NCBI GenBank assembly: GCA_937904325.1
Contig: CALGTK010000077.1
Span: 1-59,124 of the forward strand
Source: an uncultured Planctomyces sp.
Lineage (GTDB): Bacteria > Planctomycetota > Planctomycetia > Planctomycetales > Planctomycetaceae
Reading direction: 5' to 3'
DNA length: 59,124 nucleotides
Shown here: positions 1 through 59,124 of the stretch, piece after piece
Layout: every line of letters begins with the position of its first letter
Position numbering within the stretch: position 1 is the stretch's first letter
Notes under the pieces: model-generated
The model's input: the letters and a program-made list of their open reading frames with translations, nothing else
Database searches by the model: none
What the model was told of the DNA's origin: nothing
Made by a program: the position numbers and the translations under genes

Positions 1-179
1 CATCCTATGGCCCATTTTGAGATGGGTGTAACGATAGCGAAGTCGTTTCCTCGTTGCGACAATCCCGACTACGGCATATCCAGTGCCGGTGCTGAATTCG
101 GTCAACGCTGGTTTACTGTTTACGGATTGGAAGCTGCATCGATGCAGCATTCTGACAGGAAAGGGATGAGGGTTTCGAG

Positions 180-2054
180 ATGGAGCTGCTGGAAGCACTC
201 AACAAACACTGGGGGTACGAGCAGTTTCGTCCGAATCAGCAGGAAGCCATGACCTGCGTGCTGGGCGATCAGGATTCAGTTGTCGTTCTTCCGACAGGCG
301 GTGGGAAGTCACTTTGCTATCAGGCTCCCGCAGTCTGCCGCAGCGGTCTTGCCGTTGTGATTTCGCCGCTGATCTCGCTGATGAAGGATCAGGTCGACAG
401 TTTAAAGACGTCCGGGATTTCGGCGGCGTTCATCAACAGTTCGCAAACTCATGTCGAGCGGCGATTGGTTGCTGATGCGGTCGGCGGCGGTCAGCTCGAA
501 CTTCTGTACATCGCTCCTGAGCGGCTGGTTCAGGAGCGGACCATCGAGTTTCTCAAACGGGCGAATGTTTCGTTTTTCGCGATTGACGAAGCGCATTGTA
601 TCAGCGAATGGGGCCACGATTTTCGCCCGGAGTACCGATCGCTGAAGAAGCTGAGAAAACACTTTCCGAGAGTTGCCCTGCACGCTTACACCGCAACGGC
701 GACCGAGCAGGTTCGAGCGGACATCATCAAACAGCTGGGGCTTAAAAAATCTAAGATAATCGTCGGCTCGTTCGACCGGCCGAATCTTTTTTTCCGAGCC
801 GAGCGAATGGACGACCGTATGGCTCAGGTTCGAGAAGTTCTGCGCCGGCACAAACGCGAGTCCGGCATCATCTACTGCACGAGCCGAAAGGCCGTAGACG
901 AGCTTTCTGAACTACTCAATAAGCAGGGATTTCGGACGCTGCCTTATCACGCGGGGATGGCTGCTGAAGAGCGTAGTCAGAATCAGGAAGCCTTTATCCA
1001 GGAGTCCTGCGACACGATTGTGGCTACGGTGGCGTTCGGAATGGGGATCGACAAATCCAACGTGCGGTACGTTATTCACTGTGGCATGCCCAAGTCGCTG
1101 GAAAACTATCAACAGGAAAGCGGCAGAGCAGGGCGGGACGGCTTGGATGCCGACTGCGTCATGTTTTACTCAATGGGTGACTACTACCGATGGAAAGCGA
1201 ATATCGAAGAGGGAGCGAAGAAAAACCGCGATTCTTCTTTTCGGACGCTGCGGGCCATGGTCGATTACTGCACTGGGATTCAGTGTCGGCATAGAAGCCT
1301 TGTCGAATATTTCGGGCAGAAATTTGATCCGGACTCCTGCAACGCGTGCGACGTCTGCAGTGGCGAACTGGATGTCGTCGATGGTGCGCAGGTTATCGGT
1401 CAGAAGATCCTCTCCAGCATCGTTCGGCAGGGGCAAAGATACGGTGGCGAGTACACAGCGATGGTTCTCAAAGGTTCACGAGACAAGCGTGTCCGCAGTA
1501 ATGGTCACGATCGACTGACCACCTACGGTATTCTCGAAGATCAACGAGTCCAAACTATCCGTGATTGGATCGAGCAACTGGTGTCGCAGGGTTTTCTAAT
1601 TCGAGAAGGTGAATATAGCGTACTTGCTCTCGGCACCCGCGGCGGAGAACTGCTTCGCGGCGAAGTGGCTCCGACACTGCTTAAGGGCAGCGATTCACAA
1701 ACGAAGCTAAGTAAGCGAGTTACTCGCCAGACGACAAGCTGGGAAGGTGTCGACCGCAATTTCTTCGACGAACTTCGAACTTTGCGACACGACCTCGCAT
1801 CTCAAGCCAGCGTTCCTGCATACATTGTCTTCACCGATGAAACGCTACGGCAGTTTGCGAGAATCAAGCCGACGACGTTAGCCGACATGCGAACGGTGCA
1901 CGGTGTAGGAGATAAACGCCTGGCCGACTACGGCGAAGCATTCCTCGTGTGCATTACGAATCATACAGGGCAGCCAGCGAGTGATTCTGAAACCGACGAG
2001 TTGGATCTTAATTCGGCTTCTGCCGGTGAAGATCAACTTGCTGGCAAGCGTTAA
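180..2054 (+). CDS. recQ: ATP-dependent DNA helicase RecQ
   Basis: A 624-residue superfamily 2 DNA helicase that unwinds DNA 3' to 5' in recombination and repair. Helicase motifs are complete: Walker A PTGGGKS at residues 38-44, DEAH at 136-139, AFGMGIDK near 285 and QESGRAGRDG near 312. The RecQ zinc site is present (Cys369, Cys387, Cys390, Cys393), followed by an RQC winged helix at about 405-500 and a C-terminal HRDC domain at about 525-595. Length and domain order match full-length RecQ. The ATG at 180 is preceded by an AGGG-containing purine stretch 8-10 bases upstream. The gene runs convergently into the response regulator gene, and the two stop codons overlap by a few bases, so there is no room for a separate terminator. 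Function is secure from the motifs. Confidence 0.97.
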   Translation: MELLEALNKHWGYEQFRPNQQEAMTCVLGDQDSVVVLPTGGGKSLCYQAPAVCRSGLAVVISPLISLMKDQVDSLKTSGISAAFINSSQTHVERRLVADAVGGGQLELLYIAPERLVQERTIEFLKRANVSFFAIDEAHCISEWGHDFRPEYRSLKKLRKHFPRVALHAYTATATEQVRADIIKQLGLKKSKIIVGSFDRPNLFFRAERMDDRMAQVREVLRRHKRESGIIYCTSRKAVDELSELLNKQGFRTLPYHAGMAAEERSQNQEAFIQESCDTIVATVAFGMGIDKSNVRYVIHCGMPKSLENYQQESGRAGRDGLDADCVMFYSMGDYYRWKANIEEGAKKNRDSSFRTLRAMVDYCTGIQCRHRSLVEYFGQKFDPDSCNACDVCSGELDVVDGAQVIGQKILSSIVRQGQRYGGEYTAMVLKGSRDKRVRSNGHDRLTTYGILEDQRVQTIRDWIEQLVSQGFLIREGEYSVLALGTRGGELLRGEVAPTLLKGSDSQTKLSKRVTRQTTSWEGVDRNFFDELRTLRHDLASQASVPAYIVFTDETLRQFARIKPTTLADMRTVHGVGDKRLADYGEAFLVCITNHTGQPASDSETDELDLNSASAGEDQLAGKR

Positions 2055-2716
2055 ACGAGGCCTTCACGAAGTGCCGCAGCAACGGCGCCGGCTCGATTAT
2101 TGACGTGAAGTTTCTGGTAGATGTTGCGTAGGTGAGAGTCGACTGTGTGGCGGCTTAGATCCAGTTCTGCCGCAACTTCTTTCTTCGTCATCCCTCGCAC
2201 GACGTGCCGCAGTACTTCGGTTTCCCTGTCCGTTAATGCTGGTCCACTTTGTTTCTCACGTTTGCCGGAAAAGACATCCAGAACTTTCCGGGCGATCTCG
2301 GGGTTCATCGACGCCCCGCCGCTGGCAACCTCCTGAATTGCTTCGCCGATTCGTTCGACCGTAGACGTTTTCAACAAGTAGCCATCAGCGCCAGCGCACA
2401 CCGCTCGAAAGACTTTGTCGTGATCGTCAAAAACGGTCAGGATTACAATTCTCGTGCCGGGCGCAGCGGCTCTTAATGATGGCAACGCAGAGATTCCATC
2501 CATGCCGGGCAAACCGATATCAAGCAGCAGGACGTCTGGCGTCCCAGCTTCAGCGATGCGGCTCAGCGTGTCCTCGACGGAACCCAGTGACTGATCACAG
2601 TTCAGGCCTTCGATCTGGTTAATCGCCGAGCACAATGTTCGCCGGAATCGTTCGTTGTCTTCACACAGCCATACCGTAGTCGACTGATTATCTGTATCTG
2701 CAGGAGCTTCAGACAT
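2051..2716 (-). CDS. NarL/LuxR-family two-component response regulator
   Basis: A 221-residue response regulator. The receiver domain (about 13-135) has the acidic pair near residue 19-20 and the phospho-acceptor Asp66 in VLLLDIGLPGMDG. A LuxR/GerE helix-turn-helix follows at about 158-215 (LTDRETEVLRHVVRGMTKKE, then the recognition helix LSRHTVDSHL). It is expected to bind DNA after phosphorylation by the kinase encoded immediately upstream: the kinase stop is only 6 bases before this ATG, so the pair is almost certainly one transcript. No clear Shine-Dalgarno sequence is visible, which suits translational coupling. Its target genes cannot be read from the sequence; the adjacent propeller gene is one possibility. 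Confidence 0.95.
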   Translation of the reverse strand: MSEAPADTDNQSTTVWLCEDNERFRRTLCSAINQIEGLNCDQSLGSVEDTLSRIAEAGTPDVLLLDIGLPGMDGISALPSLRAAAPGTRIVILTVFDDHDKVFRAVCAGADGYLLKTSTVERIGEAIQEVASGGASMNPEIARKVLDVFSGKREKQSGPALTDRETEVLRHVVRGMTKKEVAAELDLSRHTVDSHLRNIYQKLHVNNRAGAVAAALREGLV

Positions 2717-2722
2717 TTGAGA

Positions 2723-4933
2723 TTATTTTCGATTTCGGAATGAAGTGAGGTGTGAAAGTTGTTTTCGGAAGGCGGTCAGTCGTCGCCACAACCGCGGAAT
2801 ATATCGCAACTGATGAAAAGGAGCTTCGAGGACAACACTGGTCCCTTCGCCGGGTGTTGAATCAAACCTGACAGCACCCCCTAGCTGGCCCATTCTTCTT
2901 GTTACGCTGGCGACTCCGAGCCCGTCTCTGCGCTGTTCAAAGTCAAACCCTACTCCATTGTCTGTGATTGTGATTTTAAGACGCTCGTCATCAATGTTGA
3001 TTCTAACCGTGATCGAAGTGGCCTCGCTGTGTCGAGCAGCGTTATGAAGCGACTCTTTGAATGAAAGAAAAACATTTCTTCGCCAACTCAGAACGATCGC
3101 GGTGTCGGGTAATTCCTGGGGGCTGATGAAGTGAGTTTCGCAATTTAACATTAATCGATTTGCTGTGATTCTAAGCCGACCGATAAACTCTTCGAGTTGC
3201 GACGTCGGCGTACGGATGAGCCATAGGATGTCACGCATGGCGTCACTTGTTTCGAGTGCCACTTCACGCATTTCTTCCAGGTCAGGTTTCAGCTCCGCGG
3301 GAATTCCTGCACGATGGTTCATGGTCTGACAGAGCAGTGCGATCATCCCCAGATTGCTTCCAATGTCGTCGTGCAGGTCGCTCGCAATTTGAGTCCGCAG
3401 CAACTCCGTTTGAATCTTCGGCTGTAAACCTTGCCGCCAGTTGATCCATGCCAGCATCGTGATGCAAACGAAGACCGCTGCCGCTGATCCTCCACCGAAC
3501 TTTACCCAGACTCTGGTTACTTCCTGATCCAGTTCGGTTGTCAGTTCAATCAATCGAAGTTCCATTGATCGTCTGGTTTCGAGTTTGTCGAGCCACGACG
3601 GGTATTCCAGCAGTCGTGTCCGGCTGGTGAATTCGTCAACCAGGAAATCAGGGCTCCAGCGTTTGCCGGCTTTCTTGTCGGCCGGGTTGGAAGCGGTGAC
3701 GGTTGCCTCGAACGCGACGTTAGCATCGCCGGCGTAAACCTGGATCTCGGCGAGCGCCAGATAGTGTGGCTCGATTCTCGGATCGAGTCGTGTTGCTGTC
3801 AGTCGAACATAACGCCCAGTGATTGGCGCAGATGGATAGTTTTCAGGTTCTGCCTCCCATCGTCTACCGATTCCTTTCTGTGAAAATATTTCGCGAGTTT
3901 CTGCAGGTATGACGAGTGGCCGATCCGTCCAGTGCTGGACCTCGACTTCTGAGAAATCGCAGTAGGTGACAGCGTCGTTCAGGTCGGAGTGTGATGCGAC
4001 TTCGACTCGAAAGTTCGAAGGGAAACCCCACCCCGGAATGTCTGCCTGGTCGGGAGGCCGTGAAGGCACCAGTCGGATTTCGTCGATCTCAATTTGTTTT
4101 CCGAGATCGACCTGAACCCATTGAGACGTCTTTGGAGACGAAGACGGCTTTGAAAGGAAACCATAAGTTTCACTGGGAAAGACCAGCTTTCCGGACACGC
4201 CCATCGGCAATGGAAGGATTGAAACTTCGTCTACGAGGTATTCACGAGACCATCGGCCAGCACGTTCGACTGATTTGGTGGCCCGGACAGGTCGCCATGC
4301 GGCGACGTTTCGATTGCCCGACAAGACGATCAACTCCCCGAGTGCAAAGAATGCCTGGCCGCCTTTTGTAGAATGACCTGTTACTGTGATGCGAACGTAG
4401 CGTCCAGTAAGTTCGAGCGCTGGAAACTGCACCGGATATCGACCCGGGTTGGGATAGTCGCTGCTTGTGTGGTCGGCGACGAGATCCGAATCGTTGAAGT
4501 CAGGATTGTTTGAAACCTGTACGCGAAACCGGACAGGGAACCCGTAGCCCTCAACGATCTCGTTCTCAAGTTGCACGGCAGTTGGCACCATCACAATTCG
4601 CGAGATCCGATACTGCCGCCCCAGATCAACCTGCACCCATTGAATTTCGTTGGCTGTCGCGACAAATCGACTGTGAAAACCGGCGTGAATCTTCGACTGG
4701 GTCGCGTACGGGGGTGCTGACTTCAGACGGAGTTCGAAAAAACTCCTGTCATCATCGATCTGCCGGACTTTTTCGCTAAGTGCCTTAGGAACATCGTTAA
4801 TGCCCCACGGAAAATCGAACAGACCTGCCGCAATGGGGACGCCGGTTTTAAAGGCAGTTGCGGCTGCAGATCGAACGGGCAACGGAGCTGCGTTGCAAGT
4901 CTGCGGGGCCAGTATGGAGTAAACCCAAAGCAT
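2723..4933 (-). CDS. Sensor histidine kinase (HisKA_3/HATPase_c) with two discoidin-like extracytoplasmic domains
   Basis: A membrane sensor kinase partnered with the NarL-type regulator that follows it. The N-terminal hydrophobic stretch ending near TCNAAP looks like a signal peptide. Two modules with the F5/8 type C (discoidin) signature follow: WVQVDLGRQYRISRIVMVP and, later, WVQVDLGKQIEIDEIRLVP, each ending in an RYVR(I/L)T strand. A transmembrane helix lies at about 3425-3500. The HisKA_3 phosphorylation motif LHDDIGSNLG is at about 3350-3385 and the ATPase N and G boxes (ESLHNAARHS, ITDNGVGFD, GLGVASVTRR) are at about 2890-3070. The frame stays open to 5314, but that would overlap the upstream propeller gene by 179 bases, so I chose the ATG at 4933. 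A TTG a little further upstream is also possible. The ligand is unknown; discoidin folds commonly bind sugars or surfaces. Confidence 0.88.
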   Translation of the reverse strand: MLWVYSILAPQTCNAAPLPVRSAAATAFKTGVPIAAGLFDFPWGINDVPKALSEKVRQIDDDRSFFELRLKSAPPYATQSKIHAGFHSRFVATANEIQWVQVDLGRQYRISRIVMVPTAVQLENEIVEGYGFPVRFRVQVSNNPDFNDSDLVADHTSSDYPNPGRYPVQFPALELTGRYVRITVTGHSTKGGQAFFALGELIVLSGNRNVAAWRPVRATKSVERAGRWSREYLVDEVSILPLPMGVSGKLVFPSETYGFLSKPSSSPKTSQWVQVDLGKQIEIDEIRLVPSRPPDQADIPGWGFPSNFRVEVASHSDLNDAVTYCDFSEVEVQHWTDRPLVIPAETREIFSQKGIGRRWEAEPENYPSAPITGRYVRLTATRLDPRIEPHYLALAEIQVYAGDANVAFEATVTASNPADKKAGKRWSPDFLVDEFTSRTRLLEYPSWLDKLETRRSMELRLIELTTELDQEVTRVWVKFGGGSAAAVFVCITMLAWINWRQGLQPKIQTELLRTQIASDLHDDIGSNLGMIALLCQTMNHRAGIPAELKPDLEEMREVALETSDAMRDILWLIRTPTSQLEEFIGRLRITANRLMLNCETHFISPQELPDTAIVLSWRRNVFLSFKESLHNAARHSEATSITVRINIDDERLKITITDNGVGFDFEQRRDGLGVASVTRRMGQLGGAVRFDSTPGEGTSVVLEAPFHQLRYIPRLWRRLTAFRKQLSHLTSFRNRK

Positions 4934-5135
4934 CAATAGAAAAATGACACCAACGGAGCATCGGCAAGGTGCCGGGTAGCAAGCATCCAATGTTGCCAGC
5001 AAAGCAGGTGTGCGATCAAATGCAGGCTTGCTGCGTGACAAGAATGTTTCTCCTGACGCGTGAGTAGAGGCAGATAGCGAGTCTAAGAATATCGTACAGC
5101 AGCGACACCTTCGCTTGTAGCCGCGATTTGTGGTG

Positions 5136-6416
5136 TTACGAAGCTTGCTTTGGAAGTACACAACACACGGTTCGCCCTTCAGCATTTCGACCGTAAACCT
5201 GGCCGTTGAGCAGAACCGGAGCTGTCCAGCAGCGTCCCTTAAGAAATTTTGATCTTGCGATTTCTTTGAAGCCGTCGGGTGAGGCATCGGCGAGAACCAG
5301 GTCTCCGCGATCACTAAGAATCAGCAGGTGGCCGTTCGCGATGATTAACGCGCCGCAGCCCAGACCGGCCTGCTTCCAGTTAATTTCACCTGTTTCGAAA
5401 TCCATGCAGGTCAGACGGACGACGCGGCCAAGGTTTGAGTTTCCGTCGAAGCCGTACAGGTTCCCTTTGTAGAGGATGCTGTTGTTGAAGTGGTTCCTCA
5501 TGTTTCGGTGAGAGTACTGCTGCTCCAATCGGCCGTTGGTCAGTCGGAACATTACGCTGCCAACGTTATATCCGGTTGAGACAAAGATCCGATCCTTCAC
5601 GACGATCGGCGTTGTCGAGTTTGTTCCGAATGGCGACGGCCAGGGCGAGAATGCGACTTCTGAGCCATCATTCGACTGGCTGATTCTCAGACCTTCACAA
5701 TCAAGCGAAGCCAGCAGCTTTTTGCCATTGAGTTCGAACGGTCGCACTGATCCATAACCGGCGCGATGCCGAGGTGACTGCCAGAGTTTTTGCCCCGTTT
5801 TCCAGTTGAATGAAACAACGCGGCCGCATTCAAGCAGAAGCTGGTTTCCCAGAATGTAAGGCGACGCGTTGAATCCCCATTCGTGCATGCCGACTTCTAA
5901 TTCTTTCTGAAGGTCGACTTCCCAGGCGATCTCGCCCGTCTTACGCCTGAAGCCGATCAGTCGACCGTCAATGCTCAATGTGAAGACCATATTACTGTGC
6001 ACCGTTGGCGTCGAACCAGGTCCGCCTTCGTAAAGGTTAGGATTCAAAACAGCGGGGTAACTGTGCGACCAGATTTTCCGGCCACTCTCAGCATCCAGAC
6101 ACCACACTGTTTCTTTGCCATCCGAATGCCCCATCGAATACGCAAGACCGTCGACGACGCTGAAAGAACTGAATCCGGTTCCCAGATCCGCAGTCCATTT
6201 CACTGTCAAACCATCTTCGGGCCACGCCGAGGACCAACCTGCCTCCGTCGAAATTCCGTCATGCATAGGCCCCATCCAGTTCGGCCAGTTCGAAGTCCGA
6301 TCACCTTTTGATGATGGAGCGATGCTGGAAGCGGCTTCCTGCCCCCATGCATTTGCTGAACCCAGCGCAGTCATGACACCCAGGAAACATAAAATGAGAT
6401 GGCGGGTGGCTTGCAT
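5136..6416 (-). CDS. Secreted PQQ-like beta-propeller protein (BamB-like)
   Basis: A 426-residue exported beta-propeller protein. The ATG at 6416 starts a typical signal peptide (MQATRHLILCFLGVMTALG, cleavage after ANAWG or nearby); 30 further in-frame residues upstream lack export features and were left out. The body opens with WPNWMGPMHDGIS, the usual planctomycete PQQ-domain entrance, and carries blade repeats of the type TVWCLDAESGRKIWSHSY, LIGFRRKTGEIAWEV and MDFETGEINWKQAG. These propellers are protein- or ligand-binding scaffolds; true PQQ-dehydrogenase catalytic residues were not seen. It lies upstream of the kinase gene on the same strand and may share its transcript or be its sensory partner; that link is inference. 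Confidence 0.9.
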   Translation of the reverse strand: MQATRHLILCFLGVMTALGSANAWGQEAASSIAPSSKGDRTSNWPNWMGPMHDGISTEAGWSSAWPEDGLTVKWTADLGTGFSSFSVVDGLAYSMGHSDGKETVWCLDAESGRKIWSHSYPAVLNPNLYEGGPGSTPTVHSNMVFTLSIDGRLIGFRRKTGEIAWEVDLQKELEVGMHEWGFNASPYILGNQLLLECGRVVSFNWKTGQKLWQSPRHRAGYGSVRPFELNGKKLLASLDCEGLRISQSNDGSEVAFSPWPSPFGTNSTTPIVVKDRIFVSTGYNVGSVMFRLTNGRLEQQYSHRNMRNHFNNSILYKGNLYGFDGNSNLGRVVRLTCMDFETGEINWKQAGLGCGALIIANGHLLILSDRGDLVLADASPDGFKEIARSKFLKGRCWTAPVLLNGQVYGRNAEGRTVCCVLPKQAS

Positions 6417-7098
6417 CGAAATTCCATCTACAGCGAAAAAATTAGTAAACACGAGGAAGTCTGTCCGCGGACGAAACATCCGTCGTTTCGATGAATAATT
6501 TCTCACGAGTGTCGCAAAAATTTTGCGTGACTGGCCAGCTTGAATGTCCAGAGTCTCTCGCCGACGTCACGATCAGTGATGATACTCGCAGATTGAGTTC
6601 TCGGAAGAGAGTAGTACTTGAATTATGCCAGCGAACAAGGACATTCCGTGGCACAATATCGAACACTCGGCTTGTTCTTAACTGCCGATAAGACTGGCCC
6701 ATGCCTGGAGCAGGCCGTAGCGGGCGAAGAGGCGATTTTTCTGGTTGCAGGCAGCGATCCATTCAAGCTGATTTCGCTGTTCGCCGGTTGAATCGGTATG
6801 TCTCTACCAGCTGATAACGGCGTCTTTTAAATATCACTGTCAGATTTACAGGCAGACGTTCTCGAAGACCCGAGTTGCCAAGACCCGGTTTTGTTCCAGT
6901 TACTCATCGTGACGATGTAACGGAGACAAGCTGTACATTGACTGGGAAGCTTCGCATTGTGATGTCATCACACATCGCAACGATTCCGTCCGGCATTCTC
7001 CGTCGATACAACCTGCTGAGGAGTCTCCGAGAGCAGGGCTGGCTTGTCTGGAAAGACCAGTCTTCACCAGCCGCAATTCTTACTCTGCGGCAGGCCTG
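6417..7098 (-). other. Gene-poor interval with a possible C-terminal gene remnant
   Basis: No complete gene is supported here. On the minus strand a 40-codon open stretch ending at a TAA at 6678-6680 (reading up to about 6796) has protein-like composition (for example NQLEWIAACNQKNRLFARYG) but no start, so it may be the tail of a lost gene. The interval lies upstream of the beta-propeller gene starting at 6416 and downstream of the DUF1501 gene ending at 7099, so it should also hold the promoter of the propeller-kinase-regulator group. I could not identify that promoter. Confidence 0.3.
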
Positions 7099-8454
7099 TC
7101 AGGAAAACAGCACGTCCATCACCTTGCCCTGGTTCAGGCGAACGGGACGTCCGAGTCGGTCGTGAATGTCCGAGTCTGGATTGATACCCAGAGAGTTGTA
7201 GACTGTCGCGCCGATGTCGCTGGGGGTCCACGGAATAGTTACAGGGTAGCTACCTGTCGCGTCTGTTTTGCCGATGAATTGTCCACCTCGCACGCCGGCG
7301 CCAGCAAACACAGCAGTGTATCCGTGAGCCCAATGGTGACGACCGGGCACCGTTTGTCCGGCAAGCGGTGAGATTATTGGTGTTCGGCCAAATTCACCCA
7401 CAACAACGACCAGCGTCTGATCCAGAAGGCCGCGACCGACAAGGTCATCGAGCAGCGCGCTTACGCCCGCGTCAGTTTGCGGAAGCAAATCATTCTTCAG
7501 GCGTGGGAAATGTTGAACGTGCGTGTCCCATGATTGGACGATGCCCATGTTGCACTGAATGACCGGCACTTCAGCTTCAACCATTCGCCGAGCCAGCAGT
7601 AGTGTCTGACCGAGTCGGTTTCGTCCGTATCTTTCACGGGTTTTGTCAGATTCTTCGTTAATACGAAACGCCTTTTTCAGACGCCCCGATGTCAGCATCG
7701 AGTAAGCCGTTTCGAACTGGCTGGACAAGCGACGGCCCGATGCGGAGGCAGCAAGAGTCTGCTCGCTCGGGGATGTCTGATCGAGAAGAGATCGACGCTT
7801 AACGACTCGGTCGGTGTCAAGGCCTTCGATCAGACTCAAGCCGTTGACTTTGAAATCTTCTTTGTTCGGATCGTCCTTAAGTACAAACGGATCAAATCGC
7901 GTTCCCAGAAATCCCGAATGCTGACCTGGCCAGACCAACGTTCCTTCGATCAGTGAATGGGGCAACGTCACGTGACCAGGCAGTCCGTCAGCCGCGGGGC
8001 GAAGATAGTCAATCGCCGATCCGTAGCACGGCCAGTCACCACGGTTAAGCGATTTATCCTGATTCGAATCACCACGAAACTTCTGAATCGAACCAGTCAG
8101 CGTATTGTGAGTTCCCGAGAGGTGCCGGTTGTCCTTGTGCGACATCGATCGGACGACGGATAGCAGATTCGCGCGGTCGGCGAGCCCCGTCATCAACTCG
8201 CCAAACTCCATCCCTGGAACGCGAGTCTGGATCGGGTCAAACTCGCCTTTGACTTCGGGCGAATCGGGCTTTGGATCGAACATGTCGATGTGACTTCCAC
8301 CGCCGGTCAAAAAGACGAGCACGACAGACTTTGCCCGCTGTTCGATGTTCGCGCCGGATGCCGCCACGGTCGCCTGTCGTTCAAGCAGTCCGGTCAGGCC
8401 GACGCCGAAGAACGACGAGCAACCAACCTGCAGCATTTCACGGCGATGAATCAT
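7099..8454 (-). CDS. DUF1501 family secreted protein (Tat leader)
   Basis: A 451-residue DUF1501 protein, a planctomycete-expanded family related to the alkaline phosphatase/sulfatase fold. The N-terminus has a Tat-like motif (MIHRREMLQVGCSSFFGVGL). The fold's metal-site-like segments are visible: VVLVFLTGGGSHIDMFDPKP near the start, SWDTHVQHF in the middle, and VVVVGEFGRTP followed by GRHHWAHGYTAVFAGAGV towards the end. I chose the ATG at 8454 over a GTG nine bases upstream because AAGGGG lies at a proper distance from the ATG only. The substrate is unknown; family members are usually paired with DUF1549/DUF1553 cytochrome-like proteins, but no such partner is intact here. A decayed paralogue begins 53 bases upstream. 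Confidence 0.93.
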   Translation of the reverse strand: MIHRREMLQVGCSSFFGVGLTGLLERQATVAASGANIEQRAKSVVLVFLTGGGSHIDMFDPKPDSPEVKGEFDPIQTRVPGMEFGELMTGLADRANLLSVVRSMSHKDNRHLSGTHNTLTGSIQKFRGDSNQDKSLNRGDWPCYGSAIDYLRPAADGLPGHVTLPHSLIEGTLVWPGQHSGFLGTRFDPFVLKDDPNKEDFKVNGLSLIEGLDTDRVVKRRSLLDQTSPSEQTLAASASGRRLSSQFETAYSMLTSGRLKKAFRINEESDKTRERYGRNRLGQTLLLARRMVEAEVPVIQCNMGIVQSWDTHVQHFPRLKNDLLPQTDAGVSALLDDLVGRGLLDQTLVVVVGEFGRTPIISPLAGQTVPGRHHWAHGYTAVFAGAGVRGGQFIGKTDATGSYPVTIPWTPSDIGATVYNSLGINPDSDIHDRLGRPVRLNQGKVMDVLFS

Positions 8455-8506
8455 CCGCGACACCCCTTGATATCAGTGAGAGCTTTTCGACAATCAGATT
8501 TCGGTA

Positions 8507-8990
8507 TCAGGCAGGTACTTCGTCAACGACGCGTCCGCAGACGTCGGTGAGTCGGAAGTCGCGACCGACGTAGCTGTACACCAGTTTGGATGTTCAAGGC
8601 ACCATTAGGTTCAAAATCGTGGCGTGTAGATCGTGGCGTGTAGATCGTGAACGTGGACTCGGCCATCGACTGCCGCGTACCCGAGTTCATCAGTTGCACC
8701 GTACTTTGTTCCGCCGTCAGCCAGCAACATTGTGTAACCGTTCGGGTTGCGATCGCGTCCGTCGAGATCTTTCTTCGCAGTGTCCGGCGTACGGCCGAAT
8801 TTGCCGCCCTGAACGACCAGCGTATCTTCCAGAATTATTCGTTGCTATCAGCTCGCCCAGCATAGTTCCGATCGCCTGGTCGGTCGAGGCCGCTCAGGAT
8901 TCGTGACCTTTCACCAGTGCGCTGTGCTGATCCCGGAATTCGTCGCAGACTTCGACATGCCGAACTCCGGATTCGATCAGAGTTACTTTA
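8507..8990 (-). pseudogene. Decayed DUF1501 gene (C-terminal part)
   Basis: Conceptual translation across frames recovers the C-terminal third of a DUF1501 protein: SGVRHVEVCDEFRDQHSALV, then [61 protein letters not shown] and finally YSYVGRDFRLTDVCGRVV ending at a TGA at 8507-8509. At least five lesions are visible: an in-frame TGA at 8894-8896, a frameshift near 8830, a 14-bp tandem duplication at 8616-8643 that shifts the frame, and single-base gain and loss near 8600 and 8587. The N-terminal two thirds are not recognisable. It sits between an intact DUF1501 gene and the left end of the inverted-repeat-bounded cassette, so decay may have followed that insertion; the order of events is inference. 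Confidence 0.85.
8616..8643. repeat. 14-bp tandem duplication inside the DUF1501 pseudogene
   Basis: The unit atcgtggcgtgtag occurs twice back to back (8616-8629 and 8630-8643) and is followed by a partial third copy (atcgtg). Removing one copy restores the reading frame [11 protein letters not shown] expected of the DUF1501 C-terminus, so this is a slippage-type duplication that broke the gene. Confidence 0.9.
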
Positions 8991-9330
8991 GAAAGTTGTG
9001 TTTGAGCAGATAGTGAACGCGGCGGCGTGTTTCGAGATGAATTGGTTGTTCAACAAGATTTCCAGGTCATCCAGGATGTAATTGGCAACCCGGAACGGAA
9101 CATGACAATTGCGTGAACGCGAGTTGTGGCGGAGTGTTTTCCGAATCCTGCGTAGCCAGTCACAATCGGAGTACGGTTGCCGTTATGATGTTAAGCCGTG
9201 GACGCATTGCATCACAATCCGAACTTGCTGGCAGTGACCTGCCCCCTTAACCGCGACCAGTTCCAGAGTAGCCGCTCACGACCACCGATTTTCTCACCAG
9301 AGATGGTTCAGGAAATGGAAGCAGGTGACA
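8991..9330. other. Degenerate interval between the DUF1501 remnant and the cassette
   Basis: No gene can be supported in these 340 bases. The minus strand should hold the N-terminal part of the decayed DUF1501 gene and perhaps the end of its usual DUF1553 partner, but I could not align any frame convincingly. Composition is mixed, and the interval ends exactly where the inverted repeat begins. Confidence 0.4.
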
Positions 9331-9378
9331 CAAAGCAAATCACCACTTAACGAGTGGTACCATTCGCGGGGGCAGGTC
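9331..9378 (+). repeat. Left inverted repeat of the cassette
   Basis: The copy starts CAAAGCAAATCACC and continues ACTTAACGAGTGGTACCATT and CGCGGGGGCAGGTCA. It matches the right copy (reverse-complemented) over about 48 bases with four substitutions and one 4-base gap. It also contains its own short palindrome, ACCACT-taacg-AGTGGT (9342-9358). The stop codon of the SGNH/TPR gene lies only about five bases inside the repeat. Confidence 0.85.
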
Positions 9379-9383
9379 AGTTT

Positions 9384-11504
9384 TTATCGATCGGCGTTTT
9401 CCGCGTCGCGCAGGCTGGCCGCGGCGACGGCATCGTCCGGGCGAATGCGGAGCACCTCGCGAAACTGCTGTGCCGCCTCGTCGTTGTGGCCAGCCTGCAT
9501 CAACATCACGCCGAGGTTGTTGTGGGCGTCGGCGTCATTCGGGTTCAGTTCGACGGCGCGGAAGTAGTGCTTGATGGCTTTTGTACGACGACCGAGATGG
9601 CTCAGCGCGTTAGCCAGGTTGTAGTGGATGTTGGCATCTCCGGGGCGCAGGACCAGGGCCGTCTCGAAATTTGGCAGAGCTTCTTCAAACCGCTGCTGCT
9701 CGGTGTGGATGGCTCCGATCATCTGCCAGGTGTGGGCGTCGTCTTTGCGGAGTTGTGTCAGTTCCGAGAAGTGGACGAGGGCCCCGTCCAGCTCGCCGCG
9801 CTCGACAAGCAACTGTCCCACCAGCTGATGAGCCATTTCCAGGTCCGGCCGGTGATGCAGAGCCCGGCGGTAGTGCTCGATGGCCTGCTCGACTCGGTAC
9901 GTCTCGGCCAGGTACGCCGCCGAAAGCACCAGGCATTCCGGGTCTTCGGGCAACTGTTGTACGGCCCGCATGGCAAGTGACCCCGCTTCCAGATGCTTGC
10001 CTGCCCAGTTAAGTACCTTGGCGAGGTTCCGCAACGCGATCGCATGCTGCCGGGAGTCGATACGGGACTCGATCAGATCGCCGACCTCGGCGAGCAGTTT
10101 CCTGTTTTTGTTCGGCGAGGAGCCGGCCTTGAGAATGTGCGAATCGATCATCTGCTCGACGATCGCCTGGGCCAGCAGGCCGTTTGTTTCGATCGTGGGA
10201 TGGACATGGTCGAGGAAAAAATCTTCGCCGAGCACCGTATGCCCGTGCTGCTGCCGGCACTGCTCCTCGACAAGCTGCTCAAAGTCGACGAGCGGCACGT
10301 TCAATCGCTCGGCCGTGCGGCGGACGATTTGCGGAATTTCACTGACGGCCCGCAGCGGGCAGACGTCTTCGTCGACGGCCCTTACGAACGCGGTCTGAGC
10401 CTGGTCGAACCGCTTCAGCTTCAGCAGCACGCGACCGGTTCGCCAGTGGAGTTCCGCAAACAGCGGATCCATTTTTGTGACTTGTTCATAAGCCGCCAGA
10501 GCGTCTTCGAGTTTTCTGTCCCGGTCAAGTTCCCGCGCCTGCTCGAAGAGCTGCGTCCACTCGCGAAGCTTCACGCCGGACAATTCGTCGGCGTGCTGGC
10601 TCTTGAAGGGCGAGCAGTCTTTCCGGTTGGACGCCGGTGTCACCAGGACGACCCGCGCTCCGGCACCGCGCGCGTGCTCGACGATCCTCGCGAGGTTGGC
10701 CTTGAAGTGCTCGAGAATCCGCCCGCGCTGATCCGGATCGCGGTAGTAGCTTGTCGGGCCGACCGTATGGTCGAGGACTGTGTCGACGTCGTCCGGGAGG
10801 TAAAAACGGTCGTCCTGCGGTTCAGGCTGATCGATCAGAAGTCGCTGAGCCAGCGCGGCGGTCCGCGTTTGAGTCAGCGCGGCGAGTACTCCCTGCCGAA
10901 CCGGCGAGGCGCATTTGATCTTACCGAAGGAGCGTTCTTCGAGAAATTCGTTCTGTCCGGTGTAGACGATGAAAACGTCGGGTTCGTACTGCGTCAGTTC
11001 GTCAGCCAGCCGGGCGAGGCGGTAGCTGGCGTAGCTGATCCCTCCGGCATTGATGACCTCCCACTTAGTCTGCGGCGCGATTCGCGGAAGCAGTTCGCGG
11101 AGCCAGCCGGGAAAGGATGTGGTGTCGTCGTACGGTCGGCCATAAGTCGTTGAGCCTCCCAGACAGAAGATCCGCTGCGTTCCGGTCGTTTTTTTTCGGG
11201 AGAAGGACTGCCGGTTGAACCAGGCGAGCTTGTTCTGTGAGGTGACCATCCGTGAGGGGTCGTCCGAGTCGGCGTCCCGCACAAACAGCGGCGAGCTGCC
11301 GTCGAACCCGAAAAACGGATCGCGCAGGTCAATCGCCGGTCCGACCCCCAGCAGCGTGAGTACGCCCTCCAGCAGGACGAAAAACAGGACCGTTGCTATG
11401 AGAGAGAACGCGAGTTTTTTTCGCCTTAATAATCGGCGGGATGAATCCGGGTTGTCTGGGGAGTCGCTCATTTGCGTTCTGCCGATGGGCACGCGGTTAG
11501 ACAT
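9384..11504 (-). CDS. Membrane-anchored SGNH hydrolase with C-terminal TPR array
   Basis: A 706-residue protein. Residues about 31-53 form one transmembrane helix, which should place the rest outside the cytoplasm. An SGNH/GDSL-type hydrolase domain follows: the nucleophile block is FCLGGSTTYG (Ser118), the Gly block is VINAGGISYASYR, the Asn block is YTGQNEF (183-186), and the catalytic His block is LDHVHPT near residue 430. The C-terminal half is tetratricopeptide repeats, e.g. LRPGDANIHYNLANALSHLG and LNPNDADAHNNLGVMLMQAG; a shorter TPR-like piece also interrupts the hydrolase domain. It likely removes ester-linked groups from a glycan, with the TPRs docking a partner. Its start is 8 bases after the stop of the propeller gene upstream, so the two are one operon. 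An alternative start is Met12 (11471). G+C is clearly above that of neighbouring genes. Confidence 0.9.
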   Translation of the reverse strand: MSNRVPIGRTQMSDSPDNPDSSRRLLRRKKLAFSLIATVLFFVLLEGVLTLLGVGPAIDLRDPFFGFDGSSPLFVRDADSDDPSRMVTSQNKLAWFNRQSFSRKKTTGTQRIFCLGGSTTYGRPYDDTTSFPGWLRELLPRIAPQTKWEVINAGGISYASYRLARLADELTQYEPDVFIVYTGQNEFLEERSFGKIKCASPVRQGVLAALTQTRTAALAQRLLIDQPEPQDDRFYLPDDVDTVLDHTVGPTSYYRDPDQRGRILEHFKANLARIVEHARGAGARVVLVTPASNRKDCSPFKSQHADELSGVKLREWTQLFEQARELDRDRKLEDALAAYEQVTKMDPLFAELHWRTGRVLLKLKRFDQAQTAFVRAVDEDVCPLRAVSEIPQIVRRTAERLNVPLVDFEQLVEEQCRQQHGHTVLGEDFFLDHVHPTIETNGLLAQAIVEQMIDSHILKAGSSPNKNRKLLAEVGDLIESRIDSRQHAIALRNLAKVLNWAGKHLEAGSLAMRAVQQLPEDPECLVLSAAYLAETYRVEQAIEHYRRALHHRPDLEMAHQLVGQLLVERGELDGALVHFSELTQLRKDDAHTWQMIGAIHTEQQRFEEALPNFETALVLRPGDANIHYNLANALSHLGRRTKAIKHYFRAVELNPNDADAHNNLGVMLMQAGHNDEAAQQFREVLRIRPDDAVAAASLRDAENADR

Positions 11505-11512
11505 CGTCGGGC

Positions 11513-14491
11513 TTACTTTGCTCCCAGACAGATTACTCGCCCATCCTGCGTCGAAACGTAAAGCCGTCCGCCGGCGACCGCGAGGCAGTCGTGGACCAGG
11601 CCGCCCTCGATGGCGTGCTCGGCGAGCCGCTCGCCACTGCCCAGGTCGTAGACGCGGACGCCGCTGTTGGCTCCCTTGCCTGTTTCATCTTCATAAAGAA
11701 CGCCGGCCACGTAGAGCCGATCGCCGGCCAGAACCATACCGCGCATGCGAGCCGTGTTGGGCATCTTGACCAGCCAGTCTTTTCCCGCAGCCAGCTTTGC
11801 GAACAGCACCGCGTTGCCGGACATCTCTCCGTTGCCGGTGCTGATCTTGCCGCAGGCCATATAGCCACACGTGGCCCGTTTGTTGAAGGTGAGCATCTGG
11901 CCGGTCGGACGATCGCCGACTTTCCATTCGGATAGATTGCGGCGGATGGCGATCGGGCGTTTCGTCCACGCAGCGTTCAGCAGACCCAGTCGTCCTCCAC
12001 GGAGGCGATCCTCACCGGCCTTTTTCGGCTTGCCGGTTTTCGCGTCGATTTCCCACGACCCCAACTGGATCGTGCCTTTGCCGGCAGTCAGGACGTCGGG
12101 CACTCCATCGTGCCCCTGGACGTGCTCGGCCCAGACGAGTGTTCCCGTCAGTGGGTTCACTGCCTGCACAAGCAACCCGCCGTCCGAGGCGCTGTGCCGG
12201 CCCGCGACGAAATATGCCAGGCCATCGTACACGAGAACGCCGCCGAGTACCGGTTGAGCGGATTCGATCTGACCGTACGCAACGATGCGGCGCTCACGTG
12301 GCGCGGCGCGGAACCGCCACAGCAGTTCTCCCTGGCTCACAGTGATGCAGTAAACCCAGCCGTCGTGCGACCCGAACAGACACCGGCCGTCGTCTATCGT
12401 CGGCGGGCAGTCGATCCGGCCGCCGGTTGTGTAGCTCCACCGTGGCTCGCCGGTTTTTGCGTCGAGGGCTACCAGGCGGTGGTGATCGCTGCTCGCGGCG
12501 AACGCCAGACCGTCGGCCACGACCGGACTGGTGAGCCGATCGGCGTCTTTCGAGTCCCACTCCAGCGCCACGGATTTCGGAATACGGTCAGCGATCCGGC
12601 GATCCCACAGGCGACCCAGTTGTGTCGGGCCTGCATGAGTCGTGCTGCCGCTTCGCGCGACATCACGACGGTACGTCGGCCAGTCCGACGGTGAAGACGC
12701 TTCACGAAGATTTTTTGCGCCGTGTCCGGGTCCGGTTTCCAGACGCTCGTCGTCGGGCAGCGGGTCCGTCTGCGGGCTCGTCTCCAGCGCAATGAAACCG
12801 CGGAGCATCACGTAACAGCCGCACGCATGAGGGAACGTATAAATCAGCCCGTTAGCCGGCACCAGGCCCGCCGTTCGGCAGGACGTGCGACTGGCTCCGA
12901 AGTGGCTGTATTTGCCGGTTTCCAGATCGGCGAAGTCCATCGAGCCGCACAGAAAAAACTGCTCGGTTGCAACGTCGTAACTGCAGCGGTGCTTGTAGGT
13001 AAATTCTTTGGGCTGCAGCAGGGTCTTCCTGATCTCGCCCGTTTTCGGGTCGAGGCCCTCCCAGGCGTACTGTTTTGTGCCTTTCGAATTTGCGGTGTGA
13101 ATCCAGACGAGCCCGTCGGAGTACATCACTTTTTCAAAGCTGCCGCCGTGACCGATTTTGTCGTAGGTGTATTCCCACAGGTGGGAACCATCCTTGGCCG
13201 AGACCGCGTGGTTTGCGTCTTTCGTGGCGGCGACGAGAACTCCGTCACTGTAAAAAATCAACGTGAACGCGGCTTCCTTCGCCCACGACTTTGTCGAGGC
13301 GTTCCAATCCTGTTCACCGGTCTTCAACTTAAAACAGATGAGCTGCGAATCGGTGCCGCGGCGTGAGTTGTCGACGTGGACGAACAGCCGCCCGTCGCCG
13401 GCACGCATTCGCGTCGACGCGATCGATTCCGACCAGACCCTCTTTCCGGTTTCCGGGTCGAATGCGTTGATGCTGTTCGAGTTTGCCACGACGAGCAACC
13501 CGTCGCTAAGTAGAAACTCGCCAGGTGATGCGACCTCAAACCTGCGATCCACCTCGCCGGTCTCCCCGTTGAGGGACACGAGCTTGTCGTCGACCTTCGT
13601 GTAAATCCGACCCCCGGCCGAAATGAGTTCCAGTGAGTCCGCCTTGCGTCGCCACAGCCGGAGTCCGTTGTAAACGTCCCGGACGATCAGCGAGTTTTCT
13701 TTACTCATTCCTTTTGCGGTTTTGACCTCATCCTGAAAAACGACGGCCAGATGCCGGTCCGACGCGACGGCCGCGGGGGTTGAGGCTTTGCGGTCTCCGG
13801 TCGGCCAGTTGGGCCCGGCCACCCAGCGCACGCCCGTCGGCACTCCGATCTGTCTGTCGCTCGAAACCGGGTTGCCGTTCGCATCACCGCGGGGGTGAGT
13901 CCACTCGTCCATGCTCTTCGGTCGAGACTTTCGCAAACGAACCCAGCCGCCGTCTTCTTCCAGTGCGACGGTCCCCGGTCCCTCGAAGAATTCCTGCAAC
14001 CGTTCTTCGGAGACTTTTCTTCCGTCGGTGTTCCAGTTGCCCAGCCACACGACCCCGCCCGGCCGCAGGATTCGCTGCACCTCTTGCAACTGAAGCCCGT
14101 TTTCGAGTGCCCCTCCGGTGTTTTCGATGACCACGAGGTTGACAATATTGTCCGAGTAAGGCAGCTGTTTGACCGATCCGGTCTCTACTGAAACAACGCC
14201 GCGCAGCTCGGCCTTGGCGATCACCTGCCGGACCCTCGCGACGGCTTCGCGGTTCGTGCAAAGGCCGTGGACGAGGTACTGTCCGTCGCGCGACAGTTCG
14301 ACCATCAGTCGGCCGTCTTCAGTGCCCAGAACCACACACAGTCCCTTTTTGCTGCCGATCGACCGGTGCATTTCCGTCGCGAGCCCGGTCGGCTGATCCT
14401 GTGCCTCTGCCGAGTGTACATAACCGGAGGAGACAAGGATCGTCAGCAGGGCGAGAGTCAGGCTGGTGCGTCGTAGTTCACATCGCAACAT
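11513..14491 (-). CDS. Secreted methyltransferase-like / PQQ beta-propeller fusion protein
   Basis: A 992-residue exported protein. The ATG at 14491 has GGAG about 10 bases upstream and starts a signal peptide (MLRCELRRTSLTLALLTILV, ending near SAEAQ). After it comes a Rossmann-type methyltransferase-like module: VSVETGSVKQLPYSDNIVNL, VVIENTGG and EVQRILRPGGVVWLGNW, the pattern of Methyltransf_11 domains. The classic glycine-rich SAM loop is weak, so catalysis is doubtful. From WTHPRGDANGNPVSSD onward the protein is a long PQQ-like beta-propeller (DVYNGLRLWRRKAD, SLNGETGEVDRRFEV, FDPETGKRVWSESI, LDAKTGEPRWSYT) ending DGRVICLGAK. A resident protein at 34477-38820 has the same module order. It is first in the cassette operon. 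The frame is open to 14899, through the right inverted repeat, but that extension has no export signal and crosses the repeat. Confidence 0.88.
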   Translation of the reverse strand: MLRCELRRTSLTLALLTILVSSGYVHSAEAQDQPTGLATEMHRSIGSKKGLCVVLGTEDGRLMVELSRDGQYLVHGLCTNREAVARVRQVIAKAELRGVVSVETGSVKQLPYSDNIVNLVVIENTGGALENGLQLQEVQRILRPGGVVWLGNWNTDGRKVSEERLQEFFEGPGTVALEEDGGWVRLRKSRPKSMDEWTHPRGDANGNPVSSDRQIGVPTGVRWVAGPNWPTGDRKASTPAAVASDRHLAVVFQDEVKTAKGMSKENSLIVRDVYNGLRLWRRKADSLELISAGGRIYTKVDDKLVSLNGETGEVDRRFEVASPGEFLLSDGLLVVANSNSINAFDPETGKRVWSESIASTRMRAGDGRLFVHVDNSRRGTDSQLICFKLKTGEQDWNASTKSWAKEAAFTLIFYSDGVLVAATKDANHAVSAKDGSHLWEYTYDKIGHGGSFEKVMYSDGLVWIHTANSKGTKQYAWEGLDPKTGEIRKTLLQPKEFTYKHRCSYDVATEQFFLCGSMDFADLETGKYSHFGASRTSCRTAGLVPANGLIYTFPHACGCYVMLRGFIALETSPQTDPLPDDERLETGPGHGAKNLREASSPSDWPTYRRDVARSGSTTHAGPTQLGRLWDRRIADRIPKSVALEWDSKDADRLTSPVVADGLAFAASSDHHRLVALDAKTGEPRWSYTTGGRIDCPPTIDDGRCLFGSHDGWVYCITVSQGELLWRFRAAPRERRIVAYGQIESAQPVLGGVLVYDGLAYFVAGRHSASDGGLLVQAVNPLTGTLVWAEHVQGHDGVPDVLTAGKGTIQLGSWEIDAKTGKPKKAGEDRLRGGRLGLLNAAWTKRPIAIRRNLSEWKVGDRPTGQMLTFNKRATCGYMACGKISTGNGEMSGNAVLFAKLAAGKDWLVKMPNTARMRGMVLAGDRLYVAGVLYEDETGKGANSGVRVYDLGSGERLAEHAIEGGLVHDCLAVAGGRLYVSTQDGRVICLGAK

Positions 14492-14532
14492 GGCGCGGTG
14501 CTCCGTTTGTTTGTGTTGGCAGAACGAGCAGC

Positions 14533-14548
14533 GCCAGTTTCCACTGGC
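14533..14548 (-). promoter_or_regulatory. Short hairpin in the leader of the cassette operon
   Basis: The minus strand carries GCCAGT-GGAA-ACTGGC, a perfect 6-bp stem with a GGAA loop, about 45 bases upstream of the start codon at 14491. It could be an operator half-site pair or an mRNA leader hairpin. No T-run follows it. Confidence 0.3.
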
Positions 14549-14657
14549 ACTGGCCCGTCGTGAGAATTCTATCAGACCGACCCTCACGCAAAGAACCGGG
14601 GCATCTGCTACTAATTCGCAGTCATCCTTATCGTCTGGCCGTTGAGTCTCTGGTTTG

Positions 14658-14708
14658 ATCTGCCGCCGTGAATGGTACCACTTGTTAAGTGGTGATTTGT
14701 TTGCTTTG
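14658..14708 (-). repeat. Right inverted repeat of the cassette
   Basis: Read on the minus strand from 14708 it begins CAAAGCAAACAAATCACC, then ACTTAACAAGTGGTACCATT and CACGGCGGCAGATCA. Compared with the left copy there are four base changes and a 4-base insertion after CAAAGC. The internal palindrome ACCACT-taaca-AGTGGT is preserved. The copy sits about 165 bases upstream of the first cassette gene. Confidence 0.85.
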
Positions 14709-14957
14709 AATGGTCGTGAAAACAGCCTCTGGAGCCGGTGAACTGTCGCCAGGTGAGCAGTGCAGTCGCACGGCATTGTCGAGTTGCGGCGACACACGAA
14801 GTCTACATCCCCTGCTTGTCCCCCTGAAACCATGCCGCGTGCATCGGCAACGACGCCGTTCTGAGTGGTGAAATTATCACTTCCGCAGCCTGCTGGCACA
14901 GTTCGGGCTGGCTTCGATGAGGCGGGTGAGACGGTGGATGCGTTGTGAGGATCTCCT
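14709..14957. other. Right flank of the cassette, no gene recognised
   Basis: A minus-strand frame stays open here (from 14899) but its composition is not protein-like, with no recognisable motif and no credible start. No target-site duplication matching the left flank was found. Confidence 0.4.
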
Positions 14958-15545
14958 TCATTTACGGGTCGGCGTATTTTTTGACCTTACGACGCTCCGA
15001 TTTTCATCCGACGGCCACATCCCGCCTGACGCTTCGTTTTCTGACTGGCGTCTACAATCGAACCCGTGAAAGCAGAGATCGAAGTCGAGCGACTCAGAAA
15101 ATTCAACGAATAGTCGCTTTACGGTTGCCAGTGAGCCACCGTCCCCGATATCGCTAATCGTGATCGAGTCGCCGACGACAATGGGAAGAGAGCAAAGATC
15201 AGGTTCGATGAATTCAACTTTTGCATCCATCGCCATGATGCCTTCACGAGAGTAGTAATTCAGCAACGCCTGCTTCTTGAGCAGTTCGGGGTGCATTTCG
15301 CTGAACTCTTCAGATGACTCGTGCGGTCCGGTCTGTAAGTTTGCAGCAAACACCAGCCTCACGTATGCCTGAGTGATAGTCTCGTGATAACTATTGTCAA
15401 TCGCCTCAGGTGTGTCGGTGGCTTTGTTGTATGCCTTGATAGCCGCCCGCATTAAATCGATATAGCACCATAACGCATAAGGTTGGCCCTGTCCGGTGAC
15501 TCTTAGACGGGACGTGTCGTCGGAGCGTGCTACAAAAATTAACAA
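14958..15545 (-). CDS. Hypothetical protein downstream of nuoD
   Basis: An open frame of up to 195 residues beginning 16 bases after the nuoD stop on the same strand. I do not recognise the family. The central part (about 25-165) has well-mixed, protein-like composition, for example YALWCYIDLMRAAIKAYNKA and FIEPDLCSLPIVVGDSITIS, with no membrane segment. The first codon of the full frame is TTG (15545); the first ATG is at 15452 and would give 164 residues. The last 30 residues are charged and low in information and could reflect a late frameshift. The spacing suggests it is the last gene of the complex I transcript. Confidence 0.5.
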   Translation of the reverse strand: MLIFVARSDDTSRLRVTGQGQPYALWCYIDLMRAAIKAYNKATDTPEAIDNSYHETITQAYVRLVFAANLQTGPHESSEEFSEMHPELLKKQALLNYYSREGIMAMDAKVEFIEPDLCSLPIVVGDSITISDIGDGGSLATVKRLFVEFSESLDFDLCFHGFDCRRQSENEASGGMWPSDENRSVVRSKNTPTRK

Positions 15546-15563
15546 TGCACCGACGATTGGTGG

Positions 15564-16802
15564 TTATCGGTCAATCTCTCCCATAACGATGTCGAGGGAA
15601 CCGACAACGGCGGGGATATCAGCCAGCAGGAAGCCTTCGCAGAGCGGAGCGGTTGGGGCAAGATTGCAGAAGCAGGAACTTTTCGCTCGGGCTCGCAGTG
15701 GGTTAACTTCGCCGTTTCCGACAAAGTAGAAGCCCATCGCTCCGCGTGGGCATTCTGTCTCAAGGTAGCATTCGTCCTTTGGAAGCTTGGTGGCCATCTT
15801 ATGAGGAACGCGATGGGCACCTTCGGCCGTTGGATATTTCTCGATGGCCTGTCGAACAAGACGAATTGCCTGAGCGACTTCCATCATTCGAACGTAGAAG
15901 CGGCACCAGTTGTCGCCGAGAACGGCCTCTCTCGGAGCGTCGCTGAACGGTGCAACTGGAACGTCGAAGTCGAAGCCTTCGTACATCTTTGTGTAAATTG
16001 GATCGCCATCCCGCCGCAGGTCCCAATCAACGCCGCTGCCGCGAAGAACCGGGCCCGTGCAGCCGAAATCGATCGCGTCCTCGCGGCTGAGGATACCCAG
16101 GCCGGCAGTTCTCTTGATGAAGATGTGGTTTCGGGTGAGGAGCGTGTGGTATTCCTTGATCCTTGGCTCAAGCCAGTCGAGGAACATTGAAACGGCTTCC
16201 AGCCACGACAGCTTCAGATTGGGACTGCGATGTGTCAGCGATGCCAGGCCTGGTGGAATCGGGATCGTTGTCGGCAGATCGTGAGTGGCTCCACCGACTG
16301 TTAAATAACTGTACGTGAGGCGTGCACCGCATGCTTCTTCGAAGAGGTCGAGAATGATTTCTCGTTCACGGAACGCGTAGAGGAACGGGCTGAATGTTCC
16401 AAGATCGAGTCCGTACGCGCCCATACCGACCAGGTGGCTTGCGATTCGGTTCAGTTCGGCGATCAGAACCCGGAGCACAACCGCTTTTTCGGGTAGTTCC
16501 ATGCCGATCAACTTCTCGACAGCCAGAGACATGCCCAGATTCATGTTCATGCCGGCGAGATAGTCCATCCGGTCCGTGTAAGGGATCCACTGGACCGGAC
16601 TCAGATTCTCACCAATTTTCTCAGCACAACGGTGCAGATAGCCAAGATGTGGGGTGACTTCGTTGACGATTTCACCGTCGGTCCGCAGGAGTAAACGAAG
16701 CACGCCATGAGTACTCGGATGCTGCGGTCCCATATTGACGAGCATTTCGTCAGTACGAACGTCGAACTCAACAATTCTTGGGTCTTCGAGTGTGACGCTC
16801 AT
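15564..16802 (-). CDS. nuoD: NADH-quinone oxidoreductase subunit D (49 kDa)
   Basis: A 412-residue NuoD, the peripheral-arm subunit of complex I that helps form the quinone-binding site. Hallmarks are complete: NMGPQHPSTHGVLRLLL near residue 23, HLGYLHRCAEKIGEN, YTDRMDYLAGMNMN, ELNRIASHLVGMG and, at the end, VNPLRARAKSSCFCNLA followed by DIPAVVGSLDIVMGEIDR. Length is normal for the family. A GGGAT box precedes the ATG. It follows nuoC after about 137 bases. Confidence 0.97.
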   Translation of the reverse strand: MSVTLEDPRIVEFDVRTDEMLVNMGPQHPSTHGVLRLLLRTDGEIVNEVTPHLGYLHRCAEKIGENLSPVQWIPYTDRMDYLAGMNMNLGMSLAVEKLIGMELPEKAVVLRVLIAELNRIASHLVGMGAYGLDLGTFSPFLYAFREREIILDLFEEACGARLTYSYLTVGGATHDLPTTIPIPPGLASLTHRSPNLKLSWLEAVSMFLDWLEPRIKEYHTLLTRNHIFIKRTAGLGILSREDAIDFGCTGPVLRGSGVDWDLRRDGDPIYTKMYEGFDFDVPVAPFSDAPREAVLGDNWCRFYVRMMEVAQAIRLVRQAIEKYPTAEGAHRVPHKMATKLPKDECYLETECPRGAMGFYFVGNGEVNPLRARAKSSCFCNLAPTAPLCEGFLLADIPAVVGSLDIVMGEIDR

Positions 16803-16939
16803 GATTCATCCCGTAGCCGTGAGTCAGGCATGCCCGACGAAGTGAAACACCAATTGAGTAGTGTTAATCCAGTTTAATAATTCGTTCTGACGCCAATGTT
16901 CAACACAACCATTTTCAGGGAGCAGACTCTGGCTGCGAG

Positions 16940-17473
16940 CTATTTGCCGCGAATCCCGTGGTATTCCAAGGGAAACTCGTAGTCCTTGCGAAGCGGGTGT
17001 CCGACCCAGTCTTCGGCACACAGGATTCGGTTTAGATTTGGATGTCCGACAAAGTTGATGCCAACCAGGTCGAAGGCTTCCCGCTCGTGCCAATCAGCAA
17101 TCTTCCATACTGTTGAGACTGTCGGAACGTCCGGAAGTTCACCTTCCTTATCGTCCTTCCATCTCGGTACGCAGACTTTGATTGTGATCTTGTGTCGTAG
17201 CGAATAACTCGTCAGGTGGTAGACAACTTCGACGTGTGGTTCGTGACCGAACTTGGCTTTCTTCTTTTCATCCACTTCAAAGTAGTCAGCACCACAGAGA
17301 TTGTTCAAATGGTCAAACTGCAGTCGATCATCAGTCTTTAGGAATCGGCTAACTTCTTCGATAGCTACGGCCGAGACCTCGACCCAGGGATCGGTCGATG
17401 CGAGATTACTTCCAGTAATTTTTTCGCTACCGAACTCGTCGACGAGCAGGTTTAGAATCTCTTCTTCGTTCAT
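16940..17473 (-). CDS. nuoC: NADH-quinone oxidoreductase subunit C (30 kDa)
   Basis: A 177-residue NuoC. The conserved C-terminal signature is present: [20 protein letters not shown], then [18 protein letters not shown]. It forms part of the hydrophilic arm next to NuoD. AGGTG lies six bases upstream of the ATG. The protein is a stand-alone subunit, not fused to NuoD as in some bacteria. In most nuo operons nuoB lies between nuoA and nuoC; here the 130-base gap to nuoA holds no gene. Confidence 0.96.
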
Positions 17474-17605
17474 ATCTACACCTGAAATGCCACTGCGGCC
17501 ATTGGCAGCCTGTGAGATTGGATTTTGACAGACATCCGGCTAAGCCTGTTATGCGACGGGCAATTGGTCGGCCATGTGTGAGTTCGGATACTCGATGAGT
17601 TGAGT

Positions 17606-18136
17606 TTACGGATCCGGGATGGTTCTCTGGCCCGATGTACTGATTGCTGCGCGGACCCATTCGAGATCACCGCGTTTCCAGACGTATGCGAAACCGACCA
17701 GAAGTACGCCAAAGAAAACCAGGATGTCCGAAAATGCCAGAAGGCCCAATTGAATCGCTTCGCCAGAGGCAATGGATTCTCCAGAGGCGGCACTGGTTCC
17801 CGGAACCTGGTTCAATAGTTTGTCAGTGAGGTCGAATCGCGATGGAGCATCGAGCTGAGAATCAGCCAACTGCATGGTTCCCCCGTACAACGTTGCCCAA
17901 GGAAAGAAGAACGCGACTTCTACGTCGAACACGATGAAGAGCAACGCAATTGTATAGAATCGAAGGTCCCACTGAATGAAGCTTGATCCGATGGTCGGTT
18001 CACCACATTCGTAGATGGCGTCTTTCTCATCCGTTGGTAGATTCGGACGCACGAGGCGACCAATCAAAAGCGGCGCCATCACGAGGACTGTGCCTGCGAT
18101 GGTGAAAAGAACCATATGAAATACGAGATCAGACAT
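17606..18136 (-). CDS. nuoA: NADH-quinone oxidoreductase subunit A, with insertion
   Basis: A membrane subunit of complex I with three predicted helices: an N-terminal helix (VLFTIAGTVLVMAPLLIG), a second one (FYTIALLFIVFDVEVAFFFP) and a third (DILVFFGVLLVGFAYVWKRG). The conserved YECGEPTIGSS loop is intact, including its cysteine. The protein has 176 residues, against about 120-135 in typical NuoA. The excess is a polar, Ser/Ala/Gln-rich insertion of about 40 residues between helices 2 and 3 (roughly residues 88-130), plus a short C-terminal tail. A CAGGG box precedes the start. It follows the DUF2203 gene. Confidence 0.95.
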   Translation of the reverse strand: MSDLVFHMVLFTIAGTVLVMAPLLIGRLVRPNLPTDEKDAIYECGEPTIGSSFIQWDLRFYTIALLFIVFDVEVAFFFPWATLYGGTMQLADSQLDAPSRFDLTDKLLNQVPGTSAASGESIASGEAIQLGLLAFSDILVFFGVLLVGFAYVWKRGDLEWVRAAISTSGQRTIPDP

Positions 18137-18192
18137 TCAATCTTGCCCTGCAGGCGATCCTGGTGTACTGGTCTAACGAAACTTAAAAATCG

Positions 18193-18669
18193 TCAGGACC
18201 GTGGGTCTTCTTCTTTTGGACCAGTCGGTCCGCCGGAAACTGTTTCAGCAAGTAGCAACTGGCGGCCTGAGAATCCTGCGTCTAATTCATGCCAGAACTG
18301 GACTTCCGGTTCGCCAAGTTTCCAGCAAAGTTGAACGACTCTGTCGTCCATCTGGGCGGGGAAATCCACGAGTCCAAGGATTGGATCCTTGAACTCAACG
18401 CCGAGTTCAGCCAATTCGCGAACAAACTCGGCAAGTCTTTCTTCGTCTCTTTGAATCTCTTCTTCGACCTGGTCTGTCTCTTCAGAATGGAAGCGACTGG
18501 AAGAAGTGCCTTGTCCTCGAAGCTGTTTGACACTGGCGATTCGTTCTCGCCGCTGTTGCAGATCCTTAAAGAGGTCTACAATGTCCTGGACAATTGCACG
18601 AACAAGCGGAAGCCGTTGATTTGCTTCTTTCACGGTGAACAGACGTCTCACGGCATTATCAGCATTCAT
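18193..18669 (-). CDS. DUF2203 family protein
   Basis: A 158-residue cytoplasmic protein of the DUF2203 family. It opens with RLFTVKEANQRLPLVRAIVQ and has the diagnostic second half GVEFKDPILGLVDFPAQ, then LCWKLGEPEVQFWHELDAGF. A long amphipathic helix lies between. The family has no established function. I chose the ATG at 18669 because GGAG is seven bases upstream; an in-frame start eight codons earlier would overlap nuoI. It sits within the complex I cluster, between nuoI and nuoA, with tight spacing. Confidence 0.9.
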   Translation of the reverse strand: MNADNAVRRLFTVKEANQRLPLVRAIVQDIVDLFKDLQQRRERIASVKQLRGQGTSSSRFHSEETDQVEEEIQRDEERLAEFVRELAELGVEFKDPILGLVDFPAQMDDRVVQLCWKLGEPEVQFWHELDAGFSGRQLLLAETVSGGPTGPKEEDPRS

Positions 18670-18682
18670 CGATCTGCTCCGC

Positions 18683-19219
18683 CTAAACTTCAAATGGACT
18701 TGGCTCGCCCTTCACCCAGACTGGTTCGTACAGAACTTTGGATTCCGCAACAGCCGTAGGGTTTATGGTTGCACGTCCCCATGCAACCTGCAGTGGAAGT
18801 TTAGCGTAATCAACGATACAGCCGTCGCGGCTGTAACAGCTTAAGTCGTAATTCGACCCCATAAAAATACAGTCAACCGGACATGGATCGACACACAAAG
18901 CACAGAACATGCATTTCGTATAGTCAACCGCGAATCCCTCGATTTTGAATCCTTTGCCGACCGGGCTCTTTACTTTATCGATGTAGATACAGTCAACCGG
19001 GCAGGCGACAGCACATTTTTCGCAGCCGATACAGGTCGTCAGATCAAAGCGATGGAAACCTCGGTATCGCGCCTTCACTGGGACAGGAGATTCCGGATAC
19101 TCGTAAGTTTCCGCAAAAGTCTGCCGGCGATAGGTGCGAACCATCGTCCAGATGGTCACGCGCATGCCGCTAAGCACGGTGTAAACGGCTCGGAAGACGT
19201 TCAGAAACCACCCGAACAT
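18683..19219 (-). CDS. nuoI: NADH-quinone oxidoreductase subunit I (two [4Fe-4S] ferredoxin domains)
   Basis: A 178-residue NuoI. Two ferredoxin-type cluster motifs are complete, [15 protein letters not shown] and [15 protein letters not shown], and bind the N6a/N6b clusters that pass electrons towards the quinone site. The N-terminal helix ([20 protein letters not shown]) precedes [11 protein letters not shown], as is typical. GAGG lies six bases upstream of the ATG. It is the first gene of the local complex I cluster; about 210 bases without genes separate it from the envelope operon downstream of 19431. Confidence 0.96.
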
Positions 19220-19430
19220 TGTGACCTCAAATGCAGTTGTGACCCTGCAGTGAATTTAGCGGAGTTATGTGACTGACGAACGCTCAGACATCACCCATGA
19301 CGTGCGAACTGGTGCGGGATTATATGGGGGCGACTTTGCAAAGCAAGGCACTCAAACCGCTATCGCCAGACTGGATTGCCGCTGGCAGGAATGGTGATTC
19401 CCAAGTTTTGGCCGAAGCATATTTGCTGGG

Positions 19431-21401
19431 CTAGTTACGGCCAGGGGCACTTCGTTTTCCACGCGGGGCATCGGGATCTTCGATCTGTCTTTCCTGGACA
19501 ACGTCTTCTCGGAATTCGTCGATTTTCTGCTTATCAAGGTGAATCCCCGCAATTTTCAGGACCGCAGCTCCAAGTTTCTTGATCCGTCCTTTCGAGTTTC
19601 GGTCTCGTCGTTTGTCAGCTTTTTTGATCGCTGGGTACTGGATTTCGGAAACCAGCGTTTCGAAGTTTTCGATCGTTGGCAATTCGTCGAGTTCCTGAAG
19701 TGATTCGTCAACCTTCTTCCACTCACGTTTTTTCAAGCGGTTCGTGATCATCGCTTTGACCATTGCCTGTTTGGCGATGGTGTCGACCAGGTGGCTTTGC
19801 AGTAGAACAATCTGTCCTTCCACGTCGAGACGAATTGTGTCGTCGGGGCACTCAACGGTCATTTGCCGTTCTGCGCCCGCTACTAACGGGAATTTGGCAA
19901 GTAACGCGCTGCCGCTACGAATAAAAATCCATTGCAGAGGCTTGTTCGGGTCGACAGGTATCGTCACGTTACCAAAGCGATCGCTTCTATAGATGTCAGG
20001 TTTCTCACGCTCTGGAGCATCTTGCTTTGGCTCCTCGCCTGGTTTTGGCAGCGGCGGCGGGAGTTCGTCATAAACTGCGACGAGGTAGCCAACCAGTGGG
20101 CGTGTACGATTGCGTTTTGGGACCAGCGTTAACGTGGTTTGATCGGTGTAAGGTTTTAACTCGAGAGCTCTGAGTTCCATCCGGCGGCGTTTGAAGCTGC
20201 CGAGTGGTGTTTTAACTCCTGTGCTTAGTTCACAGTTCGCTCGAATTCGTTCGACGTTTGTCGCTGTGATGTATGACCAGGGCAGGAACTGCAGTTTCTG
20301 CATGACTTTGCTTCGGTCCATATATCGAAAGAAGGGGACATACATTGCGTCCTTCTTTGCCAGCTTGAATGCAGGATCACCAGGTGGAAACTCGCCAGCT
20401 TTGTATCGGATTCTGGCTGTTAGTGGCGTTGCTTCGTCGATAAGTGTGACTGGCCGAAAAACTTCACCGAGCAGCCGTAGGATTTGCGATGCGATTGTTC
20501 GTTGGTCGATCGTTGTTCGCGTTCTTACTGTTGTCAGCAGTTCGGATTCGCGATCCCATTCTCGGACGCTGACGATGTAGTTAGCACCTTTGACTTCTAC
20601 AGTGACTGGAAAGATTTTGTCGACTGTGACGGGCGCCGGCGTTAAGTACAGGTAAACTACCTCGCTGACCGTTGCGACTTTTTCTGCGTCGACTTTGCCG
20701 TCGGCGATCTTTGTTACGAAATCGGTAACGGCAGGTTCCAGAACTTCGTTTTCGGTAATTGCCAGAAGGTGCCGAATTTCGGAACGCATTTCGGCTGACG
20801 GTGGCGATTCGGCTTCAATGGGAAACTTACCTTTGGTGTACTCAGATAATTGCTCTCTAACGGCCTGAGCAAATCGAAGCTCGACGGAACGCGTCTTAAG
20901 CCATTCCGATGTCAGTCGCTCGAGACCGGTCCTGTTGCGGGGTGTGATCCAGTCTGGCTCCTCGATTTTCAGGTTCCACATCGGACCAACACTGCGGTCA
21001 ATCAGTGCTCGCAGTTCGCTGATCACTGCTGCTCGGACGGCAGGTCCGAGTTTGGCTGAGGGATTGAAGACGATGGGGAGTTCGACGTCGTACTTCTGCA
21101 GTTCGAACGGAATCTTCGGTCCGGTCTTTGGTGGTGGTGGAGGGAGTTTTACTTGAGGTGGCTCATCGGGCGTGGCCGTCGCGTCGGCTGCTTGAGTTTC
21201 TTGTGTTGGCGTGTCCGCTATCGAGGAAGATTGTTTAGTTGACGCGGCCGTCGCAGTCACCTTGTTGACTGCGTCACCAGCTTTTTCGCTCGATGATTCA
21301 TCGGCATCCTGGGACGAGACGTCTCTGATGAGAAACGCAGTCGCAAGGAGTGCGACTGTCATTCGAAGTAAGAAGTGCGAGGCATTTTGGTGAAGCAACA
21401 T
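19431..21401 (-). CDS. Secreted protein of unknown function, last gene of the envelope operon
   Basis: A 656-residue exported protein. The ATG at 21401, eight bases after the upstream stop, begins a signal peptide (MLLHQNASHFLLRMTVALLA, ending near SSQ). A low-complexity linker rich in Asp, Ser, Ala, Thr and Pro (about 30-90, with a PPPPPK tract) leads into a long globular region with no motif I recognise (for example ELPIVFNPSAKLGPAVRAAV). The C-terminus is basic and helical. It may be a periplasmic or surface component of the system encoded upstream (ExbB/ExbD, propeller, solute-binding protein). A frame extension of 16 residues overlaps the previous gene and was not used. Confidence 0.85.
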   Translation of the reverse strand: MLLHQNASHFLLRMTVALLATAFLIRDVSSQDADESSSEKAGDAVNKVTATAASTKQSSSIADTPTQETQAADATATPDEPPQVKLPPPPPKTGPKIPFELQKYDVELPIVFNPSAKLGPAVRAAVISELRALIDRSVGPMWNLKIEEPDWITPRNRTGLERLTSEWLKTRSVELRFAQAVREQLSEYTKGKFPIEAESPPSAEMRSEIRHLLAITENEVLEPAVTDFVTKIADGKVDAEKVATVSEVVYLYLTPAPVTVDKIFPVTVEVKGANYIVSVREWDRESELLTTVRTRTTIDQRTIASQILRLLGEVFRPVTLIDEATPLTARIRYKAGEFPPGDPAFKLAKKDAMYVPFFRYMDRSKVMQKLQFLPWSYITATNVERIRANCELSTGVKTPLGSFKRRRMELRALELKPYTDQTTLTLVPKRNRTRPLVGYLVAVYDELPPPLPKPGEEPKQDAPEREKPDIYRSDRFGNVTIPVDPNKPLQWIFIRSGSALLAKFPLVAGAERQMTVECPDDTIRLDVEGQIVLLQSHLVDTIAKQAMVKAMITNRLKKREWKKVDESLQELDELPTIENFETLVSEIQYPAIKKADKRRDRNSKGRIKKLGAAVLKIAGIHLDKQKIDEFREDVVQERQIEDPDAPRGKRSAPGRN

Positions 21402-21409
21402 GAATGTAC

Positions 21410-23983
21410 TCAAAGCTGGTCGTTGGGATACCAGGGCTGAACAATCCACCGCTCGACGTTCTGATATGGATGGACCATGCCGGCGGGGAAGCCCTGGATG
21501 TTATTGCGAATTACAATGACGTCGTCGATTTCCCAAAGAGGGACAATGTGGACAAGCTCATTGAGCCGGTAGTGCAGTCGCTGAAGCATTTCGACCGATG
21601 AATTGAAGTCGACCGCCTGCTCCAGTTCGATCAGTTGTTGCCTGAGCCAGTCCGGAAGGTGTTCAAGGTCTTCGACGCGAGCGTCCTGCTTCATCGTCAG
21701 GAATGGCCAGAGTTCTGTTACTGGCTCGGTCATTCGCACTGTTCGATAGACGATGTCCCACTCTTCTGGCAGCTTTTCATCCTGGCCGACTATCCGCACT
21801 GTGATTCCGATCCGGTCCCATTGTGCGACCAGTGCTTCTGCAGCAGCTGCAATGACTTCTCCCGGTTCGCAGACCATGGTCAATTCGGGAACTTCGCCCC
21901 CGAATTTCTTTTTGGAGACGGTCTTCAATGAGTAGGCGAGGTAGAGGTCGTAGGGTCTTGGTTTTGTTTGTGCGCGGTAGGCATAGCTGGTTGACGGGAA
22001 CGGTGCAGAAACGATCCGCCCACGTTTCATTTCCGGGTCACGTAATACGTTTTCGGAAAGGATTTTTTTGCGATTGATAACGTAGGCGAGCGCGCGGCGG
22101 AATTCAGCGTTCTTAAGGGCTGAACTTTCCGGGTTAAACTGCAACACGTGCGTTGTCGGAACGCCATAGGGTTCGGTGAAGAATCGGTCTTCGGCTTCAA
22201 ACTGATCCACCATCCACACCGGGACGTCTGGGAGTACCGAAACATCTCCCGTAAGCAGTCCCTTGATTGCTTCCAGGTGATCTTCGTATCGATGCTCGAC
22301 GATCTCTGCCACACGGTAACGCGAAAGGTTTTTTCCCTGAGGCACGACGCGACGGTATGAAACCTTGTTTTCGGACTCTTTATGGATTTTGAATCGCTTC
22401 GACAGGATTCTCTGGACGTCACCTGTTGTTGCCGTTGAAGATTCTGTTTCAGATGCAGAGGTTGCCGCTGACTCGGTTAGCTGTTTCGCAGAGGTCGGCG
22501 CTGGCTGTCTTACTGGAAATCGGAAGATTGCCTGCGGTCGCACCGGGACTGTTGAAAAGCGAATCGAAAACTCATGCGGCGAGTTGACCTGCAGCGACTC
22601 GACGAATGTTGACATTCGCTCGTCGTAGTAAAGTGAGTTCGGGTTGAGACGATCCTGAATGGCTCGGACAACGTCCGGAGCGATCAGCATTGGATTGGAT
22701 TCCCAGATTGCTCGCCTTGGTCGCAGCGAGAATACTATTTTTCGTCCCAGATCGGTCGGTGTCCATTCTTCGAAACATCTAGACTCATAAAACGCCGCGC
22801 GGTCGACTTTTCGAACTTCAAACAGTTGTGTTGAAAGCAGAGACTGGCGTCGACGGTCGGCTGCTGTGGGCAGGAAGAAGGGCGTTTTCTCACCAGAAAA
22901 ACGATAGACGCCCATGCTGAGAATCTGAAATCTGGATGCGGTCGCTCTGAATATGCTGCGCAGATCTGGATGTTTAGGCCAGACTTTTGTTGCATGCAAA
23001 GTCTCAGCCAGCGCGACGTCGTGTTTTTCCTCGGATTGTGCTGCTTGAGCCAGTTTCAGCAGTCCGTCCGCCCTTGCCAGAAACTCTTCGGAAAGCTTCG
23101 TGACTGTTGGATGGTCGGGGTCTATTTTGCCAAGCCGGCTGATGTAGTATCGAGCTTCACGCAGTCTTTCGTTTGAGACTGAGCGTGCCACCAAAGCTTC
23201 AATTGTCGAACCGATTCCGTTTCGCAGGCCTCCGTAACCGGGGGCCAGTTCGTAAAGCTCTTCAAAGAAAGCTAAGGCAGCCTCAAGGTCGCCGTTACGG
23301 AGTCGCGTTTTTGCTTCTTCAAAGACGAGACGGTTTCGGCGTTCAGTATAACCGGGCCAGTCAGGCTCGCGACGCTGCAGCACCAGCAGCATTTCAAATG
23401 CTTTTTCCAACTCGCCTTCATTCATCTGAATGTCGGCCCGTTGAAGCATCAGATCCTCGTGGTGGATGACGCGTGCGATATTTCTCTTCGCGTTAAGCGT
23501 GTATTCGTCAGCGCCGTCAGATCGATTTGCGGCGACGACATCGGGCAATGCGACAACCAGGTTTTCAGATTCATCGAGAAGTTGGTCGATGCGTTCGCGG
23601 TATTCGTTTGCTCCTTCGCCGGCTTTTCGTTCAGGACGAGTCGCAGCGCTTTTCAGTTTTTCCTGTTTGGCTGCCATTTGTGCGAGCGTGTCTGGCCTTG
23701 GTAGAACGGGTCGAACAATCAGCACTCGATTGTCCGGTTTTAGAATCAGCCAGTCGACTGGTTGCTCCGTCAGTAGTTGTGCTGTTGTCGGTACACTCAT
23801 TTCTTCAAAAAGCGGGAGCGGTTCATCTTCATTGTCGTCATTCTGCGCGAAGGCGATCGGGCTGCAGTACAGAATGAATAACAAACCGCCCAATAGTCGA
23901 ACAGTCAATGTCGGCTGAGCACTCGAGCTCAGTTTCTGAACTGGCAATGGTTCGGAATCATTTTGAATCAGTTGGCGGTTCAC
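21410..23983 (-). CDS. Secreted TPR-like / family 5 extracellular solute-binding protein
   Basis: An 857-residue exported protein. The GTG start at 23983 overlaps the preceding stop as GTGA, indicating translational coupling. The signal peptide (LLGGLLFILYCSPIAFAQ) starts about 30 residues in. Residues about 160-330 are helical repeats of TPR type (MNEGELEKAFEMLLVLQRRE, LRNGDLEAALAFFEELYELA). The C-terminal half resembles the dipeptide/oligopeptide-binding SBP_bac_5 fold: LQFNPESSALKNAEFRRALA followed by YVINRKKIL is its best-known signature, and IPLWEIDDV-like residues occur near the end (VHIVPLWEIDDVIVIRNNIQ). No ABC permease or ATPase is nearby, so it may act as a binding module of the envelope complex rather than in a standard ABC importer. 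Confidence 0.88.
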   Translation of the reverse strand: MNRQLIQNDSEPLPVQKLSSSAQPTLTVRLLGGLLFILYCSPIAFAQNDDNEDEPLPLFEEMSVPTTAQLLTEQPVDWLILKPDNRVLIVRPVLPRPDTLAQMAAKQEKLKSAATRPERKAGEGANEYRERIDQLLDESENLVVALPDVVAANRSDGADEYTLNAKRNIARVIHHEDLMLQRADIQMNEGELEKAFEMLLVLQRREPDWPGYTERRNRLVFEEAKTRLRNGDLEAALAFFEELYELAPGYGGLRNGIGSTIEALVARSVSNERLREARYYISRLGKIDPDHPTVTKLSEEFLARADGLLKLAQAAQSEEKHDVALAETLHATKVWPKHPDLRSIFRATASRFQILSMGVYRFSGEKTPFFLPTAADRRRQSLLSTQLFEVRKVDRAAFYESRCFEEWTPTDLGRKIVFSLRPRRAIWESNPMLIAPDVVRAIQDRLNPNSLYYDERMSTFVESLQVNSPHEFSIRFSTVPVRPQAIFRFPVRQPAPTSAKQLTESAATSASETESSTATTGDVQRILSKRFKIHKESENKVSYRRVVPQGKNLSRYRVAEIVEHRYEDHLEAIKGLLTGDVSVLPDVPVWMVDQFEAEDRFFTEPYGVPTTHVLQFNPESSALKNAEFRRALAYVINRKKILSENVLRDPEMKRGRIVSAPFPSTSYAYRAQTKPRPYDLYLAYSLKTVSKKKFGGEVPELTMVCEPGEVIAAAAEALVAQWDRIGITVRIVGQDEKLPEEWDIVYRTVRMTEPVTELWPFLTMKQDARVEDLEHLPDWLRQQLIELEQAVDFNSSVEMLQRLHYRLNELVHIVPLWEIDDVIVIRNNIQGFPAGMVHPYQNVERWIVQPWYPNDQL

Positions 23984-26900
23984 TGATTCCCTCCAATGAT
24001 CGAATCGATCCGGTAGAAACTGCCATCGATCGAGGTGACCACTATCTCGCCTGCGACGTTGACTGGCCCGTGTTCAAGGAACTGATCCAGTTCAAGCGAT
24101 TTCGTAGTTTCGCCGGTCTCAGCATTAATCGACATGACCTTGCCGTTCATTGTTGCAATTACCACCTGGTCATTGTCGACCAGAGGTGTACCTGTCAGGT
24201 GGTCGCCCTCAAGGGGGATTGACCAGATTTTTGAGAGTTTGTCGTCAGTCTTGAGGCACTGAAGCTCGCCTTGTGAAGTTTCAACAAGTAGAAGGTTGCC
24301 GGCGAGTCCCATCACGCCAACGGCTGGTGCACCCAGATCCGCAATTGCCTGCTGCTCAAATGCGACAACATCGAGCATCTGTACTTTGCCACCTGCGTCT
24401 GCAACAAACAGGCGTCCCTGATCGACGATTGGTGTAACGTCGATTGGTTGTCCAATACTGATACTGTCAACTTGCTGAAGATGTGCGGAAGGGCTGGTTC
24501 GGTACTGAAGCCGGGAAATCTTACCCTCACGATCGATGGCGAAAATGTGATTCTCGTCATGTGGCAACAGTGCTGACCATCTGACAGTTGCTTTTTTATC
24601 AACCGTACCGAGGAAGTCTTCGACTCGAGCTGACTTCGTACCGAAGATACTTAGCTTCGTTGGCAGTGCGACGACGGCACCTCCAGCGATCGGTACTGGA
24701 TCGGCGACTGGCGCTGCATCGAGTGGGTACTGCTGTCGAACATTGCCTGCCTGATCGACGATCCACAGTCGTGGTTGTGCTTCTTCGTCTGAGAGAGCAA
24801 TGCCTGCTACTGCGATCTGTTTATTGGGCAGTAACGTGGAGCGAAGCGGGGCAGAAACGGTTACTGGTATTTGCAGCGAAGATTCGGAACGAAACAGAAA
24901 TCCGCCTGCGGCAATACTGGAGTCACTGATTTGGAATACGTCGCCGGAACGTGTTACGCACACGGCGGTGTCAGCTGAAACTGCTGAGATTGCGAGCACT
25001 CCGCTGCCGAGCACCGTTCGCCAATCCGCTTCAATTTCGTCGCCGTCGTACTGAGCAAGTGAGACGGAATCGCTGTGTAACTGTCGTCTGCCAACAAAAA
25101 GATTGCGGCCGATACTTTGAATAGGCTGCGCTGATGCACCGATGGCTTCTGCCTTTGTGGGGTCTTCCAGCAACGCGTCCTGGGTCAGTTGGTACTTACG
25201 CAGAAAGTCGCTTGCCGACCAGAACAATCCGTCAGCTCCAGCACGCAAATGCACAGGGCCATTGTAGGTCGTCGACAGTCCCGGTGGTTTGGCGATGGTT
25301 GAAAGCGGCTCCTTGTCAGGTTCGTCAGAGACCGTGAAGACATTGAATTGCTCACCCTCAGCAGGGACGTACAGCCGGTTACCTCTCAAAATTGGACTGT
25401 CTCGAACATGGCTTCCAAGCCTGACAGAAGCTACTTCCGGCAATCCGCTTTCACAATCGCTGGCGTCAAGTACGCGCAGCGTCGCTTGGCCTGATTGGTC
25501 ATTTTCTGACATCAGGACCAGTTCGCCCATTGAGAGCATTGGAGTGTTCATCGAGCCGGGCTTCTGTTTTGTGAATGAAACTCGCCGGCATGCCAGGGGG
25601 CGATTTGTCAGTGTGTAGGAGACGGCTTCATTGCCAGCAACGATCAAATGCAGTCCGTCTCGTGTCAAAACAGGTGGCGAGAAAACTGCCTGAGAAAACG
25701 TCAACCGAGTTGTGACGAGGCCGGACTCCAGGTCAATCTTATATAAATGGTTACCGAGCGTAGGCACGTAAAGCTGGCCCTCGTGCTCAAGTATCGAACC
25801 CGAAACTGCCTCGCCCAGCGGTTGCCGCCAGACGAACTCACCGGTGAGGCGATTCAACAGAATCAGCTCCTGGTGGGTGGTATCGAAGAGGATGAGCCCA
25901 GGTATTGTGGTATCGACGCTGATCGGAAAGAACGGTGTGTTCAGGCCGATTGGTCGTCGCCATACCAAGTCCCCAGTCACAGTGTCGACACCCCAGCAAC
26001 ATCCTTGTGCAATGGCGAAGACAGTTCGGTCTTCGCTGCTCTCTTCGTTCACAGCACGCGTGCGTAGAGCGAGCGTCAGTGGTTGCGGAACAGGTAATTC
26101 TCGGTCTTCGGTCGAGGCTGGACGATCAATCTCTTCGGATGACACGAGGCCGCGTTCGGTTTCGAGCGTTTTTTCGAGCAAACTGGCGAGTTTGCCGTCG
26201 TTGATCAAATCAGGATACCGGTCGATGAGCGCTCGTCGTGACTTCAGTGCATCGATCGGGCGTTTGGCTTCGAGGTACGTCTCAATTTCTTTGTAGGTGG
26301 CCTGTGTGGTTTCGTACTTCCGGATCGCATTGATTGCTTTTTCGCGAGCCAGTTTAATTTTCTCGTGGATTTCGACTGGAAGGTTGTCCTGATCGCTGAA
26401 TTGATCGATCTTTGGTTCCGCTTCTTCAGAGATGTCCAGAAGTTTGCGGTTTTTTGTTTTACCTGCCGTATCCAGTGCACCAAGCGAAATTGTTTCGGCG
26501 GTTTCAACGAGCATTGGGTACTGCTCTACGTAACTTTCGAAGTCGCGACAGTCGTCAATGTACTGGTTGACCTGCTGCAGACCTTTTTCCCAATCAGGAG
26601 CCGAGCCACCGATTTGTTCATCGATTCTCGTCTTGGCCAGTTTAAGTGTGGCCATTTCAGTGTAGCTGTCTCGTCCGTGGTTGAGGAGAAATTCCTCAAG
26701 CATTGAGATCGCCTGGTTGTATCGTTGTTCTGCAATGGCTTCATCGACGAGTGTCATCTGTTTCGTGACAGTGTCTCGGCCAATGATGAACCAGAAAGCG
26801 CCAGCAGACACGATTAGAATGGCAGCTCCCGCAGCCAGCGTCAGCACAAACGGAGACTTCATAATCTCCTGTTCGCCTGGACGCTTCTGGCGAGCGGCGA

Positions 26901-27111
26901 GTCGTGCGGCCAGCGACTGTTTCTTTTCGCTGTCGTCGGAATCATCGTCGTTGCTGCTCGTAGCTTTATTGTCTGGCTTTTTACGGTCGACCTTGCGGGA
27001 ATCTTTGCGCGAAGGCTTCGCCGGAGATTCGTCATCTTCTTCAAAGATGTCGCCTTCGTCGTCGTCGAAGAGGTCATCTTCGTCGAGCCAGTCCGGGCCT
27101 TTCTTTGCCAT
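23980..27111 (-). CDS. Membrane-anchored PQQ beta-propeller protein with acidic cytoplasmic tail
   Basis: A 1043-residue protein. Residues 1-35 are extremely acidic (DEDDLFDDDEGDIFEEDDE), then a Lys/Arg/Ser-rich region, then one transmembrane helix at about 86-110 (FVLTLAAGAAILIVSAGAFW). Outside the membrane comes a helical, TPR-like stretch (IAEQRYNQAISMLEEFLLNH) and coiled regions to about 310. One or two PQQ-like propellers then run to the end (GVDTVTGDLVWRRPI, LLNRLTGEFVWRQPLGE, SINAETGETTKSLELD). GGAAG lies close to the ATG. It follows the zinc-ribbon ExbD gene after 138 bases. Inference: a large periplasmic scaffold energised or positioned by the ExbB/ExbD complex. Confidence 0.9.
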   Translation of the reverse strand: MAKKGPDWLDEDDLFDDDEGDIFEEDDESPAKPSRKDSRKVDRKKPDNKATSSNDDDSDDSEKKQSLAARLAARQKRPGEQEIMKSPFVLTLAAGAAILIVSAGAFWFIIGRDTVTKQMTLVDEAIAEQRYNQAISMLEEFLLNHGRDSYTEMATLKLAKTRIDEQIGGSAPDWEKGLQQVNQYIDDCRDFESYVEQYPMLVETAETISLGALDTAGKTKNRKLLDISEEAEPKIDQFSDQDNLPVEIHEKIKLAREKAINAIRKYETTQATYKEIETYLEAKRPIDALKSRRALIDRYPDLINDGKLASLLEKTLETERGLVSSEEIDRPASTEDRELPVPQPLTLALRTRAVNEESSEDRTVFAIAQGCCWGVDTVTGDLVWRRPIGLNTPFFPISVDTTIPGLILFDTTHQELILLNRLTGEFVWRQPLGEAVSGSILEHEGQLYVPTLGNHLYKIDLESGLVTTRLTFSQAVFSPPVLTRDGLHLIVAGNEAVSYTLTNRPLACRRVSFTKQKPGSMNTPMLSMGELVLMSENDQSGQATLRVLDASDCESGLPEVASVRLGSHVRDSPILRGNRLYVPAEGEQFNVFTVSDEPDKEPLSTIAKPPGLSTTYNGPVHLRAGADGLFWSASDFLRKYQLTQDALLEDPTKAEAIGASAQPIQSIGRNLFVGRRQLHSDSVSLAQYDGDEIEADWRTVLGSGVLAISAVSADTAVCVTRSGDVFQISDSSIAAGGFLFRSESSLQIPVTVSAPLRSTLLPNKQIAVAGIALSDEEAQPRLWIVDQAGNVRQQYPLDAAPVADPVPIAGGAVVALPTKLSIFGTKSARVEDFLGTVDKKATVRWSALLPHDENHIFAIDREGKISRLQYRTSPSAHLQQVDSISIGQPIDVTPIVDQGRLFVADAGGKVQMLDVVAFEQQAIADLGAPAVGVMGLAGNLLLVETSQGELQCLKTDDKLSKIWSIPLEGDHLTGTPLVDNDQVVIATMNGKVMSINAETGETTKSLELDQFLEHGPVNVAGEIVVTSIDGSFYRIDSIIGGNQ

Positions 27112-27249
27112 CTTCCAGTCTTCCTCAAATTAGCCGTTTGCGTGTCAGGCTGCCGCTCGATGCGAGGCTGATCAAGTCTTTGTCAGTCAGTGTTATCTTT
27201 GTTTGTGGTCCGGATGTGTCGTCGATGAACCAGATTATACAGTGGTGGT

Positions 27250-27981
27250 TCAGTCGTTTCCTTTGACGATTCCGACACGAATCTTCTGCATGCCAGTTTC
27301 ATTCGAGGCGTCAATTACCTTCGCCAGAGTGTCATGCAGCGAGTTCTCGTGAGCCGTAATCAAGACTTCGGTCATCCGCTTTGATCTCATAATGTCTGCT
27401 AAGCGAGTTGGGTCGCTGAGCGGTTCGTCGTCAACGGAGATCACATCTCGAGAATCGATATGGACGAGAATCGAGTTCTCTTCCATATCTTTGATCGTCT
27501 GAGACTGGGATGCGCCGCTTTCATCGGGATTCGGAGGTGGGACTTCAAGCGTTTTCTGGATGCTGAAAGATGCGGTGATCATGAAGAAAACCAGCAACAG
27601 GAAGGTGACGTCCACCATCGGCGTCAGGTCCATTTCTTCGTCATCGCCGGCACGTCCACCGCCCCAGGTGTCATCTTCATCTTCGTCGTCATCTTCCGCG
27701 AACAATTCATCTGGCAGTGGTACTGTGGGAACTGGTGCTGATTCGTCTTCTTCGAGAGCTTGTTCAAACTCAAGGACGGACGCGAGGTCATCTTCATCGT
27801 TGTCCCTCGAATTGAAATCTTCTTCTTCGTTTATTACCGATGATTTTTCGTCTGCTTTGGGCTCTACTTCGGGGATTCGCATTTTGGCATCGCACTTCTG
27901 ACAGCGCAGCGACGTTCCTGCTTTCTTGCTGGCAATGCTGTATGCCTGACGGCACTTTGGGCATCGAAACTTAATTGGCAT
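27250..27981 (-). CDS. exbD: ExbD/TolR family protein with N-terminal zinc ribbon
   Basis: A 243-residue protein. Residues 1-40 form a zinc ribbon of the MJ0042 type with two CxxC knuckles (FRCPKCRQAY and LRCQKCDAKM). An acidic linker (about 45-115) follows, then the ExbD membrane segment MDLTPMVDVTFLLLVFFMIT with the proton-carrying aspartate, and a periplasmic domain ending near VRIGIVKG-like residues (MQKIRVGIVKGND). ExbD works with ExbB to convert proton flow into periplasmic motion. A metal-binding cytoplasmic domain on ExbD is unusual. It begins 13 bases after the preceding exbD stop. Confidence 0.92.
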   Translation of the reverse strand: MPIKFRCPKCRQAYSIASKKAGTSLRCQKCDAKMRIPEVEPKADEKSSVINEEEDFNSRDNDEDDLASVLEFEQALEEDESAPVPTVPLPDELFAEDDDEDEDDTWGGGRAGDDEEMDLTPMVDVTFLLLVFFMITASFSIQKTLEVPPPNPDESGASQSQTIKDMEENSILVHIDSRDVISVDDEPLSDPTRLADIMRSKRMTEVLITAHENSLHDTLAKVIDASNETGMQKIRVGIVKGND

Positions 27982-27993
27982 CCGAATCGTTCC

Positions 27994-28446
27994 CTACTGT
28001 GGATTTTGGACGCCAATGGCGAATTTCAAACCGTCGATGTCAGCCAGAACTTTCAGGACTTCCTGGACTCTTCCTTCTTTTACGTCGCGTTCAGCCTTAA
28101 TGATGACGAGCTCTTTACCCTCGTTGAATCCAGCTTGCACGTGTCGGCGCACGAGATCGAGGTTCACAATTTCTTCGCCGCCTGGATCGTCTCCCAGAAT
28201 GACGCGACCAGTTCCACCGGCCTCGTCTGCAACAACTGACACAATCGTGGCCTTGTTTGTATCCACGCCGACACCGTGCTCGACTGGCGGGACGTTTGCC
28301 GCCTTCTGGTCATCCATCGTTGATGTAACCATGAAAAAGATCAGCAGAAGAAACACGACATCGATCATCGGAGTGATGTCGAGGTCGGCGTCTTCGTTCT
28401 TCTTTTTCTTGATACCGGCGTTACCGCCCAGCGAACCTTTCGCCAT
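27994..28446 (-). CDS. exbD: ExbD/TolR family biopolymer transport protein
   Basis: A 150-residue ExbD/TolR protein of normal length. A basic N-terminus (GIKKKKNEDA) precedes the membrane segment DLDITPMIDVVFLLLIFFMV with the essential aspartate. The periplasmic domain includes VDLN-like and LVIIKAERDVKEGRVQEVLK elements, typical of the family. The start lies two bases before the exbB stop region, with GGGAG just upstream, so coupling to exbB is likely. This is the first of two exbD genes in tandem. Confidence 0.94.
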   Translation of the reverse strand: MAKGSLGGNAGIKKKKNEDADLDITPMIDVVFLLLIFFMVTSTMDDQKAANVPPVEHGVGVDTNKATIVSVVADEAGGTGRVILGDDPGGEEIVNLDLVRRHVQAGFNEGKELVIIKAERDVKEGRVQEVLKVLADIDGLKFAIGVQNPQ

Positions 28447-28448
28447 GC

Positions 28449-29111
28449 TCAGCGTCTCCCGGTTTTGGCAACAGCAGCTTCAAGGTCTTCCAGGAAAACA
28501 CCGAGGTACTGTTGCACTTCGTCCTGTAGTTTGCCGATCCGAACGTTGATCCATGCGCCTCCCATGACCAACGGAATTGCGATGATCAGTCCCATTGCTG
28601 TAGTGAAGAGTGCGAAACTGATGTCGCCGGCCAGAGCGCTCGGGTCGGTTCCGCCTTTTGCTGCTCCAGCAATTTTCCCGAACGCCTGGATCATGCCTGT
28701 CACTGTGCCAAGGAGCCCCAGCATCGGAGCCGTTTTTACGACGGTATTGATCCACGACATGCGGTAGTCGAGGTCGGCCTGAATTTCTCGGTCGAAGTGT
28801 TCACCCATCGTCTTGCGAATCTTGTTAACCGGTCGCTGACGATTCGCCAATCCAACCATGATCAACTGTGGGATGGCCTTTGCCCAGTAACCTGGGGAGT
28901 CGCAGAGATCTGCAGCTTCCTCGAAATTCTGACTATTCATGCTGTCGCGAATTCCGTCCAGGAATTCTTCAGCGGCGGCGGGGCCTTTGAATCGCTTCTG
29001 GCCGATTCGCCGAGCGAGCAGAATAACGGTAAAAACACCATAAAGAGCAACGCCCGCCATAGAGGCGTAAATTCCGTTGCCGATCCAACCAAGAATTTGA
29101 GTTAGTTCCAT
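28449..29111 (-). CDS. exbB: MotA/TolQ/ExbB family proton channel protein
   Basis: A 220-residue ExbB/TolQ protein. Three membrane helices are visible: near residues 12-34 (IYASMAGVALYGVFTVILLA), 118-140 (APMLGLLGTVTGMIQAFGKI) and 160-182 (FALFTTAMGLIIAIPLVMGG). The GLLGTVTGMI and FALFTTAMGL motifs with conserved Thr residues are the family signature of the proton path. It is immediately followed by exbD, the usual channel partner. Confidence 0.94.
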   Translation of the reverse strand: MELTQILGWIGNGIYASMAGVALYGVFTVILLARRIGQKRFKGPAAAEEFLDGIRDSMNSQNFEEAADLCDSPGYWAKAIPQLIMVGLANRQRPVNKIRKTMGEHFDREIQADLDYRMSWINTVVKTAPMLGLLGTVTGMIQAFGKIAGAAKGGTDPSALAGDISFALFTTAMGLIIAIPLVMGGAWINVRIGKLQDEVQQYLGVFLEDLEAAVAKTGRR

Positions 29112-29184
29112 TTCGGTCCATCAATACTGCTGTAACTGAATACGGCTGATGCAAATTTCCAGGCGAAGGAATGCCTGGCTTCGA

Positions 29185-30090
29185 TCAGCGGGAAAGGTAC
29201 GACTGACTGGTGACGACAAACTTGTATCCGGGGCCGTCTTTCCTGACCGCGAAATACGTGCTTCGGATTTCTGTCGACTTGCGGTTTCGATAAGCCACTT
29301 CGGTGCGAGCAAGTAACTGCTCGGTTTCGGAAGCGTAAAAATGCATCAGCATTGCTGTTTCGGGATTGGCAACGCCTGACTTCTTAAAGAGAGAAGCGTC
29401 GGCCTTCTTTCGTGAACCACCCCGCCACGTCATGTAAAGGCGATCTTCGCCTTTGCCAGTCTGGACGACTCGCTGAGCAGGTCGTGGTTTCGACATCTCT
29501 TTGATGAATACTAAGCGTCCATCTTTGAACAAAGCCCCCAGCTCAATATTGAAGAAGTCGAGCTGCTTGGCGTAAGTCTCAAGGTCTCCGTCATCAAACT
29601 TGATCCGCCAGCGTTGCTCGCGGCCGATTCCACCCTTTCCGCCCCCCCCCATTCCGAGCGGCCGCCCTCCAGTTCCGGATGCACTGCCAACCTGTCCTGA
29701 GTTAGCAGACTGATCAGACTTAATCGTCTCAACTTCCTGGCTGGCTGAATCGGAGAGTTCGACGATAGTTTCCAGCATCTCCTGAATCTGGGTCTCCTCT
29801 TCCACAGATTCGGCGATCGCCGGGTCAGGAACCTCTTCTTCGGGAGATTCCAGCTCAATCGTCTCGTCGGGGCTGCCGTCTTCGAAGCCGCCGGGCATCT
29901 CGACAATTTCGAAAGGCACTGGTTCTGGGGGGGCCGGAATCCGGTTTGTGAACCAGACTGCGACCAACAGCGCCGTCAGCCCGAGCAAACCTGCGACAGC
30001 AGCAATCATCCCAGCCGACGCTTTGTCGTACTGAGTGGTCCCCATCACCGGCTGTGGAGGGGCGTCAACTGTCGGAGGCGCTTGAGACAT
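29185..30090 (-). CDS. TonB-like single-pass membrane protein, first gene of the envelope operon
   Basis: A 301-residue protein with one membrane helix near residues 28-48 (MIAAVAGLLGLTALLVAVWF), then a proline- and acid-rich stretch (RIPAPPEPVPFEIVEMPGG; SPEEEVPDPAI) resembling a TonB/TolA spacer. A Gly-rich patch follows (RPLGMGGGGKGGIGREQ) and then a globular C-terminal domain of about 140 residues with no motif I know (KFDDGDLETYAKQLDFFNIE). The position directly ahead of exbB, exbD, exbD supports a TonB-like energy-transducer role, but no canonical TonB C-terminal YP motif is seen. Its coding strand contains a run of nine G's at 29642-29650. Confidence 0.85.
   Translation of the reverse strand: MSQAPPTVDAPPQPVMGTTQYDKASAGMIAAVAGLLGLTALLVAVWFTNRIPAPPEPVPFEIVEMPGGFEDGSPDETIELESPEEEVPDPAIAESVEEETQIQEMLETIVELSDSASQEVETIKSDQSANSGQVGSASGTGGRPLGMGGGGKGGIGREQRWRIKFDDGDLETYAKQLDFFNIELGALFKDGRLVFIKEMSKPRPAQRVVQTGKGEDRLYMTWRGGSRKKADASLFKKSGVANPETAMLMHFYASETEQLLARTEVAYRNRKSTEIRSTYFAVRKDGPGYKFVVTSQSYLSR
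29642..29650 (-). repeat. Nine-base G homopolymer inside a coding region
   Basis: The minus strand has G9 within the Gly-rich patch of the TonB-like protein. Runs of this length are prone to slippage; a one-base change would truncate the protein before its C-terminal domain. It could equally be an assembly-sensitive position. Confidence 0.8.
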
Positions 30091-30463
30091 GGACCGTGCA
30101 GACTCCAGTGGCAGGTGTCACGAACGTTGTGCGTTACTCATTATTTTTAAAAGCATACTCTGGACAGAATTCTGATCAACAGCACAAAGTCTGCTGGCAA
30201 GAAATGCCGAACATCCAGGTTTTGGCCAATCGGAGATGATTTAGCTGAGAGCTGGGAATTCGCGAGTTCCAAAGATCGGTCAGCTCTCGGAACCAGTCTT
30301 TCCTGAACGGAAAGAAAATATCAGACAAGGTCGAACATCGTATTTCTCCAATTTGCCCCTGTCAACGACCGCTGAACGGACGAAACATCCGAACTCTGAA
30401 AGCGGTCCTCTACTGAAAGCTGCGACTCCAGATTCTCGATAGTGAGTGTTCATTAGCTGGGCG
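30091..30463 (-). other. Non-coding interval with nested inverted repeats upstream of the envelope operon
   Basis: No gene is seen in these 373 bases. At 30247-30288 an outer stem (GAGAGCTG and CAGCTCTC, extendable by two to three pairs) encloses an inner stem GGAA-8 bases-TTCC. Eight bases further a second perfect hairpin occurs, TCTTTCC-tgaac-GGAAAGA (30297-30315). Both lie between the DUF167 gene stop (30464) and the operon start (30090). They could be a 3' processing or termination structure, an operon leader, or a small RNA. No T-run follows either hairpin on the minus strand. Confidence 0.45.
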
Positions 30464-30763
30464 TCATGACTTCAGTGGCGCTTGTGATCGATTGTTCAAT
30501 TTCGTGAATTCAAGACCGGTGACGATAAACGACTTGTGGGTTAATCTCGCGTCGCTGTTGAGATCAACCTGAGAATTGTTAAGACCAGGCTCCAAAGCAA
30601 TCACTCTGGCCAGAGCTGTATTTGCCTTCCGTTTTTCTGCTGCTTGCGTGACCGAAAATTTCAATGCTCCGTCATGCTCACTGGCGATGCCGTTTTTTCT
30701 GGCACCAGCTTGCGCTTTGACGAGTAGCAGGATACCCTCGTCGGTCTGCACCGGAGTGATCAC
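30464..30763 (-). CDS. DUF167 (YggU) family protein
   Basis: A 99-residue member of the DUF167/YggU family, small cytoplasmic proteins of unknown function. The conserved elements are KAQAGARKNGIASEHDGALK, EKRKANTALARVIA and NNSQVDLNSDARLTHKSFIV, at the expected spacing. The start is a GTG at 30763 with no ATG nearby; GGAG occurs about 14 bases upstream, which is rather far. It follows uppP after 36 bases on the same strand and could be co-transcribed with it. Confidence 0.88.
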   Translation of the reverse strand: MITPVQTDEGILLLVKAQAGARKNGIASEHDGALKFSVTQAAEKRKANTALARVIALEPGLNNSQVDLNSDARLTHKSFIVTGLEFTKLNNRSQAPLKS

Positions 30764-30799
30764 GAAAGACCATGCTCCAGTAAGAACTCAAGTTACGTT

Positions 30800-31609
30800 T
30801 TATTGAGAGATCGAGGTGACTGACTCAATCAATTGCCAGCAGATTGTCGCGGTGCCGACCGCGACGCAGTAGTACGAGAACCAATACAGTCGGCCTTTGG
30901 CAATTAGAGCAACCAGCCATCGAAGAGTCAGTAAACCCACGACGAACGCAGTAATTCCGCCGACAACCAGTGGCACTGGATCACCGATGATCAGGTCACC
31001 GAAAATGACATCCTTTGCTTCAAGCAGCACCGCGCCACCGATGACTGGAACGGCCATCAAAAATGAAAACGCAGCAGCAGCTTCTCGCTTCAGTCCCAGC
31101 GCCAGTCCGCTCGAAATTGTACTTCCCGACCGAGAAATTCCAGGCACCAAAGCCGCCGCCTGAAAACAGCCGATCGCCAGTGCTTTGCCAAACGAAAGCT
31201 GGTTATAGTCCAGTTCGTTTCGTTCGAGCTTCTGCCCGCCGACCAGCAGGGCTGCTGTCACAAAAAGGGCGATGCCCGCGATAAGTGGAGTTGCAAACAC
31301 TTCGGCAAACAGGTCTTTTGCAAATACGCCAAGCAGTCCAGCTGGTACAGAAGCCAGCACAATTAACAGACAGACTCTGGGCTGCAGACGAAGTTTTAGA
31401 AGCTCGTTCCGATAGACGATCAAAATCGAAAACAACGTGCCCGCATGCAGCACGACGTTCATCAACAGTTTGCTCGCGGCGTCGCTTTCCGTGCCGGCAG
31501 ACTGATCGAGTATTGCTCCGACAATTACAAGATGCCCCGACGAGCTGATCGGCAGAAATTCGCCGACCCCCTGCACGATGCCGAGAATGATTGCTTGTAG
31601 GATTTCCAT
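30800..31609 (-). CDS. uppP: Undecaprenyl-diphosphatase (UppP/BacA)
   Basis: A 269-residue integral membrane enzyme that removes a phosphate from undecaprenyl diphosphate so the lipid carrier can be reused in cell wall and surface glycan synthesis. Both signatures are present: GVGEFLPISSSGHLVIVG near the N-terminus and ALVPGISRSGSTISSGLALG in the middle. Several hydrophobic helices follow (VGGITAFVVGLLTLRWLVAL). Length is normal for the BacA family. Overexpression of this family gives bacitracin resistance. Confidence 0.96.
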   Translation of the reverse strand: MEILQAIILGIVQGVGEFLPISSSGHLVIVGAILDQSAGTESDAASKLLMNVVLHAGTLFSILIVYRNELLKLRLQPRVCLLIVLASVPAGLLGVFAKDLFAEVFATPLIAGIALFVTAALLVGGQKLERNELDYNQLSFGKALAIGCFQAAALVPGISRSGSTISSGLALGLKREAAAAFSFLMAVPVIGGAVLLEAKDVIFGDLIIGDPVPLVVGGITAFVVGLLTLRWLVALIAKGRLYWFSYYCVAVGTATICWQLIESVTSISQ

Positions 31610-31737
31610 ATCCGAGCGTCCATCCGTGATCGATTTAACTGATGGTCTGCGATGCAGTCTTTGAGAACCCAGCAGTCATCCCTGGCCGGCTATTGATATG
31701 AATGTCGCAAGACATTCCCGCCGTGCAATAACAAATA

Positions 31738-33420
31738 CTAGTCGTTCGAAAGTCGCGCGACCAGTTGCCCGGCCGCGTGGCGAGGATTCTGCGACCGACA
31801 AAGGGCACCACTGATCGCGACGCGCGACCCGCCGGCTTCGATAACGGCGTCGAGATTCGAAACATCGATTCCCCCGATCGGAAACCATGGGAGTTGAATT
31901 TCCGCAGCGACTTTTCGAACGAAGTCGAGTCCTGCAAGTTGGTCGAACGTCTTCGTTCCGGAATTAAAGACTGGGCCGACGCCGATGTAACTCGCCCCGT
32001 CAAGTACAGCATCGCGTGCCTGCTCAATCGAATGCGTCGACACACCAATCAGACAATCAGGGCCAACGATTCTGCGGACGTCGTGAACCCGCAACTCATC
32101 CTGTCCAACGTGGACACCGTCGGCGTCGCTCAGAACTGCGATATCCGGTCGATCATTCATGATCAGCATCACGCCGGCGTCTCGAGTGATGCTGCGGACG
32201 CGTCGAGCGTACTGAAGAAGTTCCTGGTCAGGCATCGATTTTTCCCGAATCTGCACAATTCGGACTGCGCCCGCAATGGCTTCCTTTAAGACATGCTCGA
32301 CGTCGCCTTCGCACTGATCAGAGCTGAGCAGTAAATAGACGTTCCGGTTCTTAAAGTGCTTTCGCGAACTGATAGTTGTAAGAACCGCCTTCTCGATCGT
32401 GTACAGTTTGTAGCGAAGCTGTTCGAGTTGTTGCGGTACGTTGGGTTGAGCTGTCGCCGCGTTCGAAGTCAGTAGCACTTTTGAATATTCCTCAAGAGTG
32501 CGAGTTGCCTCCTGAACTCGTTTCAGGCTTGCCTTAGCAACGGACAGTGCATCGGAACGAACCATCTCGGCCGCGGTCGCAATTTGAGTGCCGACATCTG
32601 CTCGCGTGTTTCGTGATCCGACCAGAGACTCGCTGTTGATATCCTGCAATGCCGCACGCAATTGATGACGCGCCGATTTCAACAGCTCGGAAAGATGGCC
32701 GTCGTCCAGAGCGAAGCGGACATAATCTTCGACAACTCTTAGACCTTCTTTCGCTCGATTGGCTGATGCGTCGAGAATGCGCAGCACGGTTGCTCGTTCT
32801 CTCGATGTCTCGGCCTGCAGATTGATTTCGAACGAAACGGGCATAGGCTCAGCAAGCAACGTTGGTTGGTTGGGACCAGGTTTGAACGACTCTGTCGAGA
32901 CGCCAAACTCAAAGAGGAACGCCGAAATGTTTTTGTCTGTGGCGACGATTGCAGCCAGAAAATGCAGACTGGAAGTCTCTACGTCTCGACCTTCCATGCG
33001 AGCGGCCTGTCGGGCATGTTGATGCACTTCGTCCAGTAATTCGTTTTCTGGTAGAGCATCGCCCTCTCTTGGAGTATTGCCGGCATTTGCGTGTTCGAAT
33101 ACTGCGGCCACATCACGAGTTAAAGCGGCGATCGGGTCATCGGCAGACTTGTTGCTTGCCGATCCCTTTGCTTCAGTCTCGGTCGATTTGGAGTCGCAAC
33201 GCTGTTTCCTGGGAGTCTCGCCGTTCCAGATGTCACGCTGTTCGATATGCAACTGAGTGACGCCGGCAAGTTCGAGCAACTCAAACGCTTTTGACTCTTC
33301 TTCAAGCAGTGCCCACAGCAGATGAGCAGGCAGCACTTCCGAGTGTCCCCACGTCGTGGCTTGCTGTCTTGCAACTTCGACGGCTCGACGGCTGCCTTCA
33401 GTCAGACTCGTGCCCTGCAT
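31738..33420 (-). CDS. thiE: Thiamine phosphate synthase with N-terminal Clp_N-like domain
   Basis: A 560-residue fusion protein. Residues about 1-165 resemble the double Clp N-terminal repeat of ClpA/ClpC proteins (GSRRAVEVARQQATTWGHSE, LPAHLLWALLEEE; then LLDEVHQHARQAARMEGRDV). Residues about 205-345 match the helical domain found N-terminal to ThiE in some bacteria (RILDASANRAKEGLRVVEDY). The C-terminal 200 residues are a full ThiE barrel joining the pyrimidine and thiazole halves of thiamine: VRIVQIREKSMPDQEL, MLIMNDRPDIAVLSDADGVH, IGVSTHSIEQA, YIGVGPVFNSGTK, FPIGGID. Catalysis looks intact. The Clp_N fusion is odd and might couple the enzyme to an adaptor or Clp ATPase. Confidence 0.93.
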   Translation of the reverse strand: MQGTSLTEGSRRAVEVARQQATTWGHSEVLPAHLLWALLEEESKAFELLELAGVTQLHIEQRDIWNGETPRKQRCDSKSTETEAKGSASNKSADDPIAALTRDVAAVFEHANAGNTPREGDALPENELLDEVHQHARQAARMEGRDVETSSLHFLAAIVATDKNISAFLFEFGVSTESFKPGPNQPTLLAEPMPVSFEINLQAETSRERATVLRILDASANRAKEGLRVVEDYVRFALDDGHLSELLKSARHQLRAALQDINSESLVGSRNTRADVGTQIATAAEMVRSDALSVAKASLKRVQEATRTLEEYSKVLLTSNAATAQPNVPQQLEQLRYKLYTIEKAVLTTISSRKHFKNRNVYLLLSSDQCEGDVEHVLKEAIAGAVRIVQIREKSMPDQELLQYARRVRSITRDAGVMLIMNDRPDIAVLSDADGVHVGQDELRVHDVRRIVGPDCLIGVSTHSIEQARDAVLDGASYIGVGPVFNSGTKTFDQLAGLDFVRKVAAEIQLPWFPIGGIDVSNLDAVIEAGGSRVAISGALCRSQNPRHAAGQLVARLSND

Positions 33421-33457
33421 GATGTTTCCTGGCTCACCAGATGTGATTTGTGAATGT

Positions 33458-34360
33458 TTAAGAGCGAGGGGTATTGGCTGCCGCCAGTATCAGTCCCTGG
33501 AGCGGCAGATACGGGCAGGGTGTCGCGTTTGCAAAGTAAGGGATCAGTAGTCGAGATCCGCCTCCGGTCAGCAGGATTTTCGGAGGAGCCTCGTTACCGC
33601 CGTTCGATTTCCGATGATCAGGCAGACGGTTGATCAATTCTCTAACCGCTCCGACCTGTCCCCAGAAGACGCCGCTCATGATGGCTGCCTGAGTATTAGT
33701 TCCGAGGGCCGTGTGGCAGTCTTCGCTCGGCGGCAGATCGAACAACTCGTTCATCGAAATCAGAGGCAGAACTTCCGTGTACTGATTCAGTGCTCGGGCA
33801 CAGAGTGTGAAACCGGGGAGAATCGCGCCCCCGCAGAAAACCCCGGATGAAGATACCAGATCGACAGTTGTCGCGGTTCCGCAGTCAACGATAATTGCCT
33901 CTTCGGCAGGCCTGCGAACGTTATCCGCCGCGACTGCATTCAGCAGTCGGTCCAGGCCGACTCGCTGCGGTTCGTCAACGTCAACAGTGATTGGGAAGGA
34001 TTCCGAGTTTCGAATTACGACAGGCTTCTGAAGCCAGTTCGGCCAGTCACTGACAACCTGGTCAACACCGCGCTGGTTGGATCCAACGATGACACCTTTG
34101 GAACTCGATCCTGTGGACTGGTCATCAAATAATTCGTCCCACGGAACAGGCCTCTTGAGCGGCACAGAACGAAAATTGACACAACGAGGAAGCCCGGGCA
34201 TGTTCAAGTGCTCGGGCTTCGGTGCAATCTTCTCAGAAGTTGTGCGCGAGTAAGCGGTCATCTCGAACAGCCCAACTTTGATGCGGCTGTTCCCAACGTC
34301 GACCGCCAGCCATGAAGTGTCTGATTCTGTGGTCAATGACGTGCTCGCTTGCCTGCTCAA
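33458..34360 (-). CDS. coaX: Type III pantothenate kinase (CoaX)
   Basis: A 300-residue ASKHA-fold kinase that phosphorylates pantothenate in the first step of coenzyme A synthesis. Motifs: the phosphate-binding AVDVGNSRIKVGLFE (Asp21), pantothenate-site VGLDRLLNAVAA, and IIVDCGTATTVDLVSSSG, followed by GGAILPGFTLCARAL. The protein is slightly longer than average (about 255). The frame opens with a TTG (34360); no ATG precedes the first motif, so the start is uncertain, with TTG at residue 9 as an alternative. It is 37 bases upstream of the thiE fusion gene, probably one transcript of cofactor genes. Confidence 0.94.
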   Translation of the reverse strand: MSRQASTSLTTESDTSWLAVDVGNSRIKVGLFEMTAYSRTTSEKIAPKPEHLNMPGLPRCVNFRSVPLKRPVPWDELFDDQSTGSSSKGVIVGSNQRGVDQVVSDWPNWLQKPVVIRNSESFPITVDVDEPQRVGLDRLLNAVAADNVRRPAEEAIIVDCGTATTVDLVSSSGVFCGGAILPGFTLCARALNQYTEVLPLISMNELFDLPPSEDCHTALGTNTQAAIMSGVFWGQVGAVRELINRLPDHRKSNGGNEAPPKILLTGGGSRLLIPYFANATPCPYLPLQGLILAAANTPRS

Positions 34361-34476
34361 TGTCGCTGTTTAAGAGTCTGGAATACTGATCTTCGCAAAT
34401 AATCGCTGATTGGAAAATCGTATTGATTAGCGAAAGTTAGCGTTCAGTCCAGTTTTTTTCGTGACCCGGGAGTTGC

Positions 34477-37400
34477 TTAGCGGCGTTTGTTCGTTGCCGT
34501 GATTTCAACGCCAGAAATTAAAGCCTTACCTTCTTTGGCAACGAAGCGAATTCGCAACTGGTCGTCAATCATTACGTTTTCAATTGAGTGTACCGCGCCT
34601 CTGTTGGATGTGTCGCCGTCTGGATCGAGGGTAACGTCACTCAGGACCAGTTTTTCCTGAAGATAGACATCAAATATGCTGCGTTTGAGTCCCACCTGCG
34701 GAGGACTCCCAAAGAACAACTGAACGTAATGTGTAGTCGCTGGATCGCGGGGTGGTTCGGAAACTCGGTCGTCTGTTTCAATCACAAGCCGAGGCGCGAG
34801 CTTACCATCTTTTCCATAAGCTTCTGCGACACGCTTGCCAGAGCCATTGATCAGAAAGGCCAGTGAGTTTCCAGATTTCCAGTCGGGAAGAGACACGACT
34901 TCTCTGATCATCCCGGCGAGGTCCGGAGTGCGTTGGGCATCGCCTACCGCTCCGGCTGTCGGCCACGCTGCGGGTTGCCATGCCGCTTCGGCAGCAGTTC
35001 GGGATCGAGATGACAGGTCATGGTCGTCGGTGCTGAATCGTTCTGCGTTAGCCGATTTTTCTGCGGCTATGATTAACGACGTTTTCTTTTTAGATACTTC
35101 ATCAACAGTAAACTGAATAAAGGCCCGTCGGATAGCGGCGTTGCGGGGCACGTTCACCTTGTTAAACCGGATTCCGACAAGTTGAGTTTCCGACTCTTCA
35201 ACGAGTTCCAGGTCGCTGCTTTGCAACTCGACTACCCCTTTGTCATTTTCCTCAGCATCGTCGCTGTCGTGTTCGATTGGAATTCCTGAAGCAAGTTTAG
35301 AACCTCTGGGCTGTTTCAATCCGATTGTGATCTCATTCACGCCCTCGACGCCTGACGCCAGAACCCAGGGAAGTTCATGGTCGTCCATCGTCGATCCGTG
35401 ACGGCGGAAATAATTCCCATTCGGGTCCACCTTGATCGCCAGCGGCGGAGAATCACCAGCAACAGCAGGGTGCTCCAGCCAGAGCAGGCCCCTGGGATCT
35501 CTTCGGTCCCCCGGCGCACCGAAGTTGATGCCAAGTTTATTCACCGGCTTATCGGACGAATTTACGGCGGCCTGGGCTGCCGCGATGTTGACCGTCCACA
35601 TCTCCATTTTCGGCATGTGGACCAGAGCGAGCGATGTTTGATTCTGATAAGCACAACTGCACGTACGTGTATAGTCAGGTGCGTTCAGGACGCCGTTCGC
35701 GACGACGAGATTTGAGGTGCAGCCCGATTTGAATCCGCCGAGATTGCCCGTTCCGGAATCCGTTAACATGTCATAGAAGCCTGCGGCGCCCGACCTGAAA
35801 GTCAGCAGATTCTCGCTCGCGATGATGCTGTTGCATCCGTAGGCGCGAGTGATTTTCCAGGGTTGAAGTTCGCCAGTCAGTGGATTGGCGATCAGCTTTT
35901 GCCTGCCGTTGTCGATGTTGAAAGCTCCGGCCGATTCTTTGTACGAGTTTGCGTTTGTGATGATTAAATCGTTGTGCAGAATGCACGGCCCGGAGTAACT
36001 CAACGAGTTGTTCTGCCAGCGGACGTTGCCATCGGCGCCAGAGTAAACAGCCATGCCTGTTCCGGACTCGTCGGAAAGACGATCGCTGGCCGAGGCTCCT
36101 GCCTGAAGTAAAGCGTCTTTGGCTTCTGAATAGCCGAGCCACGTTCCAAAAATATTTTCGGCCTTTTCCCAAAGCGTTGAACCGCTGCGATGATTGATCG
36201 CAAGAATTCTATAGGTGTCAGGAGAAGATTTGCCTCGCCGTTTGAGAGCTTCTTCGACTCGCTTGGGGTTCCGGTCAAGGCAATAGATTCGACCATTGCC
36301 TGCAACAATTCCGTTGTGCCAGAAGCTGTGGATCGCGTCGACTTTCCAAAGTTGCTTTCCAGAGTGTCTGTCGAATCCAGTCAGAGCCATGCTGGCTGCG
36401 CGATCGAGACTCTTACTGCCGAACCCCTTTTTGTTCTTAGACAGATTATTGTCAGCATCGAACTTGAGGTCACTGCGTGATCGATAATTTGCAAAGCCAG
36501 TTCCGCCGATCAGGACATCTTTATAGACGCCCAGGTAGCCCCACTCTTTGCGGTCGCCGGACTTGTCGGTGGGAAGACGGATATCGAGCAGCGTTTTGCC
36601 GGTCGCCGGATCGAGGGCATGACAGGTGTCGCCTTCGACAATGTAGACGCGGTCGCTGGCGACGACGTAGTTGGTGCCTCGGCCGTTGGCACCAGGAATG
36701 TGGACCTGGTTATATGCCGAATCAAGTGGCGTGTTCTTGTAAGTCGCGTCGTAGTAAACGTCGAAGGTTTCCAGATTTTTGAACTCACGTTTCCAGAGCA
36801 CTCGGCCGGTGTAAACGTCTCGAGCACTCAGGCTGTTCATACCTTGAATAAACAGTCGGCCACCGACGACCTGTTCGGTCGGACCGTGGCCATGCCGAGG
36901 CAGCACGTCCATGTTGCTGCTGCCGCCAAACCAGAGGACTCCCAGCGGCAGTTTCACGCGGCTGTCATTCGATTTGATCGTGTTTCCGATGTCACCATAC
37001 TGGTGAGTCCAGTCGGCCGATCCGGGCAACGCTCCAGCACGGCGAATAACGACTCCGTGATCAGTTTCGGTGACTTCGGCTTGTTCAAGGTTCAGCTCCT
37101 TGAGCTTCTTGGAGATCTTTGATCGATAATCGCTTCCAAGCAGGTACAGCACTCCACCATACGGACGCACGGCCTCGTACATTTTCGCAATGGCTGCTGA
37201 GTCGACTGTTGCCGTCAGGTCCCGCCCAACGAAAACCATGTGCGCGACATTCTGCGGTGGCATGAAATCCGCAGGTCCCGAGTGGTGTGCCGTCACGCGT
37301 CCGTAGAGTTTTGCATCGTCGATCTTTTGCCGCAGGCGGTCGACTCGGTCTTTGTTTTCATCCACGACTGCCATCTGAACGAACGGCGAATCCGCGGCCA

Positions 37401-38820
37401 GCGTGTTCAGTATTTCGTCGAAGGCTGAGCCATACCAGAAGGCGTACCCTTCGGCATCGCCAGCGGAAAGTATCTGTGCAACGATCTCCGCTACCTCAGG
37501 CTGGAACACGATTGACTGCGGTTTTTGTTTGGCATGAATCGACGGATTCTCTGTTGAATCAGCGTTCGAACCGAAGCACAGGATGTTACCTTCAAGCGTG
37601 ACCGCGAAGAGTTTTCCATTGGCGGCCAGTAACCTCTGCACGTTTCCTTCAGCAGGAAGTGTCCAGTCGATCTGCGGAGTCTTACTTTTTCCACTTTGCG
37701 GAAGACTGATGGCCGTGATCGCTTGCTCGCCTGCGGCGAAGAGATGTTTGTCGCAGCGAATCAGGTCGCCAGTGCCGTCGGCGCGGATCTCCCACAGAGC
37801 CTTCTGACCAGGACCGTAAGCTCGGACCAGTGGTTTACTGTTGTCTCCGACCGAAGCGTAAACCATGCCGTCGGAAAGCACAGGCTCGTTCACCATGAAC
37901 GCCGTCTTCGCTCCATCCTTCAGGTCGAAAGCACGCGTGCCTTTGAGTCGAGTATGTACATAGTAGTTCTTGTCGTCGGCTGCCAGAAAAGACCCGCCTG
38001 TTCCTTTTCCGCCTTCATTGAATTTGAAGTAACGAAACTTGCCCGTGCTTCTGTCGAATGCTGCCGGGACGGAACGGCCACCGGGTACCAGAAGCATTTC
38101 ATCGGTCGCAACCAGAACTCCCTGCGGCGCGACGCCTGCGAATGACGGCGCACTGTGCGGCTGTTTGATGTACTGCGATCCGGTGCTGTCGTTGACCCAT
38201 TGAACATCTCCGGATTCCGCGTCGACGGCGTAGATGAAGGTGCCCATGAACGGCCAGATGCTGGCTGCGAAATAGACCGTCTCATCACGAATAACCGGCC
38301 CGCCTCGCGCAACCCACGCGGAAACGATTCGCTGATTTCCGATGGCGTGCTGAGCGCTCGGACCGCCACGGAACTTCCATTGGAGTTTACCAGTTTCGGC
38401 GTCGACGCAGTACAGAAACCCGTCGTCGCTGCAGAAGTAGACGCGGCCGTTGTAACCTGCCGGCGGAACTCGCACCGGGCCTTCAGTGAAGAACGACCAA
38501 AGCTCTTCGCCAGTCTGAGCGTCCAGTGCGACCAGTTTGTCCTGATCGTTGAAGCCGATGAAGAGTCGCCCATCCATCACAATCGGTTCAAAGATCCGAT
38601 CATAAGTCATCAAGTCATGATTGAGCGGATCGTCCCACGCCTGCTTTCGTGGGCCGTATTCGCGGGTCCAGAGCAGCTTCATTCCAGACGGCAGCGTGTC
38701 GCTGGACGATGCCGTCCTTTGAGCATCAAAACGCCACATCGGCCAGTCATCGGCGACACATGTCTCGCGGATGCCAAGTACGGTCGCCACGAATGCCAGC
38801 AGTTGAATCGCCCGGCTCAT
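34477..38820 (-). CDS. Giant secreted protein: beta-propeller, methyltransferase-like, beta-propeller, DNRLRE-like, malectin-like
   Basis: A 1447-residue exported protein with a signal peptide (AIQLLAFVATVLGIRETCVA). Modules in order: a PQQ-like propeller (about 25-425; VALDAQTGEELWSFFTEG, YCVDAETGKLQWKFRGG); a methyltransferase-like Rossmann unit (about 435-590; MAVVDENKDRVDRLRQKIDD, MYEAVRPYGGVLYLLGSDY); a second propeller opening with WTHQYGDIGNTIKSND (to about 1130); a DNRLRE/CBM96-like beta-sandwich (RFNKVNVPRNAAIRRAFIQF ... LAFLINGSGKR); and a malectin-like tail (HYVQLFFGSPPQVG ... RFVAKEGKALISGVEITA). The last two modules probably bind carbohydrate. The methyltransferase-like part lacks a clear SAM glycine motif and is likely structural. 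The same methyltransferase-plus-propeller core occurs in the cassette protein at 11513. A sialate esterase gene lies upstream. Confidence 0.88.
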   Translation of the reverse strand: MSRAIQLLAFVATVLGIRETCVADDWPMWRFDAQRTASSSDTLPSGMKLLWTREYGPRKQAWDDPLNHDLMTYDRIFEPIVMDGRLFIGFNDQDKLVALDAQTGEELWSFFTEGPVRVPPAGYNGRVYFCSDDGFLYCVDAETGKLQWKFRGGPSAQHAIGNQRIVSAWVARGGPVIRDETVYFAASIWPFMGTFIYAVDAESGDVQWVNDSTGSQYIKQPHSAPSFAGVAPQGVLVATDEMLLVPGGRSVPAAFDRSTGKFRYFKFNEGGKGTGGSFLAADDKNYYVHTRLKGTRAFDLKDGAKTAFMVNEPVLSDGMVYASVGDNSKPLVRAYGPGQKALWEIRADGTGDLIRCDKHLFAAGEQAITAISLPQSGKSKTPQIDWTLPAEGNVQRLLAANGKLFAVTLEGNILCFGSNADSTENPSIHAKQKPQSIVFQPEVAEIVAQILSAGDAEGYAFWYGSAFDEILNTLAADSPFVQMAVVDENKDRVDRLRQKIDDAKLYGRVTAHHSGPADFMPPQNVAHMVFVGRDLTATVDSAAIAKMYEAVRPYGGVLYLLGSDYRSKISKKLKELNLEQAEVTETDHGVVIRRAGALPGSADWTHQYGDIGNTIKSNDSRVKLPLGVLWFGGSSNMDVLPRHGHGPTEQVVGGRLFIQGMNSLSARDVYTGRVLWKREFKNLETFDVYYDATYKNTPLDSAYNQVHIPGANGRGTNYVVASDRVYIVEGDTCHALDPATGKTLLDIRLPTDKSGDRKEWGYLGVYKDVLIGGTGFANYRSRSDLKFDADNNLSKNKKGFGSKSLDRAASMALTGFDRHSGKQLWKVDAIHSFWHNGIVAGNGRIYCLDRNPKRVEEALKRRGKSSPDTYRILAINHRSGSTLWEKAENIFGTWLGYSEAKDALLQAGASASDRLSDESGTGMAVYSGADGNVRWQNNSLSYSGPCILHNDLIITNANSYKESAGAFNIDNGRQKLIANPLTGELQPWKITRAYGCNSIIASENLLTFRSGAAGFYDMLTDSGTGNLGGFKSGCTSNLVVANGVLNAPDYTRTCSCAYQNQTSLALVHMPKMEMWTVNIAAAQAAVNSSDKPVNKLGINFGAPGDRRDPRGLLWLEHPAVAGDSPPLAIKVDPNGNYFRRHGSTMDDHELPWVLASGVEGVNEITIGLKQPRGSKLASGIPIEHDSDDAEENDKGVVELQSSDLELVEESETQLVGIRFNKVNVPRNAAIRRAFIQFTVDEVSKKKTSLIIAAEKSANAERFSTDDHDLSSRSRTAAEAAWQPAAWPTAGAVGDAQRTPDLAGMIREVVSLPDWKSGNSLAFLINGSGKRVAEAYGKDGKLAPRLVIETDDRVSEPPRDPATTHYVQLFFGSPPQVGLKRSIFDVYLQEKLVLSDVTLDPDGDTSNRGAVHSIENVMIDDQLRIRFVAKEGKALISGVEITATNKRR

Positions 38821-38899
38821 GTCGGCAGTTCCTGTCCAGGAAAGGCCGACTGCTTCCGATCAACAGAAGCCGGCCTTAAAAAATGAATTGACGATCGGA

Positions 38900-40480
38900 T
38901 TATTTGTGAACGTCGGCTGTCAGGCCGGGCCAATCGTCCGATCGGAACGGAGTGACTGGCAAGCCTTCGCGGCTTTGCAGATTGCAGACGGGATTGTCGG
39001 CCCATGCATAGCGAACGGCGACCGGGTTGGCGACGTCGGCACTCGAGACTTCAATTTTGTCCTTGCCGAGAACCTTTCCTTCCGCCCACCTGAAGACTTT
39101 GTCTTCGCCAGCCACGGCCAGCCCGACCGGTCGTCGAACATCGAACGTATCCAGGCCTCCGCCAACGTGGTCCATCGTCACGATGATCTTGTTGCCATTC
39201 ACTTCGAACGATTTGAATTCGGGACTGCGGTAAGGAATGTTGATTCCGTAGTCTTTCGCCAGCGCCCAGCGAGCCAGACGTTTGGCGACGTTCTGTTTGT
39301 TTTTTGGGTGAATGTCGTGAGCTTCGCCGAGGTCTGTGATGACGGCCTGTCCGGTGTTTGGAAGTTTGGTCAGCGTCATTGTCTGAGCTTCGCGAAGTTC
39401 TGCCCATCCAGTTTCCTGAGGATCGGCGGACTCATCGCGGAAGTCGGCGAGCTGTACGAAGTAGAACGGAAAATCGCCCTGCTTCCACTCGTCACGCCAG
39501 CTTTGAATCATCAGTGGAAAGAGGTGCCGGTACTGGTAGGCTCGACCAGCGTTTGATTCACCCTGGTACCATACCGTGCCGCGGATGCCGTATCCGATGA
39601 TTGGTTTCAGGACTCCGTTGTAGAGGTTTGCCGGACGATGCTGGCCGGCAAGAAGGTTACGTGGTGCTCGAGGTGCGTTGGGAATCGGCTTCCTGGCAGC
39701 TCGGGCTTCCTTCACTTTAGCCTGCCAGGCTTCTCGTTCTGCTTGATAGGTGGCGATGGCTTTGTTGTGATTGTAAGTCTTCTCGGTGTCGACCCATTTG
39801 GCGAGCAGTTCGCTGTAGCGATCGTCAGCTTTAAGGATGTCTCGGCGAACCCACGCTTCACAAGCAGAGCCGCCCCACGAGTTGTCGATCAGGCCGATCG
39901 GAATATCGAGCGTTTGATGAAGCTGCCGTCCGAAGAAGTATCCCACTGCCGAAAACTGGCCAACGTTTTCCGGTGCACATTCCTGCCAGCCTTCTCCTCC
40001 GAAATTGTTCTGCGGTTCCTGTGTGCCGATTTGCGGCACGGTAATCAGTCGAAGGTTCGGAAACTTTGCCGTCAGTTTTTCGATGTCCGCGTCGTCGGCT
40101 GCGTCGACCGGCCACTGCATATTGGACTGACCGGAGCAGACCCAGACTTCCCCAATCATAACGTTTTCGAGTGAGATGGAATTCTTGCCTGAGATCGTGA
40201 CTGTGCGAGGGCCGCCCGCTTTTTGAGCGGGAAGTTCGACGTCCCAGCGTTTGTTGTTGCCGGCTTTGGCGGTTGCGGAATGGTCGCCAATTTTCACGGT
40301 GACTTCTTCTCCCGGCTCGGCCCAGCCCCAGACCGGAATTTTCATGCCGCGCTGCAGGACCATGTTCGAGCCGAAAATCTTCGCCAGTGAGACGTCCGCA
40401 AGGGCTGTTTTAGTGGTCGCCAGACACGCGACAGCAACCAGTCCGGGAATCGCCCACTTCAGCACTCGATCAGGCAGCAT
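38900..40480 (-). CDS. Sialate O-acetylesterase family protein
   Basis: A 526-residue exported esterase of the SASA family, which removes O-acetyl groups from sialic acids or other decorated sugars. The catalytic serine block is [14 protein letters not shown]; further conserved pieces are [37 protein letters not shown], and the His block [21 protein letters not shown] signal peptide is present ([19 protein letters not shown]). The N-terminal segment ([20 protein letters not shown]) is typical of this family. The ATG at 40480 faces the divergent LptD-like gene, so the 226 bases between must contain both promoters. It is 79 bases upstream of the giant propeller gene, likely the same transcript. 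Confidence 0.95.
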
Positions 40481-40706
40481 CTGGTTGTCCTTCAGGGATC
40501 AGGTGGGATGTTGAGGGAAGAGCCAGCGTGGCTTGGCTGTTTGATAGGGGCAAAGCATCGCGGCATCAACTGACGCCGTTCCAACACACGTATTGCTGAT
40601 ATTTTCGCACCGCTTGTACAATCCGGCCCATCAAAGCCAGCGGCGGAGCCCGTTTTTTCTGCTGGGTCTGTCAAGTATAGACAGAATAGTGATAATGTAG
40701 TTACTT
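40481..40706. promoter_or_regulatory. Divergent promoter region
   Basis: The 226 bases between two diverging starts should carry promoters for both sides. Towards the plus strand, gataat (about 40692-40697) with a poor -35 match (tgtcaa) 16 bases upstream is the best candidate I see just ahead of the ATG at 40707. No operator palindrome is obvious. Confidence 0.35.
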
Positions 40707-43700
40707 ATGGACATATTCGGAGCGCCCGTGCCGGGGCATTTTCCGCAGTCACAACTTTGTCGGTCGAGGCTGTTTCGGCCTCAATTGCTGATCCAGTATG
40801 CGTTTGTATTGCTGGCTGCGTTGACGTTGCGCTCGATGGTTTCTGCGCAGGAAAAAAAAATTCCGGATACGACCGGTGCAATTCGTATTTCGGCTGACAT
40901 TTCTCATCAGTGGCGAGCGACCAATTCGCTGGTTTCGGTCATGCGGGGCAATTGCCTTGTTGAGCAAGGTGAGACATCAATTGTTGGTCGCCAAATGGTC
41001 GTCTGGCAGTCAAAGGTCAACGGTCGCGATCGTGTCGAGCTGTACCTTGAAGACGACATCCGCGTCAGCCGTCCAGGTAGCACTCGCAGCTTTTCGCGGC
41101 AGTATGTTGATCTCTGGAGTCAGTCCGGGGTGACCTGTAAGGCTCGCTGGCTTCGTGAATCTTCCGAACCACTCGTTGATCCGCTGATTGGTCGAGCGAC
41201 CGCTCATCGAAAAGAGTCATCGAAAACTCTGATTCAGCAGGCACAACTTCTGGAACTTCCCCCGCCCGGATTCAATTACAGCAGTTTCCGGCTGGAAGAA
41301 GGCAACGCCCCGGTGCGGCGAATTCGACTTTACGCTCGTACTGGCCAGCCATTCTCGTTTAAGACGGAACGCTCGACGCAAGTCACGCCTGCCGAACAAA
41401 TCGCGTTAATTTCCGGTGGTATCAAGCTGAACGTCGACTCGCCTTCGCAGGACGGGTCACCGGATCCCAAGGCGATGGAACTGGCTGCGGACAGTATGGT
41501 CATCTGGACAGAGGCTACCGACCTGACCGATTTGCCTTCTGGCAGGGAAAAACTTCAAACCCGAGACATGCCGCTGCAAATTTATCTTGAAGGCAACATT
41601 GTCATTCGCCAGAACGGCAAGACGCTGCGAGCTGACCGCGCCTACTATGACGCACGTAACGACCGAGCGTTACTGCTTGATGCTGAATTGAGCGTCTACG
41701 TCCCGCAGGCTCAAAGCCGATTGCGAGTCCGAGCGACTCGAATTCGGCAGCTTACCGAAGGCTCGTTCCATGCTCAGGAAGCGTGGATGTCTGCCAGCTA
41801 TTTTGGTCGGCCAGGGTATCGACTGGAATCAAGCGACATCTTCTTCGAGCCGCGTGTGATTAACCCGTGGGTTCATTCTCAGGGCGGATGGATCGACCCC
41901 ATTACGGGCGAAGTCGACGACGGAGAAATCAACTGGCTGACGACGCTCAACAATCGCTTCATCGTGGGTGACACCCCAATTTTTGCTTCGCCTTATCTGT
42001 CAGGGCCGGCGGAAGATCCTCACCTCCCAATTAAGAAGGCTGCAGTCAGGTCCGACCGAATTTTCGGCACGCAAATCAGGACGGCGTGGGATCCGTTCCA
42101 CCTTCTTACACAGGACGCGCCGGAAGAGTTGTCGTCGAGTCTGCTGTTGGACTGGTACTCTCGGCGAGGTCTCGGAGCCGGGCTGGAAGGTGCCTACGAC
42201 GGCGAAGACCTGCTTGGTATCGTGGGAAAGTACCAGGGAGAATTTCACAGTTACTACATTAGCGATCACGGTCGAGACAATCTTGGACTTGGCCGAAACG
42301 GTCTGCAACCAGAAGGTGATAATCGCGGGCGAGTTCAAATTCGGCACCGGCACGACCTACCGAACAACCTGTCGCTGTTCGGCGAGGCTGGATTTATCAG
42401 CGATCGAAATTTTCTTGAGCAGTGGTACGAAGACGAGTTTGACCGAAAGAAGGACAACGAAACTCGGTTGATGCTCGAGCAGAAGTTTGACAATGTTGCG
42501 TGGAGCATCCTCGCACAACCGCAGCTCAACGATTTTGAGAACTCGACCGAGTGGTACCCGAAGGGCGACATCTTCGCGCTGGCTGAACCAGTCTTCGGCA
42601 GCCCGATTACCTGGACGTCTCATTCGTCAGCGGGCTATGCCAATCTGCACCGAGCCGACACTCCGTCTGATCCTGCCGACATTTTCACTCCACTGCCGTA
42701 CTACGGAAATGTTAACGGCGAAGTCGTCATGACTCGCAGCGAAGTTACGCTTCCGTTTACCGCCGGGCCGTTTGTTGTGGCGCCGTTTGCAATGGGTGAG
42801 ATCGCTCATTGGGGAGAGGATCTGACGGGGAATTCGCTCGATCGGTTTGTCGGTTCAGCCGGGGTTCGCAGCAGCCTGACGATGTCGCGAATTTTTCCGT
42901 ACGTGCAGAGCCGCATTTTTAATCTCAACGGTCTGGCACACCGTATGGTGTTTGATCTGGAGTATTCCTACACGGATTCGTCGGACAGCATTACGAACGT
43001 CGCTCAGTACAACGCGTTTGACGACAATGCTCAGGAGCGATTTCAGCAACGTTTCCCCGGACACACTTTTGGTGGAGCGATTCCGACGCAATTCGACGCT
43101 CGGCGTTACGCCATTCGATCTGGAGCCGGCTCGCCGGTCACGTCATCCTGGCACGAACTGGTCGACGATCTGCACGTTCTGCGAGCCGGCTGGCACCATC
43201 GTCTGCAAACGAAAGTCGGCCCACCGGACCGTCAGCGCATCCGAGACTGGATGACGCTTGATCTGGACGGCTCGTGGTTTCCAGGAGCCGGTGGTCAGAA
43301 TCCAGCTGGAAGAGAATTTTCCGAAGACTTCGGACTGTTGTCCGCGCGGTACAAATGGCTGCTTAGCGAACGGACCGCTTTGCTGGCAGGTGGGTTGTAC
43401 GACACATTCGACGGTGGTCAGCAACTTTGGGATGTTGGTTTGCTCAGTCAGCGAAGTGCTCGCGGCAGCGTTTACGCCGGCGTTCGAGAAATTAAAGGTC
43501 AGGGCGTCGATAGCCAGATCGCCACGGGTAGTATGAGCTACCTCTTCAGCGAAAAATGGGCGGGCACAGCCAGCACCGCTTATGACTTGTCAGAAGGGCA
43601 GAACCGGGGCGAGTCGCTTTCCCTGACGAGAATCGGAGCCGACTTCCTTTTCCACTGCGGATTCAGTTACGACCAGAGTAAAGACAGCATCGGAGTTGCC

Positions 43701-43775
43701 ATCGCTCTGGAACCAAGATTTGGACCACGCACACCGTACTCGTCTCAGATGGACAACCTGCTTCAGGTTCAGTGA
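40707..43775 (+). CDS. LptA/LptD-like outer membrane assembly protein
   Basis: A 1022-residue exported protein. After a signal peptide (LIQYAFVLLAALTLRSMVSA) come OstA/LptA-like beta-jellyroll segments (ISADISHQWRATNSLVSVMR, DRVELYLEDDIRVSR; again LPLQIYLEGNIVIRQNGKTL-like residues at about 290, with LRADRAYYDARNDRALLLDA). The C-terminal 550 residues alternate aromatic and polar residues as in an outer membrane barrel (LLLDWYSRRGLGAGLEGAYD, YKWLLSERTALLAGGLYDTF). This is the layout of LptD, which inserts lipopolysaccharide in the outer leaflet. The LptD cysteine pattern is not evident, so I call it LptD-like. It is followed at 48 bases by a PEGA lipoprotein gene. Confidence 0.82.
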   Translation: MDIFGAPVPGHFPQSQLCRSRLFRPQLLIQYAFVLLAALTLRSMVSAQEKKIPDTTGAIRISADISHQWRATNSLVSVMRGNCLVEQGETSIVGRQMVVWQSKVNGRDRVELYLEDDIRVSRPGSTRSFSRQYVDLWSQSGVTCKARWLRESSEPLVDPLIGRATAHRKESSKTLIQQAQLLELPPPGFNYSSFRLEEGNAPVRRIRLYARTGQPFSFKTERSTQVTPAEQIALISGGIKLNVDSPSQDGSPDPKAMELAADSMVIWTEATDLTDLPSGREKLQTRDMPLQIYLEGNIVIRQNGKTLRADRAYYDARNDRALLLDAELSVYVPQAQSRLRVRATRIRQLTEGSFHAQEAWMSASYFGRPGYRLESSDIFFEPRVINPWVHSQGGWIDPITGEVDDGEINWLTTLNNRFIVGDTPIFASPYLSGPAEDPHLPIKKAAVRSDRIFGTQIRTAWDPFHLLTQDAPEELSSSLLLDWYSRRGLGAGLEGAYDGEDLLGIVGKYQGEFHSYYISDHGRDNLGLGRNGLQPEGDNRGRVQIRHRHDLPNNLSLFGEAGFISDRNFLEQWYEDEFDRKKDNETRLMLEQKFDNVAWSILAQPQLNDFENSTEWYPKGDIFALAEPVFGSPITWTSHSSAGYANLHRADTPSDPADIFTPLPYYGNVNGEVVMTRSEVTLPFTAGPFVVAPFAMGEIAHWGEDLTGNSLDRFVGSAGVRSSLTMSRIFPYVQSRIFNLNGLAHRMVFDLEYSYTDSSDSITNVAQYNAFDDNAQERFQQRFPGHTFGGAIPTQFDARRYAIRSGAGSPVTSSWHELVDDLHVLRAGWHHRLQTKVGPPDRQRIRDWMTLDLDGSWFPGAGGQNPAGREFSEDFGLLSARYKWLLSERTALLAGGLYDTFDGGQQLWDVGLLSQRSARGSVYAGVREIKGQGVDSQIATGSMSYLFSEKWAGTASTAYDLSEGQNRGESLSLTRIGADFLFHCGFSYDQSKDSIGVAIALEPRFGPRTPYSSQMDNLLQVQ

Positions 43776-43823
43776 TCACGGCCGAGCATCGTCGGTTGAC
43801 TTTCTTCCGCAAAGTCGTTTCTT

Positions 43824-44240
43824 ATGAATGACCGAATCCGCAAACTGGTACCAGCGATGATCGCCTGCAGCGTGTTCGCTATCGTTTCGGGCTGCGTCCA
43901 TCGCCGGGCAACTATACGCACTGATCCGCCCGGAGCGTTGATTTCAGTCGGCGATCGAGAGATTGGCCACTCACCCGCGTCGTTTGATTTTACCTGGTAC
44001 GGCACGGAAGAAGTCACTATCCGCCGCGACGGCTACGAAATGGAGTCTCACTACATAAAACTCCGTCGCCCCTGGTACCAGATCCCGCCGCTCGACTTGA
44101 TCACCGATAACCTGCTCCCCGGTCGAGTCCAGGACCGTCAGGAATTCAACTTCCAACTTCGTCCCCGAGCCGTCGTCCCCGGCACCGAACTTCTCGAGCG
44201 GGGCAACGCCTTGCGCTCGGAAGCCGAGCTTGGTCAGTAA
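43824..44240 (+). CDS. PEGA-domain lipoprotein
   Basis: A 138-residue lipoprotein. The leader ends in a lipobox, IVSGC, which sets the lipidated cysteine near residue 24. A PEGA domain follows: ATIRTDPPGALISVGDREIG, then SPASFDFTWYGTEEVTIRRD and GYEMESHYIKL. PEGA domains are small beta-sandwiches common on bacterial surfaces. The tail (YQIPPLDLITDNLLPGRVQD) is shared by many short planctomycete PEGA lipoproteins. It is likely co-transcribed with the LptD-like gene and may help it at the outer membrane; that role is inference. Confidence 0.9.
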   Translation: MNDRIRKLVPAMIACSVFAIVSGCVHRRATIRTDPPGALISVGDREIGHSPASFDFTWYGTEEVTIRRDGYEMESHYIKLRRPWYQIPPLDLITDNLLPGRVQDRQEFNFQLRPRAVVPGTELLERGNALRSEAELGQ

Positions 44241-44596
44241 ACGGGTATTTCTAATGTCGGATGGGGATTCAGGGCCGGCCTGATTTTGCTTCGCCGTTAG
44301 ATACATGCGCATTGTTACGGCGATCCTGTAGTTTCAAGTTTGGCTGATGCTTCCTGCTGTTAACGTGGTACCTGCATATAATGGTGAGCTGCCAGAACTA
44401 CTATGGCTGGAATCGGCCGGTCGCTCTCAGTGGTAGCAAGTGTACCGGGTGCGTTTTCACAATCCCGTTTTCGAAGTAAGCCCAGGCATCTCGCGTTTGC
44501 AGGGATGGGACTTGCAATGCTGAACTGCTTCCTGTCTGTGTTTTTCGTCTTGGCATTCTGGTAGACGGATCACGATATGTTTCCGTCAACGTCCAG
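44241..44596. other. Non-coding interval between converging genes
   Basis: No gene is seen. A short near-palindrome CAGGGCCGGCCTG at 44270-44282 followed by attttg could act as a weak terminator for the plus-strand pair that ends at 44240. Confidence 0.35.
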
Positions 44597-45538
44597 TCAG
44601 GGAGCTAGATTGAAGCGAGGTTTGCGGCTGCGGATTAGCTCGGATTCGTAGGCGCGGCGCATTGGTTTCAGACGGGCGGGCGAATCTTTCTCGAAGGCGT
44701 GCAGTTCCAGAGTCACGCCTTTGACTCCGTTAGTGGCAAGGTAGTTGGCCAGTGATTGCCGGTCGGAGCGGTCGAGGTGGTTTTTGATTCGGTTGTGCAG
44801 GTTGGATGACTCGCCGATGTAGAGGTAGCCAGTGGCGTCTCGGAAAATGTAGACGCCCGGTTGCTCCGGAACTTTGCCAGCATCCTGCTCCGCATCAGCG
44901 GCTGGCATCGCGATGATGTCCTTCTTCCAGTCGGCGACTCGGAGCACTAGTTCTGGCTGAAGACGACGTGACTTTCTTAGTGTGAGGCTGGCTTTTCGCA
45001 GCAGGTATGGTTCGACTTTTGGAGCGATCTTCTTTGCTTCTCTGTCGTACTCGGCGCGAAGCTTTGGATCGCACAGGACGCGGTCGGTGTTGACCGAATA
45101 ACGGTCTTCCAGAAACCTCGCAGCGATCTCAGCGGCGTGCAGGTAAGCGTCCGAGTTATCTCTCCGTTGCTTCGAGGCTGAGATGTCTCGCAGGCCTCCG
45201 GCCTTACGAAGATTGAGCAGCGTCCAGTTGAAATCGAAACTCAGAATGTCTGGCATCCGGCGTCGACATTCGGCAAGGAACAGATCGTTGAGTTTCGTCT
45301 GAAGAAGAACTTCGTCCGAACTCCAGCCGTTGTAGACTTTGAGGTAAGCCAGCCTGACGACGTCTTTGACTTCTCGCCGAGTCTGAGGGTCGAGGTCGGC
45401 AGGATGGCCGGGTGTCGCCGAGCCTTGATGGTCCGCCGGTCTGTCTTTCGCTGAAAAATTCTGAGAGGTATTGCCCAATAAGAGTAGAACGAGGCATAAC
45501 GCGATCGCTGATGTCCTGAGAATCTGCGTGGCCCGCAT
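44597..45538 (-). CDS. Exported GIY-YIG domain protein
   Basis: A 313-residue protein with a clear signal peptide (ILRTSAIALCLVLLLLGNTS) and a C-terminal GIY-YIG fold: GVYIFRDATGYLYIGESSNL then HNRIKNHLDRS, with the GVY and YIG strands, the following arginine (NRIKNHL) and a downstream glutamate (RRAYESELIRSRKPRFN). The middle region (about 55-230) is helical and unassigned (VKDVVRLAYLKVYNGWSSDE). GIY-YIG enzymes cut DNA and are normally cytoplasmic, so export is unusual. GAGGAA is five bases upstream of the ATG. Its neighbour on the same strand is a DUF1501 gene. Alternative: the hydrophobic N-terminus is an uncleaved anchor. Confidence 0.87.
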   Translation of the reverse strand: MRATQILRTSAIALCLVLLLLGNTSQNFSAKDRPADHQGSATPGHPADLDPQTRREVKDVVRLAYLKVYNGWSSDEVLLQTKLNDLFLAECRRRMPDILSFDFNWTLLNLRKAGGLRDISASKQRRDNSDAYLHAAEIAARFLEDRYSVNTDRVLCDPKLRAEYDREAKKIAPKVEPYLLRKASLTLRKSRRLQPELVLRVADWKKDIIAMPAADAEQDAGKVPEQPGVYIFRDATGYLYIGESSNLHNRIKNHLDRSDRQSLANYLATNGVKGVTLELHAFEKDSPARLKPMRRAYESELIRSRKPRFNLAP

Positions 45539-45670
45539 GAGATTCCTCTTTATCCAGGGTGACTCTTTCAGGCCGGAACTTGTTCCGGTCTGGGATTCTG
45601 CCGACCTGTAATTTCAAATGAGCGATTGCCATTTGGTGGTCGACAGATACTTCGTCAGGGGGAGCCTGAC

Positions 45671-46993
45671 CTATCCGAACAGCTCTCTGATTGGCTTGCC
45701 GCCGTCGGTGATGGGGACGGGGCGGTCTCCGGCGTAGAGTTCTTCGGCCGGGTTGATTCCCATCGACCAGTGAATCGTCGCAAAAAGGTCGGGGACGGAA
45801 ACGGGTTGTTTGACGATCGACTTTCCAAGCTCGTCAGTTTCACCGATGACCCTACCGGTCTGCAGTCCTCCTCCAGCGAGAACGACCGAAAAGGCTTTGG
45901 ACTGATGCCCTCGTCCGCCTCCGCCGTCGAATTCGGGCGGGCGACCAAACTCGGTGGAGACGACGATCAGCGTACGGTCGAGGAGTTTCTTTTCTTCCAG
46001 ATCTAGCACCAGCGTCGAGATAGCGCTGTCGAGTTCCTGAATCAGGAGATGCTGGTTGAGCTGCCCTTCGTTGTGAGTATCCCAGCCGGTTCCGTTGACA
46101 AAATTGAGATTGTGCGAGCACTCGATAAACCGCACGCCCCTTTCGATCAGACGCCGAGAAAGCAAACATCGCTGCCCGAATTCGCCGCCATATCGAGCTC
46201 GCAGTTCGGCCGGTTCTCGATCCAGTTCGAACGCTTTCGTGAATTCCGGACCGGACAATCGCAGAGCGTCTTCAATCGTCGAGTCGTAGTCAGCGATCCG
46301 TTTGTCGCCGGCTGTGCGTTTTCGATAGATGTCTCGCACTCGGCTGAGCAACCTTTCTCGCCGATTCTGCCGTTCATCGTTGATGCCTGGAAACCGGCTT
46401 AGGCCATTCGGACCTTCGTTTGTGCTGGTCAGGTAAACGTAGCCAGCCTTCGCTCCTAGAAATCCAGGCCCGCGTGTGACGTTTGGATAACCAATCAGCA
46501 CGTAAGCCGGTGCGTTGTCTGAAGCCGCTCCTCTCTGGTTGGCAACGATCGACCCGATGGATGGGTACTCGATCGTGCCGCTTGTCGATCGCCCGGTGTG
46601 CATTCGATAGGTTGCGGCCGCGTGCTCATTTATGACTTCGTGATGAACGGATCGCAGCGGATTAAAGCGATCCAGGATGCCTGCGCATTTCGGAAGGTGC
46701 TCGCAAATCTGCACACCGTCGATCGCGGTGTCGATCGAGTCATAGTACGAGCCAGCCTTTTTTGCCTTCGCATCACCCTTCTTTTTCGGATCCCAGGTGT
46801 CGATGTGGCAGGCGCCTCCGCCCAGCCAGATCATGACGCAGTGATCGACTTTTCCTTTCGGAAAGTCGATGGCGTGAGTGTTTTCAGACTCCGCGATGAC
46901 AAGTTTGTTCGATGCCAGAGTCGCTCCAGCAGTCGCACCAGCAACCTGCAGAAAGTCACGGCGCGTTGTGTGAGGCCGATAAAAATTGAACAC
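45671..46993 (-). CDS. DUF1501 family secreted protein (Tat leader)
   Basis: A 440-residue DUF1501 protein. The Tat motif [18 protein letters not shown] comes early. Fold markers are [32 protein letters not shown], and [20 protein letters not shown] followed by [13 protein letters not shown]. The open frame extends to a TTG at 47062, but the GTG at 46993 has GGAG eight bases upstream and leaves a normal Tat leader, so I prefer it. It lies downstream of RidA and RbsD/FucU genes on the same strand. Function is unknown; the family belongs to the alkaline-phosphatase-like fold. Confidence 0.92.
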
Positions 46994-47089
46994 GACGGTA
47001 GCTCCGTTGGTAATTGGCGTTTTCAAGGAACCAGCGTACCGGGAAACGGGCGCGATCGACAAACCTCTGCCCTGATTTTAGATGTCTTT

Positions 47090-47551
47090 TTACATTTGAG
47101 CCCAGACGACGACTTCGACGGCTGCGTTCAACGGGAGTTCGTTGACACCGACGGCGATTCGAGTGTGTCGTCCTGCTTCACCGAAGATTTCTGCGAGCAG
47201 GTTGGATGCTCCATTTAGAACCTGGGGCTGCGAATGAAAGCCGTCTGCTGAATTTACGAAGCCTTCAACGCGAACGATTCGAGTCACCTTATCTATCGAG
47301 CCGACACAGCTTCGAATTTGAGCCACGCAGTTCAACGCTGCCACGCGAGCGGCCGCGGCTCCTTCTTTGACGGTAAGGTCCGCACCGATTTTTCCCGTGG
47401 CCGTCATAGCACCGTCCAGCATTGGCAACTGACCGCTGGTGATAACCATGTCTCCAAACTGGACGACCGGGATGTAATCGCCGACTGCCGCGGGAGCTTC
47501 TGGGAATTTGATGCCCATTTCGGCAAGACGTGCTTCAGCATTGGTGGTCAT
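47090..47551 (-). CDS. RidA/YjgF family protein
   Basis: A 153-residue protein of the RidA (YjgF/YER057c/UK114) family. Members hydrolyse reactive enamines/imines released by PLP enzymes, though several subfamilies have other roles. The sequence resembles the longer subgroup that begins [19 protein letters not shown]. Conserved parts are [32 protein letters not shown] and [20 protein letters not shown]. The catalytic arginine of classical RidA appears replaced, since the end reads [13 protein letters not shown] rather than GV..LP....VEIE with an upstream Arg. GGAG is eight bases before the ATG. Confidence 0.93.
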
Positions 47552-47658
47552 GAAAGTGGCTCCGGCGGGTTATCTGCCGTTGTGCGGTATCGCCCTGCTG
47601 GGAACAAACTGTTGAGTCGCAACGGGGTGGACGTTGTCGTTTTATTTACGAGTGGCGA

Positions 47659-48105
47659 TCAGGCCTGGCGAACGCCGACTGTTAACAACAGGTTCGCCCA
47701 CAGAGCTTGCTCGGCCGTTTGGATCGTCAGGACAAGGTCTCGCGAAGCAACCGCGTCGTAGAAGTCCCACTTCTGAATTGGCTGAAGTTCGATGTCCAGG
47801 TCGCTGTCTTTGAGGATCGTGCGGTACTCATTCCAGATCGGAGGATCCTCGCCTGTGTTGTATGGGTCGTCGTCGGGGATGCCCATTGTGTTACAGGCTT
47901 CGATCGGAATCGCTGAAAGCAGTGCCTGCAACGTTTGAATGCAACTGACCAGGCCGGGCATCAGGTTCAAGCTGACGAGTTCGGCGTTGGGGCCAAGCGT
48001 CGACGATGCCGGATAGTTTCCATCGGCGATCAGAATCTTCGAGTGGTGACCGCAGCGGCCAAGGACTTCGTTGATTTTCGGGTGGATCAGCTGGTGCTTA
48101 AGCAT
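47659..48105 (-). CDS. RbsD/FucU family sugar mutarotase-like protein
   Basis: A 148-residue RbsD/FucU fold protein. These decamers interconvert anomers of ribose or fucose. The signature is HPKINEVLGRCGHHSKILIA followed by DGNYPASS, with the catalytic histidine in GHH. The end (AEQALWANLLLTVGVRQA) matches the family's YxNxIL-type tail only in part. Fucose rather than ribose seems more likely from length, but the sugar cannot be decided by eye. It precedes ridA and DUF1501 on the same strand with about 107 bases between it and ridA. Confidence 0.9.
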   Translation of the reverse strand: MLKHQLIHPKINEVLGRCGHHSKILIADGNYPASSTLGPNAELVSLNLMPGLVSCIQTLQALLSAIPIEACNTMGIPDDDPYNTGEDPPIWNEYRTILKDSDLDIELQPIQKWDFYDAVASRDLVLTIQTAEQALWANLLLTVGVRQA

Positions 48106-48494
48106 TCGTCAGTTCTTTCACGGGGATTTCGTTGTGTTAGTGACAAGGCTGCCGCCGTCGTATTTCTTGCCTGTGCGGTAGGGATTTCGAGGAGTCGCTG
48201 GCTTAACAACATCGAAGTCAGCAGCTGGCCTGACAATCGTGAGTGGTCCTTATTCATCCCATCCGCAGATGTAGAAAAGCCGCCTGCCGGCGAAATGTTC
48301 ATGCCTTCTCTTTAAAGACCGACAAAGAACTGAATTCGATGGCTGTAATTCGCTGTGCTTCCCACGGCAGTTGGTTTGTCAGCCTCTTAGAGCAGGGCAA
48401 CAGATAGCATGGTGCTGAGCCCCATCATGATTGTCAAATACGGCGTTCTGGTAGTCCATTCGGCCGCCTGTCACCTTCGACGTGATGCTGCAAT
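48106..48494. other. Non-coding interval upstream of the RbsD/FucU gene
   Basis: No gene or strong structure is seen in these 389 bases. The promoter of the RbsD/FucU-RidA-DUF1501 group should lie here. Confidence 0.4.
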
Positions 48495-49409
48495 CTACTT
48501 TGCTGCAAGTGCTGCAACGCTCCTGCGAACTTTGGCGGCTTGAGTTTTATTGAGATAGTCCCAGCAGGCCATGCCGTTTCCGACAAGTTCAAACTCGTTG
48601 TATTCCCAGGTCACTTTGCGATCTTTGTCAAGTTCGAATATCTGCGGACTGTCCGGACCAGCGTGGCAGTTGCCGATCAGCAGGTGTCCATTCGGGAGTT
48701 CCTTCAGACAGGTGGTCCACTTGAGTGCGATATCGGTATCGGGGACCTGGCTTTTTACCTGCCAGATAACCTTCTTTTCAGGCGACACTTCAACGACAGA
48801 ATTTCCGGACCCGGAACAGATCACGGTGTTGCCATTCTTCAGGCGAATCGCTCCGTAGACGCGAGTCTTGATTTCATACTCCCAGACGATGTCGCCCTTT
48901 TTGTTGTATTCGGTGACGGTGCCCGGTCCTTCGGCACATACAAGATAGTTGCCGTTTGACAGAACTTCAGCCTGGCGAGTGCTACCTCGACCGTCTTTAC
49001 CTAGCGGCGTGGCGCTGACCACTTTTCCGGCTTTGTTCACGAGCAGAATACGGCCACTGCCGGATTCAGCGATCATTGTGTTTCCATCCGCCAGTCGAGT
49101 GAAGGCGTGGACGTTGGAGCTTTTGTGACTCCAGACGACCGTACCATCGAGCTTCATTTCCTTGACCGTATCCCAATCGTCATGAAACAGGATGTTGCCG
49201 TTATCGAGCATCTGTATTTCATGATGGCCCGTGTGTCCGCGCTTCGGTCCACCTGTTTTGAATTGCCACAGCACACTGCCGTCCCGTTCACAAAGTGCGA
49301 TCACGTTTTTTCCGTACGAGGCACTGACCAGAAACAAATCCTGCGCCTGCGCGGCTGAAGCAACGAGCACAGAAATCAGCAACGCAACGGAGAAGTACAG
49401 TCGTCTCAT
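48495..49409 (-). CDS. Secreted PQQ-like beta-propeller protein
   Basis: A 304-residue exported single propeller. The ATG at 49409 follows AGGGAA at a good distance and starts a signal peptide (MRRLYFSVALLISVLVASAA, cleavage after AQA). Repeats are of the NHL/arylsulfotransferase-like PQQ type: IALCERDGSVLWQFKTGG, EMKLDGTVVWSHKSSN, EYNKKGDIVWEYEIKTR, EVSPEKKVIWQVKSQ and ELDKDRKVTWEYNEFE, each interspersed with LxNGN(T/Y/I) turns. It is probably a binding scaffold. It is monocistronic as far as can be seen. Confidence 0.92.
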   Translation of the reverse strand: MRRLYFSVALLISVLVASAAQAQDLFLVSASYGKNVIALCERDGSVLWQFKTGGPKRGHTGHHEIQMLDNGNILFHDDWDTVKEMKLDGTVVWSHKSSNVHAFTRLADGNTMIAESGSGRILLVNKAGKVVSATPLGKDGRGSTRQAEVLSNGNYLVCAEGPGTVTEYNKKGDIVWEYEIKTRVYGAIRLKNGNTVICSGSGNSVVEVSPEKKVIWQVKSQVPDTDIALKWTTCLKELPNGHLLIGNCHAGPDSPQIFELDKDRKVTWEYNEFELVGNGMACWDYLNKTQAAKVRRSVAALAAK

Positions 49410-49780
49410 GACGTGTTCCCTGATCGGAAAATTGAAAGAAAGAGCCACAGCAAGACTGTTTTTTTACAGACTTGATCACTGAATGTCATCCAGCGGCCAG
49501 GTGATGTCGTATTCCAGTGTCGTTCTGCGAGAACCATGAAGCGAACGTATTCAATAATTTACCCGGATTAAGAGGACACAATCAGGACTGCTGTCTCAGC
49601 GTGAGCGCGGCTCTGGCATAGACAGGCGGTCTGGTTTCAGCCATTTCGTCGTGACGATTGGGTACGTGTCCCCAATAACTTCCTGATCGTGGCACGACAC
49701 GCCGTGGCATCAGCCTATGCCAGGCGGACGCAACGGAGCCGAGTATCACGGAAAACGAGAACTCATTTTGCACACACTTC
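49410..49780. other. Non-coding interval
   Basis: No gene is supported between the propeller gene start and the SGNH esterase stop. A small inverted pair CACG-6 bases-CGTG near 49698-49712 is the only structure noticed. Confidence 0.35.
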
Positions 49781-50584
49781 TTAGTTGGACTGTTCGTTGT
49801 GGTTCCAGCGGGCGCTGACCTCTTCCAGCCAGGCCCGCGCGATCAGCTCGTGACCTTGCGGCAGTGGATGAACTCCGTCCCAAATCCAGTGCTCTGGAGA
49901 GACGGCATCGGCTGCGGCGTCAAAGACATCCTGCGTTTTAACGTGGACAGCTTCGTAGTCGACGGCAAGCTGTTTGACGATCGGAATCAGCCCTTCAATC
50001 TGATCACGCCACTGCTTGAACGCACTGGGATTTTCCAGTCGACCGGACGCCAGGACAAAAGGGTCCAGCAGGACCAGTCGCAACCTGGGGTTGGCCTTGC
50101 GGCTGGCATCAAGAATGAAGCGATAGTCGGCTTCCCACTTGTCGGCGTCTACACCGTTCAGATTTCGGCCAACGTCGTTGACGCCGATGAGAATGCTCAG
50201 CAGGTCGGGCTTCATTTCGACAGCATCCTTCTGCCATCGGCCACGCAGGTCGGCGACTTTGTGGCCGCTCATTCCGCGATTGTAGATGTCCAGTTGAGCC
50301 TTCGGCAGGTCAACGCCGAGTCGGGCAGCGATCAGATAGACGTAGCTGTGGCCGAGATAGTGATTGCGGTCATTCTGATTGCGGCCCCATTTCATATCCG
50401 TGATGGAGTCGCCCTGAAAAAGAAGTCGGCTGCCCTTCGTGAAGCCAGGCAGGCGATAATTGTAGCCGCCGACTCCTGAGTGACTGTCGGTGGAATTCCG
50501 TGCTTCGGCGCTGTCGCCTGTGCACAGAGTTGCCACACCGGTTGTCGCGACTGTGGCTTTGAGGAACGCTCTTCGAGCAAACAT
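49781..50584 (-). CDS. Secreted SGNH/GDSL hydrolase (Tat-like leader)
   Basis: A 267-residue exported esterase. The leader has a Tat-like ARRAFLKATVATTGVATL. All four SGNH blocks are visible: LLFQGDSITDMKWGRN (nucleophile Ser), NRGMSGHKVADLRGRW (Gly), LLSILIGVNDVGRN (Asn) and WDGVHPLPQGHELIARAW (Asp/His). This arrangement is typical of planctomycete acyl or acetyl esterases acting on decorated glycans. It begins 35 bases after the stop of the alpha/beta hydrolase gene, so the pair is probably an operon. Confidence 0.95.
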   Translation of the reverse strand: MFARRAFLKATVATTGVATLCTGDSAEARNSTDSHSGVGGYNYRLPGFTKGSRLLFQGDSITDMKWGRNQNDRNHYLGHSYVYLIAARLGVDLPKAQLDIYNRGMSGHKVADLRGRWQKDAVEMKPDLLSILIGVNDVGRNLNGVDADKWEADYRFILDASRKANPRLRLVLLDPFVLASGRLENPSAFKQWRDQIEGLIPIVKQLAVDYEAVHVKTQDVFDAAADAVSPEHWIWDGVHPLPQGHELIARAWLEEVSARWNHNEQSN

Positions 50585-50619
50585 AGAACTCTTTCGTCCG
50601 GGAACTGAAAGGGGCAGCG

Positions 50620-52005
50620 TTAGCGATTACGGTCAGCAACGGCGGAGCCCGCGGTCGGCTTCGACTTCAGGCCGACGGTATTCACGGTGATGACTCGGTA
50701 GATGTGCTGTTTACCGGGCTCGGTTTTTGTGTCAGTGAACTGCATCGGTACGAGCGGTTGAGTGGGCGTGTCGCTGTACTGCAGATTCTGGAAGATGGGG
50801 CGGCCGAAGCGGTTCTTTCCGTGCTCCGGCACGTTCGCGAGAAACCTGCCATCCCGCTGGATGATGAAATGGGCGATGCCGCTTTCGAGATCGGCTTCGG
50901 CAGCCCAGTTCAGCTTGTTGCCTTGCACATTCAGGTACGTCGGTGCTGGTGGCGGTGTGTTGTCTTTGATGGCTGTGTCCTTGACGTATTGCATCCAGCC
51001 TCGCGCGACGGATTCGTTTGGTAGCCACGCTGCCTTCAGAGGATCACCGTCATACTCCGCAGCAGGGACAGCTTTGAAACCGGTCGGACTAGCCAGCCAC
51101 GCGCTGTCAGTCGGCATTGCATTGAGCGCGTCGCCTCTGTCTTTCGGAAGTCGAATCTTTAAGCAGACATCGAGCCAGGGGATTGCCAAGTATCGCTGGT
51201 TGCCACATTCATGTGCCGTCAGCGGATCCACGGACACGCCGATGAGACCGCCTTTTCCTCGAACACCATTAAAGAAGAGTTCATTCGCTGGCCATACGCT
51301 TGCAAATCGCCCATCTTTAACGGTCACGCCTTCCTGCGTGCCGGGATTACACATGACGGGTACTTTGAGTGCTGCCGCAGGCAACGCGTGAGCCTTGATT
51401 TCGGGACGATCCGGATTGGACGCCAGCAGCGGCACGCCAGAGCGAAGCCACGCGGCCGCAATCCGTTCCGGATGCAGCAGCACCATTCCACCGGCCCAGT
51501 GTCCGCCGCCACTGTGCCCCCAAAGAGCCCACGGTACGCTGGCCAGTTCGGAATGTCCCGACTTCTCACCCAGGGCGATCAGACATCTTTGAAACGCGGC
51601 GTCCGATCCATTTCGCGGATCGCACCACATCTGGCAGTCGGCTCCCTGTGGCTGCTCGTAAGATGGAGCAAGCAGGGCGCAGTCGTGCTTTTTCGCCAGC
51701 GCCTGCCAGTGCAGGTCGTAAGCGCCCGTCAAACCGGACTTGCACGATCCCTCACCGCAACCATGTTGATGCACAACGACGCCACGCAGCGTTTCTACGC
51801 CGTTTGGAATCCAGACGGTGTAGTTAACCGGAAAGGTCAACTTGCCAGGCTCAGTCGAAGCGTTGTAACGCACTCGATAATAAGGTGAGTCTGCCGGTGG
51901 GAAAATGTCGTACGGTGCGTTCTGAGCAGACAACACTGTCGGGAGCAGGAAGAGAGTAACCACTGTAAGTTTGCCGCATGAAGACTTGAGCGTTCGTGGA
52001 AGCAT
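50620..52005 (-). CDS. Secreted alpha/beta hydrolase with C-terminal fibronectin-like segment
   Basis: A 461-residue exported protein. I took the ATG at 52005, which starts a signal peptide ([20 protein letters not shown], cleavage near SAQ); a 43-residue extension upstream lacks leader character. The hydrolase core has an oxyanion-like [11 protein letters not shown] and nucleophile elbow [18 protein letters not shown] (GHSGG). A possible catalytic His is in [12 protein letters not shown]-like residues ([20 protein letters not shown]). The C-terminal 110 residues ([20 protein letters not shown] ... [16 protein letters not shown]) look like a fibronectin type III module. A carbohydrate esterase is likely but the substrate is unknown. 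Confidence 0.88.
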
Positions 52006-52189
52006 GATTAACGTGTCCTGAAGAAAATCCGGATGCAGACGACTAACCAAAGTGTAGCGCCCCTGGCGGGAATTCGTAGTCGTTTCACTGGTTGAGCGTC
52101 TGACGTGACTCCGCACGTGATTAAGCCTGGCCACGTATCACACTCAATTTGCTCCACAACGCCAGTTACATCGCGTTGATCATGTAGTT

Positions 52190-52494
52190 GAGCTTGCCTT
52201 GAACATTCGACGGGGTTGTCAGACGGGGTTGAGATTCTTGCAACGACTATGTGTCGAAACGGTTTATACAATCGGTGGATCGCGACTTTGATTGCTCCGT
52301 CAGACATGCAGAGCGACTTCGATGGCGGCGTCGTGACTGGAGGGCGTGACCAGCCATTGCTGAAGAACTTCAAATTTTGCGAGATCGCGATTTAACTCTG
52401 CTTCGGCGCAAAGCGTGTCGATTGCCTGTTTGACCACGGCGAGGGCCCATTGGTGATCGAAGTACGCGTCCGGCGGAAATCCACTGGGATCGAA
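52190..52494 (-). pseudogene. Remnant of a planctomycete-type ECF sigma factor gene
   Basis: Reading the minus strand from 52494 gives FDPSGFPPDAYFDHQWALAV, VKQAIDTLCAEAELNRDLAK, FEVLQQWLVTPSSHDAAIEV and ALH, then a stop; shifting frame at about 52305 continues MSDGAIKVAIHRLYKPFRHI and VVARISTPSDNPVE. The second part is the sigma region 4 helix-turn-helix (usual form MSxGAVKVAVHRLRxRYR). The first matches the segment that links regions 2 and 4 in the large planctomycete ECF families. Regions 2 and the start are missing, so this is a truncated, frameshifted relic. Confidence 0.72.
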
Positions 52495-52998
52495 GACTTA
52501 TGCAACGGCATTCGGGCGATCGCCGTTGCATGCCGTGCCTGGTCCGATCAACGAATGAATGTCCAGCCCACCGCCGCGTTTCAGGGCCAGTGAGCGGTCG
52601 CGACCGTCTGCCGAGGAACTGTTTGGCCGCTTGCTGCGCCGCATCGAGGGCGAGTTGGTCTCAAAGCTGCTTCGTTAACCGAAGTTCAGTCACGATGTTC
52701 CACGCCTCAAGTCAGACATTGTACAGCGAAAACTACGCTATCTGATTCTCTGAGGTAATATCGGCCGGCTGGTTACACGCAATTCGCCTGCCAGAGCCAG
52801 AATTGCAGCTAACTTTCTGCCGAATCGACATGAGAGATGACGATAACTGACTATGTTAAAACGAGTTGTGTAGTTTTGGAGTGTTCGGGACGTGTCCGTT
52901 TCGGCGATTTTTCTTCGCTGATACAATAAATTCGCAGCCCCAAGCATCTATCCCGGATAGCCGGCTTTCGTTTATTCGCCACGGAGATTAACAGAGCA
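52495..52998. other. Non-coding interval upstream of the DUF1552 gene
   Basis: No gene is supported. The left part may hold decayed N-terminal sequence of the sigma factor remnant, but no frame aligns. The right part (after about 52740) is richer in A+T and should contain the promoter for the DUF1552-DUF1592 pair. Confidence 0.4.
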
Positions 52999-54318
52999 AT
53001 GATCAATCGCAGAAATATGCTTCAGGGAATGGCGGCCGGCGTCGGTGCTGCAGTTGGTGCGTCGATGCTTCCGAATCAGGCTTCTGCCGCTTCGTCTGCC
53101 AGGGGCGGTCCGAAGCGAATTATTTTCTTCATGCAGAATCAGGGCTTTGATCCGGCGACCTGTATTCCGAAAGGGATGACGAGTAACAGCTCGCTGGCGA
53201 AAGCCAAACTTCCTGAGCCGATTGAGGCACTCGAGCCTTACAAAGAACGACTTCATATCATCAACGGGCTGCACGGCGTGCACACCAGCCCCTCGCACAG
53301 TGCCTTCTTCGGCGCGCTCGGCGGCTATCGCGGCAGTGACGGAGTACCGCCCAGCGCTTCGACGATTGATTATGAGCTAAGCAAGGCTCTGCCACAGACG
53401 CTGCTTCCGCATCTGTGTATCGGCATGGACTCGATCGAGAACATGACGACCAAGCCGACCATCGCCAACCTGTCGGCGAGCGGTGCCGGGCAGCCGATCT
53501 TTATGCATTCGAATCCGAATCATCTTTATCAGATGCTCTACGGTGGCATTTCGTCTGGCGACATCCGGCTCCAGCACGAAGCCCGGTCGAACGTGATGAA
53601 TCAGATCGAGAAGCTGGCTGCGGCAAAGGGGTATGCGCTCCCGAGCACCGACCAGCAGCGTTATGACCAGTTCGTTCAAGGGTTCAAAGATACGAATGGT
53701 CTGCGCGAGCGGCTCGATACGGTTTCGGGTCACCTCCGGAAGTTTGCGCCGGAAGTAGATGAGCGTTACACCAAGCCTGAATTTGAAACCGACTGGCACG
53801 ATGTCCTGCTGGATCTGGGCGTTTCGGCGATCACGTCAGGAATCACCAATACTCTGACCATTGGTTCGGGGCGTGGCGAAATCTTTGGTGCCTGGAAGGG
53901 GCTGGGCATCGAGCAGCAGGGCCACAATCTTGGCCACATGAAACAGCCGGATAATCCGATCTGGATTAAGATTCGCCAGTACAACAGTCGCATGCTGGTG
54001 CGGATTATGGAAACACTGGACAGCGTGCCGGAGGGCAGCGGTTCCATGATGGACAACACGTTGATCGTCTACACAAGTAACAACGCCAACGCACAACACA
54101 CTAACGGCGCCAACTGGCCGGTTATGCTGCTGGGCAACTGCGGAGGAATCTTCAAGACCGGTTGCTTCACACAATTGGACGGCAAGCGACCGATCAACGC
54201 GTTGTATACGACGCTTCTACAGACTGCCGGGCAGAACATCGATCGCTTCAATATGAACGACAAGTTGGCGAAGAAGTTCGACGCCGGTAATGGTCCACTC
54301 GCGGAAGTGCTGGCGTAA
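52999..54318 (+). CDS. DUF1552 family secreted protein (Tat leader)
   Basis: A 439-residue protein of the DUF1552 family, related in role and fold to DUF1501. The Tat leader reads [20 protein letters not shown]. Recognisable parts are [20 protein letters not shown], the [20 protein letters not shown] block, and near the end [20 protein letters not shown] and [19 protein letters not shown]1552 genes are normally paired with DUF1592/DUF1588 genes encoding a heme-motif protein, and exactly that gene follows after 164 bases. The substrate of the pair is not established. Confidence 0.92.
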
Positions 54319-54346
54319 GCGTCGCAGCTGGAATTAAAGCAGAGAG

Positions 54347-54372
54347 CCGAAGTCGTGAGACTTCGGCTTTTT
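54347..54372 (+). terminator. Intrinsic terminator after the DUF1552 gene
   Basis: A perfect 8-bp stem CCGAAGTC-gtga-GACTTCGG is followed by CTTTTT, 28 bases after the DUF1552 stop. It should end or attenuate transcription before the DUF1592/DUF1588 gene. Confidence 0.85.
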
Positions 54373-54459
54373 GCGCAAAGAGATATGCAACGCTTCCTGG
54401 TTTCAGGGTCTGTGAGAGCCAGGAGAGTCTGATATTGACGATGTCTTTTCCCGCGTGTG

Positions 54460-54477
54460 TGAAGTCTTGAGACTTCA
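54460..54477 (+). promoter_or_regulatory. Hairpin just upstream of the DUF1592/DUF1588 start
   Basis: TGAAGTC-ttga-GACTTCA forms a 7-bp stem five bases before the ATG at 54483. It shares the GAAGTC/GACTTC arms with the terminator hairpin 100 bases upstream. It would sequester the region before the start codon, or it may be an operator or a repeated element. Confidence 0.55.
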
Positions 54478-54482
54478 GTTGC

Positions 54483-57077
54483 ATGGTTTGGGTAACGCCT
54501 GGGGTGAATACAGTGAGAATTGTTTCAGCATTATTGATCTCGTTGTGTCTGCTTTCCGTGGCAAGCGCCGAGACTTACACACCCGGCCAGAAGGTCAGCA
54601 AGAGCTTCGGCAAATTTGCTCAGCAGTTTCTCGCCAGCCACTGTGTGGACTGTCACGGGACGGAAGAACCTGAGGGTAATCTGTCGCTCGATAAGTTGGG
54701 GCGTGTTGACGAAGTCAATGCTGCTATCTGGACAGCGGTGTGGGCGCAGGTCACGTTGAAGGAGATGCCGCCGCAGGATGCCGACCAGCCGAAGGTCATT
54801 GAGCGGCTACAGTTTGCGGATTGGATCGTCGGAGAACTGACTCGCGTCATGCGGGACAAAGGCGGGTTCCAAGCTCATCTCGATCCGAACAAAGGCAACT
54901 TTGTCGATCACGACCTGCTCTTCGGTCCGCTGCCCGATGGTATCAAGCTCGAACCAACGTCGTCTCCGGGACGTCTCTGGCGAGTAACGCCGCAGGAGCA
55001 CGTCACACGCCTGAACGAACTGATCAATCGCGAGCCGGACTATGATCCCGAAAAACCAGGCCTTCGCACACGCGGCGATGTCGTGCCCACAAATCACGGC
55101 GGCGAACTCAAGATTTACTTCGGCACGGATCGCATTATTAAGTGGCAAGGCGGGACAGTTGCCTATGCCACGTCCGTTAAGAGTATGCCTGCGATTCTGT
55201 CGTCAGCTCGTAAACACGGCCTTGAGAATTACCCCGACTTCTACACGGTCAACAGTGCGGAAGCGACGCAGATCATGAGCCTTGCCGGCGACATCCTTCG
55301 CTACATGGCGTACGGCCCGCTGAGTATTGCCAATCCGGAACAGATAACTGACGACCCAAACACCTACAAGATCGAAGGCGATCTCCGCGGACTGCCCACG
55401 GCGCTGGTCTACAGCAAAAAGATCAAACGTCCTCTGACACCGGTCTATGACCTGATGAAGGAAGAGGGCGTTTCCGAGGAAAGTTTACGCGCTGCGGTCG
55501 ATTACCTCTTTGAAGCACTCACCTTCCGCCGGCCGAGTGAAAAGGAATCGGACAACTATCTTGAAATTGTCCAGCAGTCCGTTGATAAGCTCGGCAAAGA
55601 GGACGGAGCCGTTCTTGGCCTGTCATCAATCTTTCTCGATCGCGACGCACTCTTCAGGCCTGAACTGACCGACAATGGAAAACCGGATCAGCACGGTCGA
55701 GTAATGCTTCAGGACTGGGAACTGGGCCTGGCGGTCAACCACGCACTGCGATACATCCAGCCGGATGATGAACTGCGGACTTCAATCGTCGAAGGCCGCA
55801 TGCGGACGAAGGTGGATGTTAAACGCGAAGTCGAACGGATGCTCGCCGACGCCAGCGTCCGCAAACCGCGAATCCTGCGTTTCTTCCGTGATTACTTCGA
55901 CTACGACCTTGGTGGCTATATCTGCAAGGACTCAAGAGCCCTGGGCGAAACGGGGGCAAGCAACCGGGGAACATCGCACTACCGTGCCATGTTCGATGCC
56001 ACTGCCAGCACTGACCGACTGGTCGAACTCATTCTGGAAGAAGACAAGGATGTGCTTAAGCAGTTGCTGACGACTGACAAAGTCGTGGTTACTAGATCAG
56101 ACAATGTCTACTTTGGCAGAAAACGCACAAAGGAAGAAGTCGCGGAGTCCGTAGCTGCAGTGAAGAGGGCAGAGGCTGAAGCCTCTAAAGCTGAAGCCGC
56201 TGAGCTTGAGGCGGCAGAGAAGGCACTGGCTGATCTTGAAGAATTGCTGAAAGCGAATCCGGACGAGGCCAGGAGGAAAAAGAAAGAACTCACTGATGCA
56301 AAGAGAGCGGTTACGGCGGCACAAAAGAAGTTGGCGGCGGCGAAAAAGAAGAAACGGTCGAACGTCAATCACAACGTCTCAGTCGCCAGCCTGAATGGAC
56401 CAAAGATTTTTGCACGCGTGAGCCGCCGGAGTTTCGGTAACGGTTCCATGAAACCGGACCGAATTCTCGCCAAAGCCCCCGAAGACCAGCGTCTGGGGAT
56501 ACTGACTCATCCGAGCTGGCTCGTTTCGCATTCCGATGCTATGGACAATCATGCCATCCTGCGTGGTCGATGGATTCGCGAACGACTACTCGGCGGCGGC
56601 ATTCCCGATGTACCGATCACAGTAGACGCCATGCTTCCTGACGAGCCAAAAAACACACTCCGGGAACGCATGCGGGTGACCAGGGAGACTTATTGCTGGA
56701 CCTGCCACCAGAAGATGGACCCACTTGGCCTTCCATTTGAAATGTTCAACCACGCAGGTCTGTATCGGGAAACTGAACTGGATAAACCTGTCGATACAAC
56801 GGGTGAGATTATTGATTCTGGTGATTCTACGATTGACGGCGAAGTCAGCAATGCCCTTGAGTTAATTGACCGGCTGGCCCACAGCACACGAGTTGAGCAG
56901 GTCTTCGTTCGCCATGCCTTCCGCTTCTGGATGGGGCGCAACGAAACAATCAACGACGCTCCAGTTCTCCAGGCTGCTCATAAGGCCTACCGGGACAACG
57001 GAGGCAGCATGAAGGCACTTCTCACATCGCTGCTCACGTCCGATGCATTTATCTACCGAAGAGTTGAACACAGGTAG
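54483..57077 (+). CDS. DUF1592/DUF1588/DUF1585 planctomycete cytochrome-like protein with basic coiled-coil insert
   Basis: An 864-residue exported protein. A signal peptide ([19 protein letters not shown]) is followed by a planctomycete cytochrome motif, [20 protein letters not shown] (heme motif CVDCH). The DUF1587/1592-type body runs to about 530, then [20 protein letters not shown]. The DUF1588 segment contains [40 protein letters not shown] (second CxxCH) and DUF1585-like end residues ([18 protein letters not shown]). Between about residues 540 and 635 there is a Lys/Ala/Glu-rich coiled coil ([35 protein letters not shown]) that interrupts the domain. Start: ATG 54483 or the GTG at 54513, which has GGGGTG ahead of it and a tidier leader. 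Confidence 0.9.
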
Positions 57078-57747
57078 AGAACTTTTGCGGGTTTTGAGTT
57101 AAGGGCGGACTTTGCAAGGCGTCTGACAACGTGTCGGATGCTGCGGGACGTTGCCTCAGAAGGAAAAAGTACTGAGCAGAATGACGATCGATGAGGTGTC
57201 ATAACGCTCGTTATTTTATTCATCGATGCAACAGCAACCCTGACGATCGAGAGTGAAAACGTCAGCTTCGGTATCGGACGGGCCGTTGATTCACGACGTT
57301 CAAACCGGAAAATACACCGCCGCGCATGTGACCCTGATTGATCGCGAAGCGATGCTCGAACTGCTTCGATGCCGGGAAGTAAACGTCACTGCACGCCTGA
57401 TTTCCGCTTTTGTTCCCAACGACCTGCTGGTTGACGACTTGGGGACTACGAAGAATTGCTGGTTTCGATTTGCACGATCATCGACCGAAACAAATTAGAT
57501 ATGATGAAATATGGGCATATACGGTTAAATCGAGACGTCCAATACCAGTATTTTCTGCAATGGGTAAGCCTCAAGCCGCCATGGGCGATCAGAATTGCAT
57601 TACTCAAGGGGATCCTAAAGTCGCTAATTTGACTGTGGTCCTGTAAATTACCTTGATTAACCGATGCAATCGCTATTATCGTTAGAATTAAAATTTCGAG
57701 AGTCCTGAACTGGTGGGCTCGCTGTGAACCCTGCGATGAGGAGATAA
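57078..57747. other. Gene-poor interval with short decayed-looking frames
   Basis: No convincing gene in 670 bases. A GTG-initiated frame at 57253-57498 (81 codons; IDREAMLELLRCREVNVTAR) and an overlapping frame to 57646 that contains RYDEIWAYTVKSR both have some protein character. The second faintly recalls the DEIW motif of IS1-type transposases. They may be remnants of one or two lost genes. A+T content rises after about 57480. Confidence 0.35.
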
Positions 57748-58563
57748 ATGATGGTATCCAGGTCTTTTGTGTTCTTCTGTTGTGCAGCGATATTTTGTAA
57801 TGGCTCGATCACACTGGCTGCGAACAAAGCGTCGCGAGTTCGGAAGCCGCGTGTGTCAGATTCTTCGTCCTCGTCCCGTGCAAAGAATCTCGATGGGCGA
57901 GGGAGCAAGGTCGAATCTTCTGCGGATGATCTCGTGAAGTCAAAACGGCCATCCAAAGACATGCAGCATAAGTCCAAAGCTAAGGACGACATCAATAATC
58001 TTCAGGCACTTGTTCAACGCATGGAAGCCGCGTTGGATCGATTGGAGCAGGAAGCCGATTCGCGAGTATTACGTCTGCGTAGAACCACATTAAGTGGCAA
58101 CAATCGAAATGGTTCTGGAACTTCCGTGCTATCCAGCTCCAGTAGTGAAGCATCGAATGCTGGTGTGTGGATGGTTGTGCGACGTAACGCCGCTCTTGTA
58201 CCTCTCAGCTCACTCAGCACTTTGAGCAGACCTGTTGCTTCGGGTCAGGTTGTGCAGAATGTCGTCCCAGCACTCGGGAATGCATCGATTTTGAGTAGTG
58301 GCAATGCGGTGTCCACTTTCAGAAATGGTCCAACTTCCTTTTCCGGAACTCGGGTTTTCACAAGTTCACCCTACCCAACCTTGCATTACAGAGGAGTGGC
58401 GTCACCTTTCATCACGCCATCTGCGGGTTACCCGTATGCAACGTTCACGGGAGCTACTCAGGCTACTGTGTCATCGAGTGAGACAGTAGTTCCCTCGCCA
58501 CTGATTATAAGTGGTTCAACGATCTACAGCGTCCCCTCTGTTCAGGCGAACTGCATTCCGTAA
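57748..58563 (+). CDS. Secreted low-complexity protein with short coiled coil
   Basis: A 271-residue protein of no family I know. GAGGAG lies four bases before the ATG at 57748, a strong ribosome site. The signal peptide (VSRSFVFFCCAAIFCNGSIT) likely ends near LAA. A Ser/Lys/Arg-rich segment (about 28-85) leads to a short coiled coil, INNLQALVQRMEAALDRLEQ (about 88-115). The rest is Ser/Thr/Val/Pro-rich and free of helices (SGTRVFTSSPYPTLHYRGVA), like a surface or matrix protein. No partner is obvious next to it. Confidence 0.75.
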   Translation: MMVSRSFVFFCCAAIFCNGSITLAANKASRVRKPRVSDSSSSSRAKNLDGRGSKVESSADDLVKSKRPSKDMQHKSKAKDDINNLQALVQRMEAALDRLEQEADSRVLRLRRTTLSGNNRNGSGTSVLSSSSSEASNAGVWMVVRRNAALVPLSSLSTLSRPVASGQVVQNVVPALGNASILSSGNAVSTFRNGPTSFSGTRVFTSSPYPTLHYRGVASPFITPSAGYPYATFTGATQATVSSSETVVPSPLIISGSTIYSVPSVQANCIP

Positions 58564-58666
58564 GCTGCGACAACGTATACCAAATGAGACTTCAAGCGGG
58601 GCTCTTAACGCATGCAGCCAATCGCTTGAAGTCTACAGCGGGCTCTCTGAAGTCAGACAGGTTGTC

Positions 58667-58890
58667 TCAGGCAATGTCGGTGACCCACTTCAGGTTACGA
58701 GCGTTTACAGTGAAGGCCCGATCCGGAATGTTCATCGCCGGAATGTCTGAAGTAAAATACATGTAGGGTGGTGTGAACTTCTGCGAGATTTGGCTGTTCA
58801 GCTGCAATTTTTCGTGGTAGTTTTCTAAACGCCGCCAGTTCGTCGAACCCGGCGTTCGCTTCGTCCAGCTCTCTCACCACAGCCAATCAG
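58667..58890 (-). pseudogene. C-terminal gene remnant near the right edge
   Basis: The minus strand reads FTPPYMYFTSDIPAMNIPDR then AFTVNARNLKWVTDIA to a TGA at 58667-58669. Upstream in the same frame is LENYHEKLQLNSQISQK, and in another frame VRELDEANAGFDELAA, which suggests one frameshift near 58830. The composition is that of a real protein, but I do not recognise the family and no start is visible. Confidence 0.5.
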
Positions 58891-59124
58891 GGGAGCATCG
58901 GGACGACTGGGCCTTCGATCTGTACGAAGACCGGCCAGCTTGTAGACGCCGGTCAGAAAACGTAGCGCCGGGCGATGAGTGGCGGCCGGATGAAAAGCGT
59001 AGCGCCCAGATGATCACTTGTAGCTGCCATTTCAGACTTTCGGAGAATCCGAAATCGTTTGAATTGGCGTGCTATGGGGGACAAGGGTGTACACCGATAT
59101 GGAGCAGTGGATTGAGATTCGCCG
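58891..59124. other. Right-edge interval without a recognised gene
   Basis: No gene is seen. Two imperfect copies of a short motif (acgtagcgccgggcgatga and gcgtagcgcccagatga) lie about 40 bases apart at roughly 58960-59012. Confidence 0.3.

Follow-up and report, generated by a model that had tools for sequence, protein, structure and literature searches.

The window, a 59,124-nucleotide stretch of DNA from an uncultured Planctomyces sp., carries two tightly coupled genes, encoded on the same strand and separated by 8 bases, between two copies of a 47-nucleotide sequence in inverted orientation. The initial annotation had recognized this arrangement; at the outer edges, its coordinates differ from those given here by about 2 bases at most. 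The two repeats (9333-9379 and 14656-14702) are 89% complementary, enclose a spacer of 5276 nucleotides and form the top-scoring inverted pair of the 7-kb region. Beyond 9333 and 14702, a few more bases align only with a 4-base gap. The following features are found in and around this cassette:

8500-8979, minus strand: remains of the 3' part of a DUF1501 gene, in decay here and intact in genus-mate G003 (82% identity to G003 contig C39, with indels)

9235-9270, plus strand: left end (IRL) of an IS3-family insertion sequence (IS), the left remnant, with its tip TGACCTGCCCCC at 9235; aligns with its counterpart in the intact IS of G023 (L119) and with at least 7 more copies in the genome

9278-9329, plus strand: terminal piece of another IS3-type element that is nested inside the left remnant, tip facing right; 86-94% identity to dispersed copies

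9333-9379, plus strand: left repeat copy; right inverted repeat (IRR) closing the left IS3 remnant and including the final OrfB codons and stop (..QITT, stop), tip at 9379 toward the cargo

9384-11504, minus strand: cargo gene 2, an SGNH/GDSL hydrolase with TPR repeats, 706 aa (Pfam Lipase_GDSL_2 and TPR; GC3 0.758)

11513-14491, minus strand: cargo gene 1, a methyltransferase-like N-terminus joined to a PQQ-type beta-propeller, 992 aa from the ATG at 14491 (Pfam Methyltransf_11 and PQQ_2; GC3 0.733)

14656-14702, minus strand: right repeat copy; IRR belonging to the right IS3 remnant, tip (14656) toward the cargo

14656-14784, minus strand: 3' end of IS3-family OrfB (DNAVRLHCSPGDSSPAPEAVFTTIQSKQITT, stop), about 30 codons with the IRR; 81% identity over 124 bp to the transposase end on contig C435 and 86% over 129 bp to G005:C4

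14797-14949, no strand assigned: dispersed repeat with many genome copies (73-97%)

15187-15440, minus strand: neighbour-gene fragment (82% identity to 9599-9852 of L056, a locus on G003:C39)

Neither cargo protein reaches a curated cut-off for a specific function, and a role of the pair at the cell envelope is a guess. Among named genomes, the PQQ protein has a single weak relative (31%) in a Phycisphaerae MAG, and no named source of the pair was found. By its gene content (DUF1501, sulfatases, PQQ propellers), the genome is planctomycete-like. The region was also considered as an RNA family; this reading was rejected because Rfam gives no match there.

Searches of the whole 8-Mb genome reveal the nature of the repeat. 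The second copy in the window is recovered at E = 4e-11, and four further copies reside on other contigs, giving six detected at E <= 0.001; a few weaker ones are also seen. The initial annotation had proposed such a search for pairs flanking other cargo. Additional copies do exist, but on contigs C435 and C141 the same end merely closes transposase fragments: the repeat follows an open frame whose sequence (..EPGSPWENGLIESFNGKLRDELL..) is typical of IS3-family OrfB, and on C435 it contains the stop codon of this frame. Both NCBIfam NF033516 (IS3 family transposase; E 2e-26) and Pfam rve_3 are hit by the fragment on C435. No other cargo between a convergent pair of this end was found in a non-exhaustive search of the genome.

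Whole elements of this type are present in other genera of the family. The copy in G023 is 1283 bp long (L119, 589-1871), that in G018 is 1291 bp (L118, 1394-2684), and both have the ends TGACCTGCCCCC...GGGGGCAGGTCA. The G023 element encodes an IS3-type DDE transposase, as indicated by matches to NF033516 (E 3e-71), rve, rve_3 and HTH_21. Their right ends align with the repeat in the window, and their left ends with 9235-9270. The repeat is the 3' end of OrfB, including its stop codon, together with the IRR of an IS3-family element whose tip is TGACCTGCCCCC. The terminal repeats expected of IS3 elements, which start with TG and end with CA, are in place: TGACCTGCCCCC occurs at 9235, its complement ends at 9379, and TGATCTGCCGCC occurs at 14656. 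The inverted ends are thus like those of IS3-family elements, whose intact relatives encode OrfA/OrfB with HTH_21 and rve domains (NF033516). Unlike these relatives, both copies in the window are remnants in which the 3' end of OrfB is all that is left of the transposase, about 5 codons in the left copy and the 30 or so noted above in the right.

The orientation of these ends gives the cassette the build of a decayed composite transposon and not that of a unit bounded by terminal repeats of its own. The element tips (TGAC/TCTGCC) lie on the cargo side of each repeat, with the left tip 4 bases from the cargo stop codon. The IS bodies therefore extend outward, and their remnants are found outside the cargo. 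If a transposase acted on the two inner ends, it would not take the cargo along as a unit. This geometry bears on the initial annotation, which described an apparent non-autonomous cargo unit with its own terminal inverted repeats, a candidate palindromic recognition site and a transposase encoded elsewhere. An inverted repeat pair does bound the two genes, and the cassette has no transposase of its own, as had been stated; the boundaries are formed by mobile-element ends. However, each repeat is the right end of its own IS3-family remnant, with the element body on the outside, and encodes the end of a transposase. The palindrome, ACCACT...AGTGGT, surrounds the OrfB stop codon. Its 6-bp stem is broken in two genome copies (C141 and C317) and it is absent from the relatives in G018, G023 and G057, the intact ones included, so it was rejected as a recognition site. 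A cargo unit of this kind is scarcely credible. The related statement that nothing but two genes lies between the repeats holds for the inside of the cassette, but each repeat is itself the end of a transposase gene, and there are IS scraps next to it on both sides. The lesson is that cargo framed by inverted repeats may lie between the inner ends of flanking IS remnants, and that such repeats need not be the termini of a new transposable unit.

The left remnant (9235-9379) resembles the short, MITE-like derivatives of IS elements in that it is 145 bp long and retains both ends without a transposase. Unlike these derivatives, it holds the foreign IS end at 9278-9329, and full-length, near-identical copies of it were not found; it therefore looks like a decayed single copy. 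Some of the dispersed copies of the 9278-9329 fragment adjoin IS3 OrfB-like frames (L089, L094/L112). On the right, the outer end (IRL) was not found beyond 14656-14784 or the dispersed repeat that extends to about 14949. Segments similar to this dispersed repeat adjoin an IRL-like end in other copies. The 3-5 bp target-site duplication characteristic of IS3 elements is absent at every tip, where the adjacent bases are GGCAG before the IRL, GTTTT after one IRR and TGGTT before the other. This is not surprising for old, rearranged IS copies.

Comparison with genus-mates indicates that the cassette occupies a variable stretch behind the nuo genes. The nuoD gene is 98-99% identical to that of this genome in G003 and G005 and 96% identical in G004, and the DUF1501 gene downstream is 94% to 92% identical across the three. 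The cassette is absent between nuoD and DUF1501 in all three of these genomes, and the site itself is rearranged. Spacing between the two genes is about 11.6 kb in G003, 1.1 kb in G004 and 0.8 kb in G005, and the contents are unrelated. The decaying gene described earlier at the left of the cassette is real: 8500-8979 is the tail of a DUF1501 gene that G003 has intact, and synteny with G003 ends at 8979/8980. In G003, the gene represented by the fragment at 15187-15440 is followed by a long cytochrome-domain-type gene and then by a complete copy of the DUF1501 gene with the decayed tail; the cytochrome-domain-type gene and most of that DUF1501 gene are missing from the window. Flanking DNA in G003 is 82-90% identical, and about 3.8 kb is present there where the window has the insert and its repeats.

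The intervening stretch of G003 has a content of its own. Behind nuoD, positions 2627-8253 of L056 carry a cluster, absent from the window, that looks related to RNA repair or tRNA. Its members, assigned by eye, appear RNA-ligase-like, tRNA-His guanylyltransferase-like, kinase/HD and peptidyl-tRNA hydrolase-like.

The gene pair is found elsewhere in one genus-mate. G003 carries it on contig C24 beside sulfatase genes, in the same gene order and with 72.6% nucleotide identity, and no IS3 frame of this type occurs around it in the 19 kb examined. The PQQ gene of this copy (L030, 5291-8276) seems broken, with frame changes and in-frame stops in its N-terminal half. The other four genus-mates, one of which is an incomplete genome (G002, 59%), have only distant paralogues of the pair (36-40%).

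Composition and divergence set the pair apart from its surroundings. The cassette had been described as G+C-rich, and a check of G+C and codon usage bears this out: G+C is 61.4% between the repeats, the highest of any 5.3-kb stretch of the window, versus 53.8% elsewhere. GC3 is likewise an outlier, at 0.73-0.76 in the two cargo genes compared to 0.53-0.68 in other large non-overlapping open reading frames. G+C alone was not taken as proof of transfer, and synonymous divergence and synteny were added. Between this genome and G003, dS (NG86) is 1.16 for the GDSL-TPR gene and 1.22 for the C-terminal part of the PQQ gene, versus 0.43 for nuoD and 0.39 for DUF1501 among neighbouring core genes. These values are about threefold higher for the pair. 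Joint descent of the pair and the core genes from the latest ancestor shared by this genome and G003 is therefore improbable. The dN/dS ratios of the pair (about 0.19 and 0.12) point to purifying selection, such that both proteins have been kept.

These observations bear on whether the pair could be old in the genus and lost in relatives, with IS elements having rearranged only its surroundings. A homologous pair with the same gene order in one genus-mate speaks for such a history. However, the G003 pair is at a different site, a close match is absent from the other four genus-mates, and both the dS excess and the GC3 values run counter to long residence, so that an ancestral pair is quite improbable. 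Horizontal acquisition of the gene pair is probable instead. The acquired block that the initial annotation had envisaged is in keeping with its absence at the syntenic stretch in three genus-mates, its presence elsewhere in one, and its deviant G+C and GC3.

How the pair reached this site is a separate question. Composite transposons can be built from IS3-family elements, for example, Tn3411 with IS3411. The window is alike in that accessory genes reside between two copies of one IS, here inverted remnants. Of the outer ends, the left is present at 9235 and the right is missing. We somewhat favour an arrangement of this kind, in which an acquired accessory pair sits between two decayed, inverted copies of one IS3 element that likely moved with it. 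Two IS3 copies would once have flanked the pair in inverted orientation, with their right ends and transposase 3' ends beside the cargo. The ISs and the pair would then have entered the variable interval that separates nuoD from a DUF1501 gene, and later deletions and nested IS insertions would have trimmed the ISs to their ends. With no more than six copies of this end detected at E <= 0.001 across 8 Mb, chance would seldom place two of them in convergent order, 5.3 kb apart and directly beside a single gene pair. Unlike the Tn3411 type, the ISs here are decayed, lack target duplications and have lost the right outer end, and a second IS-bracketed copy of the pair is not known. The identity and orientation of the repeats, the lack of the cassette at this site in genus-mates and the signs of foreign origin in composition and divergence are established, whereas joint transposition of ISs and cargo as one unit is inferred. 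The simplest readings of the locus are a relic composite transposon or IS-assisted recruitment to a permissive site.

The absence of target duplications and of the right IRL also counts toward a different history, in which the pair arrived otherwise, by illegitimate or homologous recombination into an IS-rich spot, and two IS3 copies inserted independently, earlier or later. The bracket would then be coincidental and never composite. Several unrelated repeat scraps on both sides of the cassette (8980-9070, 9278-9329, 14797-14949 and 14993-15057) are consistent with this scenario, as are the differing contents of the nuoD-DUF1501 stretch among G003, G004 and G005, which are expected of a permissive spot, and the G003 copy of the pair without such an IS. 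IS scraps also cluster elsewhere, on C317 and G005:C4, which makes independent insertions beside the pair possible. However, the same end of the same IS would have to land twice, convergent and flush with the pair, even though few copies are detected in the genome. Independent insertion is a real contender, yet less probable than the composite-like origin favoured here.

A bolder proposal is that the pair, an unrecognised accessory unit of a PQQ propeller/methyltransferase-like protein with a GDSL-TPR hydrolase, has moved repeatedly between planctomycetes via IS3 elements, perhaps under selection for an envelope function. Repeated movement of this sort seems rather unlikely. A literature search on IS3 composite transposons and planctomycetes found nothing specific. 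Nothing in this decayed example calls for a new category, as IS3-family ends, composite arrangements and the acquisition of gene pairs are each familiar. The locus puts on record a variable site that lies behind the nuo genes in one genus, as well as an acquired pair maintained by selection; otherwise, it reflects ordinary genome plasticity.

Several dispersed sequences near the cassette merit brief description. Window positions 8980-9070 hold a 91-bp sequence (GAGTTACTTTAGAAAGTTGTGTTTGAG...) with copies 86-90% identical in G001, G002 and G003. All copies begin at the same base, and the others continue into shared sequence that is absent from the window. A 65-bp repeat occurs at 14993-15057 and, inverted and 82% identical, at 58940-59004, and more copies are found on other contigs. 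The 33-bp left-end sequence TGACCTGCCCCCTTAACCGCGACCAGTTCCAGA (window 9235-9270) has about 10 or more copies in the genome, and its conservation exceeds that of the remaining element. Several of these copies lie near a segment resembling 14851-14910, and they possibly represent a short non-autonomous IS derivative.
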